64,000 bases of DNA. It comes from Halobacillus litoralis. GTDB taxonomy: Bacteria; Bacillota; Bacilli; Bacillales; Halobacillaceae. The stretch lies in contig NZ_CP026118.1 of assembly GCF_004101865.1 (NCBI RefSeq), positions 3,923,001-3,987,000 of the forward strand, written 5' to 3'. The notes beneath the pieces were generated by a model. The model worked only from the letters and a program-made list of their open reading frames with translations. It searched no databases and was not told where the DNA came from. The translations under genes and the position numbers were made by a program. This document shows positions 1 through 64,000 of the stretch, one piece after another. How positions within the stretch are numbered: the first letter of the stretch is position 1; every line of letters starts with the position of its first letter.

Positions 1-10
1 ATATAAAGGT

Positions 11-38
11 TTGACAGATAGTTACAAACTTTTATTTT
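11..38 (+). promoter_or_regulatory. possible sigma-A promoter of the first operon
   Basis: TTGACA at 11-16 is followed after 16 bases by TATTTT at 33-38. This is a reasonable vegetative promoter about 110 bases before the first gene. The rest of 1-149 shows no gene. It rests on motif match only. Confidence 0.35.
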
Positions 39-149
39 AGCGCGTAAAAGTGATATTGCTTTAAATAAGGTTCTTGATAGAAAATTTCGATAATTCTAAA
101 CTTAAGCTGATACAGTTTTTTACATATTGAGATAGAGGAGGAATGTTTG

Positions 150-1262
150 ATGATAGATCCACGACCACAGCTTGACGGAATATCGATGTATTCCCCGGGG
201 AAACCGATTGAAGAAGTGAAACGGGAGAAAGGCCTGACAAAAATATATAAAATGGCTTCCAATGAAAATCCGTTTGGCTGCTCACCATTAGTAGAAGAAG
301 CGATCAAAAATGAAATGATAGAAATGACGCGCTACCCTGAGACTACATCTCCCGCACTAGCAGCAAAATTAGCTCAACGTCTTAGACTGAAAGCCGATCA
401 GCTTATCTTCGGTAATGGCTCTGACGAAATTATTCGTTTGCTGACCCGTTCCTATATAAATCATGGAGATGAGGTGGTCATGGCACGTGTCACTTTCCCA
501 CGTTACCAAACAAATGTATTGATTGAAGGTGGTGTGCCTGTTCAGGTTGATATGACAAATGGCTGTCATGATCTTGATGGCATGCTTGCTGCAATCACAA
601 ATAAAACGAAAATGGTCTTCGTTTGCAACCCTAATAATCCGACGGGGACCATCGTGGAACGACAAGCTCTTTTGAATTTCATTGAGCAAGTGCCTTCCCA
701 CATCCTTCTCGTTATAGACGAAGCCTATTTCGAATATGCAGATAGCGATGAGTATTTAGATACTCGCCCATTGCTGCCTCAATATGAAAACATGGTCATT
801 TTAAGGACTTTCTCTAAGGTTTATGGTCTGGCAGCGCTCAGAATCGGTTACGGTATGATGGATCGTGAAATCGTCCATCAATTACAAAAAGTAAAGGACC
901 CGTTCAATGTGAATCGTTTAGCATCTGCTGCAGCATATGCATCTTTGGATGATGAATCGTTTTTGGAGGAGACGATCGCCAAAAACCGCGAAGGGAGAAA
1001 CTTTCTTCTCCGAAATTTTGAGGAGATGAACCTCTATTATTTCCAAACCCAAACGAACTTCATCATGGTAGATGTCAATCGACCGGCAAAAGAGGTTTAT
1101 GAATCTCTGCTGGAGGAAGGAATCATTGTCCGTCCTGGTCACCTGATGGGGTATCCGGAAATGATCCGAGTCACTATCGGTCAACAAGAGGAGAATGCAG
1201 CATTCATACAGAAATTACAGGCCATTTTAAATAGGCCTGCTTCAAACCTGCAGAATCATTGA
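150..1262 (+). CDS. HisC-like class I/II aminotransferase (histidinol-phosphate/aromatic type)
   Basis: This is a PLP-dependent aminotransferase of the HisC family, about 370 residues and full length. Visible marks are the N-terminal ASNENPFG segment, the nucleotide-binding SDE..R region, NPNNPTGT, the DEAYFEY motif and the Schiff-base lysine in SKVYGLAALRIGY (about K223). The start is ATG 150 because AGGAGG at 136-141 is 8 bases upstream; TTG 147 is the alternative. It stands outside any his operon and heads an operon with 2-oxo acid dehydrogenase genes. Known relatives in Bacillus also transaminate tyrosine and phenylalanine, so I infer an aromatic amino acid aminotransferase making the 2-oxo acid for the downstream complex. 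True histidinol-phosphate activity cannot be excluded. Confidence 0.85.
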   Translation: MIDPRPQLDGISMYSPGKPIEEVKREKGLTKIYKMASNENPFGCSPLVEEAIKNEMIEMTRYPETTSPALAAKLAQRLRLKADQLIFGNGSDEIIRLLTRSYINHGDEVVMARVTFPRYQTNVLIEGGVPVQVDMTNGCHDLDGMLAAITNKTKMVFVCNPNNPTGTIVERQALLNFIEQVPSHILLVIDEAYFEYADSDEYLDTRPLLPQYENMVILRTFSKVYGLAALRIGYGMMDREIVHQLQKVKDPFNVNRLASAAAYASLDDESFLEETIAKNREGRNFLLRNFEEMNLYYFQTQTNFIMVDVNRPAKEVYESLLEEGIIVRPGHLMGYPEMIRVTIGQQEENAAFIQKLQAILNRPASNLQNH

Positions 1263-1273
1263 GGAGGATGGAT

Positions 1274-2344
1274 ATGAATATGGAAAAACAGTTTCCAATT
1301 GTACAATATGTTGATGAAGATGGACAGTTGGTGAAGGACGATGCACGATTAGATAAGGAACAGCTTTACCAATTTTACCGGGCAATGCTTCGGGCAAGGA
1401 TGATGGATAAAAAGTGTTTGAATTTGCAAAGGCAAGGTAGGATTGGGACATATGTTCAATATGAAGGCCAGGAAGCCGCCCAAGTCGGCAGTGCTTTAGC
1501 TGTAGAAGATGGAGACTGGATGTTTCCGACCTACCGTGATCATGCTGCAACAATGACGTTCGGTCACTCTTTAACAAACCTTTTCCTTTATTGGAAAGGG
1601 CGTCTGGAAGGAAGCATTCCCCCAGAAGGGAAAAATATTTTTCCACCGGCTGTGCCGATTGCATCTCAGCTCCTCCACGCAACAGGAACCGCGTGGGCGG
1701 AGAAGAAAAAGAAGAGTGATCGGGTCTCTATCGCCTATTTCGGAGATGGCGCGACATCTGAAGGAGATTTTCACGAAGGGCTCAATTTTGCAAGCGTTTT
1801 CAATATACCTGTCGTCTTCTTTAACCAAAACAATGGGTATGCCATCAGTGTCCCGATGGAGAAACAGATGAAGTCTAAAACGATCGCGCAAAAAGGCCTC
1901 GCCTATGACATTCCAAGTATAAGGGTGGATGGGAATGATATTCTGGCGGTTTATTTTGAAACGGAGAAAGCGGTCGAACGTGCACGAAGCGGAGGAGGAC
2001 CGACATTGATCGAGGCAGTGACGTGGAGGTATGGAGCGCATACGACCGCTGATGATCCATCCAAATATAGAAACCAACAGGAAAGCGATCAGCGCAGACA
2101 GACGACGGATCCGATTCTCCGTATTGAAAGACTTTTAAACAACCAGGGATGGTGGAACGAAGCTGCGGTTAAGGAGATGCAAGAAGAAATTACGGATGAA
2201 ATGAATGACGCTCTTCAAGCATCTGAAAGTGTGGAAAAGCCTGACTTGAATCAGCTGTTCGACAATGTATTTGCTGAACCGACGTGGACGATTGAAGAAC
2301 AGCGAATGAAGCATAACCGAATCAGTAAGGAGGTTGGCCAATGA
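1274..2344 (+). CDS. 2-oxo acid dehydrogenase E1 component, alpha subunit
   Basis: This is the thiamine diphosphate-dependent E1 alpha subunit of a pyruvate/branched-chain-type dehydrogenase. The ThDP/Mg motif GDGATSEGD...NQNNGYAIS is intact around residues 157-190, and YEGQEAAQ and the phosphorylation-loop-like YGAHTTADDPSKYR follow. ATG 1274 is chosen because AGGAGG at 1262-1267 sits 6 bases before it; upstream in-frame TTG and ATG codons lie in or before that site. It overlaps the E1 beta start by 4 bases, so the pair is translationally coupled. The sequence resembles PdhA-type E1 more than acetoin dehydrogenase, but the substrate cannot be read off. The preceding aminotransferase suggests an amino-acid-derived 2-oxo acid. 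Confidence 0.9.
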   Translation: MNMEKQFPIVQYVDEDGQLVKDDARLDKEQLYQFYRAMLRARMMDKKCLNLQRQGRIGTYVQYEGQEAAQVGSALAVEDGDWMFPTYRDHAATMTFGHSLTNLFLYWKGRLEGSIPPEGKNIFPPAVPIASQLLHATGTAWAEKKKKSDRVSIAYFGDGATSEGDFHEGLNFASVFNIPVVFFNQNNGYAISVPMEKQMKSKTIAQKGLAYDIPSIRVDGNDILAVYFETEKAVERARSGGGPTLIEAVTWRYGAHTTADDPSKYRNQQESDQRRQTTDPILRIERLLNNQGWWNEAAVKEMQEEITDEMNDALQASESVEKPDLNQLFDNVFAEPTWTIEEQRMKHNRISKEVGQ

Positions 2345-3342
2345 CGACAGTGGCTGCGCAAGTGAAAAAGTTGACGATGATCCAAGCGATTACTGATGCC
2401 ATGAAAACAATGATGAAAGAAGATGACTCTGTTCTTATCCTTGGGGAGGATGTAGGAATTAATGGCGGGGTGTTCCGGGCGACAGAAGGGCTCATTGAAG
2501 AGTTTGGCGACGAGCGGGTTGTAGACACACCATTAGCCGAGTCCGGTATTGTAGGAACGTCAGTTGGTCTTGCGGTCAATGGCTTTAAGCCGATATGCGA
2601 AATGCAATTCTTTGGTTTCATTTACCCGGCATTCAATCAACTCATCACGCATGCAACAAGGATGAGACAGCGTTCTCTTGGCCGTTATACTGTTCCGATG
2701 GTGATTCGAGCTCCTTATGGCGCTGGCGTCAAAGCACCGGAGATTCATTCGGATAGTGTTGAAGCGCTTTTCACCCATATCCCAGGCCTTAAGGTCGTAA
2801 CTCCTTCTAATCCCTACGATGCTAAAGGTCTGCTTATAGCAAGTATTGAAGATCCGGACCCTGTGCTTTTCATCGAACCGATGCGTTGTTACCGAACAGG
2901 ACGTACACAAGTTCCAGACGAAAAGTATGCTGTCGAATTAGGAAAGGCAGCAACGGTCAAAGAAGGAACAGATGTGACAATTCTCACTTGGGGAGCTATG
3001 GTGCAGGATACTGTTAAGGCAGTGGAGAAGTGGGAAGCTGGCAAAGATGCATCCTGTGAAATTATCGACTTGCGGACACTTTATCCATTAGACAAAGAGA
3101 CGATCAGAAAGTCAGTTGAAAAAACCGGAAGAGCCGTTGTAGTCCACGAAGCTCCAGAAACGGGCGGGGTCAGTGGAGACGTCATTTCACTAATTAACGA
3201 TGCGGCCTTCTTCTATCTGAAAGCACCTGTTCAAAAAGTGACAGGATTCGATACACCTGTCCCTGTCTATTCTTTAGAACTCGATTATCTGCCAAGTGCT
3301 CAGAAAATCATCCATGCGGTTGAACAGACCCTGCAATACTAG
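2341..3342 (+). CDS. 2-oxo acid dehydrogenase E1 component, beta subunit
   Basis: This transketolase-like pyrimidine-binding subunit (333 aa, usual length) pairs with the alpha subunit to decarboxylate a 2-oxo acid and load the acyl group on E2. Typical segments are LGEDVG..GGVFRAT near the N-terminus, DTPLAESGIVG, RAPYGAGVKAPEIHSDS and the C-terminal VVVHEAPETGGVSGD. The ATG overlaps the upstream stop as ATGA, with AAGGAGG 6-8 bases before it. The closest generic types are PdhB and BkdAB/AcoB. Substrate remains open. Confidence 0.92.
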   Translation: MTTVAAQVKKLTMIQAITDAMKTMMKEDDSVLILGEDVGINGGVFRATEGLIEEFGDERVVDTPLAESGIVGTSVGLAVNGFKPICEMQFFGFIYPAFNQLITHATRMRQRSLGRYTVPMVIRAPYGAGVKAPEIHSDSVEALFTHIPGLKVVTPSNPYDAKGLLIASIEDPDPVLFIEPMRCYRTGRTQVPDEKYAVELGKAATVKEGTDVTILTWGAMVQDTVKAVEKWEAGKDASCEIIDLRTLYPLDKETIRKSVEKTGRAVVVHEAPETGGVSGDVISLINDAAFFYLKAPVQKVTGFDTPVPVYSLELDYLPSAQKIIHAVEQTLQY

Positions 3343-3360
3343 AAAAAGGAGGAAATAGGG

Positions 3361-4575
3361 ATGGAAGTGAAATTACACGATATAGGCGAGGGAATGCATG
3401 AAGCAGAGATTCTTCATTATTTTGTAGAGCCTGGGCAAAACGTGAAAAACGACGAACCGCTTGTTGAAATTCAAACAGACAAAATGACAGCTGAACTCAC
3501 GGCTCCTGCTGACGGGGTCGTCGAGGAATTGAGGTTTCATATCGGCGATGTGGTGGAAGTCGGTACGACGATTCTTTCATTACGGACAGATGATTATGAA
3601 GAAACCCAGACAATGATCGTCCAGCGTGAACAAAAACAGCCTATGAAAACAGGGGCGTCTTCTACAAGTACAAAACCTTATAATAACGAAAATCCGCACA
3701 AGCGTGTGCAAGCTTCCCCTCATACGCGCCGGGTTGCAAGAGAACAAGGGGTCAACATTGAAGAGGTGACAGGCTCGGGCCCTTCCGGAAGAATCACCGA
3801 TGAGGATATCTATCAATTTTTGAAAGCGCCTTCAAAACCTGTCTCGGAAAAGTCAACAGAGGAGGCTCAGCCAAAAGAACAGGAGGAACGCAAATTCGTC
3901 CCATTCCGTGGACGTAGAAAGCAGATAGCGAAGAAAATGGTAAAGTCGCTCCATACTGCACCCCATGTGACACACTTTGATGAAGTCATGATGAGCGATC
4001 TCCTAGACTTGAAGCAACAATTAAAGCAAGAGGGTACGTCGATTTCTGTAGCTGCTTTTTTCATTAAGGCGATTCAAATGTCACTTGAGGAGCATGCGAT
4101 CTTCAATAGCAAGTTGAATGAAGAACAAGAGCGTATAGAGCTTGAGCCTCATTTCAACATCGGATTAGCAACAGATACTGAAGAAGGGCTCATTGTTCCA
4201 GTCATCAAGAATGTGGAAGACAAGTCAATCGAACTTATTCATAAAGAAATGAAAGAACTGACCGCAAAAGCCAAAGAGAATCAGTTGTCTGCGAAAGAGT
4301 TATCTGGCGGGACGTTTACCATGAGTAATGTAGGACCGTTAGGAAGTACGGGCGCAACGCCGATCTTGAATTACCCAGAGACGGGTCTGATCGCCTTTCA
4401 TAAAACAAAACGGATGCCAGTAGTCGTAAATGAAGAAATAGTTATCCGTGATGTGATGAATATTTCCTTTATATTCGATCATCGTGTTGCAGATGGGGCA
4501 AAAGCTGCCACCTTCGTCAATCGTTTCATTGATTATATACACCATCCATCAAAGATGCTCGTCAAACTCGTATAA
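3361..4575 (+). CDS. dihydrolipoamide acyltransferase E2 component
   Basis: This is the acyltransferase core of the same complex. The lipoyl domain (residues 1-78) has the modified lysine in QTDKMTAE (K41). The peripheral subunit-binding domain lies at about 115-150 (SPHTRRVAREQGV...GRITDEDI). The catalytic domain runs from about 180 to the end with the active-site histidine in FDHRVADG (about H374). Only one lipoyl domain is present. AAAAAGGAGG precedes ATG 3361, 18 bases after E1 beta. No dihydrolipoyl dehydrogenase (E3) follows, so E3 must come from another locus. Acyl specificity is not readable; I infer an aryl- or branched-acyl substrate from context only. Confidence 0.92.
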   Translation: MEVKLHDIGEGMHEAEILHYFVEPGQNVKNDEPLVEIQTDKMTAELTAPADGVVEELRFHIGDVVEVGTTILSLRTDDYEETQTMIVQREQKQPMKTGASSTSTKPYNNENPHKRVQASPHTRRVAREQGVNIEEVTGSGPSGRITDEDIYQFLKAPSKPVSEKSTEEAQPKEQEERKFVPFRGRRKQIAKKMVKSLHTAPHVTHFDEVMMSDLLDLKQQLKQEGTSISVAAFFIKAIQMSLEEHAIFNSKLNEEQERIELEPHFNIGLATDTEEGLIVPVIKNVEDKSIELIHKEMKELTAKAKENQLSAKELSGGTFTMSNVGPLGSTGATPILNYPETGLIAFHKTKRMPVVVNEEIVIRDVMNISFIFDHRVADGAKAATFVNRFIDYIHHPSKMLVKLV

Positions 4576-4608
4576 TTCTTCGTTTGAAAAAATGTGAGGA
4601 GGCGTAAT

Positions 4609-6027
4609 GTGGAAAAAAGAACACCATCGTTCGCTATGTCGATAACGATTTTCGCTGCTATCATAGCAATTCTCGGGGTCAGTATCCTGGTATTCGGGGC
4701 TGCTCCACATATCCCGATTGTGTTAGTAGCAATCATTGTAGCTGTTTATGGGTTCAAGCTCGGCTACACGTGGAAGGAATTAGAGAAAGCCATCACTAAA
4801 GGAGTCTCCCACGGGGTTCCTGCCATACTGATTTTAAGCTTAATCGGGATTCTTGTAGGGGTGTGGGTCTTGAATGGAACAGTTCAGACGATTACCTTTT
4901 ATGGGCTTCAAGTTCTTTCGCCATCCATTTTTCTCGTCTCAGCCGTTATTATTACGGCGGTCGTCGCTACCATGACAGGAAGTTCGTGGAGTGCGATCAG
5001 TACTATAGGCATCGCGCTTATGGGGGTTTCCTATGGGATGGAAATCTCAGCGTCCATGACTGCAGGAGCAATCGTATGCGGAGCCATTTTCGGTGATAAA
5101 ATGTCTCCCCTATCTGACACCACGAACTTGACAGCAGCTACAGCCAAGGTAGATATTTTCCAGCACATTAAACATATGTTATGGACAACTGTTCCAAGCT
5201 TGCTGATCACGTTGCTCATCTTCGGGGTGATCAGTTTTATGACATCAGCTGGTGCAGCCAGCACAGATAATGTCCAAATGATGATATCTACGCTTGAAAA
5301 TGAGTACAATCTTACGCCGATTTCGCTGATTTCACCTTTATTGATCATCATTCTTGCTTTCCGGAGAGTGAGCTCGATCCCTGCGCTTGTCATCGGGTTG
5401 GTGGCAGCTGTTGCGACAACGTTCTATACGGTTCCAGGAGTGACCTTCGGCGAGATCATGAGTACCGCTCATTTCGGCTATACCGCAGAGACGGGTGTGG
5501 AAGCAATCGACAGCTTGCTCTCCCTGGGAGGGCTTGATAGTATGCTGTTCGGTGTATCACTTATTTTGATCGCTTTATCATTCGGTGGGATCATTCGGGA
5601 GATCGGTATCGCCTATGCCCTCATCGACGGCATGCGTAACTTTCTGAAAAACCGTGGCAACGTGGTGTTATCGACGGTGCTTTCTTGTTTAGGAATTAAT
5701 GTAGCTGTAGGGGAGCAGTATTTGTCCATCATTTTGCCTGGTCAAATGTTAGAGGACAGTTACAAAGAAGCGAATCTTCATCCGAAGAATTTATCACGGA
5801 CATTAGAGGATGCAGGCACAATCATCCACCCGCTCATCCCGTGGGGAGTGACAGGAGTATTCATTATGTCGACATTGAATATCGGTATGGGGTACATCCC
5901 GTTCGCTTTCATTTGTTTCATCACCCCGGTTATTGCCATTATTTATGGCTACACCGGCTTTGCTATGACACCATTGAATGAAGACCCGATCAAACTGGAG
6001 AAAGCCAGGTGGGAAAAAGACGCATAA
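4609..6027 (+). CDS. nhaC: NhaC-family Na+/H+ antiporter-type membrane carrier
   Basis: This polytopic membrane protein (472 aa, about 11-12 hydrophobic segments) carries the NhaC signature region GDKMSPLSDTTNLTAA near residue 165 and a GV(A)VGEQYLSIILPG segment in the C-terminal half. GTG 4609 is chosen because AGGAGG at 4597-4602 lies 6 bases upstream; the earlier GTG 4594 overlaps that site. The family exchanges Na+ for H+, but members also carry substrates such as malate/lactate, and comparative T-box work has proposed some as tyrosine carriers. Being co-directional with an aminotransferase and 2-oxo acid dehydrogenase, it could import the amino acid degraded here (inference). Plain sodium extrusion in a halophile is the alternative. 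Confidence 0.88.
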   Translation: MEKRTPSFAMSITIFAAIIAILGVSILVFGAAPHIPIVLVAIIVAVYGFKLGYTWKELEKAITKGVSHGVPAILILSLIGILVGVWVLNGTVQTITFYGLQVLSPSIFLVSAVIITAVVATMTGSSWSAISTIGIALMGVSYGMEISASMTAGAIVCGAIFGDKMSPLSDTTNLTAATAKVDIFQHIKHMLWTTVPSLLITLLIFGVISFMTSAGAASTDNVQMMISTLENEYNLTPISLISPLLIIILAFRRVSSIPALVIGLVAAVATTFYTVPGVTFGEIMSTAHFGYTAETGVEAIDSLLSLGGLDSMLFGVSLILIALSFGGIIREIGIAYALIDGMRNFLKNRGNVVLSTVLSCLGINVAVGEQYLSIILPGQMLEDSYKEANLHPKNLSRTLEDAGTIIHPLIPWGVTGVFIMSTLNIGMGYIPFAFICFITPVIAIIYGYTGFAMTPLNEDPIKLEKARWEKDA

Positions 6028-6040
6028 ACGGAGAGGATCA

Positions 6041-6910
6041 ATGATGAACACACACGTACAAGTCGCAAAGGATTCGATCCCATCAAAGGATGGAGATCGC
6101 ACATTCTATTATACATTGCCAGAATCAGAGGGAGAACCTGTCCCACTCGTGTTTTGTTTTCACGGTGCTGGAAGCAGTGCAAAGTATCACATGAGTATGA
6201 CGAATTTTCATGAACTCGCAGCAAAAGCAAAGGCTTGTTTCGTCTTCCCTGAAGCGGTGCAGGTCGATCCGGATGATCCGATGTCAAAACAATTCAATGA
6301 AGGGAGAAGAAAAAACAAATCTTTTCAAAATGAAATTGACGATGCCGGTTTTGTATTACGATTGATCGATTATTTCCGTTCGCTCTCGCACATTGATGAA
6401 ACACGGATTTTCCTGTCAGGATTTTCGAATGGATCTGCCTTTGCTATGAAACTCGCTATCGAAAATCCAGACCTTTTTGCTGCTGTTGGAGGTGTGTCCG
6501 GGCCTGTAGTGAAAGAGGTAGCTGCTAAGGTTGAATGGTCAAAACCAATGCCTCTCATCTTTTTCATGGGTGAAGACGACCGGGTCGTACCTTATGACGG
6601 GGTGGATGCTTCTCATTATATGATTGACCAGCTCTTGTCAGCGAAGGGGACGGCACAGGCATTTGCCTGCTCTCTTCCTGCTCCGATGGAAGAAAAGATC
6701 CAAAAGGATGGAAAAGTGACTCAACACATTTATCAGTCAGGAGATGAAGGCGCAGAAGTCATTTTTTATTCTATTGAAGGGAGCGGACACACATGGCCGG
6801 GCGGCTCACTGAAACAGGAAAGCCAGCTATTCGGGAAAGTATCCCAGGAACTTGATGCCGCTGGATTGATGTGGAGTTTTTTTGAGAAAATGACAAAGGA
6901 AGAACACTGA
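6041..6910 (+). CDS. LpqC/PHB-depolymerase-like alpha/beta hydrolase (esterase)
   Basis: This alpha/beta-hydrolase is of the polyhydroxybutyrate depolymerase/LpqC group. The oxyanion-hole FCFHGAGSS comes near the N-terminus, the nucleophile elbow GFSNGS follows with Ser about residue 129, then FFMGEDDRVVPYDG, and the catalytic histidine sits in GSGHTWPGG. No signal peptide is seen, so it is probably cytoplasmic. The start is ATG 6041 or ATG 6044; GAGAGGA lies just before. It begins 13 bases after nhaC and ends the first operon. Its substrate is unknown; a thioesterase or ester-cleaving role in the aromatic route is possible but only inferred. Confidence 0.8.
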   Translation: MMNTHVQVAKDSIPSKDGDRTFYYTLPESEGEPVPLVFCFHGAGSSAKYHMSMTNFHELAAKAKACFVFPEAVQVDPDDPMSKQFNEGRRKNKSFQNEIDDAGFVLRLIDYFRSLSHIDETRIFLSGFSNGSAFAMKLAIENPDLFAAVGGVSGPVVKEVAAKVEWSKPMPLIFFMGEDDRVVPYDGVDASHYMIDQLLSAKGTAQAFACSLPAPMEEKIQKDGKVTQHIYQSGDEGAEVIFYSIEGSGHTWPGGSLKQESQLFGKVSQELDAAGLMWSFFEKMTKEEH

Positions 6911-7242
6911 ACATAATCAAATGTTCATCAATCTGAAATATCATGCACTATTTTGCTCTGAAAAGTAGTTCAGTCTGTGAGTCAAGTGGCGGTTTGGTCT
7001 CTAAGACTGAACTGCTTTTCATTCATTGGCAGCATTAAACAAACAATGGAGTCTTTCGAATTCAATAACCAAATGTACTTATGGGGGAAGATCTCTAGAT
7101 TTAATAAAATTATTAAACCAAGCGAGAATTTCCTTTTATATACTTTTTTCATATTCATTTCAAATCTTATCTATATTTTATAGATAGATCATTGAGTGGT
7201 AGGTTGGAATTATCGAATACTTCACAAAAAGGAGAGATGATA
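6911..7242. other. 332-bp intergenic region with a long hairpin and palindromes
   Basis: No convincing gene was found. It contains a 7-bp inverted repeat TGAACAT/ATGTTCA (6908-6927), a 17-bp inverted repeat with a 27-base loop (6960-6976/7004-7020, one mismatch), and an AT-rich palindrome ATCTATA-TTT-TATAGAT (7169-7185) 57 bases before hpaG. The last may be a regulator site or promoter element. Confidence 0.6.
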
Positions 7243-8004
7243 ATGAATTCATATGTACGTGCGCGAGTAAATGGACTTCCCTATGACCAGCACTTGTCAG
7301 CTTCCTTCGTTGAAGAAGGAATACAGGTGGATGAACAATCCGTGGATTCTTGGTCTCCTCCAGTCCAAGGGACCGTCTATGGGACACTTTTGAATGATCG
7401 AGAGGCACTCAAAGCCATGGAGAATGAGTTGGATAACCCTCCATATAAAAAGCCGCCCGAAGCCCCGGTGTTGTACATAAAACCGATCAACACCTTTTCA
7501 TCACACAAGGCGGATATCGTCCTTCCAGACGGGGAAGACCAGGTCCAAATCGGAGCGAGTGTCGGCCTTGTGATCGGAAAAAAAGCTACCAATATCCCAA
7601 TTGAAAATGTCTATGATTATATAGAAGGTTACACGATTGTAAATGATGTCAGTATCCCGCATAAAAGTATCTTTCGTCCAGCAATCAAGGAAAAGTCACG
7701 GGACGGCTTTTGTCCGATGGGGCCATGGGTGGTACCAAAAAGAAATATCGCTGATCCGGGTCAACTAGAGTTGAACCTTTATATCAACCAGGAATTCAAA
7801 CAGCGTTTTTCAACAAGAAACTTAGTCAGGTCGATCCCTGAACTTCTCTCAGACGTGACAGAGTTCATGACGCTGCAAGAAGGGGATTTGCTGATGGTCG
7901 GGTGTGGAGCGCGTCTGCCAACAGTTAAAGAAGGTGAAACAATCCGCGTGGAGTGCGCTGAACTTGGAGTGTTGGAAAACACAGTAAGGAGGGTCGGTCT
8001 ATGA
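7243..8004 (+). CDS. hpaG: 4-hydroxyphenylacetate degradation isomerase/decarboxylase, HpaG N-terminal-type subunit
   Basis: This fumarylacetoacetate-hydrolase-fold protein matches the first half of the bifunctional enzyme HpaG/HpcE, which isomerises and decarboxylates 5-oxo-pent-3-ene-1,2,5-tricarboxylate. Recognisable parts are VQGTVYGTLLN, VLYIKPINTF, the G(Y)TIVNDVS segment and DGFCPMGPW. The start is ATG 7243, with AAAGGAGAG upstream; in-frame ATG 7237 lies inside the spacer. The 253-aa product overlaps the next gene by ATGA. In E. coli the two halves are fused in one 429-aa chain; here they are separate, as in other Gram-positive bacteria. Metal ligand residues typical of the active half look reduced here compared with the partner. 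Confidence 0.85.
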   Translation: MNSYVRARVNGLPYDQHLSASFVEEGIQVDEQSVDSWSPPVQGTVYGTLLNDREALKAMENELDNPPYKKPPEAPVLYIKPINTFSSHKADIVLPDGEDQVQIGASVGLVIGKKATNIPIENVYDYIEGYTIVNDVSIPHKSIFRPAIKEKSRDGFCPMGPWVVPKRNIADPGQLELNLYINQEFKQRFSTRNLVRSIPELLSDVTEFMTLQEGDLLMVGCGARLPTVKEGETIRVECAELGVLENTVRRVGL

Positions 8005-8735
8005 AAACAGCACGCATAGCGTTTGAAGGAGATATTCATTCTGCTGTCTCCACTTCCGAGGGGTTGTTGCTTGCGAACGGAAAAGTGGTTGAGGAAGAGG
8101 AAGTGGTATGGCTGCCACCTGTCAAGCCAGTTACATGTTTTGCACTTGGACTCAATTATATCGACCATGCGAGTGAACTGGAATTCCAGGCACCAGAGGA
8201 ACCGCTCGTTTTTTTAAAAGGGCCGAACACGTTCATCGGTCATAACGGACGTACAAAAAGACCTTGTGACGTTACAAACATGCACTACGAATGTGAACTG
8301 GCAGTTGTAATCGGACACCAAGCCAAAAAGGTCCACCAACAAGCTGCTTATGACTATGTGGCTGGCTACACGATTGCAAATGACTATGCCTTCAGAGATT
8401 ACTTGGAAAACTATTATCGCCCGAATTTACGCGTTAAAAACCGCGATCACTCAACACCGATCGGCCCCTGGTTAGTGGATGCGGCAGATGTCGAAGATCC
8501 AATGAATCTGAATTTGCGGACGTTTGTCAATGGGGAGCTCGTCCAGGAAGGTTCTACGAAGGATATGATTTTCGGTGTGCCATACTTGATTGAATATTTG
8601 AGCAGCTTTATGACCTTGAATCCCGGAGATGTTATTTTGACAGGGACACCTAAAGGAACGATTGATACAAAAGTTGGGGATGAAGTCGTAACAGAAATCG
8701 AAGGGCTGGGCCGCTTGAAGAACACAGTTGAATAA
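8001..8735 (+). CDS. hpaG: HpaG C-terminal-type subunit (fumarylacetoacetase-fold isomerase/decarboxylase)
   Basis: This 244-aa FAH-family enzyme has the classical set: LGLNYIDHA, PLVFLKGPNTFIGH, HYECELAVVIG (acidic metal ligands), GYTIANDYAFRD and GTPKGTIDTKVGDEV at the C-terminus. It corresponds to the C-terminal half of HpaG/HpcE, and probably supplies the main catalytic site for decarboxylation and isomerisation in the homoprotocatechuate meta-cleavage route. It is coupled to the upstream subunit by a 4-base overlap and followed after 12 bases by hpaF. A hydratase (HpaH) is also a relative of this fold, but the intact FAH motifs and pairing favour HpaG. Confidence 0.85.
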   Translation: MKTARIAFEGDIHSAVSTSEGLLLANGKVVEEEEVVWLPPVKPVTCFALGLNYIDHASELEFQAPEEPLVFLKGPNTFIGHNGRTKRPCDVTNMHYECELAVVIGHQAKKVHQQAAYDYVAGYTIANDYAFRDYLENYYRPNLRVKNRDHSTPIGPWLVDAADVEDPMNLNLRTFVNGELVQEGSTKDMIFGVPYLIEYLSSFMTLNPGDVILTGTPKGTIDTKVGDEVVTEIEGLGRLKNTVE

Positions 8736-8747
8736 GGAGGAGTCATG

Positions 8748-9128
8748 ATGCCGCACATCGTTGTAGAATACACTGATAATTTGTCTTCACACATAAATAT
8801 CAAAGGTTTGTTAGAACAAATTAATGACGCTGTCATGGCGGAAAAAGATGTATTCCCGATTGGAGGTATTCGGAGTCGTGCCTACGAACTGATGGATTAT
8901 CACGTGGCGGATGGAAAGGAAAACGATGCTTTCGTCCATCTCAATTTAAAAATCGGGAAAGGACGATCAGACGAGGAAAAAAAGAGAGTATGCGAGCGGC
9001 TTTTTCAAGTTTTGCAGGAATACTTTTCCGAATATGCAAGTGAACACTACCTCGCTTTATCACTTGAACTGAATGAGTTTCAGCATCAGACCTATAAAGC
9101 GAATAATATCCACAAACGATTCTCATGA
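8748..9128 (+). CDS. hpaF: 5-carboxymethyl-2-hydroxymuconate delta-isomerase
   Basis: This small tautomerase-superfamily enzyme (126 aa, HpcD/CHMI size) isomerises 5-carboxymethyl-2-hydroxymuconate in the 4-hydroxyphenylacetate pathway. Two ATG codons occur at 8745 and 8748. ATG 8748 is chosen because it is followed directly by a proline codon: the family uses the free N-terminal proline as catalytic base, so Met removal must expose Pro1 (PHIVVEYTDNL). AAGGAGG is 7 bases upstream. The C-terminal KIGKGRSDEEKK segment is typical. Last gene of the hpaG operon; a terminator overlaps the stop. Confidence 0.9.
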   Translation: MPHIVVEYTDNLSSHINIKGLLEQINDAVMAEKDVFPIGGIRSRAYELMDYHVADGKENDAFVHLNLKIGKGRSDEEKKRVCERLFQVLQEYFSEYASEHYLALSLELNEFQHQTYKANNIHKRFS

Positions 9129-9154
9129 GTATGCTAACGGCATGCTCTTTTTTT
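9127..9154 (+). terminator. rho-independent terminator after hpaF
   Basis: Stem GAGTATGC/GCATGCTC (one G-U pair) with loop TAACG and a run of seven T, starting within the hpaF stop codon. Confidence 0.85.
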
Positions 9155-9208
9155 AGCGCGTTTCAAACCACATACTTCGACATAATGGCAGGATTGTTGA
9201 AGACACGA

Positions 9209-9373
9209 TTTCGAGTCATTTTGTGAGAGAATCGGGTCGCCGGGGAATGCTTTCGCTTTCCGCGGGAGCGCGTTGAGCCTCCTCGGACTGTCCTGTGGGG
9301 TCTCAACATGCCCTCTCTTCCCGCAGGAGTCTTCGCATTCCCCGCCGCCCCTTGCTATATGTTTTTCTCGAAA
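9209..9373. repeat. TIR-bounded noncoding repeat, copy 1
   Basis: About 165 bp between TTTCGAG (9209-9215) and CTCGAAA (9367-9373). The interior is GC-richer than its surroundings and has CCGCGGGAG, GAGCCTCCTCGGACT, CCTGTGGGGTCTC and CCCGCAGGAGTC words. The outer flank GGCAGGATTNTTGAANACACGATTTCGAG recurs inverted beside copy 3 (59295-59469). It has no ORF of its own and looks like a MITE-like or structured-RNA repeat. Confidence 0.7.
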
Positions 9374-9466
9374 TTCGTTCAGAAAAAAACTGTCATATAT
9401 GAGTGAGAATCAAACATCTTACGCTTAATTACAGGGTGTCCTCCATGAATGCTCCCCTTTAGATGT

Positions 9467-9642
9467 AGTTTCGAGAATCTTCTTAATCGTATGGTTGGCT
9501 GGAAAACAGCGAGACTCCCGCGGGAATGGATTGGCTGGCAAGACCCCACAGAGCTTCATAGCTCGAGGAGGCTTGCCGTCATCCCCGCAGGAAAGCGAGC
9601 CGTTTCCCAGCCAACCATAACCTCATACAAAGCCTCGAAACT
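9467..9642. repeat. TIR-bounded noncoding repeat, copy 2
   Basis: Terminal inverted repeats AGTTTCGAG (9467-9475) and CTCGAAACT (9634-9642) match perfectly. A second perfect inverted pair, ATGGTTGGCTGG (9491-9502) and CCAGCCAACCAT (9607-9618), lies inside. The interior shares the ACTCCCGCGGGA, AGACCCCACAG and CGAGGAGGCTT words of copies 1 and 3, in the opposite sense to copy 1. Confidence 0.7.
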
Positions 9643-9734
9643 GAGTCTTACACAATAGGAAGCTTATGGGATAAACTTATCTTTAAAATTACAAAAAGTA
9701 ACCTATATGAAAATCATTATGTAAAACTACATTA

Positions 9735-9748
9735 TTGATATTTATCAA
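9735..9748. promoter_or_regulatory. palindrome upstream of the symporter genes
   Basis: TTGATA-TT-TATCAA is a perfect 14-bp palindrome in the AT-rich stretch 200 bases before the small accessory gene. It could be a regulator half-site pair; no family assignment is possible. Confidence 0.3.
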
Positions 9749-9807
9749 AGAGAGTGGACAGTGGTACTCTTAAATTGTTTCATAATTCCGACTATAATAA
9801 TCGAAAA

Positions 9808-9821
9808 TGAAAGCGCTTGCT
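9808..9821. promoter_or_regulatory. cre-like site (CcpA) before the symporter
   Basis: TGAAAGCGCTTGCT fits the catabolite-responsive consensus TGWAANCGNTNWCA at 12 of 14 positions, including the central CG. It lies 127 bases before the accessory gene, where CcpA could repress uptake genes in the presence of a preferred sugar. Confidence 0.55.
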
Positions 9822-9947
9822 TATTGATCGATAAACTTTGAATTTCAATACAGGAAGGGGAAAGGCAGCGCGAGAAAGGCATTAAGTAAAAAGGTGGAAA
9901 GTGTCGTAAAAGGCCTTTATTTCAAGTTAAAAAAAGGGGTGAGCCAG

Positions 9948-10064
9948 ATGTTGGGTTTTGATGATTTTTGGATCGGTTTAGTATGGTTCGGTACGATTCT
10001 TGCGCCTCTTGGGTGCGTCCTTTATGGTGCTCTGATGTGGAATAAGGGAGGGGAGGAAGAATGA
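9948..10064 (+). CDS. symporter small accessory protein (38 aa membrane peptide)
   Basis: A 38-codon ORF begins MLGFDDFWIGLVWFGTILA and ends WNKGGEEE: one transmembrane helix (about residues 8-30), acidic ends and the WNKG motif. Its TGA overlaps the symporter ATG as ATGA, so the two are translationally coupled, and GGGGTGA lies about 6 bases before the ATG. Short proteins of this type precede sodium:solute symporter genes in many bacteria. It probably assembles with or stabilises the carrier (inference). It is below the usual ORF length cut-off and easy to miss. Confidence 0.8.
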   Translation: MLGFDDFWIGLVWFGTILAPLGCVLYGALMWNKGGEEE

Positions 10065-11650
10065 ATTTAGCGATTTTACTACCACTTGTCCTTGTTTATA
10101 TCGGGATAATGTCTTTACTCGCATATTATGGATACAAAAAGACAGTGACCCCGGAAGATTACCTTGTCGGAGGGCGTAATACAAACCCGATTATCATGGC
10201 TCTCTCCTATGGTGCAACGTTCATCAGCACATTGGCCATGGTAGGATTCGGAGGGGTCGCTTCTGTTTATGGGATGGGCTTATTATGGCTCGCTTTTTTG
10301 AATATCGTGTTAGGAATTTTCGTTGCTTTTGCTGTATTCGGGAAACGGATCCGTTCTATGTCCTCAAAGCTGAATGCCTCGACCTTTCCGACATTTCTAG
10401 GGAAACATTATGATTCTAAATTCATCACAGTTTTCGCAGGGGTGATGATTTTTATTTTTATGCCTGCCTACACGAGCATTGTTCTAATTGGAGGCGGGCG
10501 TTTCTTACAAGAATCGTTATCGATCAACTTTAATGTCGCGCTGCTGGTTCTTGCTTTCATAGTAGCGGTCTATGTCATTACCGGCGGGATAAAGGCTGTC
10601 ATGTACACAGATGCCTTCGGGGCTGTGATCATGCTTGTGGGTATGGCGATCTTCTTGTTCATGACCTATCAGGCAGTAGGTGGACTGTTTGGTGGACACA
10701 GGGCGTTACAATCGTTGTCGAGCATGGTTCCGGACAATTTAAAAGCAGACGGGCATAATGGCTGGATGAGTATGCCGGACCTTGGATCACCGATGTGGTG
10801 GACACTTGTCAGTACAATGATTCTCGGTGTCGGGATCGGGGTACTGGCACAGCCGCAGCTTGCAATGAGAAGTATGACTGTTTCCAGTAACAAATCCCTT
10901 TATCGCTCGGTTATTGTCGGTGGGGTCTTTATTTTCTTCATGGCAGGGGCTGCGTATATGATCGGGCCGCTCAGCAACGTGTATTTCATGGAAACGAGTG
11001 GACAACTTGCCATCCAAGCAGCAGGAGGAAATACAGACCTTGTGATTCCAAAAATGATCAGTACCTTGATGCCAGATTGGTTTGTTTATTTATTCACGCT
11101 TACTTTGATTTCAGCTACGTTATCGACTGTCAGTTCTTTGATCCATGTCCAGTCCTCTGCTTTTGGGGAAGATATTTTGCGGACCATCGGTGTTAAGAAA
11201 ATCTTTGCAGGTAAAATAAGCCCTAATCGACTGGGAGTGATCGTTGGAGTTGTGCTTGCAGTCATTCTTGCTTATGCACTTCCGGGTGGAATCATTGCCC
11301 AGGCGACAGCTTTTTGGTTCGGGATATGTGCGGCTGGATTTCTGCCGGCATTGACTGGTGCTCTATTTTGGAAAAGAGCATCAAGACAAGGGGCAGCCGC
11401 AAGTATGGTCGTCGGTTTTTCCATGAGTGTGTTCGGGTTTCTTTTTTTGAAAAGCTCCCAATCTTCAGCTTTCGGAGTCTCTCAAGCCCTATTCGGCCGT
11501 GATTTCCTGCTGCCATTTCCCTGGACGAACATTGACCCCTTGCTGTACTCCTTGCCACTCTCGACGATTGTATTTATCAGTGTAAGCTTGATGACGAATA
11601 AGAAAGAAAAACAGGAATGGAATAAAGAAAAAATAGACGCCGTTCAGTAA
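10061..11650 (+). CDS. sodium:solute symporter (SSS family), likely 4-hydroxyphenylacetate permease
   Basis: This 529-aa carrier with about 13 hydrophobic segments has SSS features: the DYLVGGRNTNPI loop after the first helix, ATFISTLAMVGFGG in the second, VYVITGGIKAVMYTDAFGAVIM (SSS signature area) and HVQSSAFGEDILR. It would use the sodium gradient, which suits a halophile. It lies between the two blocks of hpa genes and is preceded by a small accessory gene and a cre-like site. Uptake of 4-hydroxyphenylacetate or a related aromatic acid is inferred from position only; the family also moves acetate, proline and pantothenate. Confidence 0.85.
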   Translation: MNLAILLPLVLVYIGIMSLLAYYGYKKTVTPEDYLVGGRNTNPIIMALSYGATFISTLAMVGFGGVASVYGMGLLWLAFLNIVLGIFVAFAVFGKRIRSMSSKLNASTFPTFLGKHYDSKFITVFAGVMIFIFMPAYTSIVLIGGGRFLQESLSINFNVALLVLAFIVAVYVITGGIKAVMYTDAFGAVIMLVGMAIFLFMTYQAVGGLFGGHRALQSLSSMVPDNLKADGHNGWMSMPDLGSPMWWTLVSTMILGVGIGVLAQPQLAMRSMTVSSNKSLYRSVIVGGVFIFFMAGAAYMIGPLSNVYFMETSGQLAIQAAGGNTDLVIPKMISTLMPDWFVYLFTLTLISATLSTVSSLIHVQSSAFGEDILRTIGVKKIFAGKISPNRLGVIVGVVLAVILAYALPGGIIAQATAFWFGICAAGFLPALTGALFWKRASRQGAAASMVVGFSMSVFGFLFLKSSQSSAFGVSQALFGRDFLLPFPWTNIDPLLYSLPLSTIVFISVSLMTNKKEKQEWNKEKIDAVQ

Positions 11651-11688
11651 AAAAAGCCGTCTCTTCAATTTTGGAGAGACGGCTTTTT
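11651..11688. terminator. bidirectional terminator between symporter and LysR gene
   Basis: A perfect 14-bp stem AAAAAGCCGTCTCT/AGAGACGGCTTTTT with a 10-base loop has T-runs on both strands. It separates two convergent genes. Confidence 0.9.
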
Positions 11689-11725
11689 GCGATCCAGATT
11701 GAACTAGGATTTTGCTCTTAGTTTG

Positions 11726-12628
11726 TCAAAGTGGAAGGTTTTCAAGTTTCAAAGTTTCCAAGGTGTCTATCATCCGTTGGGATGCTTTTGTCAGGTACCG
11801 GTCTTTTTGCCAAATGACGGCGGATTCAGCTAGAATGTCAGCATTTCTCAGGCGATAGCTTTTTAAATTTCGGAAGGGAAAAGCGTCAAGGGTCGACTTA
11901 GGAACTATTGTAGCTCCGACACCACGAGCCACGAGAGAAAGGAGCATGGCCGCATCCGGGCATTCACATGTAATACTTGGTTCAAAGCCGTGGGCACGGC
12001 ATTCTTCGATAATTAACTCGAATTGCCCGCGTCCACTAATCCGATGCAACAACATGAGCGGGATATCGCGAAGTTCTTCCACATCGATCCTTCCCTCTTC
12101 ATTACTGATTTTCCATACCTCCGGGGCTACGAGAATGTAAGGTTCAGAAGGAAGCGTCAGTATATTGAAGTCCTCGGAATGGAGAGGTAATCTGACAATC
12201 GCCAGCTCAATTTCGCGAGTTTTAATACATTCTTCAAGGAAATACGTATCCCCCTCACGTAGTTGATAAGTCATATGGGGGTGTTGGGTTTTGAACGTGT
12301 TTAGAGCAGTACTCAAATAAGAAAAACATGACTTGGTGGAACCGATGTGCATTTTTCCGCGCATCCCCTCACTCGTCTCACGTACTTCGATTAGTGCTTC
12401 ATCAAATTCTTGAAGGAGCAGTCCTGCTTTTTCAAAAAGGATTTCGCCAGCTTTTGTCAGTTCAAGTTTACGTCCCTGACGATCGAACAACTTCAAGTTC
12501 AGTTCTGTTTCCATCAGTTTGATTTGCTGACTGAGAGGTGGTTGGGCCATGTGCAGCCTCTTAGCTGCTTTCGTTACCTGCTGTTCCTCTGCGACTGTAC
12601 GGAAATAGCGTAATTGTTTTAAATCCAT
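11726..12628 (-). CDS. LysR-family transcriptional regulator, probable hpa regulator
   Basis: At 300 aa it has the standard LysR length. The N-terminal winged helix-turn-helix is clear (MDLKQLRYF..VAEEQQVTKAAKRLHMAQPPLSQQIK...LKLFDR). The effector-binding domain runs from about residue 90 (GKMHIGSTKSCFSYL). It is transcribed divergently from hpaE with about 200 bases between, the usual arrangement for a LysR activator controlling the neighbouring catabolic operon and itself. The effector is unknown; 4-hydroxyphenylacetate or 3,4-dihydroxyphenylacetate is a reasonable guess. Confidence 0.88.
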   Translation of the reverse strand: MDLKQLRYFRTVAEEQQVTKAAKRLHMAQPPLSQQIKLMETELNLKLFDRQGRKLELTKAGEILFEKAGLLLQEFDEALIEVRETSEGMRGKMHIGSTKSCFSYLSTALNTFKTQHPHMTYQLREGDTYFLEECIKTREIELAIVRLPLHSEDFNILTLPSEPYILVAPEVWKISNEEGRIDVEELRDIPLMLLHRISGRGQFELIIEECRAHGFEPSITCECPDAAMLLSLVARGVGATIVPKSTLDAFPFRNLKSYRLRNADILAESAVIWQKDRYLTKASQRMIDTLETLKLENLPL

Positions 12629-12828
12629 CTTCTCGATCCCCTTCCATTCCGTTTATATCTTTTATGTATATAAAGTAAATAATATAGATATTTTCCATAT
12701 ACTTTTCGCTGTGATAACTTTAAGATACAAAGTTTATTGAATATTTGCAAACTTTTTTGGCGGGTTTGCATTTTTAAAGAAAAGTAAAGTAAGCGCTGTC
12801 ATTTTTTATTCAGAAGGAGGATTTTTTT
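12629..12828. promoter_or_regulatory. divergent control region between LysR gene and hpaE
   Basis: 200 bases, very AT-rich. GTATAT (12666-12671) and ATATAC (12697-12702) form an inverted pair, with further TATATA-type repeats between. A cre-like site follows at 12788-12801. I see no unambiguous -35/-10 pair. It should hold the LysR operator and both promoters. Confidence 0.5.
12788..12801. promoter_or_regulatory. cre site (CcpA) before hpaE
   Basis: AGTAAGCGCTGTCA matches TGWAANCGNTNWCA at 13 of 14 positions; only the first base differs. It lies 27 bases before the hpaE ATG, a position where CcpA binding would block transcription, so glucose repression of the hpa operon is likely. Confidence 0.65.
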
Positions 12829-14346
12829 ATGAGTGACATGCATGTAGCAGCAAGTGAAAAACAGAAAGCACTCGCCAATGTGCACAATGTCCAGCTTTAT
12901 ATTGATGGTCGGTTCGTCAATGCTGAATCGAATCAGGAGTTTGATAACATCAATCCATTTACAAATGAAAAAATTAACAGCGTGGCCTCAGGTGGGAAAG
13001 AGGACATCCATAAAGCAGCACTTGCTGCTAAACGAGCATTCAAAGGTGAATGGGGAAATATGAAGCAGAAGGAACGCCTTGCTTTCATTTATAAGATTGC
13101 GGATCTGATTGATGAACATGTGGAAGAACTTGCGCCACTGGAATCTTATGATACAGGGCTGCCGCTAAGCATTACGAAAAAAATGGTCAGCCGTGCTTCA
13201 CAGAACTTCCGCTTTTACGCAGAGATGGTTTCAAGCCGGATGGTGGGGGACGCCTATCAAGTCGATGATGAGTTTTTGAACTACACGATTCATAAACCAG
13301 TTGGAGTGGCGGGGTTGATTACACCTTGGAATGCTCCTTTCATGTTGGAAACGTGGAAAATCGCACCGGCTCTTGCGACTGGAAACACCGTCATTTTGAA
13401 ACCGGCAGAATGGTCGCCGCTTACAGCCAACAAACTGGCTGAAATTATCGACAAATCAGGATTGCCTGACGGCGTATTCAATGTTGTTCACGGTTTTGGG
13501 GAAACAGCTGGGGCATCACTGGTCGCTCACGAAGATGTCGAGCTCATTTCCTTTACAGGGGAAACGACCACGGGTTCTGAAATAATGAAAAACGGAGCCG
13601 ATGCTTTGAAACGCTTTTCCATGGAACTAGGTGGAAAATCACCGATCATCGTCTTTGATGATGCGGATCTGACTCGAGCTTTGGATGCCTGCACGTGGGG
13701 AATCTTTTCTTTCAATGGCGAACGGTGTACAGCCAATTCAAGACTTTATATCCACGAAGATGTTGCTGATCGATTCATCGCCGCCTTGAAGGAACGGGTC
13801 GATAATATCAGGGTTGGTGACCCGTTGGATGAAAGGACCCAGGTCGGACCGCTTATTCATAAGGAACATTTTGAAAATGTGAACAGCTATCTTGAGATTG
13901 CTAAAGAAGAAGGCTGTGAGGTTTACCAGGGCCGTGTCCCAGAGGAATATAAACGAGGTAATTACGTACCGCCGACAATTTTACTCAATGCTGACAACTC
14001 TATGCGTGTGGTCCAGGAGGAGATTTTCGGTCCTGTGCTGGCGGTCATGACCTTCCGTGATGAAGAGGAAGTGATCGAACTTGCAAACGATGTGCGCTAT
14101 GGTTTGGCAGGATATGTATGGACGAAGGATATCCAGCGCGGCCATCGAGTTTCACAGGCTGTCAATGCCGGGATGCTTTGGCTTAACTCTCAAAATGTGC
14201 GTGATTTACGGACACCGTTCGGTGGGTCCAAACATAGTGGGATAGGGCGCGAAGGTGGCTATTATGCGTTTGAATTTTATACAGAAATGCAAGTTGTACA
14301 TGTAGCGCTGGGTGACCATAATATCCCACAATTCGGTAAAAAATAA
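12829..14346 (+). CDS. hpaE: 5-carboxymethyl-2-hydroxymuconate semialdehyde dehydrogenase
   Basis: This NAD-dependent aldehyde dehydrogenase (505 aa) oxidises the ring-cleavage product of 3,4-dihydroxyphenylacetate. Family marks are LITPWNAPF, NTVILKPAEWSP, the FTGETTTGSEI dinucleotide loop, the MELGGKSP glutamate motif, the catalytic cysteine in FNGERCTANSR (about C300) and EEIFGPVLAV. GAAGGAGG lies before ATG 12829. It is the first gene of hpaEBDC, 13 bases before hpaB. Assignment to HpaE rather than a general betaine-aldehyde-type enzyme rests on sequence resemblance and the operon. Confidence 0.92.
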   Translation: MSDMHVAASEKQKALANVHNVQLYIDGRFVNAESNQEFDNINPFTNEKINSVASGGKEDIHKAALAAKRAFKGEWGNMKQKERLAFIYKIADLIDEHVEELAPLESYDTGLPLSITKKMVSRASQNFRFYAEMVSSRMVGDAYQVDDEFLNYTIHKPVGVAGLITPWNAPFMLETWKIAPALATGNTVILKPAEWSPLTANKLAEIIDKSGLPDGVFNVVHGFGETAGASLVAHEDVELISFTGETTTGSEIMKNGADALKRFSMELGGKSPIIVFDDADLTRALDACTWGIFSFNGERCTANSRLYIHEDVADRFIAALKERVDNIRVGDPLDERTQVGPLIHKEHFENVNSYLEIAKEEGCEVYQGRVPEEYKRGNYVPPTILLNADNSMRVVQEEIFGPVLAVMTFRDEEEVIELANDVRYGLAGYVWTKDIQRGHRVSQAVNAGMLWLNSQNVRDLRTPFGGSKHSGIGREGGYYAFEFYTEMQVVHVALGDHNIPQFGKK

Positions 14347-14358
14347 AGGAGGAGAACT

Positions 14359-15828
14359 ATGCCAGCTAAAACAGGTGCACAATATATTGAACGATTGAAG
14401 AAAGCGAAAAACAACGTCTATATCGCTGGAGAACGAGTGGAGGATCCGACCACGCATCCGGCATTCAAAAATGTGATCCAATCAATGGCGAAACTTTATG
14501 ATAAACAATATGAAAAGCCGGATAAAATGCTTTATACCTCCCCAAAAACGGGAGATCAAGTCGGTATGACGTTTTACCAGCCTGAGACGGTTGAGGATTT
14601 GATTAAAAGAAGGGAAGCCATCCAGGAATGGGCGCGCCTTTCCGGCGGAATGATGGGACGGTCCCCTGATTATTTGAATGCAGAAGTCATGGCGATGGGA
14701 GTGGCCAATGATCTTTTTGCGGAAGACGATCCGATGTTCGCAGAGAACGCGAAAAACTATTACGACTATGCGCGCGAGAATGATATCAGTTTGACGCACA
14801 CTTTGATCCACCCGCAAGTGAACCGGGAGAAAGCCCAGCATGAACAACAAGATGCGAATGTCGCGCTTCATCTTGTTGAGAAAAGAAGTGACGGAATCGT
14901 TGTAGACGGTGCCCGGCTGCTGGCTACTCAAGGTGGAATCACTGATGAGATCCTCGTCTTCCCTTCCACAGTGAAAAAGGCAGGCGAGCTTGATGATCCC
15001 TACTCCCTTGCTTTTGTCGTGCCGAATAATACAAAAGGACTCAAGTTCTTTAGCCGTGAATCATTCGATTATGGCAAGAATGAATGGGACCACCCATTAG
15101 GCGGGCGCTTTGAAGAGGGCGATGCCATTGTTTATTTTGACAATGTTTTTGTGCCGTGGGAGAAGGTATTTGTTTGTGGGAATTCATCCATATGTAACCG
15201 CACATTTGTTGAAACCAATGCCGTTGTGCACATGTCTCACCAGGTTGTAGCCAAAAATATCGTGAAGACAGAATTCGTCCTCGGCGTTATTCTAAGTGTC
15301 ATGGATTCCATCGGCATCGATAAATTTCAACACGTGATGGATAAGGGAACTGAAGTGATGTTGATCTTGGAAAATATGAAATCACACCTTTATAAAGCAG
15401 AGCACAATGCGAAACTTGATAAATGGGGAACGATGACACCAGATTTTGAAGCCTTGAATGCAGCACGCAACTGGTTTCCGCGCGTCTACCCGCGGATGAC
15501 AGAAATCCTCCGTATTCTCGGTGCTTCAGGGATGATGGGAATCCCTTCTGAAGCTGATTTTCAAAACGAGGAGATTGCTCCGTTACTCGATCGGGCGTTA
15601 CAGTCGAAGAATCTGCAAGGCTATGATCGTGTGAAACTCTTCCGTTTAGCCTGGGACGTGACAATGAGTGCGTTCGGAAGCAGGCAGACGCATTATGAGT
15701 ATTACTTCTTCGGGGATCCGGTCAAGATGGGAATGACTTATTTCGATCAGTTCGATAAAGAGCCGTATAAAGCGTTCGTCCAGGATTTTTTAAGTGATGT
15801 GAAATCATCTAAACCGACAAAAGTGTGA
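14359..15828 (+). CDS. hpaB: 4-hydroxyphenylacetate 3-monooxygenase, oxygenase component
   Basis: This FADH2-dependent hydroxylase (489 aa) of the HpaB/acyl-CoA-dehydrogenase-fold group inserts oxygen ortho to the phenol OH to give 3,4-dihydroxyphenylacetate. Typical stretches are the N-terminal TGAQYIERLKKAKNNVYIAGERVED, FLTHTLIHPQVNR-like segment (SLTHTLIHPQVNR), VVDGARLLATQGG and PLGGRFEEGDAIVYFDNVFVPWE. The start is ATG 14359 after AAAGGAGGAG. It needs reduced flavin from hpaC, encoded two genes downstream. It overlaps the upstream edge of the hpaD reading frame, so the operon is tight. Confidence 0.94.
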   Translation: MPAKTGAQYIERLKKAKNNVYIAGERVEDPTTHPAFKNVIQSMAKLYDKQYEKPDKMLYTSPKTGDQVGMTFYQPETVEDLIKRREAIQEWARLSGGMMGRSPDYLNAEVMAMGVANDLFAEDDPMFAENAKNYYDYARENDISLTHTLIHPQVNREKAQHEQQDANVALHLVEKRSDGIVVDGARLLATQGGITDEILVFPSTVKKAGELDDPYSLAFVVPNNTKGLKFFSRESFDYGKNEWDHPLGGRFEEGDAIVYFDNVFVPWEKVFVCGNSSICNRTFVETNAVVHMSHQVVAKNIVKTEFVLGVILSVMDSIGIDKFQHVMDKGTEVMLILENMKSHLYKAEHNAKLDKWGTMTPDFEALNAARNWFPRVYPRMTEILRILGASGMMGIPSEADFQNEEIAPLLDRALQSKNLQGYDRVKLFRLAWDVTMSAFGSRQTHYEYYFFGDPVKMGMTYFDQFDKEPYKAFVQDFLSDVKSSKPTKV

Positions 15829-15839
15829 GGAGTGGAAGT

Positions 15840-16814
15840 ATGAGTTTTGATATTATTCGTTCAGGACGCGCCGTTTTACATGTCACAGACTTAGAAAAAT
15901 CTCGAAAATTCTATGATGCGCTCGGTTTTATAGTGACGGACTCAGATGAAGAGCAAATTTTCTTAAGAGGATTAGAGGAGCACAATCATCACAGTCTGCT
16001 GCTAAAGAAGAAACATGAGCCGGCATTGGAGGTCATCAGCTATAAGGTTCGCTCAGAAGCTGACTTGGACCGATTGGCAGCAAAGCTTGAGCAAGACGGT
16101 TATCAAGTGAAGTGGATCGACAAGCAAAAAGCGCTCGGGCGTGCCTTTCGCTATCAAGATATCTCTGGCCTCCCTGTCGAGTTTTATTGCCAAATGGAGA
16201 CGGTCGAACGCAAGCTGCAGCAATACGACCTTTATAAGGGAGCGAAAGTGCAGCGCATCGATCATTTCAATTGTATGGTCTCGGATGTAGAGTCTGTGCA
16301 GGATTATTATATGAAGGAACTCGGTTTTTCCTGTTCTGAGTACACAGCTGGTGAAGAAGATAAAGTCTGGGCTACATGGCTTCATCGTAAACCGAGTGTC
16401 CATGATGTCGCCTTTATGAATGGGGATGGGCCGCGCCTTCACCATGTAGGCTTTTGGTTGAAGGATCCAATGAGTCTGATCGACGGTTGTGATTTCCTCG
16501 CATCTATCGGCTATGCGCCTAATATCGAACGCGGGCCTGGCCGCCACGGATTATCTAATGCCTTTTTCCTATACCTGCGTGATCCTGATGGGCATCGGAT
16601 TGAACTATATAACGGTGATTACTTGACAAGTGACCCGGATTTCAAACCGATTCGATGGGAACTGAATGACCCGATGCGTCAAACTTTCTGGGGACACGAA
16701 GCTCCTGACTGCTGGTTTGAAGAAGCCACCGAAGTGCTGGACGTGAACAGTCAAAAGAAAGTGAAGACAACAGCCGCCAAGTTGAAAAAACATAAACCGA
16801 CCTTTGTGATTTAA
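15840..16814 (+). CDS. hpaD: 3,4-dihydroxyphenylacetate 2,3-dioxygenase
   Basis: This extradiol ring-cleavage enzyme has two glyoxalase/VOC modules (324 aa). Domain 1 (RSGRAVLHVTDLEKSRKFY) is structural. Domain 2 holds the presumed 2-His-1-Glu metal site: His in RIDHFNCMV (about residue 140), His in LHHVGFW (about 200) and Glu in HRIELYNGDY (about 255). It opens homoprotocatechuate to 5-carboxymethyl-2-hydroxymuconate semialdehyde. ATG 15840 has GAGGAG about 8 bases upstream; TTG/GTG codons further up are less likely. Resembles the Fe/Mn-type homoprotocatechuate dioxygenases of Gram-positive bacteria rather than the unrelated HpaD of E. coli. Confidence 0.92.
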   Translation: MSFDIIRSGRAVLHVTDLEKSRKFYDALGFIVTDSDEEQIFLRGLEEHNHHSLLLKKKHEPALEVISYKVRSEADLDRLAAKLEQDGYQVKWIDKQKALGRAFRYQDISGLPVEFYCQMETVERKLQQYDLYKGAKVQRIDHFNCMVSDVESVQDYYMKELGFSCSEYTAGEEDKVWATWLHRKPSVHDVAFMNGDGPRLHHVGFWLKDPMSLIDGCDFLASIGYAPNIERGPGRHGLSNAFFLYLRDPDGHRIELYNGDYLTSDPDFKPIRWELNDPMRQTFWGHEAPDCWFEEATEVLDVNSQKKVKTTAAKLKKHKPTFVI

Positions 16815-16836
16815 TAAAATGGATGAGGTGATCAAA

Positions 16837-17298
16837 ATGGACGATCGTATGTTTCGGACAGCTATGGGGAAATTTGCTACAGGAGTCACTGTCATCGCTT
16901 CAGAAGCAAACGGTGAAGTACATGGAATGACAGCGAATGCTTTCATGTCCGTTTCACTGGATCCCAAACTTATCCTTATCTCTGTCGGGAAAAATGCAAA
17001 AATGAACCAGACCATTCAACAAGCCCAGAAATTCACGGTCAATATCCTGTCAGAAAATCAACAGGAAATGTCGATGATTTTTGCCGGCCAAATGGAAGGT
17101 CGTGAAGTGGGATTCGATCGCTTTGAAGAAATGCCGATCATCGAAAACTCACTCGTTAGTCTGGCGTGCAACGTATATGACGCACATGAAGCGGGCGACC
17201 ACATGTTATACGTCGGAGAAGTGGTCAATTTGTGTATCCAGGATGGTGACCCACTGACGTTTTTCGAAGGGAAATATAATTCTCACGTAACTTCATAA
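16837..17298 (+). CDS. hpaC: 4-hydroxyphenylacetate 3-monooxygenase, flavin reductase component
   Basis: This flavin:NAD(P)H reductase-like protein (153 aa) shows FATGVTVI, HGMTANAFMSVSLDPKLILISVGKNAKM and VGEVVNLC, characteristic of HpaC. It delivers reduced FAD to HpaB. The start is ATG 16837 because GAGGTGAT is just upstream; ATG 16819 has no ribosome binding site. Order hpaB-hpaD-hpaC places the dioxygenase between the two monooxygenase components. Confidence 0.92.
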   Translation: MDDRMFRTAMGKFATGVTVIASEANGEVHGMTANAFMSVSLDPKLILISVGKNAKMNQTIQQAQKFTVNILSENQQEMSMIFAGQMEGREVGFDRFEEMPIIENSLVSLACNVYDAHEAGDHMLYVGEVVNLCIQDGDPLTFFEGKYNSHVTS

Positions 17299-17317
17299 GA
17301 GGAAGGGGGAGGAAAGG

Positions 17318-18187
17318 ATGAAGCGGATTCATATAGATTTTCCCATCGATGCAAAAATCCAGGAAAATAGTGAAGCATGTGTGATGGCGTTGGGGTTCTT
17401 TGACGGAGTTCACCTTGGTCACCAAGAAATCATTAAGCAAGCCAGACAAATCGCGGATAGAAAAAATTTGAAGCTAGCGGTGATGACATTTTTTCCACAC
17501 CCTTCTTCTGTTATTCCAAAGGGTCCGACTGTAACAAAATACTTGACTCCACTACCGGTCAAGATGAAAATATTCGAGCTGCTGGGTGTCGACCTGATGT
17601 ATGTTGTTGAATTCAATGCCCAGGTGGCAAAAATTCCGCACGACAAGTTTGTTGACGATTATCTGGCTGGCCTTCACGTTCGCCACGTCATTGCCGGGTT
17701 TGATTACAAGTATGGTTTCAAAGGTAAAGGCAGCATGGAGCAAATGGTGATCGACAGTGCTGATCGTTTTGAAGTCACCACTGTTTCCAAGTTCACACGA
17801 GAACAGCAAAAAGTAGGGTCGACATTACTTCGGGAATTGTTATCCTCAGGAAAAGTTGAAAAAGTGAGGACTTACCTGGGAAAAGATTATGAAATGAATG
17901 GATTGATGAACGGTCAGGGTGGAAAAGTGGAAGTTATGATAGATTCCGATTATTTTCTTCCATGTTCTGGTCTTTATGAAGTGACGGTTCACTATCAAGG
18001 CATACGGGCAAAAGGGGTATGTGAAATCAGCTCGCAAATAGCGAATGACCGTCTGCAAGTAAGGTTGTTTCATGAATCCTTAATTGGACACGATCAACCT
18101 GTCATAGTAGCTTGGAACAATTTCATCGCTGATTTTGATATGGAGGAATTTCATGCTCAGGCAAATATGCTCGATGTAAGTTTATAA
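17318..18187 (+). CDS. FAD synthetase-like protein (RibF N-domain, degenerate C-domain)
   Basis: The N-terminal half is the nucleotidyltransferase domain of bifunctional RibF: GFFDGVHLGH (ATP site), FFPHPSSVI, GFDYKYGFKGKG and a variant of the STxIRxLL loop (STLLRELLSSGKVE). The C-terminal part keeps the size of a riboflavin kinase domain (289 aa overall), but the normally invariant G-F/Y-PTANI motif is not visible; the segment reads GLMNGQGGKVEV. It therefore probably adenylylates FMN to FAD but does not phosphorylate riboflavin. Its place between hpaC and the lyase, 19 bases after hpaC, suggests it supplies FAD for HpaBC. This is inference; a regulatory role is possible. Confidence 0.8.
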   Translation: MKRIHIDFPIDAKIQENSEACVMALGFFDGVHLGHQEIIKQARQIADRKNLKLAVMTFFPHPSSVIPKGPTVTKYLTPLPVKMKIFELLGVDLMYVVEFNAQVAKIPHDKFVDDYLAGLHVRHVIAGFDYKYGFKGKGSMEQMVIDSADRFEVTTVSKFTREQQKVGSTLLRELLSSGKVEKVRTYLGKDYEMNGLMNGQGGKVEVMIDSDYFLPCSGLYEVTVHYQGIRAKGVCEISSQIANDRLQVRLFHESLIGHDQPVIVAWNNFIADFDMEEFHAQANMLDVSL

Positions 18188-18205
18188 AAACAGAGGAGGA
18201 TTCGT

Positions 18206-19126
18206 ATGGCTGACGATTATACTGAAATCAAATCGAAATTACGAGGGTCGATCACCCCTGTCATCACCCCGTTTAAGGGAGATGGTTCGATCGATTTTGA
18301 AAAGATGAGTGAACTGATTGAATTTCAATTGGCCAATGGCACGCACGGAATATCTGTGACCGGTACATCCGGCGAACCAAGCTCCATGACCCTGGAGGAA
18401 CGTGAGCAAGTGATGCTGAACGCTCAACAAACGATCAACGGCCGTGTTCCTTTTGTTCCAGGCACTGGCTCAACAAATCATGATGAAACGATGCGTTTGA
18501 CTAAGAAGGCAGAAGATATCGGGGCTGATGCAGCCATGGTCATCGTCCCTTATTACAATAAACCGAATCAGCAGGCGCTTTATAAGCATTTCAAAACCGT
18601 TGCTGATTCGGTTGAGATCCCGATCATCGTTTATAACATCCCTGGACGAACAGCGCAGAACCTTCATGTCGATACACTGGCTCAGCTAAGTCGTGATTGT
18701 CCGAACATTATCGGGGTCAAAGAGTCAAACAAAGACTTTGAGCATGTCAATCGTGTGCTTCAACGCTGCGGACGTGATTTCTTATTGTTTTCCGGCATCG
18801 AATTGCTTTGTTATCCGATGTTGGCCATCGGTGGGGCAGGGTCAGTAAGTGCGACCGCCAACGTCCTTCCAGGCAAAGTGGCAGAAATGCATGATGCCTG
18901 GTTTGATGGGGACGTCGTAAGGGCTCAGAAGCTTCACTATGAGCTAATGGAACTGAACGACGTACTCTTCAAGGATACCAATCCTGCTCCAGTGAAAGCT
19001 GCACTTGGTATGATGGGTAAAATTGAACCCCATTTACGTTTGCCGATGGATGTTCCTTCTAAAGAATTGCAAGCGGAAATCCGTGAGACACTGAATAAGT
19101 ATAATATTACTGTAGAGTATGCTTAA
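18206..19126 (+). CDS. DapA/NAL-family lyase, candidate hydratase-aldolase of the hpa pathway
   Basis: This is a 306-aa (beta/alpha)8 Schiff-base lyase of the dihydrodipicolinate synthase family. The substrate motif GTSGEPSSMTLEE, the Tyr and Arg of VYNIPGRT (about Y143) and the Schiff-base Lys in GVKESN (about K172) are visible. A lysine-pathway dapA would not normally sit in this operon, 18 bases behind the FAD synthetase gene. The pathway here lacks HpaH and HpaI, which hydrate 2-oxohept-4-ene-1,7-dioate and split it to pyruvate and succinic semialdehyde. Members such as NahE and PhdJ catalyse exactly this hydration plus retro-aldol type on other substrates, so replacement is plausible (inference). 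Confidence 0.85.
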   Translation: MADDYTEIKSKLRGSITPVITPFKGDGSIDFEKMSELIEFQLANGTHGISVTGTSGEPSSMTLEEREQVMLNAQQTINGRVPFVPGTGSTNHDETMRLTKKAEDIGADAAMVIVPYYNKPNQQALYKHFKTVADSVEIPIIVYNIPGRTAQNLHVDTLAQLSRDCPNIIGVKESNKDFEHVNRVLQRCGRDFLLFSGIELLCYPMLAIGGAGSVSATANVLPGKVAEMHDAWFDGDVVRAQKLHYELMELNDVLFKDTNPAPVKAALGMMGKIEPHLRLPMDVPSKELQAEIRETLNKYNITVEYA

Positions 19127-19136
19127 GAAAAATAAG

Positions 19137-19170
19137 CCTGAGGACGCTCGCCCGCGTTCTTGGGTTTTTT
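19137..19170 (+). terminator. terminator closing the hpaE operon
   Basis: An 11-bp stem CCTGAGGACGC/GCGTTCTTGGG, with several G-U pairs, loop TCGCCC and TTTTTT tail. Confidence 0.8.
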
Positions 19171-19205
19171 GCTATACTGAGTGAAAAGAGGAGAGGATGA
19201 GACAT

Positions 19206-19997
19206 ATGGATTTATATCTGAAAGGGAAATCTGTCGTTGTAACCGCCGCAAGTAAAGGACTTGGTAAAGCAACAGCTATGCAGTTCGCCGAAGAGGGCGC
19301 CCATGTTCTGATTTCGAGCAGGAGTGAAGACGAATTGGAAAAGGCACGAACTGAAATCATTTCAAAAACGGGGAATGAGAATGTGGACTACCAAGTCTGT
19401 GATGTAACGAGTCCTTTGCAAATCACTGCGCTGATTGAAAAAGCGGTGGCGTGGAATGGGACGGTGGATGTACTGATCAATAATGCGGGCGGGCCGCCTG
19501 CCGGGTCCTTCGACGATTTTGCTGATGAAGATTGGCAGGAGGCTTTTGAACTGAATCTGTTAAGTTTCACTCGTACCATCCGGGAGGTTCTGCCACATAT
19601 GAAACAACAACAAAGCGGCCATATCTTGAACATTGCTTCTTCATCGATCAAGCAATCGCTTGATAACTTGATTCTGTCCAACACCTTCAGAGCTGGGATC
19701 GTCGGCTTATCCAAAAGTCTATCACAGGAATTGGCTGGCGATAATATTCTTATCAATACGGTCGGTCCTGGACGGATAGCCACAGATCGAGTGGCTGATC
19801 TTGACGCTTCCAAAGCCGAAAAGCTCGGTGTCCCTGTTGCGGATGTACAAGAAAAAGCAGCTGGATCAATCCCGATGCAGCGCTATGGGGAACCGGAAGA
19901 GTTTGCCCGTGCTGTCGTTTTTCTTGCTTCAGGTGGAAATACATACGTGACAGGCCAGGCCCTCGTGGTCGATGGAGGTCTCGTAAAAGCTCTATAA
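19206..19997 (+). CDS. atypical short-chain dehydrogenase/reductase
   Basis: This Rossmann-fold SDR (263 aa) has a nucleotide loop TAASKGLG, a variant of TGxxxGxG, then NNAGGPPAG and the C-terminal TGQALVVDGG. The usual catalytic YxxxK is missing: in the expected place the chain reads ILSNTFRAGIVGLSK, with Asn and Arg instead of Tyr and Lys. Similar proteins annotated as oxidoreductases occur in Bacilli. It has its own gene between two terminators, with GAGGAGAGG before ATG 19206 (ATG 19197 is upstream in frame). Function unknown; it may bind nucleotide without classical SDR chemistry. Confidence 0.82.
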   Translation: MDLYLKGKSVVVTAASKGLGKATAMQFAEEGAHVLISSRSEDELEKARTEIISKTGNENVDYQVCDVTSPLQITALIEKAVAWNGTVDVLINNAGGPPAGSFDDFADEDWQEAFELNLLSFTRTIREVLPHMKQQQSGHILNIASSSIKQSLDNLILSNTFRAGIVGLSKSLSQELAGDNILINTVGPGRIATDRVADLDASKAEKLGVPVADVQEKAAGSIPMQRYGEPEEFARAVVFLASGGNTYVTGQALVVDGGLVKAL

Positions 19998-20031
19998 ACA
20001 ATCTCAATTATGAACCATAGCAAAACCCCAT

Positions 20032-20063
20032 CCTCTCTTCAGTAACTGAAGGGAGGTTTTTAT
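20032..20063 (+). terminator. terminator after the SDR gene
   Basis: Stem CCTCTCTTCAG/CTGAAGGGAGG (one mismatch), loop TAA, tail TTTTTATTT. Confidence 0.85.
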
Positions 20064-20081
20064 TTGGAAAAAAATGTTTGA

Positions 20082-20116
20082 CCTGAGGTGGTAAAAAAAG
20101 GTTCACTTGAGGTGAC
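20082..20116. repeat. spaced repeat CCTGAGGTGG-N14-CTTGAGGTGAC, copy 1
   Basis: Two GAGGTG boxes 24 bases apart follow a terminator and lie about 115 bases before the response-regulator gene. The same pair with the same 24-base period occurs at 23542-23576, again right after a terminator tail TTTTTATTTGGAAA. It may be an operator or a small dispersed element. Confidence 0.55.
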
Positions 20117-20228
20117 AGTCATTTCCTTTCATTTATCACAGATAATGCCGATATTTATAAAGGATTTATTAAATTTAATCGATTGTACATAAAGGTCCGT
20201 AGAATTAGAGGTGTGAAAGGGGTACATC

Positions 20229-20930
20229 ATGGTTTCCATTTTACTCGTTGAAGATGATAAAGAAATTGCACGAATCGTCCAGGACCATTTGAACCGACAG
20301 GGGATGGAGGTGACGTGGTCATCGACTGGGCAAGAGGGGTGGGAAGACTTTCAATATGATTCATATGATCTCGTTCTCGTCGACTTGATGCTTCCTGAGA
20401 TGGATGGTTTCCAGCTTTGCAAAAATATCCGTCTCAGAAGTGACGTTCCGATTCTCATTATAAGTGCCAAGCAAGAGGATGACTCAAAAATAAAAGGGCT
20501 TGATCTAGGGGCAGATGATTATGTGACGAAGCCGTTCAGTCTTGTCGAACTCACAGCTAGAGTACAGTCACATTTACGCAGGTATCAACGCTACAAAGGC
20601 GTGGAAAGAACCCCTGAAACTCAATCGTTCACACACGGATTGAGGATCGACTTGGAACGACGGGCCGTTTTTGTCGAAGAAAAGGAAACGCCGCTCACTT
20701 CAAAGGAGTTCGCCTTACTACGTTTATTCGTGACCCATCCCCGCCGGACTTTTTCAAAAGGAGAACTGTACGAGCATGTATGGGGAGAGGTCGATGTAGC
20801 CGGTAACAATACCATCAATGTCCATATCAAGAGTTTGCGAAAAAAGCTCGGTGAGCAATTAAAGGACCCTATGTGGATTGAAACGGTCTGGGGTACTGGC
20901 TATCGCTTTATCGGAGAAGCGATATCATGA
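20229..20930 (+). CDS. OmpR/PhoB-family response regulator
   Basis: The receiver domain (1-115) has the acidic pair EDD, phospho-acceptor Asp in LVLVDLMLPEMDG (D52), Ser/Thr in ILIISAK and the KPFS lysine. The winged-helix DNA-binding domain runs from about 135 (LTSKEFALLRLF...VWGTGYRF). 233 aa is normal. The start is ATG 20229 after GAAAGGGG. It is coupled to the kinase gene by ATGA. The target is probably local, including the lipoprotein gene two genes on. Confidence 0.93.
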   Translation: MVSILLVEDDKEIARIVQDHLNRQGMEVTWSSTGQEGWEDFQYDSYDLVLVDLMLPEMDGFQLCKNIRLRSDVPILIISAKQEDDSKIKGLDLGADDYVTKPFSLVELTARVQSHLRRYQRYKGVERTPETQSFTHGLRIDLERRAVFVEEKETPLTSKEFALLRLFVTHPRRTFSKGELYEHVWGEVDVAGNNTINVHIKSLRKKLGEQLKDPMWIETVWGTGYRFIGEAIS

Positions 20931-22414
20931 AAATCCGTACATGGCTGATGGTCAGTTACTTAATTGTCATGATGCTGCCGCTTGCTGCTGCATATGGTTT
21001 CTTCCTGCTCGTTCAAGATTGGGACCAATCTCGTCGCCCGGCGGATACCTTTGAGTTGACCGAACAGCTCCGCTCTATTGAAGATCAGCTTCAATCTCCT
21101 GCGCTCTATCAAGTACAGCAACTAGAATCTATAGAAAAGGTCCTGCCAAAATCGATTGATGATGACCGGATTACATTGAAGTTGTATCGTACGGATGGGG
21201 TTCGTGTGTATCACTCTGAAGATGAACACCATTCTCTGCAGCAAATGGATCGCTCCCGGTTATTGAAAAACCTCTATCAATATGATTTGACCTATCACAC
21301 TCTGAAGGTCAAAAAGCCGGTATTTGAGAATCAGCAAATTCAAGGTGTTTATGAAATCAGCATCGATCGCTCCAACTGGGTCGAAGGAGTGGAGACGCGG
21401 CGGACGATGATGACGGTCGCATTTCTCGTGTTGTTCATACTTTTATACGCTGCCGTCCTTTGGTTGCTGCAAAAGAAATTGAACAACCCGCTGAAAGAAT
21501 TGATGACAGGGATGTCAACTTTCGCTGAAAAGCATGAAACCGTCCATTTCACTCAAAAAAAGAACGATGAAATAGGTCGTCTGATGACTCATTTTGAACA
21601 GATGCAAAAACAGGTGGAAACCGCTCAGAAAGAAACGGAAAGGGAGCAGGAAGAAAAGCAATTGATGATGGCTTCTTTTTCCCACGACATAAAAACGCCG
21701 CTCACCTCTCTTCAAACTTATGCCGAAGCTTTACAAAATGAAAAAGGTCTGACGCAGGAGGAACGTGAGGAATATTTGCAAATCCTCGCAAAAAAATCCT
21801 GTCACCTGAAAGGGATGATAGAGGATTTAACGACCTATGCCAAGCTGCAGTCTGCTCATTATGAGATGCCTCTTCTTGAAGTAGATGCGGAAGAATTTTT
21901 CGATATGTTGTTTGAAGGTTACGATGAGCTTGCCGCTCAGGAAGGAGTATCTCTGAAAAAAGAACATTCGATCACAGGTCCCCTCCGCGTGAATGACAGA
22001 CAGATGATACGCTACGTCGATAACTTGATGAGCAATGCCCTCCGTTACACAACTGAAGGGAAGATGATTGGTCTTGCTGCCGTTGGATCAGAAATGCAGC
22101 TTCCGGCGTGGGTGTTTGCAGACAAAGTGGCCGAAGTAGATCGCTTCCGTGGCAGCAAGGCGTTATTATTGGTGCAAAATGAAGGTCCTGCTATCGATGA
22201 AGAACACCTGGAATCAATATTCATGCCTTTTTACCAGGGAGAAGGAGCACGCACATCCGACGTGACGAAAAATTCAGGTCTTGGGCTTAGTATCGCTCTT
22301 ATGATCGCCGAAAAGCACGGGGGTGAGATGAAGTTGTGGTCCTTGCCAGGGAAAGGGACATTAATTGCAATGAAATTTGATGACCAACATGTGAAGGAGA
22401 GATTAATAATATGA
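20927..22414 (+). CDS. sensor histidine kinase
   Basis: This membrane kinase (495 aa) has TM1 at about 6-27, an extracytoplasmic sensor of about 135 residues, TM2 at about 163-183, HAMP, then a dimerisation helix with the phospho-accepting His in FSHDIKTPLTSL (about H253) and a HATPase domain (N-box LMSNALRYT, FMPFYQGEGA, SGLGLSIA). It phosphorylates the partner regulator encoded upstream. The sensor part gives no recognised ligand domain. It overlaps both neighbours by 4 bases, giving a tight three-gene operon. Confidence 0.93.
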   Translation: MKIRTWLMVSYLIVMMLPLAAAYGFFLLVQDWDQSRRPADTFELTEQLRSIEDQLQSPALYQVQQLESIEKVLPKSIDDDRITLKLYRTDGVRVYHSEDEHHSLQQMDRSRLLKNLYQYDLTYHTLKVKKPVFENQQIQGVYEISIDRSNWVEGVETRRTMMTVAFLVLFILLYAAVLWLLQKKLNNPLKELMTGMSTFAEKHETVHFTQKKNDEIGRLMTHFEQMQKQVETAQKETEREQEEKQLMMASFSHDIKTPLTSLQTYAEALQNEKGLTQEEREEYLQILAKKSCHLKGMIEDLTTYAKLQSAHYEMPLLEVDAEEFFDMLFEGYDELAAQEGVSLKKEHSITGPLRVNDRQMIRYVDNLMSNALRYTTEGKMIGLAAVGSEMQLPAWVFADKVAEVDRFRGSKALLLVQNEGPAIDEEHLESIFMPFYQGEGARTSDVTKNSGLGLSIALMIAEKHGGEMKLWSLPGKGTLIAMKFDDQHVKERLII

Positions 22415-23496
22415 ATAAACTATGGAAAAGCTTGACCGTTCTCGGTTTTGCCTTCGTACTAGGAGCCTGTTCAGCTGAAGAGGTCAGCCAGTATTCACCT
22501 GACCAAATTGTGGCCAATGCTGTGGAAAAGGAAAGTGATATGAAACGGTATTACATGAAGGCGGAATTCAATGTCCTCAGAGGGGATGAGCAAATTGATG
22601 ATTCAACGATGGAACAATGGACAGATACAGAAAACAACCGTACTAAGGTCGTTTCGAAAACCGCGGGTGGCGAGGTATCAAAGTCTGTCAATGATGGAGA
22701 AAAGGTAATCTTTTATTCCGACTTGCAAGGAGAAGCGTACGAAATGGAAGCACCTGAGCTGGCTAGTTCCGTAACAGGTCAAAATCAGCGTGAACAAATC
22801 GAGCAAACATTGGAACAGACGAGGCAAACCCATGACATCGAGCTAGTAGGTGAGGAAAAAGTAAACGGTTTTAATACGTATCACATTAAAGCGGTGCCGA
22901 AAGAAGAAGGCGGAATTCGTGGGGAAGAAGAGTACTGGGTGACGACTGAGCATTGGTTTGTCGTTAAATTCGTATCTGAAACCGACGATATTGATATGGA
23001 GTACAATGTCAGTGAATTAAAAGTCGACCCGTCTTTTGATGATCAGACATTCACGATCGATCTGCCTGAAGGTGTCGAAGTGCTGCCGTTTGAAGACATG
23101 GACCCAAGTGAAGAAATAACAATCGAAGAAGTGGGGAGCGCCTACGGTCAACCGGTATTGACTTTGATGGATGGAGCGTATCAAAGAGTGAAAATCGATC
23201 AGATCGAGATGGAGAATTTTGACCGTACGGAAGTGAATCAGGAGTATGAGAAAGATGGATATCAACAATTTACATTGACGGTTTTTGAAGCTCCAGAGGA
23301 CGAAGAGATGGCGCTCGGATTAGGAGAAGAAGAGGAGCTGGAAGTTCGAGGAACAAAAGCGATTTACACAGAAGATGTAATTACGACTCTTACCTGGGAA
23401 GAAGAAGGATTGCGCTACTCTTTACTGGCTCAAAATCCTGATTTGACGAAAGATGAAATCATAGAAATCGTTGAAAAACTGGAATATACAGAATGA
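22411..23496 (+). CDS. LolA/LppX-like outer-surface lipoprotein
   Basis: A type II signal peptide with lipobox LGAC puts the lipidated Cys at about residue 20. The following part (residues 30-220, with EEYWVTTEHWFVVKF and YNVSELKVDPSFDD) resembles LolA-fold lipoprotein-sorting/DUF4367-type proteins seen beside two-component and sigma systems in Bacilli. It is strongly acidic and 361 aa long. The ATG overlaps the kinase stop (ATGA). Being translated with the kinase, it may be an accessory sensor or a modulator at the cell surface (inference). Confidence 0.8.
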   Translation: MNKLWKSLTVLGFAFVLGACSAEEVSQYSPDQIVANAVEKESDMKRYYMKAEFNVLRGDEQIDDSTMEQWTDTENNRTKVVSKTAGGEVSKSVNDGEKVIFYSDLQGEAYEMEAPELASSVTGQNQREQIEQTLEQTRQTHDIELVGEEKVNGFNTYHIKAVPKEEGGIRGEEEYWVTTEHWFVVKFVSETDDIDMEYNVSELKVDPSFDDQTFTIDLPEGVEVLPFEDMDPSEEITIEEVGSAYGQPVLTLMDGAYQRVKIDQIEMENFDRTEVNQEYEKDGYQQFTLTVFEAPEDEEMALGLGEEEELEVRGTKAIYTEDVITTLTWEEEGLRYSLLAQNPDLTKDEIIEIVEKLEYTE

Positions 23497-23521
23497 AAAA
23501 GAGGCCATCAGGTCTCTTTTT
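23496..23521 (+). terminator. terminator of the two-component operon
   Basis: AAAAAGAGGCC/GGTCTCTTTTT stem with one G-U pair, loop ATCA, T-run tail. Confidence 0.85.
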
Positions 23522-23541
23522 ATTTGGAAATTTATGGTTCA

Positions 23542-23576
23542 CCTGAGGTGGGAAAAACTGGATGACTTGAGGTGAC
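23542..23576. repeat. spaced repeat CCTGAGGTGG-N14-CTTGAGGTGAC, copy 2
   Basis: This copy has the same two boxes and 24-base period as at 20082-20116, followed by ACAG in both. It lies 86 bases before the Y-family polymerase gene. Confidence 0.55.
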
Positions 23577-23661
23577 AGGAAGTGGTAACAGGAATTGCCA
23601 CTTGCAAATACGAACATATATTCGCATAATGGAGGGTAGAATAGCAATAGGAGGTGGAGAC

Positions 23662-24933
23662 ATGAATAATCCGAGCATCGATTATAGCAGCTATCCTGAC
23701 CGGGGGCTCCTTTGTGTAGATATGAAAAGCTTTTACGCTAGCTGTGCCGCTATTGACCGGGGTCTTGATCCTCTGACCTGTCCACTTGCCGTGGTTGCAG
23801 ATATGAACCGGAGAGGAAGCGTCGTCCTTGCTGCCACACCGGCTATGAAAAAGAAATACGGAATCCGTACAGGGAGCCGCTTATTTGAAATTCCATCTGC
23901 GCCGGAAATTGTCATCGTCTCCGCACAAATGAAAAAATATTTAGAAGTTTCGACTCAAGTAACGAATCTCTTTCATAAATTCGTGCCGAAAGAAAGAATT
24001 CATACCTACAGCGTTGATGAAAGCTTCCTGGAAATCGGGCAAAACAAGGGCAAGTTCGGCATCCCGGAAGAAACGGCTCAGATGATTCTCCATGAATTGA
24101 AGGAGACCTTCCATCTGGATGCAGCCATCGGCATTGGACCGAACATGCTGCTTTCCAAGCTGTGTCTCGACTTAGAAGCAAAAAAGACCGGCATCGCTCG
24201 CTGGACCTATCATGACTTTCACGAGAAACTGTGGCCGGTTGCACCTCTGTCTGAAATGTGGGGAATTGGTCCGCGTATTGAGCACCGTTTGAATCGTATG
24301 GGGATCTGGTCTGTCGGTCAATTGGCGAAATTTCCGCTCGAGCGTTTAGAAAAAACATTCGGGGTCATGGGCAACCAGCTGTATTATCATGCGAACGGAA
24401 TCGACCATTCCGACCCCGGCGCTCCGATCATCCACGGGCAGTTGAGTTATGGGAAAAGCCAAATACTGATGCGCGATTACCACAAATCCGAAGAAGTGAA
24501 ATACGTCATACTCGAAATGTGTGAAGAAGTCGCTCGCCGCGCCAGGAGAAAAGGTCACGCAGGAAGGACCATTTCTTTGGGAATCGGGTATAGTAAAAGT
24601 GAGGGAGGAGGTTTCCACCGGTCGGTCACCATTGAACATCCAACGAGCATTACGATGGATATCTATCATGCTTGTCTCACTTTATTCGGACGCTTTTACA
24701 ATGGTGGGGTCGTCAGAAAGATTTCCATCGCCCTCGGCAATATTACAGAAGATGCGAATGTTCAACTCAACCTCTTTGATGATGGGCGTGATAAAAAAAG
24801 AGACCTCGGCTACGTCATGGATGAAATCCGCGAACGTTACGGTCAAGATATGCTGCTGCGTGCTGTTTCCTGGACCGAGGCCGGGACCGCCCTTCACCGC
24901 AGCCGTCTCGTCGGGGGTCACTATGCTGAATAA
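23662..24933 (+). CDS. yqjW: Y-family DNA polymerase (YqjW/UvrX type)
   Basis: This translesion polymerase (423 aa) has catalytic-site segments LLCVDMKSFYAS and YSVDESFLEIG, helix-hairpin-helix region MWGIGPRIEHRLNRMGI, and a beta-clamp binding QLNLF near residue 370. The closest characterised relatives are B. subtilis YqjW (PolY2) and SP-beta UvrX, which are damage-induced. ATG 23662 has GGAGGTGGAG upstream. The next two genes match yqkB and yqkC, which are close to yqjW in B. subtilis, so this is the chromosomal yqjW type. I did not find a clear SOS (DinR/LexA) box upstream. Confidence 0.9.
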   Translation: MNNPSIDYSSYPDRGLLCVDMKSFYASCAAIDRGLDPLTCPLAVVADMNRRGSVVLAATPAMKKKYGIRTGSRLFEIPSAPEIVIVSAQMKKYLEVSTQVTNLFHKFVPKERIHTYSVDESFLEIGQNKGKFGIPEETAQMILHELKETFHLDAAIGIGPNMLLSKLCLDLEAKKTGIARWTYHDFHEKLWPVAPLSEMWGIGPRIEHRLNRMGIWSVGQLAKFPLERLEKTFGVMGNQLYYHANGIDHSDPGAPIIHGQLSYGKSQILMRDYHKSEEVKYVILEMCEEVARRARRKGHAGRTISLGIGYSKSEGGGFHRSVTIEHPTSITMDIYHACLTLFGRFYNGGVVRKISIALGNITEDANVQLNLFDDGRDKKRDLGYVMDEIRERYGQDMLLRAVSWTEAGTALHRSRLVGGHYAE

Positions 24934-24996
24934 ACATAAAGATTGCCCCTGGCTCGAGGATTTTTTACAATAGAAGGAACAGGAGGGGATGGATGT

Positions 24997-25329
24997 ATGA
25001 AACTGCGTATAACAGAAGAAGCGAAAGACCAGCTGGAACAAATCAGAGACCAAGAACGTCCGCTTATCCGCCTTTTTTATGATACCGAAGGCTGTGGCTG
25101 CGGTGTGAACGGTCTGCCGACAATTCGCCTGGAGAAGAAGGAGTACGAGACGGATGAGAAAGTAGACAATGGGGATTATGCCGTCATCATCGATCAGCAG
25201 CAAGCCATCTTTTTCAAAAAAGACATGAAGCTTGACTGCGTTAAAGGATCTTTCCGGCTCTCCAGTCCAGACGGTATCCTAAATCCGATTATATCCATTA
25301 AAGATGTGAAAGAGGGAGCGACCGTATGA
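24997..25329 (+). CDS. yqkB: HesB/IscA-like protein, YqkB type
   Basis: This 110-aa A-type Fe-S carrier-like protein has cysteines in YDTEGCGCG and one near the C-terminal half (KLDCVKGS), but lacks the usual CGCG C-terminal pair, as in YqkB. It may be a degenerate member of the Fe-S assembly family. ATG 24997 follows AGGAGGGGAT; the ORF is open further upstream, but without a signal. It is coupled to the next gene by ATGA. Confidence 0.8.
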   Translation: MKLRITEEAKDQLEQIRDQERPLIRLFYDTEGCGCGVNGLPTIRLEKKEYETDEKVDNGDYAVIIDQQQAIFFKKDMKLDCVKGSFRLSSPDGILNPIISIKDVKEGATV

Positions 25330-25550
25330 GTAAGAAAAAACAAGAATCCGGTTCACTCGGAGATCAATTGAACGCCGATGTCCTCTCGAAACTGAAATCC
25401 AAAAAAACTGAACTCAAACAGCAGGCCGACGAACGTGAAGAACAAGAGAAACAGCGCCGTACCGAAGAGCGCAAGCGTCGTGAGGCCAACAAAAGTTTTG
25501 AAGAACTGCTTGAGGAAAGTGAATTGGATTGGAAATCATTCAAGAAGTAA
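25326..25550 (+). CDS. yqkC: YqkC-like DUF3886 protein
   Basis: A 74-aa, highly charged, predicted coiled-coil protein (KKQESGSLGDQL, then a Glu/Arg-rich helix, ending SFEELLEESELDWKSFKK). It matches the YqkC/DUF3886 type in order and composition. Function is unknown; it is co-translated with the HesB-like gene. Confidence 0.85.
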   Translation: MSKKKQESGSLGDQLNADVLSKLKSKKTELKQQADEREEQEKQRRTEERKRREANKSFEELLEESELDWKSFKK

Positions 25551-25580
25551 GCACTCTGCATAGAGGGTGCTTATTTTTTT
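25549..25580 (+). terminator. terminator after yqkC
   Basis: Stem TAAGCACTCT/AGAGGGTGCTTA, loop GCAT, then TTTTTTT. Confidence 0.85.
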
Positions 25581-25722
25581 ATCTGAAAAATTCTGATAAG
25601 CAAAATCTCTCTTACGCCGATATAAATGCTGTTGTGCAGATGAAATTATTAACAAAGCGGATCGACAAATGATGAAACGTAAAAGCGCATTCATCCGTAT
25701 GTAAGATTAGGGAGTGATCGGG

Positions 25723-25914
25723 ATGCTCGATTTTTTAATATTATTCGGGGTTGGATTGACTGGTATCATTGTTGCTGTCATCGGCTGTGTCATGATTGTA
25801 GGGAGGAAATGGCAGCAGCCTGACCAGCAACAGGAAAGTCGGATCCGGAGGCTGGAACAAGAAGTTACAGCTTTGAAAAAAGAGGAACGAGAGGATGGGC
25901 GTAGTGATCTGTAA
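25723..25914 (+). CDS. small membrane protein with coiled-coil tail
   Basis: 63 aa: one N-terminal TM helix (about 3-28), then a charged helix (RIRRLEQEVTALKKEEREDG) typical of DUF-type single-pass proteins. GGGAG precedes ATG 25723. It overlaps the next gene by 20 bases and starts an operon of four small membrane proteins. Function unknown. Confidence 0.65.
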   Translation: MLDFLILFGVGLTGIIVAVIGCVMIVGRKWQQPDQQQESRIRRLEQEVTALKKEEREDGRSDL

Positions 25915-26203
25915 GAAATGTGGAGACGCTTGGACCTTCAGGCAGGCGTTTGTCAGTGGTTTGATGTTGCAAAGGAAAAAAATATGCCCTCAATGCAGAG
26001 CGAGACAGTACCCAACAAGAAAATCCCGCCATCGTTCAAGTATGCTTTCCTTTGCAGCTTTTCTTGTATTCCTTATTATTGTTGAAACATTTCAGATGCG
26101 GCTAGCCTATTCGCTCGTATTCGCAGGCTTTGTACTCTTAGTGACGGCGGTCGTCAACCCGCTGGTCATTCAACTTTCTAATGAAGAGGAATCGCATTGG
26201 TGA
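25895..26203 (+). CDS. CXXC-20-CXXC zinc-ribbon membrane protein (TIGR04104-like)
   Basis: 102 aa. The N-terminus has the CKKCG...CPQCR pair about 20 residues apart and a FRQAF..GLMLQRKKICPQC core, matching the TIGR04104 type. Two TM helices follow (about 52-69 and 74-93). Such proteins are usually in small membrane-protein operons in Bacilli. Function unknown. Confidence 0.75.
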   Translation: MGVVICKKCGDAWTFRQAFVSGLMLQRKKICPQCRARQYPTRKSRHRSSMLSFAAFLVFLIIVETFQMRLAYSLVFAGFVLLVTAVVNPLVIQLSNEEESHW

Positions 26204-26253
26204 AAGGCGGAGCAGGCATAACGATAAAAGAAAGCTCCATAAAGGAGGATGAG

Positions 26254-26709
26254 ATGGATTTTCAATATAGTAACAAAGAAGTATGGAAGAAAAGAGTGAG
26301 AAATTCCATCTTTAATGCCATTTCAGGGTTGTTTGTAGTGGGAGTCTCGCTTTATTTATATGGTCGAGTCGAGGGAGTGTTTATTTATACAAGCTCATTA
26401 CTATTTGGAATTGGACTTTTTCAAACGATCTATTATTTAAGGATGCCGGAAAAGGATTATATCCGCTTCAAAAAGAACTATATGAGTATAAGGCGTGGAT
26501 TCGCCGTTTCCCCACTGAAAATCGGTTATGACGAAATCGAACGTGTACAACAAATCGATGACATCATTTCTATCCGGACAATAGAAAAAGACGAAGATAA
26601 CCTTTATTTAGAGTACTTGACAGAGGGGGACGTCCGTAAATTACTCATTGAATTGGAGCGTCGCCTGGGTTCACGTATGAATGAATTTGCCGGGGAGGAG
26701 AGTGGTTGA
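26254..26709 (+). CDS. membrane protein with PH-like domain
   Basis: 151 aa with two TM helices (about 18-60), followed by a cytoplasmic domain of mixed strands (RGFAVSPLKIGYDEIERVQQIDDIISIRT) that looks like a bacterial PH-like domain. AAAGGAGGATGAG lies before ATG 26254. It shares the operon with the zinc-ribbon protein. Function unknown. Confidence 0.65.
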   Translation: MDFQYSNKEVWKKRVRNSIFNAISGLFVVGVSLYLYGRVEGVFIYTSSLLFGIGLFQTIYYLRMPEKDYIRFKKNYMSIRRGFAVSPLKIGYDEIERVQQIDDIISIRTIEKDEDNLYLEYLTEGDVRKLLIELERRLGSRMNEFAGEESG

Positions 26710-27110
26710 TGTTCAAAATCCTGATTTTGATTCTCTTGTTATTGGCGGTTCATCGATTAGTCAGAAAGGAAAGAAAACCTCTCAAATTAGCAGCACTTAT
26801 TTACTTTACTCTTCTCTCCATTATTTTCATGGCCGGAAGCTTCTACATACGGAAAGAGTACCAACTCAGCTATAATCCGGTCGACGGTGGTTTTTCCAAA
26901 CACATGGACTGGGTCGCCCCTTTTGCGAATATTTATGTAATCTCACTATTCATATTGATTGCATTTAAATTATTCACTTTGGACAATTGGAACTTTCGCC
27001 ATATGTGGAGCCGTGTTGTAACATTCGGTTTGCTTGGATTGGCGCTCACGGGAGCTGCATATATCTCTATTTTTGCATTTATTCTGATATTTTACGGGTT
27101 CGCCCCATAA
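26709..27110 (+). CDS. membrane protein, four predicted helices
   Basis: 133 aa with four hydrophobic segments (about 2-15, 27-45, 75-93, 105-130). The ATG shares its first base with the preceding TGA. No family recognised. Last of the operon. Confidence 0.6.
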   Translation: MFKILILILLLLAVHRLVRKERKPLKLAALIYFTLLSIIFMAGSFYIRKEYQLSYNPVDGGFSKHMDWVAPFANIYVISLFILIAFKLFTLDNWNFRHMWSRVVTFGLLGLALTGAAYISIFAFILIFYGFAP

Positions 27111-27130
27111 CGATAAGGAGGAAGATTCAT

Positions 27131-27892
27131 ATGAGTCAAACAACCGATCACAATAGTAAAGCATGGGATAAAAAAGTAGAGGCTGGTGTACGGTATACAA
27201 CCACTGTCAGTCCAGAAACAATTAAAGAAGCAAGAAAGGGAAATTGGACGATCGGAGTTACAGCGGATCGTCAAGTTCCACGAGAGTGGTTCCCAGCTTC
27301 CCTGGAAGGGTGTAAAGTATTATGCCTTGCCTCTGGTGGAGGACAACAAGGTCCTGTCCTGGCAGCTGCAGGAGCGGATGTGACCGTATTCGACCTTTCA
27401 GCTAAACAGTTGGAGCAGGATGAGCAGGTGGCAGAACGTGAGAACTTATCTTTAAAGACAGTCCAAGGTGATATGACCGAATTGTCTGCTTTTGCCGATG
27501 AATCCTTTGATATGATCGTCCATCCTGTAGCAAACGTATTTATTGAAGACGTCCGTCCCGTTTGGTCGGAAGCAGCCCGTGTGCTGAAAGAGCGAGGTGT
27601 CTTAATCTCTGGATTCATGAATCCTGTGCTGTATTTGTTTGATGACGAAAAAGAAGAACAAGGGGTATTGGATGTGGCGCATACGATTCCCTATTCCTCT
27701 TTGGATGAAGAAGAAGTCATAGAAGGGCAAGCGTTGGAATTCGGTCATACATTAGAAGATCAGCTTCGCGGCCAAACAGCTGCGGGCTTTGCCATTGTTG
27801 ATATGTATGAAGATGACTTCGGTGGTACAAGAATCATCGATCAACATATTAAAACAATGATGGCAACGAAAGCTGTGAAAATTCGCTTATAA
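27131..27892 (+). CDS. class I SAM-dependent methyltransferase
   Basis: This 253-aa methyltransferase has the AdoMet site VLCLASGGGQQGPVLAAAGADVTVFD (motif I with post-I Asp) and a DMIVHPVANVFI motif II region. AAGGAGGAAGATTC precedes ATG 27131. Type-11-like; small-molecule substrate unknown. The first 45 residues (SKAWDKKVEAGVRYTTTVS) form a lead region typical of this Bacilli group. Confidence 0.85.
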   Translation: MSQTTDHNSKAWDKKVEAGVRYTTTVSPETIKEARKGNWTIGVTADRQVPREWFPASLEGCKVLCLASGGGQQGPVLAAAGADVTVFDLSAKQLEQDEQVAERENLSLKTVQGDMTELSAFADESFDMIVHPVANVFIEDVRPVWSEAARVLKERGVLISGFMNPVLYLFDDEKEEQGVLDVAHTIPYSSLDEEEVIEGQALEFGHTLEDQLRGQTAAGFAIVDMYEDDFGGTRIIDQHIKTMMATKAVKIRL

Positions 27893-27990
27893 CAAAAGGG
27901 GGTTTTTTCAATTCGACCCTCTTCCTTCCTTTTTCATGGTCAGGGCGGGAAAAAACGCCTGGTATCGTCAGGAAGTATAGATGAAAGGTT

Positions 27991-28026
27991 AAAAAGGTCT
28001 GCGCTGATGAATGCGCAGACCTTTTT
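27991..28026. terminator. strong bidirectional terminator
   Basis: Perfect stem AAAAAGGTCTGCGC/GCGCAGACCTTTTT with an 8-base loop, after the methyltransferase. Confidence 0.9.
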
Positions 28027-28143
28027 GGGTAAAAAATTTTCATAACAGCATCACCCTTCCTATTAAAAATTCACCGTAATGTGGGCAGGAGATTTCCCGG
28101 GGTGAATGGAAGTGAAAGGAGAAAATGAAAAGGAGGTGTTTCG

Positions 28144-28539
28144 ATGCAGACCACTGTCGTCCGTGTCGGGACGATTTATATTCCCGTTCAAGATGTACAA
28201 AGGGCTGTAGATTGGTATGAAAATCATTTAGGAGCATCCACCAACTATCAAGATCACGACAAAGCGATCATCGATGTTGCGAATCTGAGTCTTTTTCTAG
28301 TGAAAGCTGAACAAAAGCAATCGGCTAACTTTATAGATTGCTACGGGCGTGAACGTTTTTCTTTGACATTCGAGGTAGATGGAGAGGAAGATTTGAGGTC
28401 TCTCCACAGCGAGCTGCGGGATAAAGGAGTCCAAACCAGTGAAGTCGAAGACCGGGGGCACCCGGGCGTGAACTTCGTGTTCCAGGATGCTGACGGCAAC
28501 CTGTTTGATGTTTGGAGTGAGCTGAGCCCAGCCTATTGA
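28144..28539 (+). CDS. VOC/glyoxalase-family protein
   Basis: 131 aa, single VOC fold: [23 protein letters not shown], and DPDGN-type C-terminal loop ([13 protein letters not shown]). It could be a dioxygenase-like, glyoxalase-like or resistance protein; no substrate can be assigned. AAAAGGAGGTG lies before ATG 28144. Confidence 0.82.
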
Positions 28540-28625
28540 TCAATTTCGATCCGCCTCATGAAAAAATGACAAAAAGGGTATCCCTCCTGTACATTGGAGA
28601 TAGTCGACATGTCAGGAGGGAAAAG

Positions 28626-28952
28626 ATGATAAGTGCATTTTTCATATTTTTATTTGCAGGAATTGCAGAGATCGGCGGCGGGTATTTGATCTGGCTTGCG
28701 ATAAGAGAAGGGAAACCTTTTTATTGGGGCATTCTTGGCGGGTTGTGCCTCGCTTTATATGGAGTGATAGCGACCTTCCAAAGTTTCCCGTCATTCGGGC
28801 GGGTGTATGCCGCGTATGGCGGGGTGTTTATTGTCCTCTCCGTCCTTTGGGGGTGGGGGATCGATAAGAAAACACCGGATTTCTATGATTGGATAGGAGC
28901 CCTCATCTGTATCGTTGGTGTTTGTGTAATGTTATTTGCACCACGTCATTAA
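28626..28952 (+). CDS. UPF0060/YnfA-family membrane protein
   Basis: 108 aa, four TM helices, with the family pattern [34 protein letters not shown] and [15 protein letters not shown] 28626 follows CAGGAGGGAAAAG; the reading frame is open further up without a signal. A member of the drug/metabolite transporter-like UPF0060 group, function unproven. Confidence 0.9.
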
Positions 28953-29159
28953 AACAGAGGGAAATGATACATACAATAGTTCGAGGAGTTCCGAGCATAC
29001 TAGGATATCCGCTCGGGTTTGGAATTTTATGATGGACCACTTGAAAAGAGTTGAACCGTCGGGGGACTGGTTCAGAAGAACTCGGCAATCGTCACCTCTA
29101 CATTGAAGTTGATCCAATTATCAGTCCAGTCCAAGCACAAACTCAATTTTTAGTGCCCT

Positions 29160-30299
29160 TTAATCCGGGGCGCTTTTTTCATGGCGGGAGAAAGTATGCT
29201 TCGCAGTCGTCGCCATTTCCACCTCTTCAATCGTCTTACAGTAGATAGGTTCGATGTCACCAGATAGCTGGTTCACTTTCCTTTTCATTAAATGGAGGAC
29301 TCCGACATGCTTGAACCAGTCACCGGGCTCGGCTTCTTTGTGGGACCAGTCTTCCCACGCCAGTGTAAGTGGAGGACTGTAAACCTTCGGACCTTTATGC
29401 TGACGCTTACAAGGGCTTTCGGCCATTTCATGAACTCGGCCCGGTGCGGTTTCATCGATGTCATTGAAAAGCTGCGGCCAGAAGTCTTTGCGGGATCCAC
29501 TATGAGGATGTTCCGAAGCCCATTGGATGATCTCCTCTAATCGGCTATTCACAGAAAAAAGCAGCTCATAAAGCGATCGTCCGAGAAAAACCCGTTCATC
29601 AACGGCTGAGAAGTGATGTACCGTGCCCCCGATTATCTTTGTTTTCTGTTGCGCAGACGTATTATAAGGAAAAAGGATGTGATTAAAGTTTAAAGAATCT
29701 TGAAATTTGAACAGGATTTTGTCCATGACAGTCTCCATATATTGATGATTGTGGACGACCCTCCTTTCAATATAATGCTGTTCGTTGATGATGAGTGCTT
29801 CTGTCAATTCTTCACTCTCACCGTTTACCCAAAAGCGTTCCCAAAATGGCCTCATGAACTTTGATATATTCAAAGCATCAAGCAATTGAAAAAGCGGACG
29901 CCCGCACTGCCTGCTTTTTTCATAGAGAAGTAATTGGGGGTAAGCATCTTGGAAAATGAGCCAGTTCCCTCTTTCTAAGAAAATAAAGAAGTCAGTTTGC
30001 TCTTTACTTGTCAATAGTTTCGGCAAATACTCCCCTTTTAGATCCGTCATGTTCCATCCCGCGTTGCGCGATACCAGATGAGCAAGTAACGCCCAGTGGA
30101 TTTCCGGATTTTTTTTGAAAAAAGCGAAATAAGCCTGTGTGCGTGTAACATTATTCAGGTTCGCTTGACTGGTGGCCATCCGTATATCTGCCACCATTCT
30201 CCGTTCATTCTCTGATAAATCGGCAAGCTTAGAAGCTGATTTCATCGCTCCCTTCAATTCTTTTTTCAATAGTCTCCATTTGGCTGAGAACATGCCCAT
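29160..30299 (-). CDS. DUF2515 (YppC-like) protein
   Basis: 379 aa, soluble, matching the DUF2515/YppC type (SENERRMVADIR, NVTRTQAYFAFFKKNPEIHWALLAHLVSRNAGWNMTDLKG, LERGNWLIFQDAYPQLLLYE). The reading frame opens much earlier. ATG 30299 is preferred because AAGGAAG stands about 5 bases upstream; ATG 30335 with AAAGGTG very close is an alternative. Divergent from the next gene. Function unknown. Confidence 0.75.
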   Translation of the reverse strand: MGMFSAKWRLLKKELKGAMKSASKLADLSENERRMVADIRMATSQANLNNVTRTQAYFAFFKKNPEIHWALLAHLVSRNAGWNMTDLKGEYLPKLLTSKEQTDFFIFLERGNWLIFQDAYPQLLLYEKSRQCGRPLFQLLDALNISKFMRPFWERFWVNGESEELTEALIINEQHYIERRVVHNHQYMETVMDKILFKFQDSLNFNHILFPYNTSAQQKTKIIGGTVHHFSAVDERVFLGRSLYELLFSVNSRLEEIIQWASEHPHSGSRKDFWPQLFNDIDETAPGRVHEMAESPCKRQHKGPKVYSPPLTLAWEDWSHKEAEPGDWFKHVGVLHLMKRKVNQLSGDIEPIYCKTIEEVEMATTAKHTFSRHEKSAPD

Positions 30300-30436
30300 G
30301 CACTTCCTTGTAACAAATTTATGATTCGGTGCCATCTTCACCTTTGTATTAGTATCTGTTCCATGCTTTTTCCTATGTAAAAAAAGGAAGGATTTTCTAT
30401 GCTGGCAGCGAATTTTAAGAGAAGGAGGGACATTTA

Positions 30437-30916
30437 ATGAAGATTCCTTTGACGAATGGGGAAAAAGCCAAACTGCGTAAAAGAAAAATGAGAATCGCTC
30501 ACATACCAGAATTATCAATAGCTGATCTAGCGGAGATCTTGGAAGTTCCGGAAAAACGCGCTCAAGAACTTAAAGGGATAGCTATATTTCAACAGATCCC
30601 GTCCATCGGCCATCATCTGGCTGCAAAAATGGTACACAATCTTGGAATCTGTTCATTAGAGGAATTGAAAGGAGCAGATGGGGCGGTGTTGTGCGACAGG
30701 CTTGAATTGGAGATGGGGGTGTGGACGGATCCCTGCGTAGAAGATCAGATCCGCTGTCTCGTCCATCATTCGGAGCACCAGGACAGTAAGATGCAGTGGC
30801 ATCATTTCACCAGCGAGCGAAAGAAATACCGTAGTCATTATGGATATCCTGAAACAAGGCCGAAATTGGCTTGGTATGAATTGAGGGAAGAGCATGCTCA
30901 CGTACCGGACGATTGA
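30437..30916 (+). CDS. Cdd1-like helix-hairpin-helix protein
   Basis: 159 aa. The HhH segment (ELKGIAIFQQIPSIGHHLAAKMVHNLGICSLEELKG) and the C-terminal WHHFTSERKKYR..YPETRP pattern fit the 'pathogenicity locus' Cdd1 family. Probably nucleic-acid binding; role unknown. AGAAGGAGGG precedes ATG 30437, and it overlaps the GNAT gene by 23 bases. Confidence 0.82.
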   Translation: MKIPLTNGEKAKLRKRKMRIAHIPELSIADLAEILEVPEKRAQELKGIAIFQQIPSIGHHLAAKMVHNLGICSLEELKGADGAVLCDRLELEMGVWTDPCVEDQIRCLVHHSEHQDSKMQWHHFTSERKKYRSHYGYPETRPKLAWYELREEHAHVPDD

Positions 30917-31358
30917 CTTGGAGAAGGATCAAGGTGAGATTGTAGAGTTTCGGAAAGATTCATTTATGACCAGTTTCGGTGACATATCAGGGTTCCACAA
31001 AAGTAATTACCTTACCTATGTAGAGAAAATGAAAGAGGCTTTCGGAGATGGATTCGTAATGGCTGAGGAGGATGGAAGAACGGTCGGTCAGCTGGAGTTA
31101 TCGGTGAAAAGGTACGAAGGAAGAGTAATCGGTTATATTCACCTTTTCTATTTAGTGGCTGAAAAAAGAGGCAAAGGATATAGCGGTGCTTTGCAATCTT
31201 ACGCAATGGATTTCTTTCGAAAGTATCGGGTCGGGGAGTATCACTTGCGAGTAGCACCAGCAAACAGAAGGGCCCGTCAGTTTTATAAGAAAAATGGTAT
31301 GGTTGATATCGGACCAGAGCTTGACGGAAAAGTGATTCGTATGAAAGGTACCATCTGA
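30894..31358 (+). CDS. GNAT-family N-acetyltransferase
   Basis: 154 aa with the acetyl-CoA loop YLVAEKRGKGYSGALQSYAMDFF and C-terminal NRRARQFYKKNGM. The substrate is unknown. It begins inside the preceding gene. Confidence 0.85.
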   Translation: MLTYRTIDLEKDQGEIVEFRKDSFMTSFGDISGFHKSNYLTYVEKMKEAFGDGFVMAEEDGRTVGQLELSVKRYEGRVIGYIHLFYLVAEKRGKGYSGALQSYAMDFFRKYRVGEYHLRVAPANRRARQFYKKNGMVDIGPELDGKVIRMKGTI

Positions 31359-31380
31359 AAATTGGATAGGAGGATGTATT

Positions 31381-32016
31381 ATGGAGCATCGTGTCATTTG
31401 GGATCACCTTGAAGCAGCTGGAGCGGAACATGTGAAATTGAAAAGGTCAGAGACTCATATGGAAGTGAATGGGACAGTCTTGCTCGTCCACAACCAAATG
31501 CCCCACCGACTGGAATATGAAGTGAAATTGGATCTGGATTGGAAGACGAAAACAGTGAAGGTGTATCACGATGGGAGCCCCAAGCCTTTTGTAGTTCATG
31601 CTGAAAAACAAGACAAATGGTGGGTCAATGGCGAATATGATGAAAATCTCGATGGAGCGACAAATGTGGATCTGACGTTTACACCTTTTTCGAATATGCT
31701 GCCCATCAACCGTGTTTCCTGGAAAATCGGGGAGCGGCGTACATTCAAAATGGTCTATGTTGATGTGATGCTCCGGGAAGTGCAACCATTGCTGCAAGTC
31801 TATACCTATCTTGGAGACACAGAGGGGAAGCGGATTTTCCAGTATAAATGCAGAGATTACGAAACAGCGCTCGTCGTTGATCAGGACGGTTGGGTTGTGG
31901 AGTACCCAGGTGCCTTCATTCGTAAAGGATTCACTAAAACCGGAGGGATGCTGAAGCAACAGGAAGACCACTCTTTTACAGGGGAGAATAGCACAACCAA
32001 AAGTGCTTTTTATTGA
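31381..32016 (+). CDS. putative glycolipid-binding domain protein (DUF1089 type)
   Basis: 211 aa: HRVIWDHLEAAGAEH, LEYEVKLDLDWKTKTV, WWVNGEYDENLDGATNVDLTFTPFSNMLPINR and QYKCRDYETALVVDQDGWVVEYPGAF match the glycolipid-binding (PF06475) pattern. No signal peptide. The gene follows GNAT by 22 bases with AGGAGG before it. Confidence 0.85.
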   Translation: MEHRVIWDHLEAAGAEHVKLKRSETHMEVNGTVLLVHNQMPHRLEYEVKLDLDWKTKTVKVYHDGSPKPFVVHAEKQDKWWVNGEYDENLDGATNVDLTFTPFSNMLPINRVSWKIGERRTFKMVYVDVMLREVQPLLQVYTYLGDTEGKRIFQYKCRDYETALVVDQDGWVVEYPGAFIRKGFTKTGGMLKQQEDHSFTGENSTTKSAFY

Positions 32017-32041
32017 ACCAATACCATTCGTAAGTGACGAC

Positions 32042-32075
32042 GACGGAATCGATGATGGTTTCGTCTCTTTTTATT
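32042..32075 (+). terminator. terminator
   Basis: Stem GACGGAATC/GGTTTCGTC with wobble pairs, loop GATGAT, then TCTTTTTATT. Confidence 0.7.
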
Positions 32076-32175
32076 GATTATCTTAGGATTTTATAGGATG
32101 GAAGACTTGATATCAGATTCATTAAATATCCTGTTCTAATGAAAAACTCGTTTTTATTTAAAAGAGGTGATTTAA

Positions 32176-32709
32176 ATGGAATTTAAAATAATGCCACAAT
32201 ATGGATTCACTCCACAAATCGGTCACTTGGTTGCACAGATGAACTATGCCAGGAAAACAACATTAGATGCTGTAGAGGGCTTGACCACAGCAGAATTGGA
32301 TTTTTTACCATGTACGGATGGGAATACAATCGGAGCACTCTTATTACATATGGCTGCTGTAGAGAAAGGGTTTCAAATAGAAATTTTTGATGGCCGAACT
32401 CCAAACGAAGAGGAAATCCGGGTGTGGGGTTCCTCCTATGATCTTGGTGAAAAAGGTAGAAAGAATATTAGAGGCCACCCATTAGAATTTTATAGATCAA
32501 AGCTTGAAGAAGTCAGAGAGAGAACCCTTCATGAATTTTCTGAGTTGACCGATGATTGGTTATACGAAAATAGAGAGTGGGACAATCATTCATCTAATCA
32601 TTATTTTATCTGGTTCCATGTATTTGAAGATGAAATCAATCACAGGGGACAGATTAGAGTCATAAAAAAATTATTGGCGCAAGAAAGGTCTATCCCCTTA
32701 TTTGAATAG
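32176..32709 (+). CDS. DinB/DUF664-family protein
   Basis: 177 aa, four-helix DinB-like fold with three likely metal histidines (LLLHMAAVEKGF, YFIWFHVFEDEINHRGQIR). This superfamily includes thiol-dependent transferases; no substrate assigned. AAAGAGGTGATTTAA before ATG 32176. Confidence 0.85.
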   Translation: MEFKIMPQYGFTPQIGHLVAQMNYARKTTLDAVEGLTTAELDFLPCTDGNTIGALLLHMAAVEKGFQIEIFDGRTPNEEEIRVWGSSYDLGEKGRKNIRGHPLEFYRSKLEEVRERTLHEFSELTDDWLYENREWDNHSSNHYFIWFHVFEDEINHRGQIRVIKKLLAQERSIPLFE

Positions 32710-32828
32710 ACGATGAAAGCTTTAGAGGGTGACGTTTGTTTGGGCTTGAATGAAAATTCACCCCTCTGCTGACTGTGATTGTTATGATTTACAATGTTAA
32801 AAAAACTGACTTTTCAAGGAGAGAAGAA

Positions 32829-33353
32829 ATGAAAAAAGCACTTTTAGTGATCGATGTCCAAAATGGAATGTTCCAAGAGGGAAATGCCGTATATAAAGGG
32901 GATGAGTTTCTCCAAAACTTGAAAGGATTAATTCTCAGGGCACGTTCTTCTGACACACCAGTTATATATGTACAACATAACGAACCAGCGGGGGGATCTT
33001 TAGAGTATGGTACTAGCGATTGGGAGATTCATCCACAGATATCGCCACAAAAACATGATGTTATTATTCATAAAACAACCCCCGATTCATTTTTTAATAC
33101 TTCTTTGAATCAGGAATTGGAAAAATTAGGAGTGGAACATTTGATATTGGCAGGCATTCAAACAGAAGTTTGTGTGGATACAACTTGTAGAAGGGCTTTT
33201 AGTATGGATTATAAGATTACTTTAGCTTCAGATACCCATAGGACCTGGGACAGTGAGGAGCTGACAGCTCAGCAAATCATTCAACACCACAATGGCGTAT
33301 TACGTTGGTTCGCAGATGTTACCCCTTGTAATGATATTGGATTTGGAGTTTGA
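32829..33353 (+). CDS. isochorismatase-family cysteine hydrolase
   Basis: 174 aa. The catalytic triad is visible: Asp in LLVIDVQNGMF, Lys in VIIHKTTPDSF and Cys in TEVCVDTT (about C115). ATG 32829 follows AAGGAGAGAAG; earlier ATGs are not supported. It could be a nicotinamidase- or carbamate-type hydrolase; substrate unknown. Confidence 0.88.
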   Translation: MKKALLVIDVQNGMFQEGNAVYKGDEFLQNLKGLILRARSSDTPVIYVQHNEPAGGSLEYGTSDWEIHPQISPQKHDVIIHKTTPDSFFNTSLNQELEKLGVEHLILAGIQTEVCVDTTCRRAFSMDYKITLASDTHRTWDSEELTAQQIIQHHNGVLRWFADVTPCNDIGFGV

Positions 33354-33436
33354 GTATTGTGTGAAGGGAATCGAATTATGCACAATGAAATGATTCGAAA
33401 CTCGTTTTTCACGATAAGTCTTTAGAAAAAGGAGCC

Positions 33437-33883
33437 ATGGAGTTGAAAGTACAACAGATTAAACCTGAACAAACGTACAATCTACGACATATTATTTTGC
33501 GCCCGCATCAATCTTTTAAAGCCTGTCAGTACGAAACAGATCATGACGACAATGCTTTTCATATCGGGGCGTTTCACAATGATGAGCTGGTCAGTGTCGG
33601 CTCCATTTATTTAGAATCACACCCTGAGTTCAATAAATGCAAACAATATCGGTTAAGGGCCATGGCTACGGTTGAGGCATTCCGGAATAAGGGGGCAGGG
33701 AGGGCAGTCGTTGATTTCGCTGAGAAGATAATCAAGCATCACGATGGAGAACTTTTATGGTGTAAAGGTAGAACGACTGTTGAAGAATACTATAAAAAGC
33801 TTGGCTTCAAACCATTTGGAGAAGTTTTTGATTATCCACCGATCGGTCCTCACCTCATAATGTATAAAAAAATTCAGAAGTAG
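33437..33883 (+). CDS. GNAT-family N-acetyltransferase
   Basis: 148 aa: RAMATVEAFRNKGAGRAVVDFAEK (acetyl-CoA loop) and YYKKLGFKPFGEVFDYPPIGPHLIMYK. AAAAAGGAG lies only 2 bases before ATG 33437 and 8 bases before TTG 33443, so the TTG may be the true start. Substrate unknown. Confidence 0.8.
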   Translation: MELKVQQIKPEQTYNLRHIILRPHQSFKACQYETDHDDNAFHIGAFHNDELVSVGSIYLESHPEFNKCKQYRLRAMATVEAFRNKGAGRAVVDFAEKIIKHHDGELLWCKGRTTVEEYYKKLGFKPFGEVFDYPPIGPHLIMYKKIQK

Positions 33884-34496
33884 AAATGAGCAGAAGAAAT
33901 GCTGCAAAGTGGTCAAGGCAGTATGTTCTGCACTTGCCCCCAGTACAGGAAAAAATCATAAAGAAAAGAATCCTCCCTCATCATTTGGACTAAAAAACAA
34001 GCCAAAGGCGGGGGGGTTTTATATTTTATAAAAATGACAGGTTGGGTATATCCAATGCTATATGTACTACATTCATTTTTGAATTGAATGCTGCGATCAT
34101 AGCCGCACTTCATATGGTTGTTTGCTATGGGAAGATACTACATCAATGGTTATCCCGATCTTGCAGCGATGTCTTCCTTCGTTCTTACGGTGATAAATGT
34201 CCCCGTGTCCAGGTGAGTCAAATGAATGTTTCTGTGATATTTTTCAAAAATCATACCCTTCCTCAAAAACCTTTTCTTAATAAGGGTTTTAGAATGCGAA
34301 TTTTTAAATGTAAGAGAATAACCGCTTATCGCGGACTTTGCTAAAGCATTCACCCTAAAAAGTGGTAATCAGGCCCATTGAGTACGTCTTTAGCTGATAT
34401 TTTCTAATAAAGCAGCTTTGACAGAAGAGCACAGTTTTATTATCGTCTAATTGAACACTTGACAGAACTTTCAGAAAAAAACGGGGAGGTGATTTT
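33884..34496. other. intergenic region before ectABC
   Basis: No protein gene recognised; short ORFs on both strands lack ribosome binding sites and family resemblance. AT-rich with a G-run near 34009-34017. The last 80 bases hold the likely ect promoter. Confidence 0.5.
34418..34446 (+). promoter_or_regulatory. probable promoter of ectABC
   Basis: TTGACA (34418-34423), 17-base spacer, TATCGT (34441-34446), 51 bases before the ectA start. The perfect -35 and standard spacing suggest sigma-A. Osmotic induction is known for ect operons, but I see no recognised osmo-element. Confidence 0.5.
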
Positions 34497-35006
34497 ATTC
34501 CAACGACTAAAGAAGAAGTAAAAAACTATGTATTTTCTGAACCAGAGAAGTCCGATGGTGCAGCGGTTTATGAAATGATCGAAGCTATCCCGATCCTCGA
34601 TTTAAATTCATCCTACAGCTATTTGTTATGGTGTGAGTTTTTCAGTGAAACCTCTGTAATTGTGAACGAAGGAAAGGAGACGGTCGGGTTTATTTCAGGC
34701 TTCATCAACCCGACCTCGCCCGATACGTTGTTCATCTGGCAAGTCGCAGTAGCGGAAACTGAACGGGGACAAGGCCTTGCGACAAAAATGATTGATAGCA
34801 TTTTAAATCGCCAGGTTTGCCAAAGTGTGGAATATGTTGAGGCCACGGTTTCACCCTCAAATCAACCCTCGCAAAAACTTTTCAAAGGGTTTGCCGAAAA
34901 GAAAAACGTTTCTTGTGACATTAGTGTCTGCTTTGAAGAAGACGATTTTCCAGGGGAGGAACACGAACAAGAAAACACATTCAGAATTGGACCACTAAAA
35001 AACTAG
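34497..35006 (+). CDS. ectA: L-2,4-diaminobutyrate acetyltransferase
   Basis: This GNAT enzyme (169 aa) acetylates diaminobutyrate, the second step of ectoine synthesis. EctA features are DGAAVYEMIEAIPILDLNSSYSYLLWC at the N-terminus and GFISGFINP, AVAETERGQGLATKMID and ATVSPSNQPSQKLF later. ATG 34575 would remove the conserved first 26 residues. In frame upstream, back to TGA 34452, there is no ATG, GTG or TTG. ATT 34497 stands 7 bases after GGAGG (34485-34489) and gives M-PTTKEEVKNYVFS, so I take ATT as start. A sequencing error is the other explanation. First gene of ectABC. Confidence 0.88.
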   Translation: MPTTKEEVKNYVFSEPEKSDGAAVYEMIEAIPILDLNSSYSYLLWCEFFSETSVIVNEGKETVGFISGFINPTSPDTLFIWQVAVAETERGQGLATKMIDSILNRQVCQSVEYVEATVSPSNQPSQKLFKGFAEKKNVSCDISVCFEEDDFPGEEHEQENTFRIGPLKN

Positions 35007-35021
35007 GAGGATCTAATATCT

Positions 35022-36311
35022 ATGAATTATTCTAACCAGCACACAGACATGAGCGTTTTTGAAAATCTTGAATCATCCGTACGCAGTTATAGCAGAAGTT
35101 TTCCGACGATTTTTGAAAGAGCCAAAGGGCATGAATTGTGGGATGTGAATGGAAATTCCTATATCGACTTTTTTGCAGGTGCCGGAGCTCTGAATTATGG
35201 TCATAATCATTCGGATATGCAGGAAAGGTTGATTGAATACATTCAGAGTGATGGGCTTTTACACAGCCTCGATATGGCGACAGGGCCACGTGCCGAGTTT
35301 CTGCAAACCTTCCATGATGTAATTTTAGAACCGAGGGGGATGGACTATAAAGTCATGTTCCCGGGCCCGACCGGTACGAACACCGTCGAAAGTGCTCTTA
35401 AAATAGCAAGAAAAGTTACCGGACGCGAAAAAGTGGTAACATTTACAAACGCTTTTCACGGCATGACCATCGGTGCACTTTCTGTGACAGGGAACGCATT
35501 CAAGCGTCACGGTGCCGGGATCCCACTTACTTACAGTATGGCTATGCCATACGATGACTATATGGACGGTTTCGACTCGTTGAATTATTTGGAAAAAATG
35601 ATTGAGGATGATGGCAGTGGGATCGATCTGCCTGCCGCTGTCATTTTGGAAACCGTCCAGGGTGAAGGAGGAATCAACGCGGCCAGTTTCGAATGGCTGA
35701 AAAAAGTGGAAGAACTGTGCCAACGCCATGGCATCTTCTTGATCATCGATGATGTCCAGGCGGGATGTGGTCGTACCGGAACATTTTTCAGTTTTGAAAA
35801 GGCAGGAATCAGTCCGGATGTCATTTGCCTCTCCAAATCAATCAGTGGCAGCGGGCTGCCGATGGCTATTACATTGATTAAACCTGATTATGATCAGTGG
35901 GGGCCAGGTGAACATAACGGTACCTTCCGTGGCAATAACTTAGCTTTTGTTACTGCATCAGAAGCATTGAAATACTGGAAATCTGAAGAATTCAGTACAT
36001 CCATACAGAAGAAAAGCGAAATCTTCCAAAAACGTCTGCATGAATTTGTGGAGTCATATCCTGAATTAGAAGGAGAAGTACGCGGGCGCGGGTTGATGCT
36101 GGGAATCGCCAGTGAAAAACCAGGACTTTCTGGTCAGATAGCTGAAAGGGCTTTTGCAGGAGGACTGATTGTCGAAACTTCTGGACCAGACGACGAAGTC
36201 CTGAAATTTCTCCCACCGCTGATTATTGATGAAGAAGCCATTACAAAAGGACTCGACATTATAGAAGATAGTATTAAAGCTGTATTAGGCAAGGAGGAAG
36301 CAAAAGTATGA
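35022..36311 (+). CDS. ectB: diaminobutyrate-2-oxoglutarate transaminase
   Basis: This class III aminotransferase (429 aa) converts aspartate semialdehyde to 2,4-diaminobutyrate, with glutamate as donor. Visible: [59 protein letters not shown] and the PLP lysine in [13 protein letters not shown] (about K272). Ribosome binding site AGGAGG ahead of ATG 35022. Coupled to ectC by ATGA. Confidence 0.96.
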
Positions 36312-36700
36312 AGGTGACCAAACTAGAAGATTTATTAGGTACAGATCGAGAAGTAAAGGATGATAATTGGGCAAGTCGAAGATTCCTTTTGCAAGGAGAC
36401 AAGGTAGGATTCAGTCTTCATGATACGGTGCTTTATGCTGGGACTGAAACGTATATTTGGTATAAGAACCATATCGAAGCAGTTTATTGTATTGAAGGCG
36501 AAGCAGAAATTGAAACAGTGGATGATGGTAAGAAATATCAAATCAAGCCAGGGACTATGTACTGCCTGGATGGTCATGAAAAGCATTACCTGCGGGCAAT
36601 AACCGACTTCCGTGTCGTTTGTGTCTTTAATCCGGCCCTAGTCGGAGATGAAATACACGATGAAGATGGTGTATATAAGCTGCCGGAAGAAAGTAAATAA
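36308..36700 (+). CDS. ectC: L-ectoine synthase
   Basis: This cupin-type enzyme (130 aa, normal size) closes N-acetyl-diaminobutyrate to ectoine. Typical words: [46 protein letters not shown] and [16 protein letters not shown], ending [18 protein letters not shown]. No ectD hydroxylase follows; a terminator closes the operon. Confidence 0.97.
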
Positions 36701-36707
36701 GCAAAGC

Positions 36708-36746
36708 AAAGAGGACTTCCGATAAACAGGAAGTCCTCTTTTTTTT
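36708..36746 (+). terminator. terminator of ectABC
   Basis: Perfect stem AAAGAGGACTTCC/GGAAGTCCTCTTT, loop GATAAACA, then a T-run. Confidence 0.9.
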
Positions 36747-36988
36747 TCAGGCAGACTTGAAGGTTACAGTTTCCCCGGTGGTAAGTATGTATGCAAACGC
36801 TTTTTGTTGCTGCGGCTATAAATACTCATTTACGCCGATAAAATCCGCAATCACAACGAACCTCCCTTTACATATGCAAAATTGAATAAATCCAATCGAA
36901 TGCATTCCTGAAACTTATCGAATTCCAATTTATTGAAACTTTTCATGATGTTTTCCGTATGGATAGTAAAAGAAAGGGAGTGGCACAA

Positions 36989-37282
36989 GTGTGGACATAT
37001 TTATGGGTGGTTGTAATAATCGCCGGGCTTTTTTTCTTATTCAATTGGTTGATGGGCTACAGAAAAGGTCATATGCAAATAGATTTTGATGAGCGGTTTA
37101 GGAATCATAAAGAGTATGTGTTAGCGATTCAGAAAGAACTTGAAAATAAAGGGCACAAAGTCAGTTACGAGGGCAATTATAAATTTTACATAGATGGCAG
37201 GTCTTATGTGTTTATCGAAAGAAATGTGAACATGGGAGGGGTTCCTTTGCAACGGACAATCTTGAAACCTGTGAAATGGTGA
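36989..37282 (+). CDS. hypothetical membrane-anchored protein
   Basis: One TM helix (about 3-22), then a basic/charged domain of about 70 residues (FDERFRNHKEYVLAIQKELENKG...YKFYIDGRSYVFIER). GTG 36989 has AAAGGGAG 8 bases upstream; ATG 36959 is an unsupported alternative that adds 10 residues. No family recognised. Confidence 0.6.
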   Translation: MWTYLWVVVIIAGLFFLFNWLMGYRKGHMQIDFDERFRNHKEYVLAIQKELENKGHKVSYEGNYKFYIDGRSYVFIERNVNMGGVPLQRTILKPVKW

Positions 37283-37337
37283 TATGGATGGGTACTCCCG
37301 TTTCGAAAGCTAACAATCCTAAGGGGATGGTCAAGAA

Positions 37338-37532
37338 ATGAGAGAGTGGTGGGAAAGTAAAAGACAAGTATTGAGAGATAAGAGAGAAGGGGAAGGGAGA
37401 TATAGATTTTCTGATTTCATAACAGAAGTTTTGTGTTGGGTCCCTGAACTGCTTATTTTCCCTTTCCGGCTTCTCTATTGGTTTGTGAAAGGAATTGGAA
37501 GGTTGATTGGATTCATCCTTGACCTCACTTGA
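37338..37532 (+). CDS. hypothetical small protein
   Basis: 64 aa, basic N-terminal half, hydrophobic C-terminal half (ELLIFPFRLLYWFVKGIGRLIGFIL), so probably membrane-associated. AAGGGGATGGTCAAGAA before ATG 37338. Unknown function. Confidence 0.6.
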   Translation: MREWWESKRQVLRDKREGEGRYRFSDFITEVLCWVPELLIFPFRLLYWFVKGIGRLIGFILDLT

Positions 37533-37646
37533 AGTGGGGAGGGAAGCCTGTAAAAGAAGCTATCCTTTTCATGGCTTCCATCCTTCGAAAATTTTAACTG
37601 TATAACGTTATACATGAATCTTAAAGCTTCCGATGTCTCAAAAGGC

Positions 37647-38276
37647 TCAATATGAATATGGATGGTAATAATAATTATATGATGGGTTCCTGTAAGGCAT
37701 AGCTGGTTGAGGATAGGGATATGGATAGTTGGTTTGTTTTTGATTGGCTTGTGCCTGGTTATTTGAACAGGACGGTCCAATATAAGTACTTGGCTGTACA
37801 GGGGCTGTCGTTTTGATCCAATCCTTTTCATCCATACAATAGGTATGAGCCATTACCTGAGACGGGGTGAACTTCAAGATATCGGATCCTAATATTACTT
37901 CTGGTGTAGGGGCATCAAAGATAGCTAGTAAATGAGTGTTGTCTTCGGTCGCTTCTTCATAATGCCACCAGCCTTGAGGAACATTGGCTACTTGCCCCGG
38001 GGTAATGGTGAAGTTGAGGATTTCTTTTGTGAAGGGGTTCAACATAGACACTACAGCTGAGCCTGATATGCAATAGACGAGCTCGGCAGCATTTTGGTGA
38101 TAATGGGGTTCAACGACATTATGCTTGCTAAGGTAGATATCAAGAAGGGAGGAATTCTCAAGAGTATTCAACTGGCTTACGCCAAGGATGTTGATTAAGT
38201 TTTGGTCATCTTTTTTGAACAGGGTGCTTCCATTGAGGTCAAAAGCAAACTGAGCTTGAGGGGAAGTGTAGTCCAT
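37647..38276 (-). CDS. cupin-domain protein with Tyr/Pro-rich tail
   Basis: About 209 aa. Cupin motif 1 is EPHYHQNAAELVYCISG (His, His and Glu metal ligands) and motif 2 PQGWWHYEEA, followed by DAPTPEVILGSDIL. The C-terminus is unusual: NYPYPYPQPAMPYRNPSYNYYYHPYSY-like, rich in Tyr/Pro. Such cupins are known in spore-forming Bacilli and may act as spore-coat or surface proteins. ATG 38276 (before DYTSPQ) is preferred; ATG 38309 and 38288 lie upstream in frame. Confidence 0.8.
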   Translation of the reverse strand: MDYTSPQAQFAFDLNGSTLFKKDDQNLINILGVSQLNTLENSSLLDIYLSKHNVVEPHYHQNAAELVYCISGSAVVSMLNPFTKEILNFTITPGQVANVPQGWWHYEEATEDNTHLLAIFDAPTPEVILGSDILKFTPSQVMAHTYCMDEKDWIKTTAPVQPSTYIGPSCSNNQAQANQKQTNYPYPYPQPAMPYRNPSYNYYYHPYSY

Positions 38277-38469
38277 ATATTTTGTCATCCTTCTCACCGT
38301 CACTTTCATATTTGATACGTATTCACTATTTTACATATATATGGATAACTGGATGAATTGTGATTATAAAAGTGCTTGAAGGAATATGGGAGTGCCTGGG
38401 ACACATTTTATTCATCTTCCTGCTGTCGGAGTTATTCGGATTCTATATTAAGCATAAGGAGATGGTTCA

Positions 38470-38640
38470 ATGGATCAAGTCCTTTTGTTCGGCGTGCTGT
38501 TGACTTTATTTTCATTATTGACCATCAAAAAATTGAAAGAAGAGACGAATGTCCAAAAATTCTTTCACATCTCATCCCTCATCATTGGTCTTGTGTTATT
38601 GATTCTCTTTTCCATTCAATTCTCTACATTTCTAGAATAG
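38470..38640 (+). CDS. small membrane protein (56 aa)
   Basis: M-D-Q-V-L-L-F..., two hydrophobic helices (about 3-17 and 33-50) with a charged KKLKEETN loop between. TAAGGAGATG stands about 8 bases before ATG 38470. Too short for usual cut-offs, but its hydrophobic pattern and ribosome binding site favour a real gene. Function unknown. Confidence 0.6.
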
Positions 38641-38744
38641 TCATTTTTTCAACGGAGTGGGTTGAATCCTGCATAATCGTGCAGGAAATATCGGATGCGC
38701 CTCAGGATTCCCTGCTATTCTTTTGTAGAAGGGAGGTTTTGCAG

Positions 38745-39617
38745 ATGGATTCGCTTAAAAGAATGAACGAATCTTTAAATTATATTGAGCAGAATTTGAC
38801 GGAGGAAATTGATTATAAAAAAGTAGCCTTGATCGCTCAGTGTTCAGAATATCACTTCAAGCGTATGTTCTCTTTCCTTGCAGGGGTTTCTCTTTCGGAA
38901 TATATCCGGCGCAGACGATTGACTTGTGCAGCCCTGGAATTAAGGAAAAGCAGGGAACGGATCATTGATATTGCACTTGAATATGGGTATCAATCAGCAG
39001 ATGCTTTCACGAGAGCTTTTCAAGGTTTACATGGAATTACTCCGTCAGCAGCTCGGAAGAATAGTCACTCGTTAAAAGCTTTTCCACGCATGACCTTCCA
39101 CTTGACCATTGAAGGAGGAAGTGAAATGAATTATCGCATGGAAGAGAAAGAACCGTTTCGGATTATCGGAATCAAGAAAAGAGTACCGATCATATTTGAT
39201 GGGGTGAACCCGGATATTGCCGACATGTGGAAATCATTAAGTGAGGATAAAATCGAGCGCTTGAAAGCTCTTTCGAACATAGAACCAGAGGGGTTAATCA
39301 GTGCGTCCACGAACTTTTCAGAAGGACGCATGGAGGAAAAAGGAGAGCTGGATCATTATATTGGGGCAGCAACCATAAAAGATTGTCCCGACGATTTCAC
39401 CATGCTGGAGGTGCCTGCATCGACCTGGGCGGTATTCGAAGCCATCGGACCATTCCCGGATGCGCTTCAGGAAGTATGGGGGAAGGTTTACTCGGAATGG
39501 TTTCCGACTTCAGATTATGAGCAGGTTGCAGGTCCTGAAATTCTTTGGAATGAAAATAATGAAGTGCATTCAGAAAAGTTCAAAAGTGAAATTTGGATTC
39601 CGGTCCGGAAAAAATAA
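38745..39617 (+). CDS. AraC-family regulator with GyrI-like effector domain (copy 1)
   Basis: 290 aa. N-terminal AraC double helix-turn-helix (residues 5-105: [32 protein letters not shown]), then a GyrI/BmrR-like effector-binding domain (125-290, [32 protein letters not shown]). AGGGAGG lies 8 bases before ATG 38745. A close paralogue is at 47190-48050. Such regulators often sense hydrophobic drugs. Confidence 0.88.
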
Positions 39618-39637
39618 TACACTATCCAAAGCCATGT

Positions 39638-39670
39638 AAAAGGAGGCGCTTATTTTTAAGCGCCTCCTTT
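39638..39670. terminator. bidirectional terminator
   Basis: Perfect 14-bp stem AAAGGAGGCGCTTA/TAAGCGCCTCCTTT between two convergent genes. Confidence 0.9.
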
Positions 39671-39672
39671 CA

Positions 39673-40671
39673 TCACTTATTCATAATGTCTGCAACAATT
39701 TCATAAGAACGTAAACGAGCGTCATGATCGTAAATCTGGGAAATGACCATCATTTCGTCTGCTTGTGTATCCATTTGGAATTTCTCGAGCTTTTCACGGA
39801 CGGTGTCAGCGCTCCCGATAATGGAGGCTCCTAATTGCTGCTGAAGTGCCGCTTCCTCCTGTGTTGTCCAGATCTCATCCATATCATCGACAGGCGGCTG
39901 CAGTAATTTGTTCGTATTCCGGACAAGGTTAAGGAATTGCTGTTGGAGCGAGGTGGCTAAACGTTGCGCTTCCTCGTCAGTATCCGCTGCAATCACGTTT
40001 ACACCAACCATCACATAAGGCTCGTCCAAAGTTTCAGAAGGCTGGAAGCTCTGCCGGTATAACCGAAGAGCACCATGAGTATTGTTCGGTGAAAAGTGGC
40101 TGGCAAAGGAGAATGGTAAACCGAGCTGTCCAGCGAGTTGAGCGCTGAAACCGCTTGATCCTAACAACCATATCGGAACATTCAATCCTTCTCCTGGAAT
40201 TGCTCTGATCCGGCTGTCTCCAGTAAAATATCCGCGCAGCTCATCAAGCTGTTCTGGAAAATCATCCGGATTGCTGTTTCCATTTCGTCTCAGTGCCTGC
40301 GCGGTCAGCTGGTCTGTCCCTGGGGCGCGTCCGAGTCCGAGATCGACCCGGTCGGGGAAAAGTGTTTCTAATGTGCCGAATTGTTCCGCAACTATCAGTG
40401 GTGCATGGTTTGGGAGCATCACTCCGCCTGAACCGACGCGAATAGTTGATGTATGATGTAACACGTGACTGATGGCAATCGATGTGGCGGAGCTTGCGAT
40501 AAATGGCATGTTGTGATGTTCAGCCATCCAGTAGCGCGTAAAACCCCATTCCTCCACATGCTTTGCCAAGTCTATCGTATTACGAAAAGAATCCCCAGGC
40601 GTGCCTCCTTCAATGACCGGGGCAAGGTCCAAAACGGAAAACTTCGTATTCTTCAAAGGTATATCTGTCAT
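39673..40671 (-). CDS. LLM-class flavin-dependent oxidoreductase
   Basis: 332-aa bacterial-luciferase-like TIM barrel: [78 protein letters not shown]. This is the family of FMN-dependent monooxygenases of unknown substrate common in Bacilli. ATG 40671 with GAGGATGAA upstream; the ORF opens earlier. Confidence 0.92.
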
Positions 40672-40813
40672 GATTTCATCCTCATTTCTTTGCAAAATTC
40701 ATATTTTGTCTATCTTATCAATTTTGTTTCGTGTCTCAAAATATTTTGTTCGTAATGATAGTTTGAAACTTCAGAGGTCTATTTACGTCTAATTTGGTGA
40801 GAGGAGCATATCT

Positions 40814-41332
40814 ATGCGACAACTTTTTTCAGTCCTTGTATCTCTTGTATTCTTTTTATCTGCCTTTCTTCTATGGCCGAATGTCACACTGGCTACTTCC
40901 TGGGAGTATCCGTTCGTCGTCTGGGATGGGTATATTTATGTGATCACAGATGAGTATGTAGAAGAAGTAAATGAACCAGTCGGCAAAGTAACGCGATATT
41001 CAGATATGCACCAAGACACGGGAAACTTTTCAAATTTCTATAAAAAAGGAACCACCTATTTTTCTATCGTAAAAACGGACACGGATGAAGCCATTGCTAT
41101 TGAAGAGGCAGAGGACCTTTATCGGAAGGCAGTTAGAGAAAAGCCTTATACATATGAAGGGGGAGGAGGGGATAACTCGAATTGGAATAACTTCCTGGGG
41201 GACACTCATGAGGAAACCAAGGAAGAAAGGCATCTAATTGGCGGGTCGATCCTGCTAGGCGTTCTTTTAGCAATTATGGGACTTGTTGGATACTACCTGT
41301 TCAGCAAAAGAAGGGGAAATTCAGCAAAGTAA
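40814..41332 (+). CDS. hypothetical protein with signal peptide and C-terminal TM
   Basis: 172 aa. N-terminal signal-like helix to about residue 27, an extracytoplasmic acidic domain (EYPFVVWDGYIYVITDEYVEEV), a Gly/Asp-rich linker and a TM helix near 143-163 ending with a basic tail. GAGAGGAGCAT before ATG 40814. No family recognised. Confidence 0.65.
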   Translation: MRQLFSVLVSLVFFLSAFLLWPNVTLATSWEYPFVVWDGYIYVITDEYVEEVNEPVGKVTRYSDMHQDTGNFSNFYKKGTTYFSIVKTDTDEAIAIEEAEDLYRKAVREKPYTYEGGGGDNSNWNNFLGDTHEETKEERHLIGGSILLGVLLAIMGLVGYYLFSKRRGNSAK

Positions 41333-41400
41333 TCGAAGTGCAGATGCTTACCATGATAAATTGAAAAGAATCATCAAGATGAAAGGAGGAAACGGCCGAT

Positions 41401-41568
41401 TTGTTGGATAAACTGAAATCTCTTTTTTCGAAAAGACAATGCACCATCTGCAGCCAACAAGCAAAAGCTCCTCAACCTTATTATAACGACAAAGGTGAAC
41501 GGGTATTTGTATGTAAGAAATGTGTACCATATGCGGAGCGACGGGCGATGAGGAAAGAAAAAACATGA
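41401..41568 (+). CDS. small zinc-ribbon-like protein (55 aa)
   Basis: Starts with TTG (41401 or 41404). Cysteine pairs CTIC and CKKC are 29 residues apart, with YYNDKGERVFVCKKCVPYAE. AAAGGAGG (41382-41389) is 11 bases upstream. Small CXXC proteins of this type occur in Bacilli without a known role. Below normal length cut-offs. Confidence 0.6.
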   Translation: MLDKLKSLFSKRQCTICSQQAKAPQPYYNDKGERVFVCKKCVPYAERRAMRKEKT

Positions 41569-41811
41569 AAGGATAGCTTGTGTGAAATCTTCATCCTCAT
41601 TATTCCATAAGTCAATGATATAATAATAGTATAGTTTCCTACTAAAGCTGTCGCTTATCACAGTCTTTATCATGCCAAAGAAAACCTTCTCTTAAAATCC
41701 ATCCCGTTCCTTCAAAAATCCTTTGCTCTTGTGCAAACCATCCATTTTTCAGTAGAGGGCTGTTACAGGAAGTCTGGTTACTTATACTTTTCATTTCGAA
41801 GGAGGCATGCG

Positions 41812-42504
41812 ATGGACAACATTAAAGAAACGGTCTTAGAGGTGATTTTGTCGATCCTGCCCATAACTGTTGTGATTACGATTTTGCAATTCACCCTGGT
41901 CTGGCTCCCTCTCGAGATGTTTCTCCAATTTTTAATTGGAGTACTGATGGTGGGAATCGGTCTGATTCTTTTTTTGTTAGGTGTGAACATCGGTTTACTC
42001 CCAGTTGGTGAGATGATCGGTTCGGCTTTATCCAAAACGAAAATGGTCTGGCTGATTGTATTCTTCGGATTTTTATTGGGTCTTGTGGTAACGATAGCAG
42101 AGCCGGATGTTAGAGTCCTCGCCTCGCAGGTAGACCAAGTTTCCGGTGGAGCGATCCCCCGTGATATTTTAATTATAGCTGTTGCTTTAGGGGTGGGGAT
42201 TTTTGTAGCGATCGCTATGCTCAGAATCATTTTCAACATAAATATCATCTATATATTGGCTGTCGGTTACAGCCTTGTGTTTTTACTTGCTGCGTTCACA
42301 CCTTCCCATTTTGTGCCGATCTCATTTGATTCAGGTGGGGTGACGACAGGTCCGTTGACCGTTCCTTTCATCTTATCTTTAGGAGTAGGGGTAGTCACAG
42401 TCATGAAGGGAAAAACCTCAACAAGCGATGGATTCGGTCTTGTCGCCCTTGCCTCCATCGGCCCGATTTTATCTGTGCTCATCTTAGGGGTGATTTACGG
42501 GTGA
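41812..42504 (+). CDS. DUF1538 membrane protein, first subunit
   Basis: 230 aa, about 7 hydrophobic segments. Motifs shared with the next protein: GVNIGLLPVGEMIG, AEPDVRVLASQVDQVSGG, and FDSGGVTTGPLTVPFILSLG. AAGGAGG 6 bases before ATG 41812. DUF1538 proteins behave as predicted membrane carriers of unknown substrate. The next gene starts by GTG overlapping this stop. Confidence 0.88.
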   Translation: MDNIKETVLEVILSILPITVVITILQFTLVWLPLEMFLQFLIGVLMVGIGLILFLLGVNIGLLPVGEMIGSALSKTKMVWLIVFFGFLLGLVVTIAEPDVRVLASQVDQVSGGAIPRDILIIAVALGVGIFVAIAMLRIIFNINIIYILAVGYSLVFLLAAFTPSHFVPISFDSGGVTTGPLTVPFILSLGVGVVTVMKGKTSTSDGFGLVALASIGPILSVLILGVIYG

Positions 42505-43271
42505 AGATTACAACATTTGAAGGTTTTGGACATGTGTTTCTGGATGTCGCCACCGCTTTGATTCCACTGCTATTTCTATTTCTCATTTTTCAGATCATCT
42601 TTCTTAAACTCCCGCTAAAAAAGCTGCAAGACATCGGAGTCGGTTTCCTTTTGACATTCCTTGGTCTTGCTTTTTTCTTACAAGGAGTACACATCGGCTT
42701 TCTTCCTATAGGGGAAATGATGGGGCAGAAGCTTGGAGCCATCGATCATATTTGGTTGTTAGTTCCTATTGGTTTCGTGCTCGGATTCGTAGCCATCTAC
42801 GCAGAACCAGCAGTCAGCGTTTTGACCCATCAGGTTGAAAAAGTGTCCGGGGGTTACATTCCTCAAAAAGTGCTGCTTTACACACTGAGTATAGGAGTGG
42901 GGCTATCCATCGCTTTATCAATGGTACGGATCATTCTCGGAATCCCTATTTGGTATTTTGTGGTCCCAGGCTACATTATTGCACTGATTATAGTAAAATA
43001 TTCTACGAAAACGTTTACTTCTATCGCCTTCGATTCGGGAGGGGTGGCCACAGGGCCGATGACCGCGACTTTCATATTAGCCTTGTTTGTAGGCATTGCA
43101 TCAGTTACAGATGGACGTGATCCTCTTCTTGATGGCTTCGGTATGGTAGCTCTTGTCGCTTTGTCCCCCATTTTATCAGTCCTCACCTTAGGGATAATTT
43201 ATAGACGGAAGGAGCAGGAGCAATATGAAAAAGACCAAATCCGGACAAAAGCTCATAGTAACGATCGTTAA
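42501..43271 (+). CDS. DUF1538 membrane protein, second subunit
   Basis: 256 aa, about 7 TM segments, with the same motif series as its neighbour (GVHIGFLPIGEMMG, AEPAVSVLTHQVEKVSGG, FDSGGVATGPMTATFILAL). Starts GTG 42501 inside the upstream stop (GTGA). A basic/charged C-terminal tail (RRKEQEQYEKDQ) overlaps the P-II-like gene by 47 bases. Paired half-size homologues suggest a pseudo-symmetric heterodimer. Confidence 0.88.
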   Translation: MKITTFEGFGHVFLDVATALIPLLFLFLIFQIIFLKLPLKKLQDIGVGFLLTFLGLAFFLQGVHIGFLPIGEMMGQKLGAIDHIWLLVPIGFVLGFVAIYAEPAVSVLTHQVEKVSGGYIPQKVLLYTLSIGVGLSIALSMVRIILGIPIWYFVVPGYIIALIIVKYSTKTFTSIAFDSGGVATGPMTATFILALFVGIASVTDGRDPLLDGFGMVALVALSPILSVLTLGIIYRRKEQEQYEKDQIRTKAHSNDR

Positions 43272-43953
43272 AAAAGAAAAAGCGAAAAAAGTTGTTCATG
43301 CCTCTACATTAGCTGGCGCGCAAGGCGGAACCACTTTTTTTGGTAAAGGATTTCGCATCAATGAGAAGAAAAGGTTCTTGGGTATTCCAGTTGAACGGGA
43401 GAGGGAAGTCATATTGACTCTTGTCTCTGATTCCATCTACCACAAGGTGATGAATGCCATCATTGAATCTGTGAAGCTGAATAAACCACAGCATGGGATC
43501 GGGTTTGTCATAGATACGAAAAGAATCAGTGGTATATCTCATATGCTCGGCTTGGGGATTGAAAACGAAGAATATAGTAATGAGAGTGAGATGAAGCAAA
43601 TGGACATCCAAAAGTTTTCCTATGATTTGATTGTAACGATTGTGAATAAAGGAGATTCTGATAAAGTTGTCGATGCTTCTAAGAGTGCAGGAGCGGAAGG
43701 TGGAACGATTATTTCGGGACGGGGGACAGGTATCCACGAGAAAGCTAAGCTGTTCAACATCCTCATTGAACCTGAAAAAGAGGTAATATTGACGCTGATT
43801 ATAAAAGAAAAAACGGAAGCGGTTTTAAAAGCTATCGAAAGCGGAGCCGGGCTGGATCAACCTGGTAAAGGGATTGCGTTCGTGCTGGATGTCGACCAGA
43901 CGGTGGGAATCAATCACCTGTTAAATTCACAAGTCAGTGACGAAATGAAATGA
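43225..43953 (+). CDS. tandem P-II-like signalling protein
   Basis: 242 aa containing two GlnB/P-II-like domains (about 8-115 and 130-240). Each has the KVVxAS...GAxGGT...GxG core and the EREVILTLVSD/EKEVILTLIIKE strand. Normal P-II is about 112 aa, so this is a fused duplication, and the T-loop tyrosine position of classical GlnB is not evident. GAAGGAGCAGGAG before ATG 43225. Its overlap with the second DUF1538 gene suggests it regulates that membrane pair (inference). Confidence 0.85.
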   Translation: MKKTKSGQKLIVTIVKKEKAKKVVHASTLAGAQGGTTFFGKGFRINEKKRFLGIPVEREREVILTLVSDSIYHKVMNAIIESVKLNKPQHGIGFVIDTKRISGISHMLGLGIENEEYSNESEMKQMDIQKFSYDLIVTIVNKGDSDKVVDASKSAGAEGGTIISGRGTGIHEKAKLFNILIEPEKEVILTLIIKEKTEAVLKAIESGAGLDQPGKGIAFVLDVDQTVGINHLLNSQVSDEMK

Positions 43954-43978
43954 CCGGAAAAGGGGAAGTTTGGAGTCA

Positions 43979-44512
43979 ATGAAGATGAGGATACAAATCA
44001 GACGAGAAAGAATAAACGACTGCCATCAGACAGAATCAGTCATCAAGAGAGCTTTTGCAAATGCTGAAATGACCGATCATAAGGAACATGAGTTGGTGGC
44101 AAGGTTAAGATGTTCGGAAGCTTTTGTTCCCGAGCTTTCGTTAGTTGCTGAAAACAATGGTGATGAATTGATCGGACATGTCCTATTGACGAAAGTGACT
44201 ATTGGCATAGGACATAAAACGGAATCTCTAGCCCTTGCGCCTGTTTCTGTTCTTCCTCAATACCAGAAGCAGGGAATCGGTAAGATCCTTATCGACAAAG
44301 CGATAGAAAAGGCGGGGGAGCTCGGCTATACTTCTGTCATCGTGCTTGGACACCCTGAATATTATCATAAGTTCGGTTTCAAGCAAGCTTCTAGTTTCGA
44401 AATACAGCCCCCATTTGAAGCACCACCAGAAGCTTTTATGGCCCTAGAGATTTATGAAGGTTCCCTGCATAATGTTTCGGGAATAGTCAAGTACCCACCC
44501 GAATTCATGTAG
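43979..44512 (+). CDS. GNAT-family N-acetyltransferase
   Basis: About 177 aa: LAPVSVLPQYQKQGIGKILIDKAIEKAGELGYTSVIVLGHPEYYHKFGF, typical of the YhbS-like group. The start may be TTG 43970 or ATG 43979; the ribosome site AAGGGGAAG lies between. Substrate unknown. Confidence 0.85.
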   Translation: MKMRIQIRRERINDCHQTESVIKRAFANAEMTDHKEHELVARLRCSEAFVPELSLVAENNGDELIGHVLLTKVTIGIGHKTESLALAPVSVLPQYQKQGIGKILIDKAIEKAGELGYTSVIVLGHPEYYHKFGFKQASSFEIQPPFEAPPEAFMALEIYEGSLHNVSGIVKYPPEFM

Positions 44513-44582
44513 GTGGCGCACCCCGCTTATACTTAAGGTCTCTTCAGAAAAATCAAAAACAGTCACACCATTAGCAATAAAG

Positions 44583-44618
44583 AAAGATGGAAGTTTGTGA
44601 GCTACTTCCATCTTTTTT
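44583..44618. terminator. bidirectional terminator
   Basis: Stem AAAGATGGAAGT/ACTTCCATCTTT, loop of 9, T-runs both sides, between convergent genes. Confidence 0.85.
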
Positions 44619-44623
44619 ATGTT

Positions 44624-44809
44624 CTATAGATTTTTTGTGTGTTTCGGGTCTGCTGATTTAGTACCTGCACCTTCAGAATCATACATCTCCTTCAGAGCGG
44701 CCGGGTCTTCTTTCTCTATCTCACCATTTGATTTCCTTCTTCTCTTGCGTTCAAAGAAGATGGAAAGGACGATCAAGCCAGCTGCAATCAAAAGCAATAG
44801 CCATATCAT
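44624..44809 (-). CDS. hypothetical small membrane protein
   Basis: 61 aa: N-terminal TM helix (1-20), basic anchor KRRRK, then acidic tail. GGGAGGG lies about 9 bases before the ATG. No family recognised. Confidence 0.6.
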   Translation of the reverse strand: MIWLLLLIAAGLIVLSIFFERKRRRKSNGEIEKEDPAALKEMYDSEGAGTKSADPKHTKNL

Positions 44810-45023
44810 GAGGAAGCCCTCCCTAAGATTTATTGGCTTACATTTATACTATTCCCGAAACTCTACCTTTTATCTCTATATGTCAAAAAAAAGACCTTTT
44901 GGACCACTTCGTGTAAAAATTGTCATGTCCCTGTTATGCTTGGTCGCTACAAAATAAGCGCCCATACACTCTTTTGGCAGTACACATACCCTATGAGGAA
45001 TGCATTGAAAGGGGCGACCGATT

Positions 45024-45272
45024 TTGGATCGAGTTTATCATCACGGTCACGGTACTTACATTCCGGGCTACGGGTATCACCACGGTCACGGTACTTATGT
45101 TCCTGGCTATGGATACCATCATGGACAAGGGACATATTCCCCAGGCTACGGGGGATACCATCATGGTCAAAGTGGTTATTATCCAGGATATGGGGGATAT
45201 CACCAGGGGCACAGTGGTTACTCTCCTGTGTATGGCGGTTTTCACCATGGACATGGGGGGTATTACGGTTAA
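45024..45272 (+). CDS. Gly/Tyr/His-rich tandem repeat protein
   Basis: 82 aa built of six repeats of about 13-14 residues of the form YHHGxGTYxPGYGG, with drift towards the end (FHHGHGGYYG). The DNA repeats in about 39-42-bp units. Starts TTG 45024 with GAAAGGGG 9 bases upstream; no ATG in frame. Spore-coat or surface structural proteins of Bacilli can have similar composition; histidine content suggests metal binding. Function is not known. Confidence 0.6.
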   Translation: MDRVYHHGHGTYIPGYGYHHGHGTYVPGYGYHHGQGTYSPGYGGYHHGQSGYYPGYGGYHQGHSGYSPVYGGFHHGHGGYYG

Positions 45273-45281
45273 GATTAACCG

Positions 45282-45316
45282 AAAAGGGAACTTCTATAAT
45301 CGGGAGTTCTCTTTTC
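45282..45316 (+). terminator. terminator after the repeat protein
   Basis: Stem-loop around AAAAGGGAACTTC...GGGAGTTCTCTTTT. Confidence 0.65.
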
Positions 45317-45486
45317 TGTTGACGCTACTTTCTCTGGAAAAGGCCTGAATATGTTACGATTATGATATCGAATCATACTAAAATAATTGCAATTTTAGAG
45401 TATGGGTCTAATAATAGATATAGATGGTACATAATAAAACAGAATTTTGATGAAACAAATAACTAATCAGTACAGGAGAGATACAT

Positions 45487-46431
45487 ATGGCTTCCCAATC
45501 AGAAATGAAACTTTTTACATTAAACTCCCATGAACCCCTTGCCCAGGAAATCTCTGATATTTTAGATGTTCCTCTAGGGGAAAGTTCTGTAGTCCGATTC
45601 AGTGATGGTGAAATACAAATCAATATTGAGGAAAGTGTGAGAGGTGATGACATTTACGTTGTTCAATCGACTTCCCAGCCTGTGAATGAACACGTGATGG
45701 AGTTGTTGATCATGGTGGATGCACTGAAAAGAGCATCTCCTAAAACCATCAATGTCGTCATTCCATATTATGGATACGCACGTCAAGATCGTAAAGCTCG
45801 TTCGCGAGAGCCAATCACTGCCAAATTGATCGCTAACTTACTTGAAAAGGCGGGGGCTGCCAGGGTGATCACTTTGGATTTACATGCACCGCAAATACAG
45901 GGCTTCTTTGACATTCCTGTCGATCAGTTGATGGGGATTCCTATTCTAGGTCAACATTATAAAGAGAAAAACATGGAAAACCTGGTCGTCGTAGCCCCTG
46001 ATACCAGTGGTCTTACCCGTGTAAGGAAAATGGCCAACATTTTAAATGTTCCGATCGCGTTTATCGACAAACGCAGACCTGAACCGAATGTGCCTGAGGT
46101 TAAAAATGTAGTAGGGTCAGTTAAAGGTAAAAACGTCATAATCGTTGATGACATGATCGATACAGCAGAAACCGTAACCCAGGCAGCTGATATCCTTAAG
46201 GAAAACGGTGTGAATGATATCTATGCTTGCGGCACGCATGCAGTTTTATCCGACCCTGCTATCAACAAAATCGATCGTTCTCCTATTAAAGAGTTAGTGA
46301 TAACAAACTCAATTTTCCAACCTGAAAATAAACAGCTGGATAAAATTACAACGCTTTCAGTTGCGCCTCTGCTGGCGGATGCTTTAGTTAGAGTTCAAAA
46401 TGAGCATTCCGTAAGTGAATTGTTTGATTAA
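45487..46431 (+). CDS. prs: ribose-phosphate pyrophosphokinase (divergent paralogue)
   Basis: 314 aa, full-length PRPP synthetase: [52 protein letters not shown] and [13 protein letters not shown] are conserved. Two changes against the usual Bacillus enzyme are visible: PDHGGVTRAR reads [10 protein letters not shown] (the His is lost), and the PRPP loop DDIIDTAGT reads DDMIDTAET. The gene is alone, not beside glmU (gcaD) as the normal prs is in Bacillus. It may be a second, altered copy. Confidence 0.88.
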
Positions 46432-46519
46432 AATCCTCAGTTAATCATTCCGAAATTGATTAGCATGGGATGAAATATTGAAAAACCCATAGAAACAAAC
46501 GTTTCTTACAGGGATAAGT

Positions 46520-46549
46520 AAGCATCTCTTTCTTAAGGGGTGCTTTTTT
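46520..46549 (+). terminator. terminator after prs
   Basis: Stem AAGCATCTC/GGGGTGCTT with wobble pairs, then a T-run. Confidence 0.7.
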
Positions 46550-46710
46550 ATTGTTAATAAAACTTTTGTCCAGTGGTCCCTTTGCTGTGACAAAAAGATG
46601 ATCTGTTCAGTATTGGACGCCAAAATTGTTTAATTGGATACTTGTAGTGTTTTTAAAAAACGGCTATAGGGAAAAGGGTGGTAATAATGTTTTAAATGGA
46701 GGGAAAGACA

Positions 46711-47061
46711 ATGAACAAAGAACCAAAGGTTAATTATCACATTACTGACTTTAAAGATTTTAATCGAGTTTGTTTGGAAAACAAGGGCCTTGCCTTTCCA
46801 GAGCTGGAGAAAGTCATGGAGGATTATATATTAAGTCAGCCAAGGGAAACGATGGAATTCAAGGAGTGCTGGATAGAGGATGAACAGGTGGAAGAAGGTG
46901 AGATAAGAAAAGTTCAAGTGAACTTCTTTGATCATAATATGGGAAGTTACATACGCCTCTGGGGATCCAAAAATAATGATAATGATCAAGTTTTAAATAT
47001 GAAAGTGGATGCAATTGATTTAGAAACCAAGGAAATTGTATATGAACGTCAATTAACCTGA
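46711..47061 (+). CDS. hypothetical acidic protein
   Basis: 116 aa, soluble, acidic (KEPKVNYHITDFKDFNRV...ETKEIVYERQ). GGAGGGAAAGACA before ATG 46711. No family recognised. Confidence 0.6.
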   Translation: MNKEPKVNYHITDFKDFNRVCLENKGLAFPELEKVMEDYILSQPRETMEFKECWIEDEQVEEGEIRKVQVNFFDHNMGSYIRLWGSKNNDNDQVLNMKVDAIDLETKEIVYERQLT

Positions 47062-47073
47062 CGTTTCAAAAGA

Positions 47074-47104
47074 GGAACCTCCCGATATGGGAGGTTCTTT
47101 TTTG
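47074..47104 (+). terminator. terminator
   Basis: Stem GAACCTCCC/GGGAGGTTC, loop GATAT, T-run. Confidence 0.85.
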
Positions 47105-47189
47105 GGGGATAACCTGACAGGGAATAGCAAACGAAGACAGGTTTTTATGGTAAAGTGTTGGTACAATGATAGGCAAGGGAGTGAACGAG

Positions 47190-48050
47190 ATGAATTGGGT
47201 ACAGACGATGCAGCAAGCGGTCGATTATATGGAAAATCATTTATTAGATGAGATTACTATTGATGAAATTGCTGCTTCAGGTTGTACTTCTCCTTTTCAT
47301 TTCCAAAGGATATTCAGCCTTCTTACTGATACGACAGTTGCAGAATATCTCAGAAGAAGAAGACTGACACTTGCCGCCTCGGAGCTGAATACGACGAAAT
47401 GTAAAATCATCGATCTTGCGTGCAAGTATGGATACGAGACTCCCGAGTCTTTTTCACGAGCGTTCAGGAACCAGCACGGAATTTCACCACGAGAAGCAAG
47501 AAACAACCAGGGAAAAGTGACAGCTTATAACAGACTGGTCATTCAGGTGAACTTGAAAGGAGCGGAACCGATGCAATATGAAATTATCGAGAGAGAAGCA
47601 TTTGAAACGGTCGGAATAAAGAAAGAACTTTCATGTGTAAATGGAGAAAATTTAACAGCCATCCCTCAAATGTGGAAAGAAGTGAATACTGATGGTACAG
47701 ATCAGGTTCTGATTGAACAAAACAATGGGCAGGTAAATGGCATCTTAGGTATTTGTATCGATAAAAGTCATCTTAAGCCCAATTACATTGATTATTGGAT
47801 TGCAGTCGCCCACGAAGGAAAGTACCCGGTACAGCTGGAAAAATTAGAAATCCCTGCAGCAAAATGGGCGGTTTTTGCTGTCAATGGGGCAATGCCCGAT
47901 GCCATTCAAAAGGTTTGGAAAGAAATCTATTCGGAATGGTTTCCATCCAGTGGCTATGAAAATGCAGGAGGGCCAGAGTTGGAAGTCTATAAGGAGGGTG
48001 ATCCCGAAAGTGACGACTATTATTGTGAAATCTGGATCCCCGTTAAGTAA
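47190..48050 (+). CDS. AraC-family regulator with GyrI-like effector domain (copy 2)
   Basis: 286 aa with the same architecture as 38745-39617: DNA-binding part SPFHFQRIFSLLTD, ACKYGYETPESFSRAFR, then WAVFAVNGAMPDAIQKVWKEIYSEWFPSSGYE. AAGGGAGTGA before ATG 47190. The two are clearly paralogous although their genes are 8 kb apart. Confidence 0.88.
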   Translation: MNWVQTMQQAVDYMENHLLDEITIDEIAASGCTSPFHFQRIFSLLTDTTVAEYLRRRRLTLAASELNTTKCKIIDLACKYGYETPESFSRAFRNQHGISPREARNNQGKVTAYNRLVIQVNLKGAEPMQYEIIEREAFETVGIKKELSCVNGENLTAIPQMWKEVNTDGTDQVLIEQNNGQVNGILGICIDKSHLKPNYIDYWIAVAHEGKYPVQLEKLEIPAAKWAVFAVNGAMPDAIQKVWKEIYSEWFPSSGYENAGGPELEVYKEGDPESDDYYCEIWIPVK

Positions 48051-48337
48051 AGAGAATGATAGGTATGGCGTTTTTTTAGACAGAGGGGAAGCACAATTCA
48101 AAAAGGGTTGTGCTTTCCTTCTGAGTATTAACAATTTTCACGACATAAGTAAGATAATAGTAATCAATAAATGCTATTACGTATAAGTCTCCTATTTCAT
48201 TTACAACAGTTCCCCAAGGGATTAGGCTTATCATGTAAACCTTAGACAGGGCAGACGGATAGCGCAAAGGACACTTTAAAAACTATTACAAGTCTATAAA
48301 GAAGAGAGTATTATCGATTATTTGCGGGGTAGTGGCA

Positions 48338-48829
48338 ATGTACCAACAGACATTATGTTTTATAAAAAGAAATAATGAAATACTCATGCTGAATAGGAAT
48401 TCCTCCCCTTTAAAAGGTCTTTGGAACGGAATAGGGGGTAAAGTGGAAAGGGATGAAACTCCGATACAATGTGTTCAGCGAGAAGTGAAAGAAGAAACAA
48501 CTCTTGATATTCCAGCAGGGCAATTTCAGTATAAAGGAATAATATATTGGAAGGTCGATGATCTGTACGAAGGGGGATTACATGCATTTTTAGTTGATTT
48601 TCCAGAAGGCATTTCGTTTCCTACACCGAGGAGGGCAGAAGAAGGTATTCTAGAGTGGAAGAGAATTGAATGGTTGTTCGAAAAGGATAACCTGGGGGTA
48701 GGAGAGATGATTCCTTATTATTTGCCTGAACTATTATGGCAGGAAGAGCCATTAGTACATAAATGTTATATCCGTAACAAGGTACTTTTCAATTATACCT
48801 ATTCCCTATTGAAAGGAGTGGAAGAATGA
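48338..48829 (+). CDS. Nudix hydrolase (8-oxo-dGTP diphosphatase-like)
   Basis: 163 aa. Nudix box GKVERDETPIQCVQREVKEETTLD. The usual G after EE is T, but the catalytic E residues stay. GGGG stands 8 bases before ATG 48338 (GTG 48332 possible). Coupled to the next Nudix gene by ATGA. Confidence 0.85.
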   Translation: MYQQTLCFIKRNNEILMLNRNSSPLKGLWNGIGGKVERDETPIQCVQREVKEETTLDIPAGQFQYKGIIYWKVDDLYEGGLHAFLVDFPEGISFPTPRRAEEGILEWKRIEWLFEKDNLGVGEMIPYYLPELLWQEEPLVHKCYIRNKVLFNYTYSLLKGVEE

Positions 48830-49266
48830 ACAGGTGGTGTGGTGCTTCCGGTGTTTGTTTCAATGACCGAAATGAACTGTTGATGGTCCTTCAAGGGAAA
48901 CCAAAAGAAGAAAAAAAGTGGACAATTCCTTCTGGTGGAATGGAGGGATTTGAATCCTTTGAAGAATGTTGTAAGCGTGAAGTTTCAGAAGAGACAGGGT
49001 ATATCGTCGAAGTCATTGAGAAAATAAAAGTGAAAGAAGGTACATATGTAGAAGCAGGTATCGAATACGAGGTTCACTATTTTTCTGTGCGTGCAATAGG
49101 AGGGGAGATGAGAATCCAGGACCCTGATGAACTGATTCATGAAATTAAATGGGTTTCAAAAGATGAGTTAGAAGAGTTGAATTTATCTTTCCCTGAGGAT
49201 CTGGATTTTTTGGCTTTACTGATGAGGGACAGGTTATCTGATTCGAAGGTTTTACAGAAGGAATAG
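48826..49266 (+). CDS. Nudix hydrolase
   Basis: 146 aa, Nudix box GGMEGFESFEECCKREVSEETGYIV intact. Hydrolyses a nucleoside diphosphate-linked compound; substrate unknown. Overlaps the previous Nudix stop. The pair may be a duplicated set. Confidence 0.88.
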   Translation: MNRWCGASGVCFNDRNELLMVLQGKPKEEKKWTIPSGGMEGFESFEECCKREVSEETGYIVEVIEKIKVKEGTYVEAGIEYEVHYFSVRAIGGEMRIQDPDELIHEIKWVSKDELEELNLSFPEDLDFLALLMRDRLSDSKVLQKE

Positions 49267-49275
49267 AAATAAGGA

Positions 49276-49304
49276 TTGACAGAACAATCTGATAGCAGTA
49301 ATAT
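49276..49304 (+). promoter_or_regulatory. promoter of the tyrS T-box transcript
   Basis: TTGACA (49276-49281), 17-base spacer, TAATAT (49299-49304). Confidence 0.65.
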
Positions 49305-49311
49305 ATTCTTA

Positions 49312-49562
49312 ATTTAATAAAAAGGCATGGATAGAAGCGAGTAGTGTGGATTTCCCTGTTTCAGAGAGTCGGTGGATGCTGTGAACCGATACAAAAATCC
49401 AGATGAATTACTTTCTTGAGCTTCTTCTGCGAAAACGGTCAGTGATTAGCAGAAGACGGTAAATCCGTTATCTTTTTGAGTGGAGAGTGAGCCTTGCTTA
49501 CTTTTAACTTGGGTGGTAACGCGTGAGAAAGACACGTCCCAACGATGGGATGTGTCTTTTTT
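49312..49562 (+). ncRNA. T-box riboswitch (tyrosine)
   Basis: The leader before tyrS has stem I marks (AGTA, CAGAGAGTCGGTGG, GTGAACCG), the T-box GGGTGGTAACGCG (49511-49523), which pairs with uncharged tRNA acceptor end, and a terminator AAAGACACGTCCC/GGGATGTGTCTTT (49528-49562). A TAC tyrosine specifier candidate is at 49409-49411. Uncharged tRNA-Tyr stabilises the antiterminator and so raises tyrS expression. Confidence 0.93.
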
Positions 49563-49605
49563 ATTTGTTCAAAAGAAAACAGGAAAGTAATCAGGGGGTA
49601 GAAAA

Positions 49606-50850
49606 ATGGTGGATTGGAATCAATTGAGCAAACAAGAGCAGACAGAAGTGGAACGTCAGTACAAAGTGTTATCATATGGAGTCGATACAATTCTTCCACA
49701 AGATGAATTCAAGAAAAAGCTTGCCACATCCATAAAGGAAAAACGCCCGTTGAAAGTGAAGCTTGGTCTTGACCCGACAGCACCGGATGTCCATATAGGT
49801 CATACGGTTGTTTTGAATAAATTAAAACAGTTCCAGGAGTTTGGGCACACCATCCAATTGATCATTGGAAACTTTACAGGAAAGATCGGGGATCCGACTG
49901 GAAAAGATGCAGCTAGAAAAGCATTGACAGATGAAGAAGTGAAGCATAATGCCCAAACCTACTTCGAGCAGTTCGGAAAAATCATCGACATGGATGCGGT
50001 TGAACTTCATTATAATGCTGAATGGCTCTCAAAAATCGATTTTGCAGAAGTCCTCCGACTTGCAAGTCATGTAACAGTTGCACGCATGCTTGAAAGGAAT
50101 GATTTTCACAATCGATACACAGATAACAAACCAATCTACTTGCATGAGTTTTTTTACCCTGTCATGCAGGGATACGATTCTTACGCACTTGAGTCAGATA
50201 TCGAGCTTGGGGGAACAGATCAAGAATTCAATGTGTTATTCGGCCGCCAAATACAAGAACAATTCGGGAAAGAGAAGCAGGTCGTGCTGCTTCTTCCATT
50301 GATTGAGGGGCTTGATGGAGTAGAGAAAATGTCCAAATCCAAAGGGAACTATATCGGTATTGATGAAAGTCCTGGTGATATCTTTGGAAAAACGATGTCT
50401 ATCCCTGATGAGCTTATCGTCAAATATTTCCGTCTTGCCTCTAACTTGAAAATCGAAGAAGTGGCAAAGATTCAAGCAGACTTAGAAGAAGGGGGACTTC
50501 ATCCGAAAGATGCCAAGATGCGTCTTGCTTATTCTTTTGTGGAGATGCTATACGACCAAGAGACAGCGGATTTAAGCAAGGAGAACTTTTTGAATGTTTT
50601 CCAGAAAAATAAGATGCCTGGTGAACTTCCTGAAGTATGGTGGGAGAAGCAAAAAGAAGTGCTAGTCATAGATTTGGTAAAAGATCTTGGCTTACTGCCA
50701 TCCAAAGGTGAGGTCAGGAGGATGATCAAAAACGGAGGTATTCGTATCGATCAAGAGAAGATCGATGATCCTTCCCTTATAGTTTCGGTCGTGGATGGAC
50801 TGGTCATTCAAGTAGGAAAAAGAAAGTTTGTGAAGCTGAGAATTCAATGA
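49606..50850 (+). CDS. tyrS: tyrosyl-tRNA synthetase
   Basis: 414 aa class I synthetase of the TyrZ-like group. HIGH motif PDVHIGHTV (about residue 63), KMSKS in EKMSKSKGNYIGI (about 241), substrate region GGTDQEFNVLFGR and S4 RNA-binding C-terminus (KNGGIRIDQEKIDDPS). Controlled by the upstream T-box. GGGGG-type ribosome site before ATG 49606. Confidence 0.97.
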   Translation: MVDWNQLSKQEQTEVERQYKVLSYGVDTILPQDEFKKKLATSIKEKRPLKVKLGLDPTAPDVHIGHTVVLNKLKQFQEFGHTIQLIIGNFTGKIGDPTGKDAARKALTDEEVKHNAQTYFEQFGKIIDMDAVELHYNAEWLSKIDFAEVLRLASHVTVARMLERNDFHNRYTDNKPIYLHEFFYPVMQGYDSYALESDIELGGTDQEFNVLFGRQIQEQFGKEKQVVLLLPLIEGLDGVEKMSKSKGNYIGIDESPGDIFGKTMSIPDELIVKYFRLASNLKIEEVAKIQADLEEGGLHPKDAKMRLAYSFVEMLYDQETADLSKENFLNVFQKNKMPGELPEVWWEKQKEVLVIDLVKDLGLLPSKGEVRRMIKNGGIRIDQEKIDDPSLIVSVVDGLVIQVGKRKFVKLRIQ

Positions 50851-51023
50851 AATCAGCTGTTCACTTCCTCTTGAACTTAAATCTGTAAACTCAATAGGAG
50901 GAAATTGGACATCATCTATTTTCACATCCCTTATTCTCTTTCTCTTCTTCTAACCATTCAAACTTAAGAGGAGGAAATCAATGAAAAAAAGAGAAAAAAG
51001 TATGTGGAAGGGGGAGGATTTCA

Positions 51024-51377
51024 ATGGAAGGTCCAATTTTGAATCAAGTCGGCGCTATTTTCATCCCAGTAAGCAATATTGAAAAAGCGCGGGATTGGTA
51101 TGAGGAATTGCTCGGGGTATCGGTTAAAGGCGAAATCCAGTTCGGACATTTGTACGCTCTGCCTATGGAAGGGACGGGCGTTGTATTGGACAGCAAAATA
51201 TATTCGGATGAAAAGGTTTTTCAAACACCAGCTTTTCATTTCAATACAGAAGACATTAGGGAAGCTCATCAATTTATGAAAGAAAAAGGGGTGGAACTGG
51301 TGTCAGAAATTCAACACAATCACTTTTTCAATTTCAAGGACCCTGATGGAAATCTGTTGATGATTTGTCAGTGTTAA
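51024..51377 (+). CDS. VOC-family protein
   Basis: 117 aa single VOC domain: FIPVSNIEKARDWYEELLG...FNFKDPDGNLLMICQC. GGGGGAGG before ATG 51024. A similar protein lies on the other strand at 63229. Substrate unknown. Confidence 0.85.
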   Translation: MEGPILNQVGAIFIPVSNIEKARDWYEELLGVSVKGEIQFGHLYALPMEGTGVVLDSKIYSDEKVFQTPAFHFNTEDIREAHQFMKEKGVELVSEIQHNHFFNFKDPDGNLLMICQC

Positions 51378-51524
51378 TAGATAGGTTGTGCTTTTTTAAG
51401 CAAGGAATTAAATATTAAAAAAAGATGAAGGGGCAAAACTATAATGGCCACAGGAAAAGACAAACAATAGTGTAGAATAAATCAAATGTTGTCGGAGCGG
51501 CCTAGCCTTTAATTTTTTTCATGA

Positions 51525-51558
51525 AGAAAACCCGAACATATATCGTTCGGGTTTTCTA
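51525..51558. terminator. bidirectional terminator
   Basis: Perfect stem AAAACCCGAAC/GTTCGGGTTTT, loop ATATATC, between two convergent genes. Confidence 0.9.
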
Positions 51559-51592
51559 GTGGGGAAATTCTTTTATCCAGCCTCTTCAACAT

Positions 51593-53149
51593 TTAAAATA
51601 CTTTCGTTGTCCAGTCCTCACAGTTCCAAACATCCGTAACAATCCCTTCGTAGAACTCAGGTTCGTGGGAAATGAGGAGGACGCTGCCTTTATATTCTTT
51701 CAATGCGCGTTTCAGCTCTGCTTTTGCATCAACATCCAAGTGGTTTGTCGGTTCATCCAATACGAGTAAGTTGGTTTCCCTGTTGATCAGCTTACATAGG
51801 CGTACCTTTGCTTTTTCTCCACCGCTCAGCACTTGTACTTTACTCTCGATGTGTTTACGGGTCAAACCACAGCGAGCAAGAGCTGCACGCACTTCATACT
51901 GAGTGAAATGCCGGAACTCTTCCCACACTTCCTCAATACAGGTGTGATTGCTGATTTCTTTCAATTCCTGCTCGAAATAACCGATATGAAGGTGATCACC
52001 TAGTTCGACGGAACCTGAAACAGGCTGGATTTCACCAAGGATACTCTTCAGTAATGTCGTTTTTCCGATTCCATTGGCACCTGATAAAGCAATCTTCTGT
52101 CCCCGTTCCATCGACAAATTGAGGGGTCTGGATAATGGTTCGTCATAACCGATGACTAAGTCCTTCGTCTCAAACAAATACTTCCCTGGGGTACGCGCCT
52201 GTTTGAAGTTGAATTGAGGTTTAGGTTTTTCAGCATCAAGCTCGATGACATCCATTTTGTCGAGTTTTTTCTGACGGCTCATCGCCATTTTGCTTGTTGC
52301 TGCGTTCGCTTTGTTACGGGCAACAAAATCTTTCAAATTAGCGATTTCTTTTTGCTGTTTTTTATAAGCGGCTTCCAGTTGTTGTTTCTTCATATCATAA
52401 ACGCGCAGGAACTCGTCATAATCACCAGGGTAACGAGTCAGTTCCTGATTTTCCATATGATAAATCAAATTGACGACACTATTCAGGAACGGTATGTCGT
52501 GGGAGATGAGAATAAAAGCATTTTCATAATCAAGAAGGTAGGCTCTCAACCATTCAATATGCTCTACGTCAAGATAGTTAGTCGGCTCATCCAAAAGCAG
52601 AATATCCGGCTTTTCTAAGAGCAGTTTAGCAAGCAGTACTTTTGTACGCTGCCCGCCGCTTAAATCATGGACGTCGCGATCGAGACCGATTTCATCCAGT
52701 CCCAGGCCATTTGCGACTTCTTCGACTTTTGCATCTATGGTATAGAAGTCATTGTTTGTAAGAGCATCCTGCAGAACTCCTGTTTCTTCAAGCAATCTTT
52801 CCAACTCATCTGGCTCAACGCTTCCCATTGCAGCAAAAAGATCGTTCATTTCCTGCTCCATATCAAACAAATATTGAAAAGCGGTACGTAAAACATCGCG
52901 GATCGTCATGCCTTGTTTCAAATCTGCATGTTGATCCAAATATCCGATCCGGACACGTTTAGACCAAGTGAGACTGCCGGCATCGGGCTCCAATTTTCCT
53001 GTGATGATATTCATGAACGTCGACTTACCCTCGCCATTAGCTCCGATAAGTCCGATGTGTTCACCCTTTAACAAACGAAAAGACACGTCATCGAAAATCG
53101 CGCGATCTCCGAAACCGTGGCTCAAGTTCTTTACTGTAAGTAAGCTCAT
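51593..53149 (-). CDS. ABC-F family ATPase (ribosome-associated)
   Basis: 518 aa, two ATP-binding cassettes without membrane segments. Cassette 1: GANGEGKST (Walker A), LSGGQRTKVLLAKLL, LLLDEPTNYLD; linker of about 80 residues rich in Lys/Gln; cassette 2: GANGIGKTT, LSGGEKAKVRL, VLDEPTNHLD. ABC-F proteins act on ribosomes and can protect from antibiotics or rescue stalled ribosomes; which subgroup this is cannot be settled here. Confidence 0.93.
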   Translation of the reverse strand: MSLLTVKNLSHGFGDRAIFDDVSFRLLKGEHIGLIGANGEGKSTFMNIITGKLEPDAGSLTWSKRVRIGYLDQHADLKQGMTIRDVLRTAFQYLFDMEQEMNDLFAAMGSVEPDELERLLEETGVLQDALTNNDFYTIDAKVEEVANGLGLDEIGLDRDVHDLSGGQRTKVLLAKLLLEKPDILLLDEPTNYLDVEHIEWLRAYLLDYENAFILISHDIPFLNSVVNLIYHMENQELTRYPGDYDEFLRVYDMKKQQLEAAYKKQQKEIANLKDFVARNKANAATSKMAMSRQKKLDKMDVIELDAEKPKPQFNFKQARTPGKYLFETKDLVIGYDEPLSRPLNLSMERGQKIALSGANGIGKTTLLKSILGEIQPVSGSVELGDHLHIGYFEQELKEISNHTCIEEVWEEFRHFTQYEVRAALARCGLTRKHIESKVQVLSGGEKAKVRLCKLINRETNLLVLDEPTNHLDVDAKAELKRALKEYKGSVLLISHEPEFYEGIVTDVWNCEDWTTKVF

Positions 53150-53380
53150 TTATTTAACACCTTTTCTTTCTGTATATTCATCTTCATTCATTATATAGGT
53201 CTTAAGCGTTAAGTGATAGGGATATACATAAAAAAGATGTGGCTTGTCCGGGGGAAGATATTTCATAGCACAATTCTCCCTGTGTTCATACCAGGTACCA
53301 GGTCATTTTCACAAAAGCAGGAGAAATGAGGGGTAAAACACCACAGAACAGGAGAAGGTAAGAGAAAAGGGGCGGTGGGA

Positions 53381-54286
53381 ATGACCATAGACTGTATCAT
53401 TATCGGAGGCGGAATAGCTGGAATACAAGCCAGCATCCAGTTAGCGCGTTACCATCGGGAAGTTTTGGTGATCGATGCAGGAGAAGGCAGATCCTCGTTA
53501 TGTCGCCAGTATAACAATATACTCGGTTTTCCTGAGGGAGTAAGTGGTGAAGAATTGCGTAAGAAAGGTTTCCAGCATGCAGAGAAGTTCGGTGTGAACA
53601 GAATTACTCAAACAGTAATGCGGGTCCATAAAAGTAGAGATGTGTTCGTCGTAGAAACGGATCACGGGCAAATATATAAAAGCCTGACTCTCCTGGTAGC
53701 TACTGGGGTGAAGGATCATCTCCCTGATATTCCTGGTATTAAACCGTGTCTCGGCCTCTCGCTGTATATTTGTCCTGATTGCGATGGATACGAAATTACT
53801 AATAAAAAAACCTTCGTGCTCGGCTCAGGGGATGCAGGTGCTCATATGGCGATCACCTTACTTTATTGGAGTGAAGATTTGACTTTTATCAATCATGGCA
53901 GAGGGGAAATATCACTTGAAATGCAAGGACAATTGCAGGAAAACCACATATCTGTGCAACAAATTGACGTCCAAGAAGTGCTTCATAATGATGGGGTTTT
54001 TCAAGGCATCAAAACAGATAGTGGTCAGGTCCTCCAGGCTGAAAAAGGGTTCTTGGCCTTTGGCGGGAATCACGTACGGTCAGAGCTGGCTGATTCCTTA
54101 GGGGCCGAAACAAATGATAAAAACCATTTATTGACCGATTCTCGGAGCAAGATGACCAATATTGATGGGTTGTGGGCGGCCGGGGATGCCGCAGTGCATT
54201 CTGAACTGGTAACCGCTGCCATGGGAGAGGGAGCACAAGCGGCGATTTGGATTCATAAGTGGCTGATGAGAAAAGTACAAAAGTGA
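53381..54286 (+). CDS. thioredoxin-reductase-like flavoprotein
   Basis: 301 aa, FAD- and NAD(P)-binding: GGGIAGIQASIQLARY, then CPDC redox motif in ICPDCDGYE, LGSGDAGAHMAITL and GLWAAGDAA. The usual TrxR motif is CATC; CPDC is less common. AAAAGGGGCGG before ATG 53381 (GTG 53375 possible). Substrate unknown. Confidence 0.85.
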   Translation: MTIDCIIIGGGIAGIQASIQLARYHREVLVIDAGEGRSSLCRQYNNILGFPEGVSGEELRKKGFQHAEKFGVNRITQTVMRVHKSRDVFVVETDHGQIYKSLTLLVATGVKDHLPDIPGIKPCLGLSLYICPDCDGYEITNKKTFVLGSGDAGAHMAITLLYWSEDLTFINHGRGEISLEMQGQLQENHISVQQIDVQEVLHNDGVFQGIKTDSGQVLQAEKGFLAFGGNHVRSELADSLGAETNDKNHLLTDSRSKMTNIDGLWAAGDAAVHSELVTAAMGEGAQAAIWIHKWLMRKVQK

Positions 54287-54425
54287 CACACCCTAACAGA
54301 GGTGCCAGCGAAGACGTCTGCTTTGATTTTATAGTTTTTTTACTATAATCTTAATGGTAGTAGTAATTTTCCTTCATCTTCCTCGTAAGGACTTATACAG
54401 AACTTTAAGGAGCATCCATATATCC

Positions 54426-55940
54426 ATGTTTTCTGACGCTTTTGGTACAGATTCATTCTTATTACTTACAGCTTTGTTATTATTCAGTGGCGTTTTTGTA
54501 GCCAAATTCTCAAGTCGCTGGGGCATCCCGGCGTTGATTCTATTTATTTTGGTTGGAATGCTTTTTGGTAGTGACGGGTTAGGGATCGTTTATTTCAGTG
54601 ATGCCGGAACAGCTCAAACGATCGGGATATTCGCCCTTGTCATCATCTTATTTGAAGGTGGTTTACATACCAAATGGGATACCGTGCGTGCAGTAGCTGT
54701 CCCTTCCCTTTCATTAGCTACCTTTGGCGTTTTACTCACATCCCTGATGGTAGGTTTAGCTTCCTACCTTTTATTTGATTTCACCCTTTTAGAAAGTCTT
54801 CTCTTTGGTGCAATCGTAGGTTCTACAGATGCAGCAGCAGTTTTTGCTGCATTGAAAGAGAGGAACATCAAAGCAAAAATGGGAGCGACTTTAGAGGCAG
54901 AGTCCGGAACCAATGATCCAATGGCTGTCTTTTTGACATTATCATTGATCGAACTGATCACTACAGAGGGTACTTCTGTCTGGTTTCTCATCCCCACTTT
55001 TTTCCTGCAAATGGGATTGGGAATCATAATAGGAATTATTTTAGGTAAAATCGCTTCCTTCTCAATTAACCGCATCAAGTTGGATTCAAGTGCTCTTTAT
55101 CCTCTCTTATCTGTGGCCTTTGCTCTTGCAACCTATGGAGTCACGGCTTTTGTAGGAGGTAGTGGTTTCCTTGGTGTGTATGTCGCCGCCCTTGTGATTG
55201 GAAATAGTGAATTGACTTATCGCTATTCCATTTTCCAATTTAATGAAGGTTTTGCCTGGATGGCGCAAATCCTCATGTTCGTCATTCTAGGTTTACTTGT
55301 TTTCCCTGGGGAGTTATTTTCCGCTCCTATCATGCTCAATGGTTTGCTCTTATCGATTGTTCTCATCGTTATTGCAAGGCCGATAGCCGTTTTCCTGTCG
55401 TTGATCAAAATGAATTACTCTGTGAAAGAAAAGTTATTCATATCCTGGGCTGGACTCCGGGGGGCTGTGCCGATCGTGTTAGCAACGTTTCCCATCGTTG
55501 AAGGTTTGGAAAACAGTCAGGCATTGTTCAACCTTGTATTCTTTGTCGTGCTGACATCCGCTTTAGTACAAGGTTCTACAATATCCTTAGTAGCTAAGAA
55601 AATGAAACTTGTGGGTCCGAAAAAAGACGTCCCGCACCATTCGATTGAATTGATATCAATGGGAAATGCCAAGGCAGAAATGATTCAGTATCAAACCAAC
55701 CAGGAATCAGCTGTCGTCGGGCAAAAATTACGTGATGTAAGCTTCCCGAACCGAGCTAACATCAGCGCTATCATCCGGGATAATGAAGTCATCACTCCGT
55801 ATGGTGAAACTGAAATCCATGCAGGAGACTTCTTGTACATTCTTGTAGAAGATAAACATAAAGAAGATTTGAAAAAGACATTAGAAAAACGTGTAAAACG
55901 CAGTAAAGCAAAAAATAAGGAAAAAGGCGCTTATTTCTAA
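54426..55940 (+). CDS. K+/H+-type CPA1 antiporter with TrkA-C domain
   Basis: 504 aa. The first 390 residues form about 12 TM helices of the CPA1 family (FAKFSSRWGIPALILFILVGMLFG, EAESGTNDPMAVFLTL, ISWAGLRGAVPIVLATFP). The C-terminal TrkA-C domain (about 425-500, SAVVGQKLRDVSFP..ISAIIRDNEVITPYGET) suggests ligand or nucleotide control. ATG 54426 is used; AAGGAG is 13 bases upstream, so spacing is long. Role in K+/Na+ balance of a halophile is likely. Confidence 0.9.
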   Translation: MFSDAFGTDSFLLLTALLLFSGVFVAKFSSRWGIPALILFILVGMLFGSDGLGIVYFSDAGTAQTIGIFALVIILFEGGLHTKWDTVRAVAVPSLSLATFGVLLTSLMVGLASYLLFDFTLLESLLFGAIVGSTDAAAVFAALKERNIKAKMGATLEAESGTNDPMAVFLTLSLIELITTEGTSVWFLIPTFFLQMGLGIIIGIILGKIASFSINRIKLDSSALYPLLSVAFALATYGVTAFVGGSGFLGVYVAALVIGNSELTYRYSIFQFNEGFAWMAQILMFVILGLLVFPGELFSAPIMLNGLLLSIVLIVIARPIAVFLSLIKMNYSVKEKLFISWAGLRGAVPIVLATFPIVEGLENSQALFNLVFFVVLTSALVQGSTISLVAKKMKLVGPKKDVPHHSIELISMGNAKAEMIQYQTNQESAVVGQKLRDVSFPNRANISAIIRDNEVITPYGETEIHAGDFLYILVEDKHKEDLKKTLEKRVKRSKAKNKEKGAYF

Positions 55941-55982
55941 GAGGCTACTGAAGAACTTCAACATTAGAGTTATGTATCAAAT

Positions 55983-56027
55983 AAAGAAGCCGAATGGACG
56001 ATTTTATCGTCCTTTTCGGCTTCTTTT
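55983..56027. terminator. large hairpin terminator after the antiporter
   Basis: Stem AAAGAAGCCGAA/TTCGGCTTCTTTT with an inner GGACGAT/ATCGTCC stem. The same end occurs in opposite orientation near 59030-59085. Confidence 0.85.
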
Positions 56028-56146
56028 ATCATTTTGATGAAACATTCGGGCCTTACTCCTCCATGAGCTTCTCTGGGAACTTCTCTTTCATGCCTCCCTG
56101 TACTGTGTAAACAGTCTTGCTTGAGAGTTTGCGCAATACTTCTTCC

Positions 56147-56335
56147 ACGAATCGCTTGTCGGTGGGTGCTTGCCGCGGGCACGGCCTCAGCTAACTTGGT
56201 CAAGAAGATCACTTGACCAAGTGGATCTTCGGCTCGCGCTGTTTCCGCAGGCGTCACCACCGAACGCTCATCGTGGAATCAACAGTGGCCCATCTGAAAA
56301 TAGTGATTTTCTTTGACTTATAAAAGAAAATCACT
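56147..56335. repeat. 190-bp dispersed repeat, copy 1
   Basis: Almost identical to 58712-58920 in the same orientation: GAATCGCTTGTCGGTGG...GCCGCGGGCACGGCCTCAGC...TTGGTCAAGAAGATCACTTGACCAA...CGCTCATCGTGGAATCAAC, then an inverted repeat around AGTGATTTTCTTT...AAAGAAAATCACT. An internal hairpin is CTTGGTCAAG/CTTGACCAAG. No gene; Bacillus genomes carry similar elements that are sometimes wrongly called proteins. Confidence 0.8.
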
Positions 56336-56470
56336 ATAATCTGTCTTCTCTTAAAGTACAAACGTGCCCTGACGCACTACGGAAAAGAATTGAAGTAGGT
56401 TAGGACATATGTCCTTTCGTGGCCGGCGCTTATCCTTTTTAATAAGAGAAGGAGAATAGGAGGATAAGAG

Positions 56471-56896
56471 ATGAAAGGTGCTTTATTTTCACTGCTTGGA
56501 GGACTGTGTATCACGATGCAGGGAATCTTCAATGCCAGAATGAGTGATGAAATCGGAGGCTGGCATACGACATCAATCGTCCACTTGGTCGCTTTTTCGA
56601 TCTCATTTCTTATTTATATGAAAGTCAGAGACAAGAAAGGGAAAAGCTTTAAAACAGTACCTTTTCTTTATTTAATCGGGGGCACATTCGGAGTAGTCGT
56701 TGTATTCTCTGAATTGACAGCCATTCACATGATCGGGCCTGCCTCGGCAATAGCAGTATTACTGGTTGCTCAAATCGGAACGGCTTTCGTAATTGAATCC
56801 AAAGGATTATTCGGCGAAAAGAAAGTACCGGTGACTTTTCAGCAAGGACTTGGTATTACAATGATGCTTCTTGGAGTCATTCTTTTCCAATTGTAA
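56471..56896 (+). CDS. DMT/YdcZ-family membrane protein
   Basis: 141 aa, about 4-5 TM helices, family motif GGLCITMQGIFNARMSDEIGGWHTT (DUF606/YdcZ). Half-size transporter: normally works as a pair, and a second member is at 57607. Likely exports or imports a small compound; unknown. AGGAGGATAAGAG before ATG 56471. Confidence 0.85.
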   Translation: MKGALFSLLGGLCITMQGIFNARMSDEIGGWHTTSIVHLVAFSISFLIYMKVRDKKGKSFKTVPFLYLIGGTFGVVVVFSELTAIHMIGPASAIAVLLVAQIGTAFVIESKGLFGEKKVPVTFQQGLGITMMLLGVILFQL

Positions 56897-56913
56897 CGAA
56901 GGAGTAAGTAAAA

Positions 56914-57594
56914 ATGAAAGAAATACGGCAATACTTGCAAGAATATGAACTGGAATATCTATTTCCGCCCAAATTCAAAGACCGGTTGAAGATGTATCGG
57001 TTTAGCAAAGGGGAGACTATTTGTACAATCGGGGATCAACTGGATGAGATGTTCTTTCTTGTTGAAGGTAAAATTAAAATTTATACGACATCTCCTGAAG
57101 GGAAGTCATTGATCAATCGCTTCAAACGTCCCCTCGCAGTAATCGGTGATGTCGAGTATGTGAAAGGGAGTGCCGTGCTCAACTCTGTTGAAGCCGTCGC
57201 GGATGGGGTGATGCTTGCAATTTCTTTTGAAGAATTGCAAGAGATTGAAAAAATACATCCCCCGTACATCCGTTTTTTGCTTGAAACAGTAGCTCAGAAG
57301 TTTTATGCCGAATCCCATATCACGAGCATGCATATGCTTTATCCAGTGGAAGTCCGTTTAGCAAGCTATCTTCTCTCGATCTCCTCTGACGGGAAAGGGA
57401 CCGTTTTTCATGAAGAGATGCGGACAGAGAATTTAACAGAACTTGCCGAATGGATCGGAACAAGCTATCGGCATTTGAATCGAGTACTGAAGAAAATGGC
57501 TGCAGATGGAATCATAGTCAGAGCGAATGGTTCAATAAAAATCAAACATTTAGGAGATTTGCGTGTATTGGCTAATGGAAACATTTATGAATGA
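56914..57594 (+). CDS. Crp/Fnr-family transcriptional regulator (YeiL-like)
   Basis: 226 aa. Cyclic-nucleotide-binding-like fold (KGETICTIGDQLDEMFFLVEGKIKIYTTSPEGK) followed by a winged helix with LTELAEWIGTSYRHLNRVLKKMAADGII. No Fe-S cysteine set. Enclosed by two YdcZ genes in one operon, so it likely controls them. Confidence 0.88.
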   Translation: MKEIRQYLQEYELEYLFPPKFKDRLKMYRFSKGETICTIGDQLDEMFFLVEGKIKIYTTSPEGKSLINRFKRPLAVIGDVEYVKGSAVLNSVEAVADGVMLAISFEELQEIEKIHPPYIRFLLETVAQKFYAESHITSMHMLYPVEVRLASYLLSISSDGKGTVFHEEMRTENLTELAEWIGTSYRHLNRVLKKMAADGIIVRANGSIKIKHLGDLRVLANGNIYE

Positions 57595-57606
57595 GGAGGT
57601 AGCTAC

Positions 57607-58080
57607 ATGACCGGTGCTTTATTTTCTATCGTGGCAGGGATTTTAATCAGTCTGCAAAACGTTTTTAACGCGAGGGTAAGTGAAAAGACAGGCGCATGGG
57701 CGACGACAACTCTTGTGCTGGGTCTCGGACTGATTTGTTCTTTGCCCATTTTTTATTCAGTTGAACAAACAAGCTTGTTTCAGTTCGGAGATGTAAACAA
57801 GATCTTTTTATTCAGCGGGGTGTTCGGTGTCGGCATCGTATTCTGCTTAATGCGGGGAGTAACTTTGATAGGCCCGGCTTATGCCATATCCATTGCTCTC
57901 ATTTCTCAAATAGTGATCGCCTTCGTTATTAATACAATCGGGTTGTTCGGCTTTGAGTCTGCTCCTCTTTCTCTGAGCAAACTCCTCGGGATTGCCCTCT
58001 TGATTGCCGGGGTACTCGTGTATAAATTAGAAAAATACCCGTCCGAAGAAAAGAAGAATGAACTTGCCAAAGAAGCGTGA
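57607..58080 (+). CDS. DMT/YdcZ-family membrane protein
   Basis: 157 aa, about 5 TM helices with the same N-terminal motif (AGILISLQNVFNARVSEKTGAWATT). Paralogue of 56471. GAGGAGGTAGCTAC before ATG 57607. Together the two probably form a heterodimeric carrier (inference). A terminator begins within the last codons. Confidence 0.85.
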   Translation: MTGALFSIVAGILISLQNVFNARVSEKTGAWATTTLVLGLGLICSLPIFYSVEQTSLFQFGDVNKIFLFSGVFGVGIVFCLMRGVTLIGPAYAISIALISQIVIAFVINTIGLFGFESAPLSLSKLLGIALLIAGVLVYKLEKYPSEEKKNELAKEA

Positions 58081-58107
58081 CCTCAATAAGGAGGTCACGC
58101 TTCTTTT
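58069..58107 (+). terminator. terminator of the YdcZ-Crp-YdcZ operon
   Basis: Perfect stem AAAGAAGCGTGACCTC/GAGGTCACGCTTCTTT, loop AATAAG; the stop codon lies in the stem. Confidence 0.9.
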
Positions 58108-58201
58108 GATGAATGGAGTAATGAAGAAGAGGAGAAACCGCGTGCACGATAGCTTTTCCTCCAATTAATGAGAACTCTGCCATAATCATCTTTGAACCAT
58201 A

Positions 58202-58423
58202 CTATCTTTGATCAGGAAACGCCCAGATGATCTGATCAGTCCGTACAAAAAAAGGAGTGCCCGTCACTTCGACTACTATATGGTCCGGCATCACCGTTTT
58301 TAATAATCCTCTCACAGAACCTTGTGTCGTTTGCACGACAGCAGAGCTTCCGTGGATCGAGATGAGTGTTTGGTACACATACGGATCGATAGCTGAGTTC
58401 TTCCAAGTGTTATGAGAGTTCAT
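58202..58423 (-). CDS. DUF2642 protein (YuzF-like)
   Basis: 73 aa: PYVYQTLISIHGSSAVVQTTQGSVRGLLKTVMPDHIVVEV..FFVRTDQIIWAFP, the DUF2642 pattern seen in spore-associated proteins of Bacilli. GGAGGAGC before the ATG. Confidence 0.85.
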   Translation of the reverse strand: MNSHNTWKNSAIDPYVYQTLISIHGSSAVVQTTQGSVRGLLKTVMPDHIVVEVTGTPFFVRTDQIIWAFPDQR

Positions 58424-58711
58424 TCGTTCAGCTCCTCCACTGGTAATCTACTAAATATATATGTATATAATTCGAAATAATGATGATTCGATTCTATTAA
58501 TTAAAGAAAAGGCTCTGTTAAATTTCAGAGTTGATTTTTGATATAGCTCCCTTATCTGGAAGACTCAGTTCCGAGCTATCTGGGAGTGCGAATGGGGTTT
58601 TGGAAGCTACTCGCTTTCCGCGGGGAAGATGGCGAGCATCCTCGGGCTAACGCCGAAGCTACTGAAAAACCCTTTTCACTCTAGAGGAGCTGTTAATGTT
58701 TGCTGTTGCTT

Positions 58712-58920
58712 CTCACGAATCGCTTGTCGGTGGATGCTTGCCGCGGGCACGGCCTCAGCTAACTTGGTCAAGAAGATCACTTGACCAAGTGGATCTTCGG
58801 CTCGCGCTGTTCCCGCAGGCGTCACCACCGAACGCTCATCGTGGAATCAACGAGGCATATCTAAAAAGAGTGATTTTCTTTGATTTATTAAAGAATATCG
58901 CTATAATCATTCTTCTCCTG
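58712..58920. repeat. 190-bp dispersed repeat, copy 2
   Basis: Near-identical to 56147-56335 over the GC-rich part; the terminal AGTGATTTTCTTT inverted repeat is also kept with small changes. The two copies bracket the YdcZ-Crp-YdcZ operon and the DUF2642 gene. Confidence 0.8.
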
Positions 58921-59294
58921 AAGAAGTGTTTCGCTACCGATCTAAATCTGTACGCAAGATGATTCACACAGTAAATGAAGGCATTCAAGGAATAAGAGCA
59001 CAAATGTCTCATCGAAATAATAAAAGAAGCCAAGTTGAACGGTAAAAACGTCTAACTCGGCTTTTTTATTTGTTGCATAACTCAAAAAGTTGCAGTTCTT
59101 CAGTGGCCTCCTTGCGCCCTGTGGGGTCTCGCCAGTCTATCCTTTCCCGCAGGAGTCTCGCAGCTTCCCATCCCCCATTACTTCAATGAGTATGTGAAAT
59201 TGCCGGACGAACAGCACAGGGATCTATAATGAAAAGGCTCTACAGAAGGTTTTCTCACCTCTTCTTTCATTAAACAGTCGGATAGCGTACAATT

Positions 59295-59469
59295 CGATTT
59301 CGAGATGCTTAATACGGCTAAGGGGCGGAGGGAAACGGTGAGACTCCTATGGGATGTGCCGGGACAGCTGAGACCCCACAGGACGAAGTCCGAGGAGGCT
59401 CAGCGCCCGCCCCATGGAACGCGAACCTTTTCCCGCAGCCCCTAGAATCTCACAAACATCTCGAAATCG
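59295..59469. repeat. TIR-bounded noncoding repeat, copy 3
   Basis: Perfect 13-bp terminal inverted repeats CGATTTCGAGATG (59295-59307)/CATCTCGAAATCG (59457-59469). The interior has GAGACTCCTATGGGA, TGAGACCCCACAGGACGAAGTCCGAGGAGGCTCAGC-type words, inverse of copy 1. 175 bp, no ORF. Confidence 0.8.
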
Positions 59470-59540
59470 TGTATTCAAGAATCCTGCCATATAATTGAAT
59501 AACTAATATGAAAAATCAACAACAACCTTTAACAAACCCA

Positions 59541-59577
59541 AAAAAAAGAGCGAGTTTCCAATGAAGGAAACCCGCTG
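59541..59577 (-). terminator. terminator of the peroxiredoxin gene
   Basis: On the minus strand: stem GCGGGTTTCC/GGAAACTCGC, loop TTCATT, tail of seven T. Confidence 0.85.
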
Positions 59578-59582
59578 GGCAG

Positions 59583-60089
59583 CTATTTCAGGTTCTTTTT
59601 GATATATTGTATGATTTTGCGTATTTCATTTGGATGAGGACGACCGAACGGGCTTGTCTGCCTTTGTTGATAAAGAAGTTTTCCTTTCTCATCTGTCAAA
59701 AAGTAAGCAGGTTCCGCATGTGTGCCGTGGTCCTCATAAGGCGCTTGCTGATCATGGTAATGGACACCATAGCTGGAGGCGAATTCAAGCTGATCATCCA
59801 GCAGTACAGGAAAGGTGAAATCATGCTTCTCCACCATTTTTTCTAAATCTTCTTTGTTCTCATGTGTCACGGTGATCAAGCGAACGTTTTGTTTCTCAAA
59901 ATAACTCATACTTTCATTGAATTCATCCAGTTCGCTCATACAAGCGGGACACCAGGAGCCTCGGAAGTAAACGATCAAATTCCATTCATCCCCGCCTTCT
60001 TCCAGGATGTCACTAAAGCTGAATATCTCATCAGCTACAGTCGGCAGTTTGAAATCTGGAGCATCTTGATTCAATTTGAATGTCGTCAT
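59583..60089 (-). CDS. peroxiredoxin/redoxin-family protein
   Basis: 168 aa thioredoxin-fold protein: APDFKLPTV, YFRGSWCPACMSEL (redox C-P-A-C) and PAYFLTDEKGKLLYQ. AhpC/TSA-like; the CPAC pair suggests a thiol oxidoreductase. AGGAAGTG before the ATG. Confidence 0.9.
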   Translation of the reverse strand: MTTFKLNQDAPDFKLPTVADEIFSFSDILEEGGDEWNLIVYFRGSWCPACMSELDEFNESMSYFEKQNVRLITVTHENKEDLEKMVEKHDFTFPVLLDDQLEFASSYGVHYHDQQAPYEDHGTHAEPAYFLTDEKGKLLYQQRQTSPFGRPHPNEIRKIIQYIKKNLK

Positions 60090-60231
60090 AAATCAACACT
60101 TCCTTTTTTTGTTTATGACATCCCATACCCTCTTTCTCGACAAATTAAATATTTTTCTAAGCAGACTTCCTTTTAAGTGAGATTGAAAGCAAGAGAAAAT
60201 GGGAATTGTTTTCATCAAAGGAGGTACAAAC

Positions 60232-60861
60232 ATGTCAGCAGTGAAAGCATTAGTTTTGAACGCATCCCTGAAGAATTCCGGGGAAACATCCAATACAGAA
60301 GGACTTGCAGAAAAAGTTGTGGAGATTTTGCAAAAAGAGGGTGCTGAAACGGAAATCATCCGTCTCTCCGATTATCATATCCCATATGGAATTAGTGCAG
60401 ACCTTGGAGAAGGGGATGAATGGCCGGGGATCTTTGAAAAGGTGAAAGCAGCGGATATTGTGCTTATTGGTACTCCTCTCTGGTTAGGAGAAAAGAGTAG
60501 TCTCTCATCGATCGCAATTGAACGGTTATACGGAAGCAGCAGTGAAACAAATGAGAAAGGGCAGTCGATTTTTTATAATAAAGTAGGCGGCGTCATTATC
60601 ACAGGAAATGAAGATGGGGCGAAACATGCCGCAGCCTCTGTCCTGTACGGCATGTCCAATATTGGTTTCGTCATTCCGCCAAACGCAGATGCCTACTGGG
60701 TTGGAGAGGCTGGCCCCGGCCCTTCCTATTTGGAGCAAGAAGGAGAAGAAAATGAATTTACTCAGAAGCATATCAAAATGCTTGCCTATAATACTTTGCA
60801 TTTAGCCAGGTTTTTCAAAGAGAATCCTATTCCGGCAGTCGGAAATACGATAAATGAATAA
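60232..60861 (+). CDS. NADPH-dependent FMN reductase-like flavodoxin-fold protein
   Basis: 209 aa: ALVLNASLKNSGETSNTEGL (flavin phosphate loop), IVLIGTPLWLGEKSSLSSIAIERLYG and GGVIITGNEDGAKHAAASVLYGMSN. AAAGGAGG lies before ATG 60232. Probably a quinone/azo-type or metal reductase; unknown. Confidence 0.88.
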   Translation: MSAVKALVLNASLKNSGETSNTEGLAEKVVEILQKEGAETEIIRLSDYHIPYGISADLGEGDEWPGIFEKVKAADIVLIGTPLWLGEKSSLSSIAIERLYGSSSETNEKGQSIFYNKVGGVIITGNEDGAKHAAASVLYGMSNIGFVIPPNADAYWVGEAGPGPSYLEQEGEENEFTQKHIKMLAYNTLHLARFFKENPIPAVGNTINE

Positions 60862-60866
60862 AAATT

Positions 60867-60900
60867 TTAAAAAGCGGGTCAATGTTGGCCCGCTTTTTAA
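60867..60900 (+). terminator. terminator
   Basis: Stem AAAAAGCGGG/CCCGCTTTTT enclosing TC...GG loop region. Confidence 0.85.
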
Positions 60901-61314
60901 ATTTCTTCTGGCAAAATCAGCCTGGAGAACAATAGACGAGTTACAGTTCATGCGTAATAAAAATTGTCTTCTTTTTGGAAGATTACCAGAATGATCAACC
61001 AAATTTTGGTATAGTGGTAGGAAGAAGTAAGCAATCCATCAAAAGGAAAGCATGGGATTGGAGGATGTCTGGAGTCAAGATTTTTTGCTATAGATATCAC
61101 TCACCCAGTATGGCAGAAGAAGTTGGTCGAACATACATATATACGGCGGAAATTTTATTCCATTCAAGCCTTAAACGTGAAATTGGAGCGGGTGATGAAG
61201 GAAGGGCAGAGGGACTTATCGAATTTATGTAAAGAAGCAGAAAGTTTTTAACAAATTGCTTTGGTAAGAGTGGTTGCTATCATTAATAATCAAATGAAAG
61301 AAAGCAGGGAAGAT
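60901..61314. other. intergenic region without confident gene
   Basis: About 410 bases. ORFs around 60975-61232 have no ribosome site or family resemblance. Nothing else clear. Confidence 0.5.
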
Positions 61315-61872
61315 ATGGACGTCAATCAAGCAAGACAGGAATTAGCAGAGCATAATAGAAAAGGGACTCCGGTTTTATGCAGTGCCACCATCTATTGGAG
61401 TGTCATGTTCGGATTAAGTTTCTTCATAGAAAGTGCAAGCTTACTTGCTCTTATTTATTTGTACGGAACAGGTCTTTTACTGCCTCTAGGTCTGCTCATT
61501 GCTAAAGTCATGAAAATTGAAATGTACAGAAAAATCAATCCTTTGTCTGGACTCTCAGGGCTCATCGCATCTACACCTGCTTTCATGGCTCCTTTGACCG
61601 CCTATATCTACCTGACAGATCCAGCTGCCATGCCTTTTGCGATGGCTATTATTACAGGTGCACACTTCTTTCCTTTTGCCTGGTTATACCAATCGAAATC
61701 CTTTGTGTTTTCACCCCTAATCATGATGGCTGCTAGTCTCGTCAGTATTTTTACTTTTCCTGACATGCAGTTTTTAATTATACCGATTTTGATGATTGTG
61801 TCGCTTGTTGGGATGGTCGTGTGGGCGTTGTCAGAGCAAAAGGAGCGATCAGAATTGAAACGAATGGCTTAG
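61315..61872 (+). CDS. membrane protein (DUF7010-like)
   Basis: 185 aa, six or seven TM helices (VNQARQELAEHNRKGTPVLCSATIYWSVMF... region followed by hydrophobic helices to ALSEQ). ATG 61315 after CAGGGAAG; upstream ATG 61294 possible. Function unknown. Confidence 0.7.
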   Translation: MDVNQARQELAEHNRKGTPVLCSATIYWSVMFGLSFFIESASLLALIYLYGTGLLLPLGLLIAKVMKIEMYRKINPLSGLSGLIASTPAFMAPLTAYIYLTDPAAMPFAMAIITGAHFFPFAWLYQSKSFVFSPLIMMAASLVSIFTFPDMQFLIIPILMIVSLVGMVVWALSEQKERSELKRMA

Positions 61873-61882
61873 GAGAAATTCT

Positions 61883-62308
61883 ATGAAGAAGTTCAGCTTA
61901 CTTTGGCTGCTTATTTTTCTGGTTGCATGTCAAAACGCCCCCCTGAATCAAGAGGATAAGGGAACAGTAGATGGAACTTTTAAGGCAGGTTCTTACAAGA
62001 TGCTTGGAGACAAAGGGCGAATCGGGTTTATAGAATCCACCTTCTACGCAGGAGAGGACCAAAAATATATGTGGCATTTTTGGGGCGAATCAAGTGAACT
62101 GGATGGTTCGTTATTGGTGAAAGCCACCCACGAAAAAACAGGGCAGGAAAAAAAGGTTCTTCAGGTCGATGCATTAAGCGGTCCGAACAATACAGCGGAT
62201 GCTCACATACCATCATTAATGAGTCTGCCTGAGAGTGGCATCTGGCTGTTGGATGCCTACATTGGCGGCGATTACTTTGGGACAGTGACTGTGAAAGTGT
62301 ACGAGTGA
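61883..62308 (+). CDS. lipoprotein (DUF4871-like)
   Basis: 141 aa, lipobox LVAC (Cys about 16), then a beta-rich extracellular domain with KYMWHFWGESSELDG and ESGIWLLDAYIGG. Starts 11 bases after the preceding gene with AGGAG. Function unknown. Confidence 0.75.
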   Translation: MKKFSLLWLLIFLVACQNAPLNQEDKGTVDGTFKAGSYKMLGDKGRIGFIESTFYAGEDQKYMWHFWGESSELDGSLLVKATHEKTGQEKKVLQVDALSGPNNTADAHIPSLMSLPESGIWLLDAYIGGDYFGTVTVKVYE

Positions 62309-62322
62309 ATAGGAGGAATCAT

Positions 62323-62502
62323 ATGAATCCATTGATTATCCTTATCATCATCCTTATCAGTGTAACCCTTGATTACCTTTGGTTCGATGTCGACCGGAAG
62401 CGTTGGGGTTGGATGAAGAAATGGCCCCGCTTTCAGAAGGGGCTGTTCCTGGCTAGCTTCGTTATCGCAGCAGTGGTGATTTATATTGGTCTCGCTCTTT
62501 AA
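62323..62502 (+). CDS. small membrane protein (59 aa)
   Basis: Two TM helices (1-20, 42-58) with a Trp/Lys/Arg-rich loop. AATAGGAGGAATC before ATG 62323. Third gene of the operon with the lipoprotein. Confidence 0.65.
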   Translation: MNPLIILIIILISVTLDYLWFDVDRKRWGWMKKWPRFQKGLFLASFVIAAVVIYIGLAL

Positions 62503-62602
62503 TGTTTTTATAGAGGAAAGCTGTGATTCAACTCGAAATGCACTTAACTTATTTGTCCGATTGAATGGCTGAAAAAAATGTATGAGGAAGCGGGTGAAGT
62601 AA

Positions 62603-63043
62603 ATGAAGATGGAAGTGAAAGAATTAACCACAGAAGAAGATGTTCGTTCTGCGTTTCCAATTATGAATGAATTGCGGACGCATTTGACGGAAGAGGATTA
62701 TGAATGTCTGGTGCTGGAAGCCATGACTAAAGATCGCTATCAAATGTTCGCCCTGTTTGTAGAGGACGAAATTGTAGCAGTTACAGGTTTTAAACCGATG
62801 ATCACCTTATATTACGGACGTTACGTTTGGATTTGTGACCTTGTCACAAGTTCTGATCAGCGTTCGAAAGGTTATGGAGAAAAGTTGATCAGTCATGTAG
62901 AAAGGTGGGCGGCGGACCAGGGCTATGGAAGTGTAGCACTTTCTTCAGGGTTGTCCCGTACGGAGGCCCATCGTTTCTATGAAGAAAAAATGGATTATGA
63001 CAAAGTAAGTTATGTATTCCGAAAGACTTGGGGCAGCACATGA
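62603..63043 (+). CDS. GNAT-family N-acetyltransferase
   Basis: 146 aa: YVWICDLVTSSDQRSKGYGEKLISHVERWAADQGYGSVALSSGLSRTEAHRFYEEKMDY. Start ATG 62603 or 62609. Substrate unknown. Confidence 0.88.
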   Translation: MKMEVKELTTEEDVRSAFPIMNELRTHLTEEDYECLVLEAMTKDRYQMFALFVEDEIVAVTGFKPMITLYYGRYVWICDLVTSSDQRSKGYGEKLISHVERWAADQGYGSVALSSGLSRTEAHRFYEEKMDYDKVSYVFRKTWGST

Positions 63044-63228
63044 TACAATATTGGAGTGATAGAAAAGAAGGAAAAGAGGGGGCGCGCCTCCCCTCCCTCA
63101 AGGTCTTGGTCCCGGTACGGTAGGGCAGTTCGTCGTTGCAATCGGTTGCTTGTCCCTTTTCTTTAAAAGTTACGGTGAGTGGGGTCTTAAGCTTGCAGGG
63201 GTGAACAAGATGTTTGCGCTTTTATGCT

Positions 63229-63591
63229 TTAACCATTGCAGACCATCACGATATTACCATCCGGATCTTTGATATTGAAAAAAGCGATGTCGTCATATTT
63301 TTCCATATCTCTTACAATCTCGTAACCGAGGTCATGCACGTAACGGTAAGCTTCATCGATGTCTTCAGCATGAAAGTTGAATAGTGGATTCGGTGATGGT
63401 ATGACATATTCAAGGCCGCTATCAAGGAGTACACCGGTATGTTGATTCATAGGCAGGTTGTAGATGGGTGGGGTGACTTTCTCCAAATCATACTCTTTTC
63501 CTAACAACTTTGAATACCATTTTACAGCTCTTTTTAAATCACTCACTGGTACGAATGTCGTGTTCAACTCATTCAGGATCGGGCTATGCAA
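63229..63591 (-). CDS. VOC-family protein
   Basis: 120 aa single VOC domain: TTFVPVSDLKRAVKWYSKLLG...NIKDPDGNIVMVCNG. Starts with TTG 63591 after AAAGGAGTG (spacing 9). Similar in form to 51024. Confidence 0.85.
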   Translation of the reverse strand: MHSPILNELNTTFVPVSDLKRAVKWYSKLLGKEYDLEKVTPPIYNLPMNQHTGVLLDSGLEYVIPSPNPLFNFHAEDIDEAYRYVHDLGYEIVRDMEKYDDIAFFNIKDPDGNIVMVCNG

Positions 63592-63936
63592 CAGAATTCA
63601 CTCCTTTGTAATGTTCCCTGTATCTACCATACCATGGAAAAGTGGTCATTGTGTGAAAATTCATGCTTTTACGACGGGAAGTATATAAAATGCATGGTTA
63701 TGTGTATAGATGGCGAGATTACATAAGCCAAATACGAAAAGTATGTCAGGGGTAACCAGAGAGCTGAGGATTGTACGAATAAAGATATATGTTTACGTTG
63801 GACTTCCGGAGCCCATTTCTTTTTATCCTAAATTATGAGGGGCCGACTGAAAGCGAATGTTCTGCTTTTAAGAGCAATATCCAGGTTGACTCTGTGGTGC
63901 ACCCAAAGGTTTATTATAGAACTGGGAGGAAGGGCC
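63592..63936. other. intergenic region before the MerR gene
   Basis: 345 bases without a supported gene; it should contain the promoters of both divergent genes. Confidence 0.45.
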
Positions 63937-64000
63937 ATGTACAAAATCAGCGAATTTGCAGAACTGACCGGGTTGAGTAAAGAAACTCTGCGTTACTATG
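63937..64000 (+). CDS. MerR-family regulator, 5' part cut by window end
   Basis: Only 21 codons are in the window: MYKISEFAELTGLSKETLRYY, the MerR helix-turn-helix opening (ISEFAxLTGLS..TLRYY). GGGAGGAAGGG stands before ATG 63937. What it senses cannot be told. Confidence 0.85.
   Translation, partial: MYKISEFAELTGLSKETLRYY

Follow-up and report, generated by a model that had tools for sequence, protein, structure and literature searches.

A DUF1538 carrier pair with its own double P-II protein in Halobacillus litoralis: a candidate P-II-gated cation/proton antiporter

Three overlapping genes of Halobacillus litoralis, coding for two DUF1538 membrane proteins and one protein built of two P-II domains, belong to a conserved unit, and a transport system regulated by P-II is therefore the natural reading of them. 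On balance we think it likely that the unit is a heteromeric DUF1538 cation/proton antiporter equipped with its own P-II regulator, which senses a signal that is probably not ATP/2-oxoglutarate and more probably inhibits than activates. The earlier note on this DNA had arrived at a regulated transport system. This part of it stands because of the conservation of the unit; its statements on the substrate, the distinctiveness of the P-II form and the ligands to try had to be corrected.

If the usual P-II partner indeed gates DUF1538, the balance of Na+, K+ and pH would come under P-II control outside nitrogen metabolism, and this would reach about a third of the bacteria of the window's phylum and some archaea. 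The replaced nucleotide residues make the ligand of the P-II protein a directly testable question. The doubled domains and the unequal carrier halves, finally, would be a natural system for studying how a regulator of threefold build is matched to a carrier of two parts.

The three genes and their surroundings

The window, i.e., the whole stretch of 64,000 nucleotides analysed, contains the features compiled in Table 1. Open reading frames, Pfam and a fold model agree on the overlapping set of two DUF1538 genes and a tandem P-II gene that had been read from the letters before. The umpA-like gene starts with ATG, with AGGAGG upstream, and the umpB-like gene with GTG; the overlap between them, read from the sequence, is 4 bp, and the start of the P-II gene overlaps the umpB-like gene by 47 bp. 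Both membrane proteins belong to DUF1538 (258.7 and 259.5 bits against a cut-off of 22.6, each over about the whole 211-position model) and share 47% identity over 198 residues; umpA-like homologues of 230 aa occur in relatives. The umpA-like protein displays the first-half motifs AEPD (AEP at residue 96) and FDSGG at 172, the umpB-like protein the second-half motifs AEPA (AEP at residue 101) and FDSGG at 177, and in addition a charged C-terminal tail. The third protein belongs to the P-II family (48 bits against a cut-off of 25), as does its modelled fold, and its two domains are 43% identical over 115 residues without gaps.

Table 1. Features of the DUF1538/P-II unit, in window positions
Feature	Position	Strand	Evidence
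umpA-like DUF1538 membrane protein, 230 aa	41812-42504	+	Pfam PF07556, E 4.1e-77
umpB-like DUF1538 membrane protein, 256 aa	42501-43271	+	Pfam PF07556, E 2.3e-77
double P-II protein, 242 aa	43225-43953	+	Pfam PF00543, E 1.7e-12, two stretches
N-terminal P-II domain, about residues 1-111	43225-43557	+	without RGxGIHE/IEPEKE loop motif (domain alignment, motif counts)
C-terminal P-II domain, about residues 130-242	43612-43950	+	short T-loop, RGTGIHE...IEPEKE (domain alignment, motif counts)

Purifying selection acts on each of the three genes: between the near relatives L011 and L009, dN/dS is 0.029, 0.022 and 0.033 for the umpA-like, umpB-like and P-II genes, respectively; selection was measured between these two, the comparisons with the window being near saturation at silent sites. 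The host genome of 4.28 Mb has no further DUF1538 match besides the window pair and one other P-II gene, which is of the GlnK type and adjoins an ammonium transporter gene. Genes of ectoine synthesis (EctB, ectoine synthase) lie in the window at 35022-36700 and, together with the named relatives of the carrier given below, suggest a halophilic host from the Bacillaceae or their kin.

A search with Rfam for riboswitches (Na+, c-di-AMP or other) found nothing between 39600 and 45600 of the window. Over 22 loci five matches were listed, none of them a DUF1538 leader: c-di-GMP in L078 and fluoride in L067, at distances of 1.5 and 2.6 kb and both with minus orientation; a T-box in L100, which is upstream but likewise of minus orientation; and, downstream of P-II in L108, two matches to group II introns. 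Since no known riboswitch or other signal turned up, this side offers no hint to the ligand of the P-II protein. The scan of 41250-44700 for promoters and terminators yielded no more sites than shuffled sequence (4 versus 6.2; 3 versus 3.0).

Three neighbours may be mentioned for themselves. A GNAT acetyltransferase gene (43970-44512, plus strand) starts 16 bp past the P-II stop. Four further genomes of the genus (L008, L009, L011, L024) have homologues of 57-60% identity directly behind P-II, and there the gene may share the P-II transcript; many loci end too early in this region. Upstream of the operon, 40814-41332 (plus strand) encodes a small protein that has no Pfam match; homologues of 45-56% identity are likewise found upstream in seven further members of the genus. 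A putative open reading frame at 45024-45272 (plus strand) would encode tandem His/Gly/Tyr-rich repeats, which are YHHGHGTYVPGYG-like.

Linkage of P-II to DUF1538

A survey of DUF1538 neighbourhoods, which the earlier note had proposed as a check, bears out the association: the link is far stronger than the single window shows. When a DUF1538 alignment was scanned against a collection of 84,980 species, P-II was found directly downstream on the same strand in 76 of the 80 loci that were the best of at least 586 confirmed relatives, which is why all counts on these 80 loci lean to relatives of the query. Two of the misses (L051, L082) are loci that stop at a contig edge; the other two (L053, L062) are genuine, as they contain the pair without a linked P-II and are not near contig ends. 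In L062 the next gene is a YitT gene, which we take as chance and not as a partner. The closest named relatives of the carrier, among the matches listed, are those of Virgibacillus, Oceanobacillus and Lentibacillus.

The same picture emerged from genome samples. In a set of 61 genomes, the host included, 17 have DUF1538, and in 16 of these a P-II of the same type follows; the exception, G045, has the pair without linked P-II. G045 and the genomes of L053 and L062 have a single P-II match each, with a GlnK-type score. Thus, the carrier can do without P-II, as these three cases exemplify. Of 249 genomes sampled from the window's phylum, 84 have DUF1538, and P-II lies no more than 1.5 kb downstream on the same strand in at least 82 of 85 tabulated clusters from 72 genomes. 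This table has one DUF1538 place per cluster and selected P-II rows, among the matches listed; as GlnK-type and second-domain P-II rows were left out, the linkage count can only be lowered thereby. G000, G087, G116 and G167 were left out of it, and G114, G138, G153, G178, G187, G208, G217 and G285 are without a listed DUF1538 place. Two of the three misses look like contig breaks: for cluster C87 of G213 because C151 of the same genome begins inside a DUF1538 gene, and for C228 of G143 because the 3' end of the DUF1538 gene is at the contig edge; another DUF1538 piece of G143 adjoins the double P-II of that genome. The third, G278, is genuine; its double P-II sits at C77:40412-41026, and the only DUF1538 gene found there is on C36.

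As a control, the 866 open reading frames of at least 90 aa from the same 80 loci were grouped all against all. DUF1538 came out in 75 loci, P-II, by this stricter grouping, in 63, and the next family in 9 of 80, so that among these best 80 of 586 no third recurrent neighbour exceeds that number. A Na_H_Exchanger gene with TrkA_N was considered as a recurrent partner and rejected, being present in only 4 of these best 80 of 586 loci; it was seen near the DUF1538 unit in L054 (Balneolaceae) and in L070 and L075 (methanogens).

The linkage is by no means confined to relatives of the host. Besides Bacillota, it is found in methanogenic archaea (L059, L068, L070, L075), in Balneolaceae (L049, L054), in Desulfovibrio and its kin (L060, L095) and on plasmids of the alphaproteobacteria Methylocystis and Chelativorans, which here stand in for the neighbourhood in Pseudomonadota and Halomonas. 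The alphaproteobacterial plasmids of L114 and L115, one of them typed as conjugative, have the DUF1538 pair with a single P-II; on the Chelativorans plasmid the first DUF1538 gene is annotated short. Our literature search, with most subscription papers outside its reach, found no paper linking DUF1538 to P-II. The adjacency itself is already visible in databases, because public annotation names the neighbour 'P-II family nitrogen regulator'.

Carrier halves, P-II domains and what they may sense

The DUF1538 family is not entirely without a tested function. UmpA and UmpB of Halomonas zhaodongensis are reported to form a membrane heterodimer that catalyses Na+(Li+,K+)/H+ antiport between pH 6.5 and 9.5, and umpA and umpB, with no other genes, rescue E. 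coli KNabc; the paper of 2017 presents itself as the first account of a function for DUF1538 (PMC5484666). In its main text neither 'PII' nor 'P-II' occurs (PMC5484666). UmpAB homologues have since been cited as a salt adaptation in cable bacteria (PMC12093952, PMC10030654), and UmpAB is the only DUF1538 pair with a tested function that our literature search found. To speak of a substrate of unknown kind, as was done before, accordingly goes too far for the family; it retains some justification for the window pair, which scores far below the cut-offs of the UmpA and UmpB equivalogs (NCBIfam NF041627, 125 versus 490 bits; NF041628, 125.5 versus 500 bits), and with such scores its substrate may differ.

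The two carrier halves are similar and yet consistently different. Of the acidic motifs, AEP is kept by 70 first halves and by every second half of the 77 loci that have both, and an FDxGG-like one by 72 first and 73 second halves. EPD is found in 67 first halves and in no second half; EPA in 76 second halves and in no first one. This difference runs parallel to that between first and second P-II domains described below. The structure model of a fused relative, L110, is of good quality (pLDDT 87.2, pTM 0.86), and Foldseek gave no convincing match to a solved structure in the PDB; without PDB matches an antiporter-like fold gains no independent support, and we make no claim to a new fold, since the repeat inspection was confined to the matches that Foldseek itself listed.

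AlphaFold2 models the P-II protein as two beta-alpha-beta-beta-alpha-beta domains (mean pLDDT 80.3) joined by a linker of low confidence (pLDDT below 50 at residues 111-129). The top three Foldseek matches in the PDB are GlnK1 chains, with 2j9e as the best (E 3.3e-6); the lower ranks include some unrelated proteins, whose TM-scores are poor.

For the ligand site, 162 linked P-II domains from 90 loci (72 first, 72 second and 18 single ones) were aligned with the host GlnK as reference. The loci comprise 75 of the 76 linked ones of the 80-locus scan, i.e., all except L084 with its two double P-II genes, and a further 15 from relatives; where a cluster had a second locus this was left out, as were L017 and the loci from L114 on. 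The full-length T-loop of classical GlnB/GlnK is not found in the linked domains: the loop (GlnK positions 36-57) is shorter by five residues in 122 and by six in 38, the outliers being one domain with four and one with nine residues less. The residues of classical P-II proteins in contact with nucleotides or 2-oxoglutarate include Thr29, Gln39, Lys58, Gly87, Lys90, Phe92, Arg101 and Arg103 (PMC8395244). Lys90 and Gln39 occur in none of the 162 domains, Arg101 in two (it is Gly in 148) and Arg103 in 11; Thr29 is retained in 140, Phe92 in 148, Lys58 in 137 and Gly87 in 111. The pocket is thus altered rather than erased, and the numbers for Lys58 and Gly87 make a complete loss of the classical site doubtful, with the proviso that the alignment around the loop is uncertain. 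The window domains (N/C) have Ile/Ile, Gly/Gly and Ser/Asn at positions 90, 101 and 103, so that the classical ATP/ADP contacts are missing there; position 58, the assignment of which depends on how the shortened loop is aligned, is Arg in the N domain and Lys in the C domain. His replaces Gln39 in 45 of the 72 second domains and in 16 of the 18 single ones. What is new here is the shortened T-loop of DUF1538-linked P-II domains together with the absence of Lys90 and Gln39 from all 162 and of Arg101 from 160 of them.

Of the ligands that had been suggested, ATP, ADP and 2-oxoglutarate are thereby less likely than usual, as their binding residues are missing, with Lys58 mostly kept. In our view the signal is probably not ATP/2-oxoglutarate, since other residues stand in place of Lys90 and Arg101, which belong to the classical ATP/ADP pocket, and of Gln39, which is part of the 2-oxoglutarate/Mg site; the kept Lys58, which in classical P-II proteins binds 2-oxoglutarate by a salt bridge (PMC8395244, PMC6908673), leaves some room for it. 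That residue is also an argument for a P-II protein that still reads the nitrogen status, the carrier then moving NH4+ as a K+-like ion or coupling nitrogen supply to ion balance. The window protein is, after all, a Pfam P-II, and K+ is also among the ions reported for UmpAB (PMC5484666). Yet the substitutions at positions 90, 39 and 101, the finding that no third family, nitrogen-related or other, recurs in over 9 of the best 80 of 586 loci (the smaller families being named in part) and the separate glnK beside the ammonium transporter gene of the host make this explanation unlikely.

First and second domains differ in the loop. The pattern RGxG(I/V)(H/N) is present in 49 of 72 second and 14 of 18 single domains and in one of 72 first domains; an IEPEKE-like pattern in 63 of 72 second, 17 of 18 single and 4 of 72 first domains. 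In a FastTree tree of the domains the printed clades never mix first and second ones; the best single split separates 119 of 144 domains, several supports being low.

The double form, for which the earlier note had chosen the word distinctive, turned out to be the commonest P-II layout: of the 80 loci (best of 586), 45 encode a fused double protein, 13 have two neighbouring P-II genes, 18 a single domain and 4 no P-II. Though unlike classical P-II, it is therefore ordinary for its kind. The carrier is a separate pair in 42 of these best 80 of 586 loci, a fusion of about 500 aa in 35 and partial in 3. The description of the membrane proteins as half-size hence fits the two separate proteins of the window, but is relative, the fused form being common as well. 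A few loci deviate. In L017 (G015, about 2139-2757) the reading frame of umpB is broken, while those of umpA and the double P-II remain open, the picture of a decaying carrier with an intact regulator. In L084 (6710-8227) two double P-II genes stand one after the other behind a fused DUF1538 carrier. L139 (G197) and contig C120 of G163 each have two clusters of a DUF1538 pair in tandem, and each cluster has its own P-II.

P-II layout tracks carrier layout: with a linked P-II, the single form accompanies none of 34 fused carriers versus 16 of 39 separate pairs (Fisher p 7.6e-6, kinship ignored). This would suit a ligand-free P-II that serves the carrier as an assembly or stability subunit, a structural lid so to speak, and so would the replaced nucleotide-binding residues and the loop motif that is mostly missing from first domains. 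We nevertheless consider such a lid quite improbable: two genes suffice for UmpAB in E. coli (PMC5484666), three genomes keep the pair without linked P-II, and the IEPEKE-like motif is preserved in second domains as expected of a working site. A P-II that is merely co-transcribed and acts on some other enzyme or regulator, for which the double P-II of G278 apart from DUF1538 could be quoted, is very improbable in view of a link to DUF1538 that spans bacteria and archaea and of the missing third family (9 of the best 80 of 586 loci at most).

Proposed mechanism and known systems

For the P-II-gated antiporter we propose the following sequence of events. UmpA-like and UmpB-like subunits would exchange Na+, K+ or Li+ for H+. 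The P-II domains would assemble as in other P-II proteins and reside on the cytoplasmic face of the carrier, where binding of a small ligand would cause their shortened T-loops (RGxGIHE...IEPEKE in the second domain) to alter or block the ion flux. This ligand would be an ion or another nucleotide instead of the ATP/2-oxoglutarate read-out of GlnB/GlnK, and its effect would be inhibitory rather than activating. A brake is likelier than a required part, because UmpAB works from two genes and some genomes lack a linked P-II. Contact and gating, the class of the ligand, the sign of the regulation, the oligomeric state and the substrate of the window pair are what we infer in this scheme.

More tentatively, one might think of a separate branch of P-II proteins, shared by bacteria and archaea, that abandoned the ATP/2-oxoglutarate pocket and became direct sensors, be it of an ion, of pH or of a nucleotide such as c-di-AMP, gating a single carrier family. 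In the doubled form, two unlike domains would then cap two unlike carrier halves, and the result would be an asymmetric gate with a working loop in the second domain only. We regard this as somewhat less likely than not.

How does the unit compare with known systems? With UmpAB of Halomonas zhaodongensis it has in common two overlapping genes for homologous DUF1538 membrane proteins of the same Pfam family (PMC5484666). Its proteins differ by their scores of about 125 bits, the NCBIfam thresholds being 490 and 500. PstA, the c-di-AMP protein of Gram-positive bacteria, is an example of a PII-like fold with a non-classical ligand (PMC4316997, PMC4475381). Unlike PstA, the window protein is assigned by Pfam to PF00543 alone at E <= 0.001, and not to the c-di-AMP receptor family, which has a separate Pfam entry.

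SbtB-SbtA resembles the unit in that a dedicated PII-like gene and the gene of a secondary carrier, a Na+-dependent one for bicarbonate, form one operon; the ligands of SbtB are cAMP/AMP, and a C-terminal CGPxGC hairpin is found in some SbtB proteins (PMC8352866). The window P-II, in contrast, is devoid of any cysteine and its partner, DUF1538, is of another sequence family, so that it does not qualify as SbtB. PII-NG is a P-II clade clustered with a proton/cation antiporter, CzcABC, and proposed to be a metal sensor (PMC7726332); it is, however, proteobacterial and goes with the CzcABC pump, whereas the window unit has DUF1538 as partner and a doubled P-II. GlnK-AmtB, finally, likewise has a P-II fold encoded beside a membrane carrier, and there the T-loop of GlnK inserts into AmtB (PMC8352866). 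The window type differs from it by a T-loop that is five or six residues shorter, the replacement of Lys90, Arg101 and Gln39, the fusion of two domains and the other carrier. By the logic of GlnK-AmtB, SbtB-SbtA and PII-NG, the P-II protein would gate the DUF1538 antiporter from the cytoplasm.
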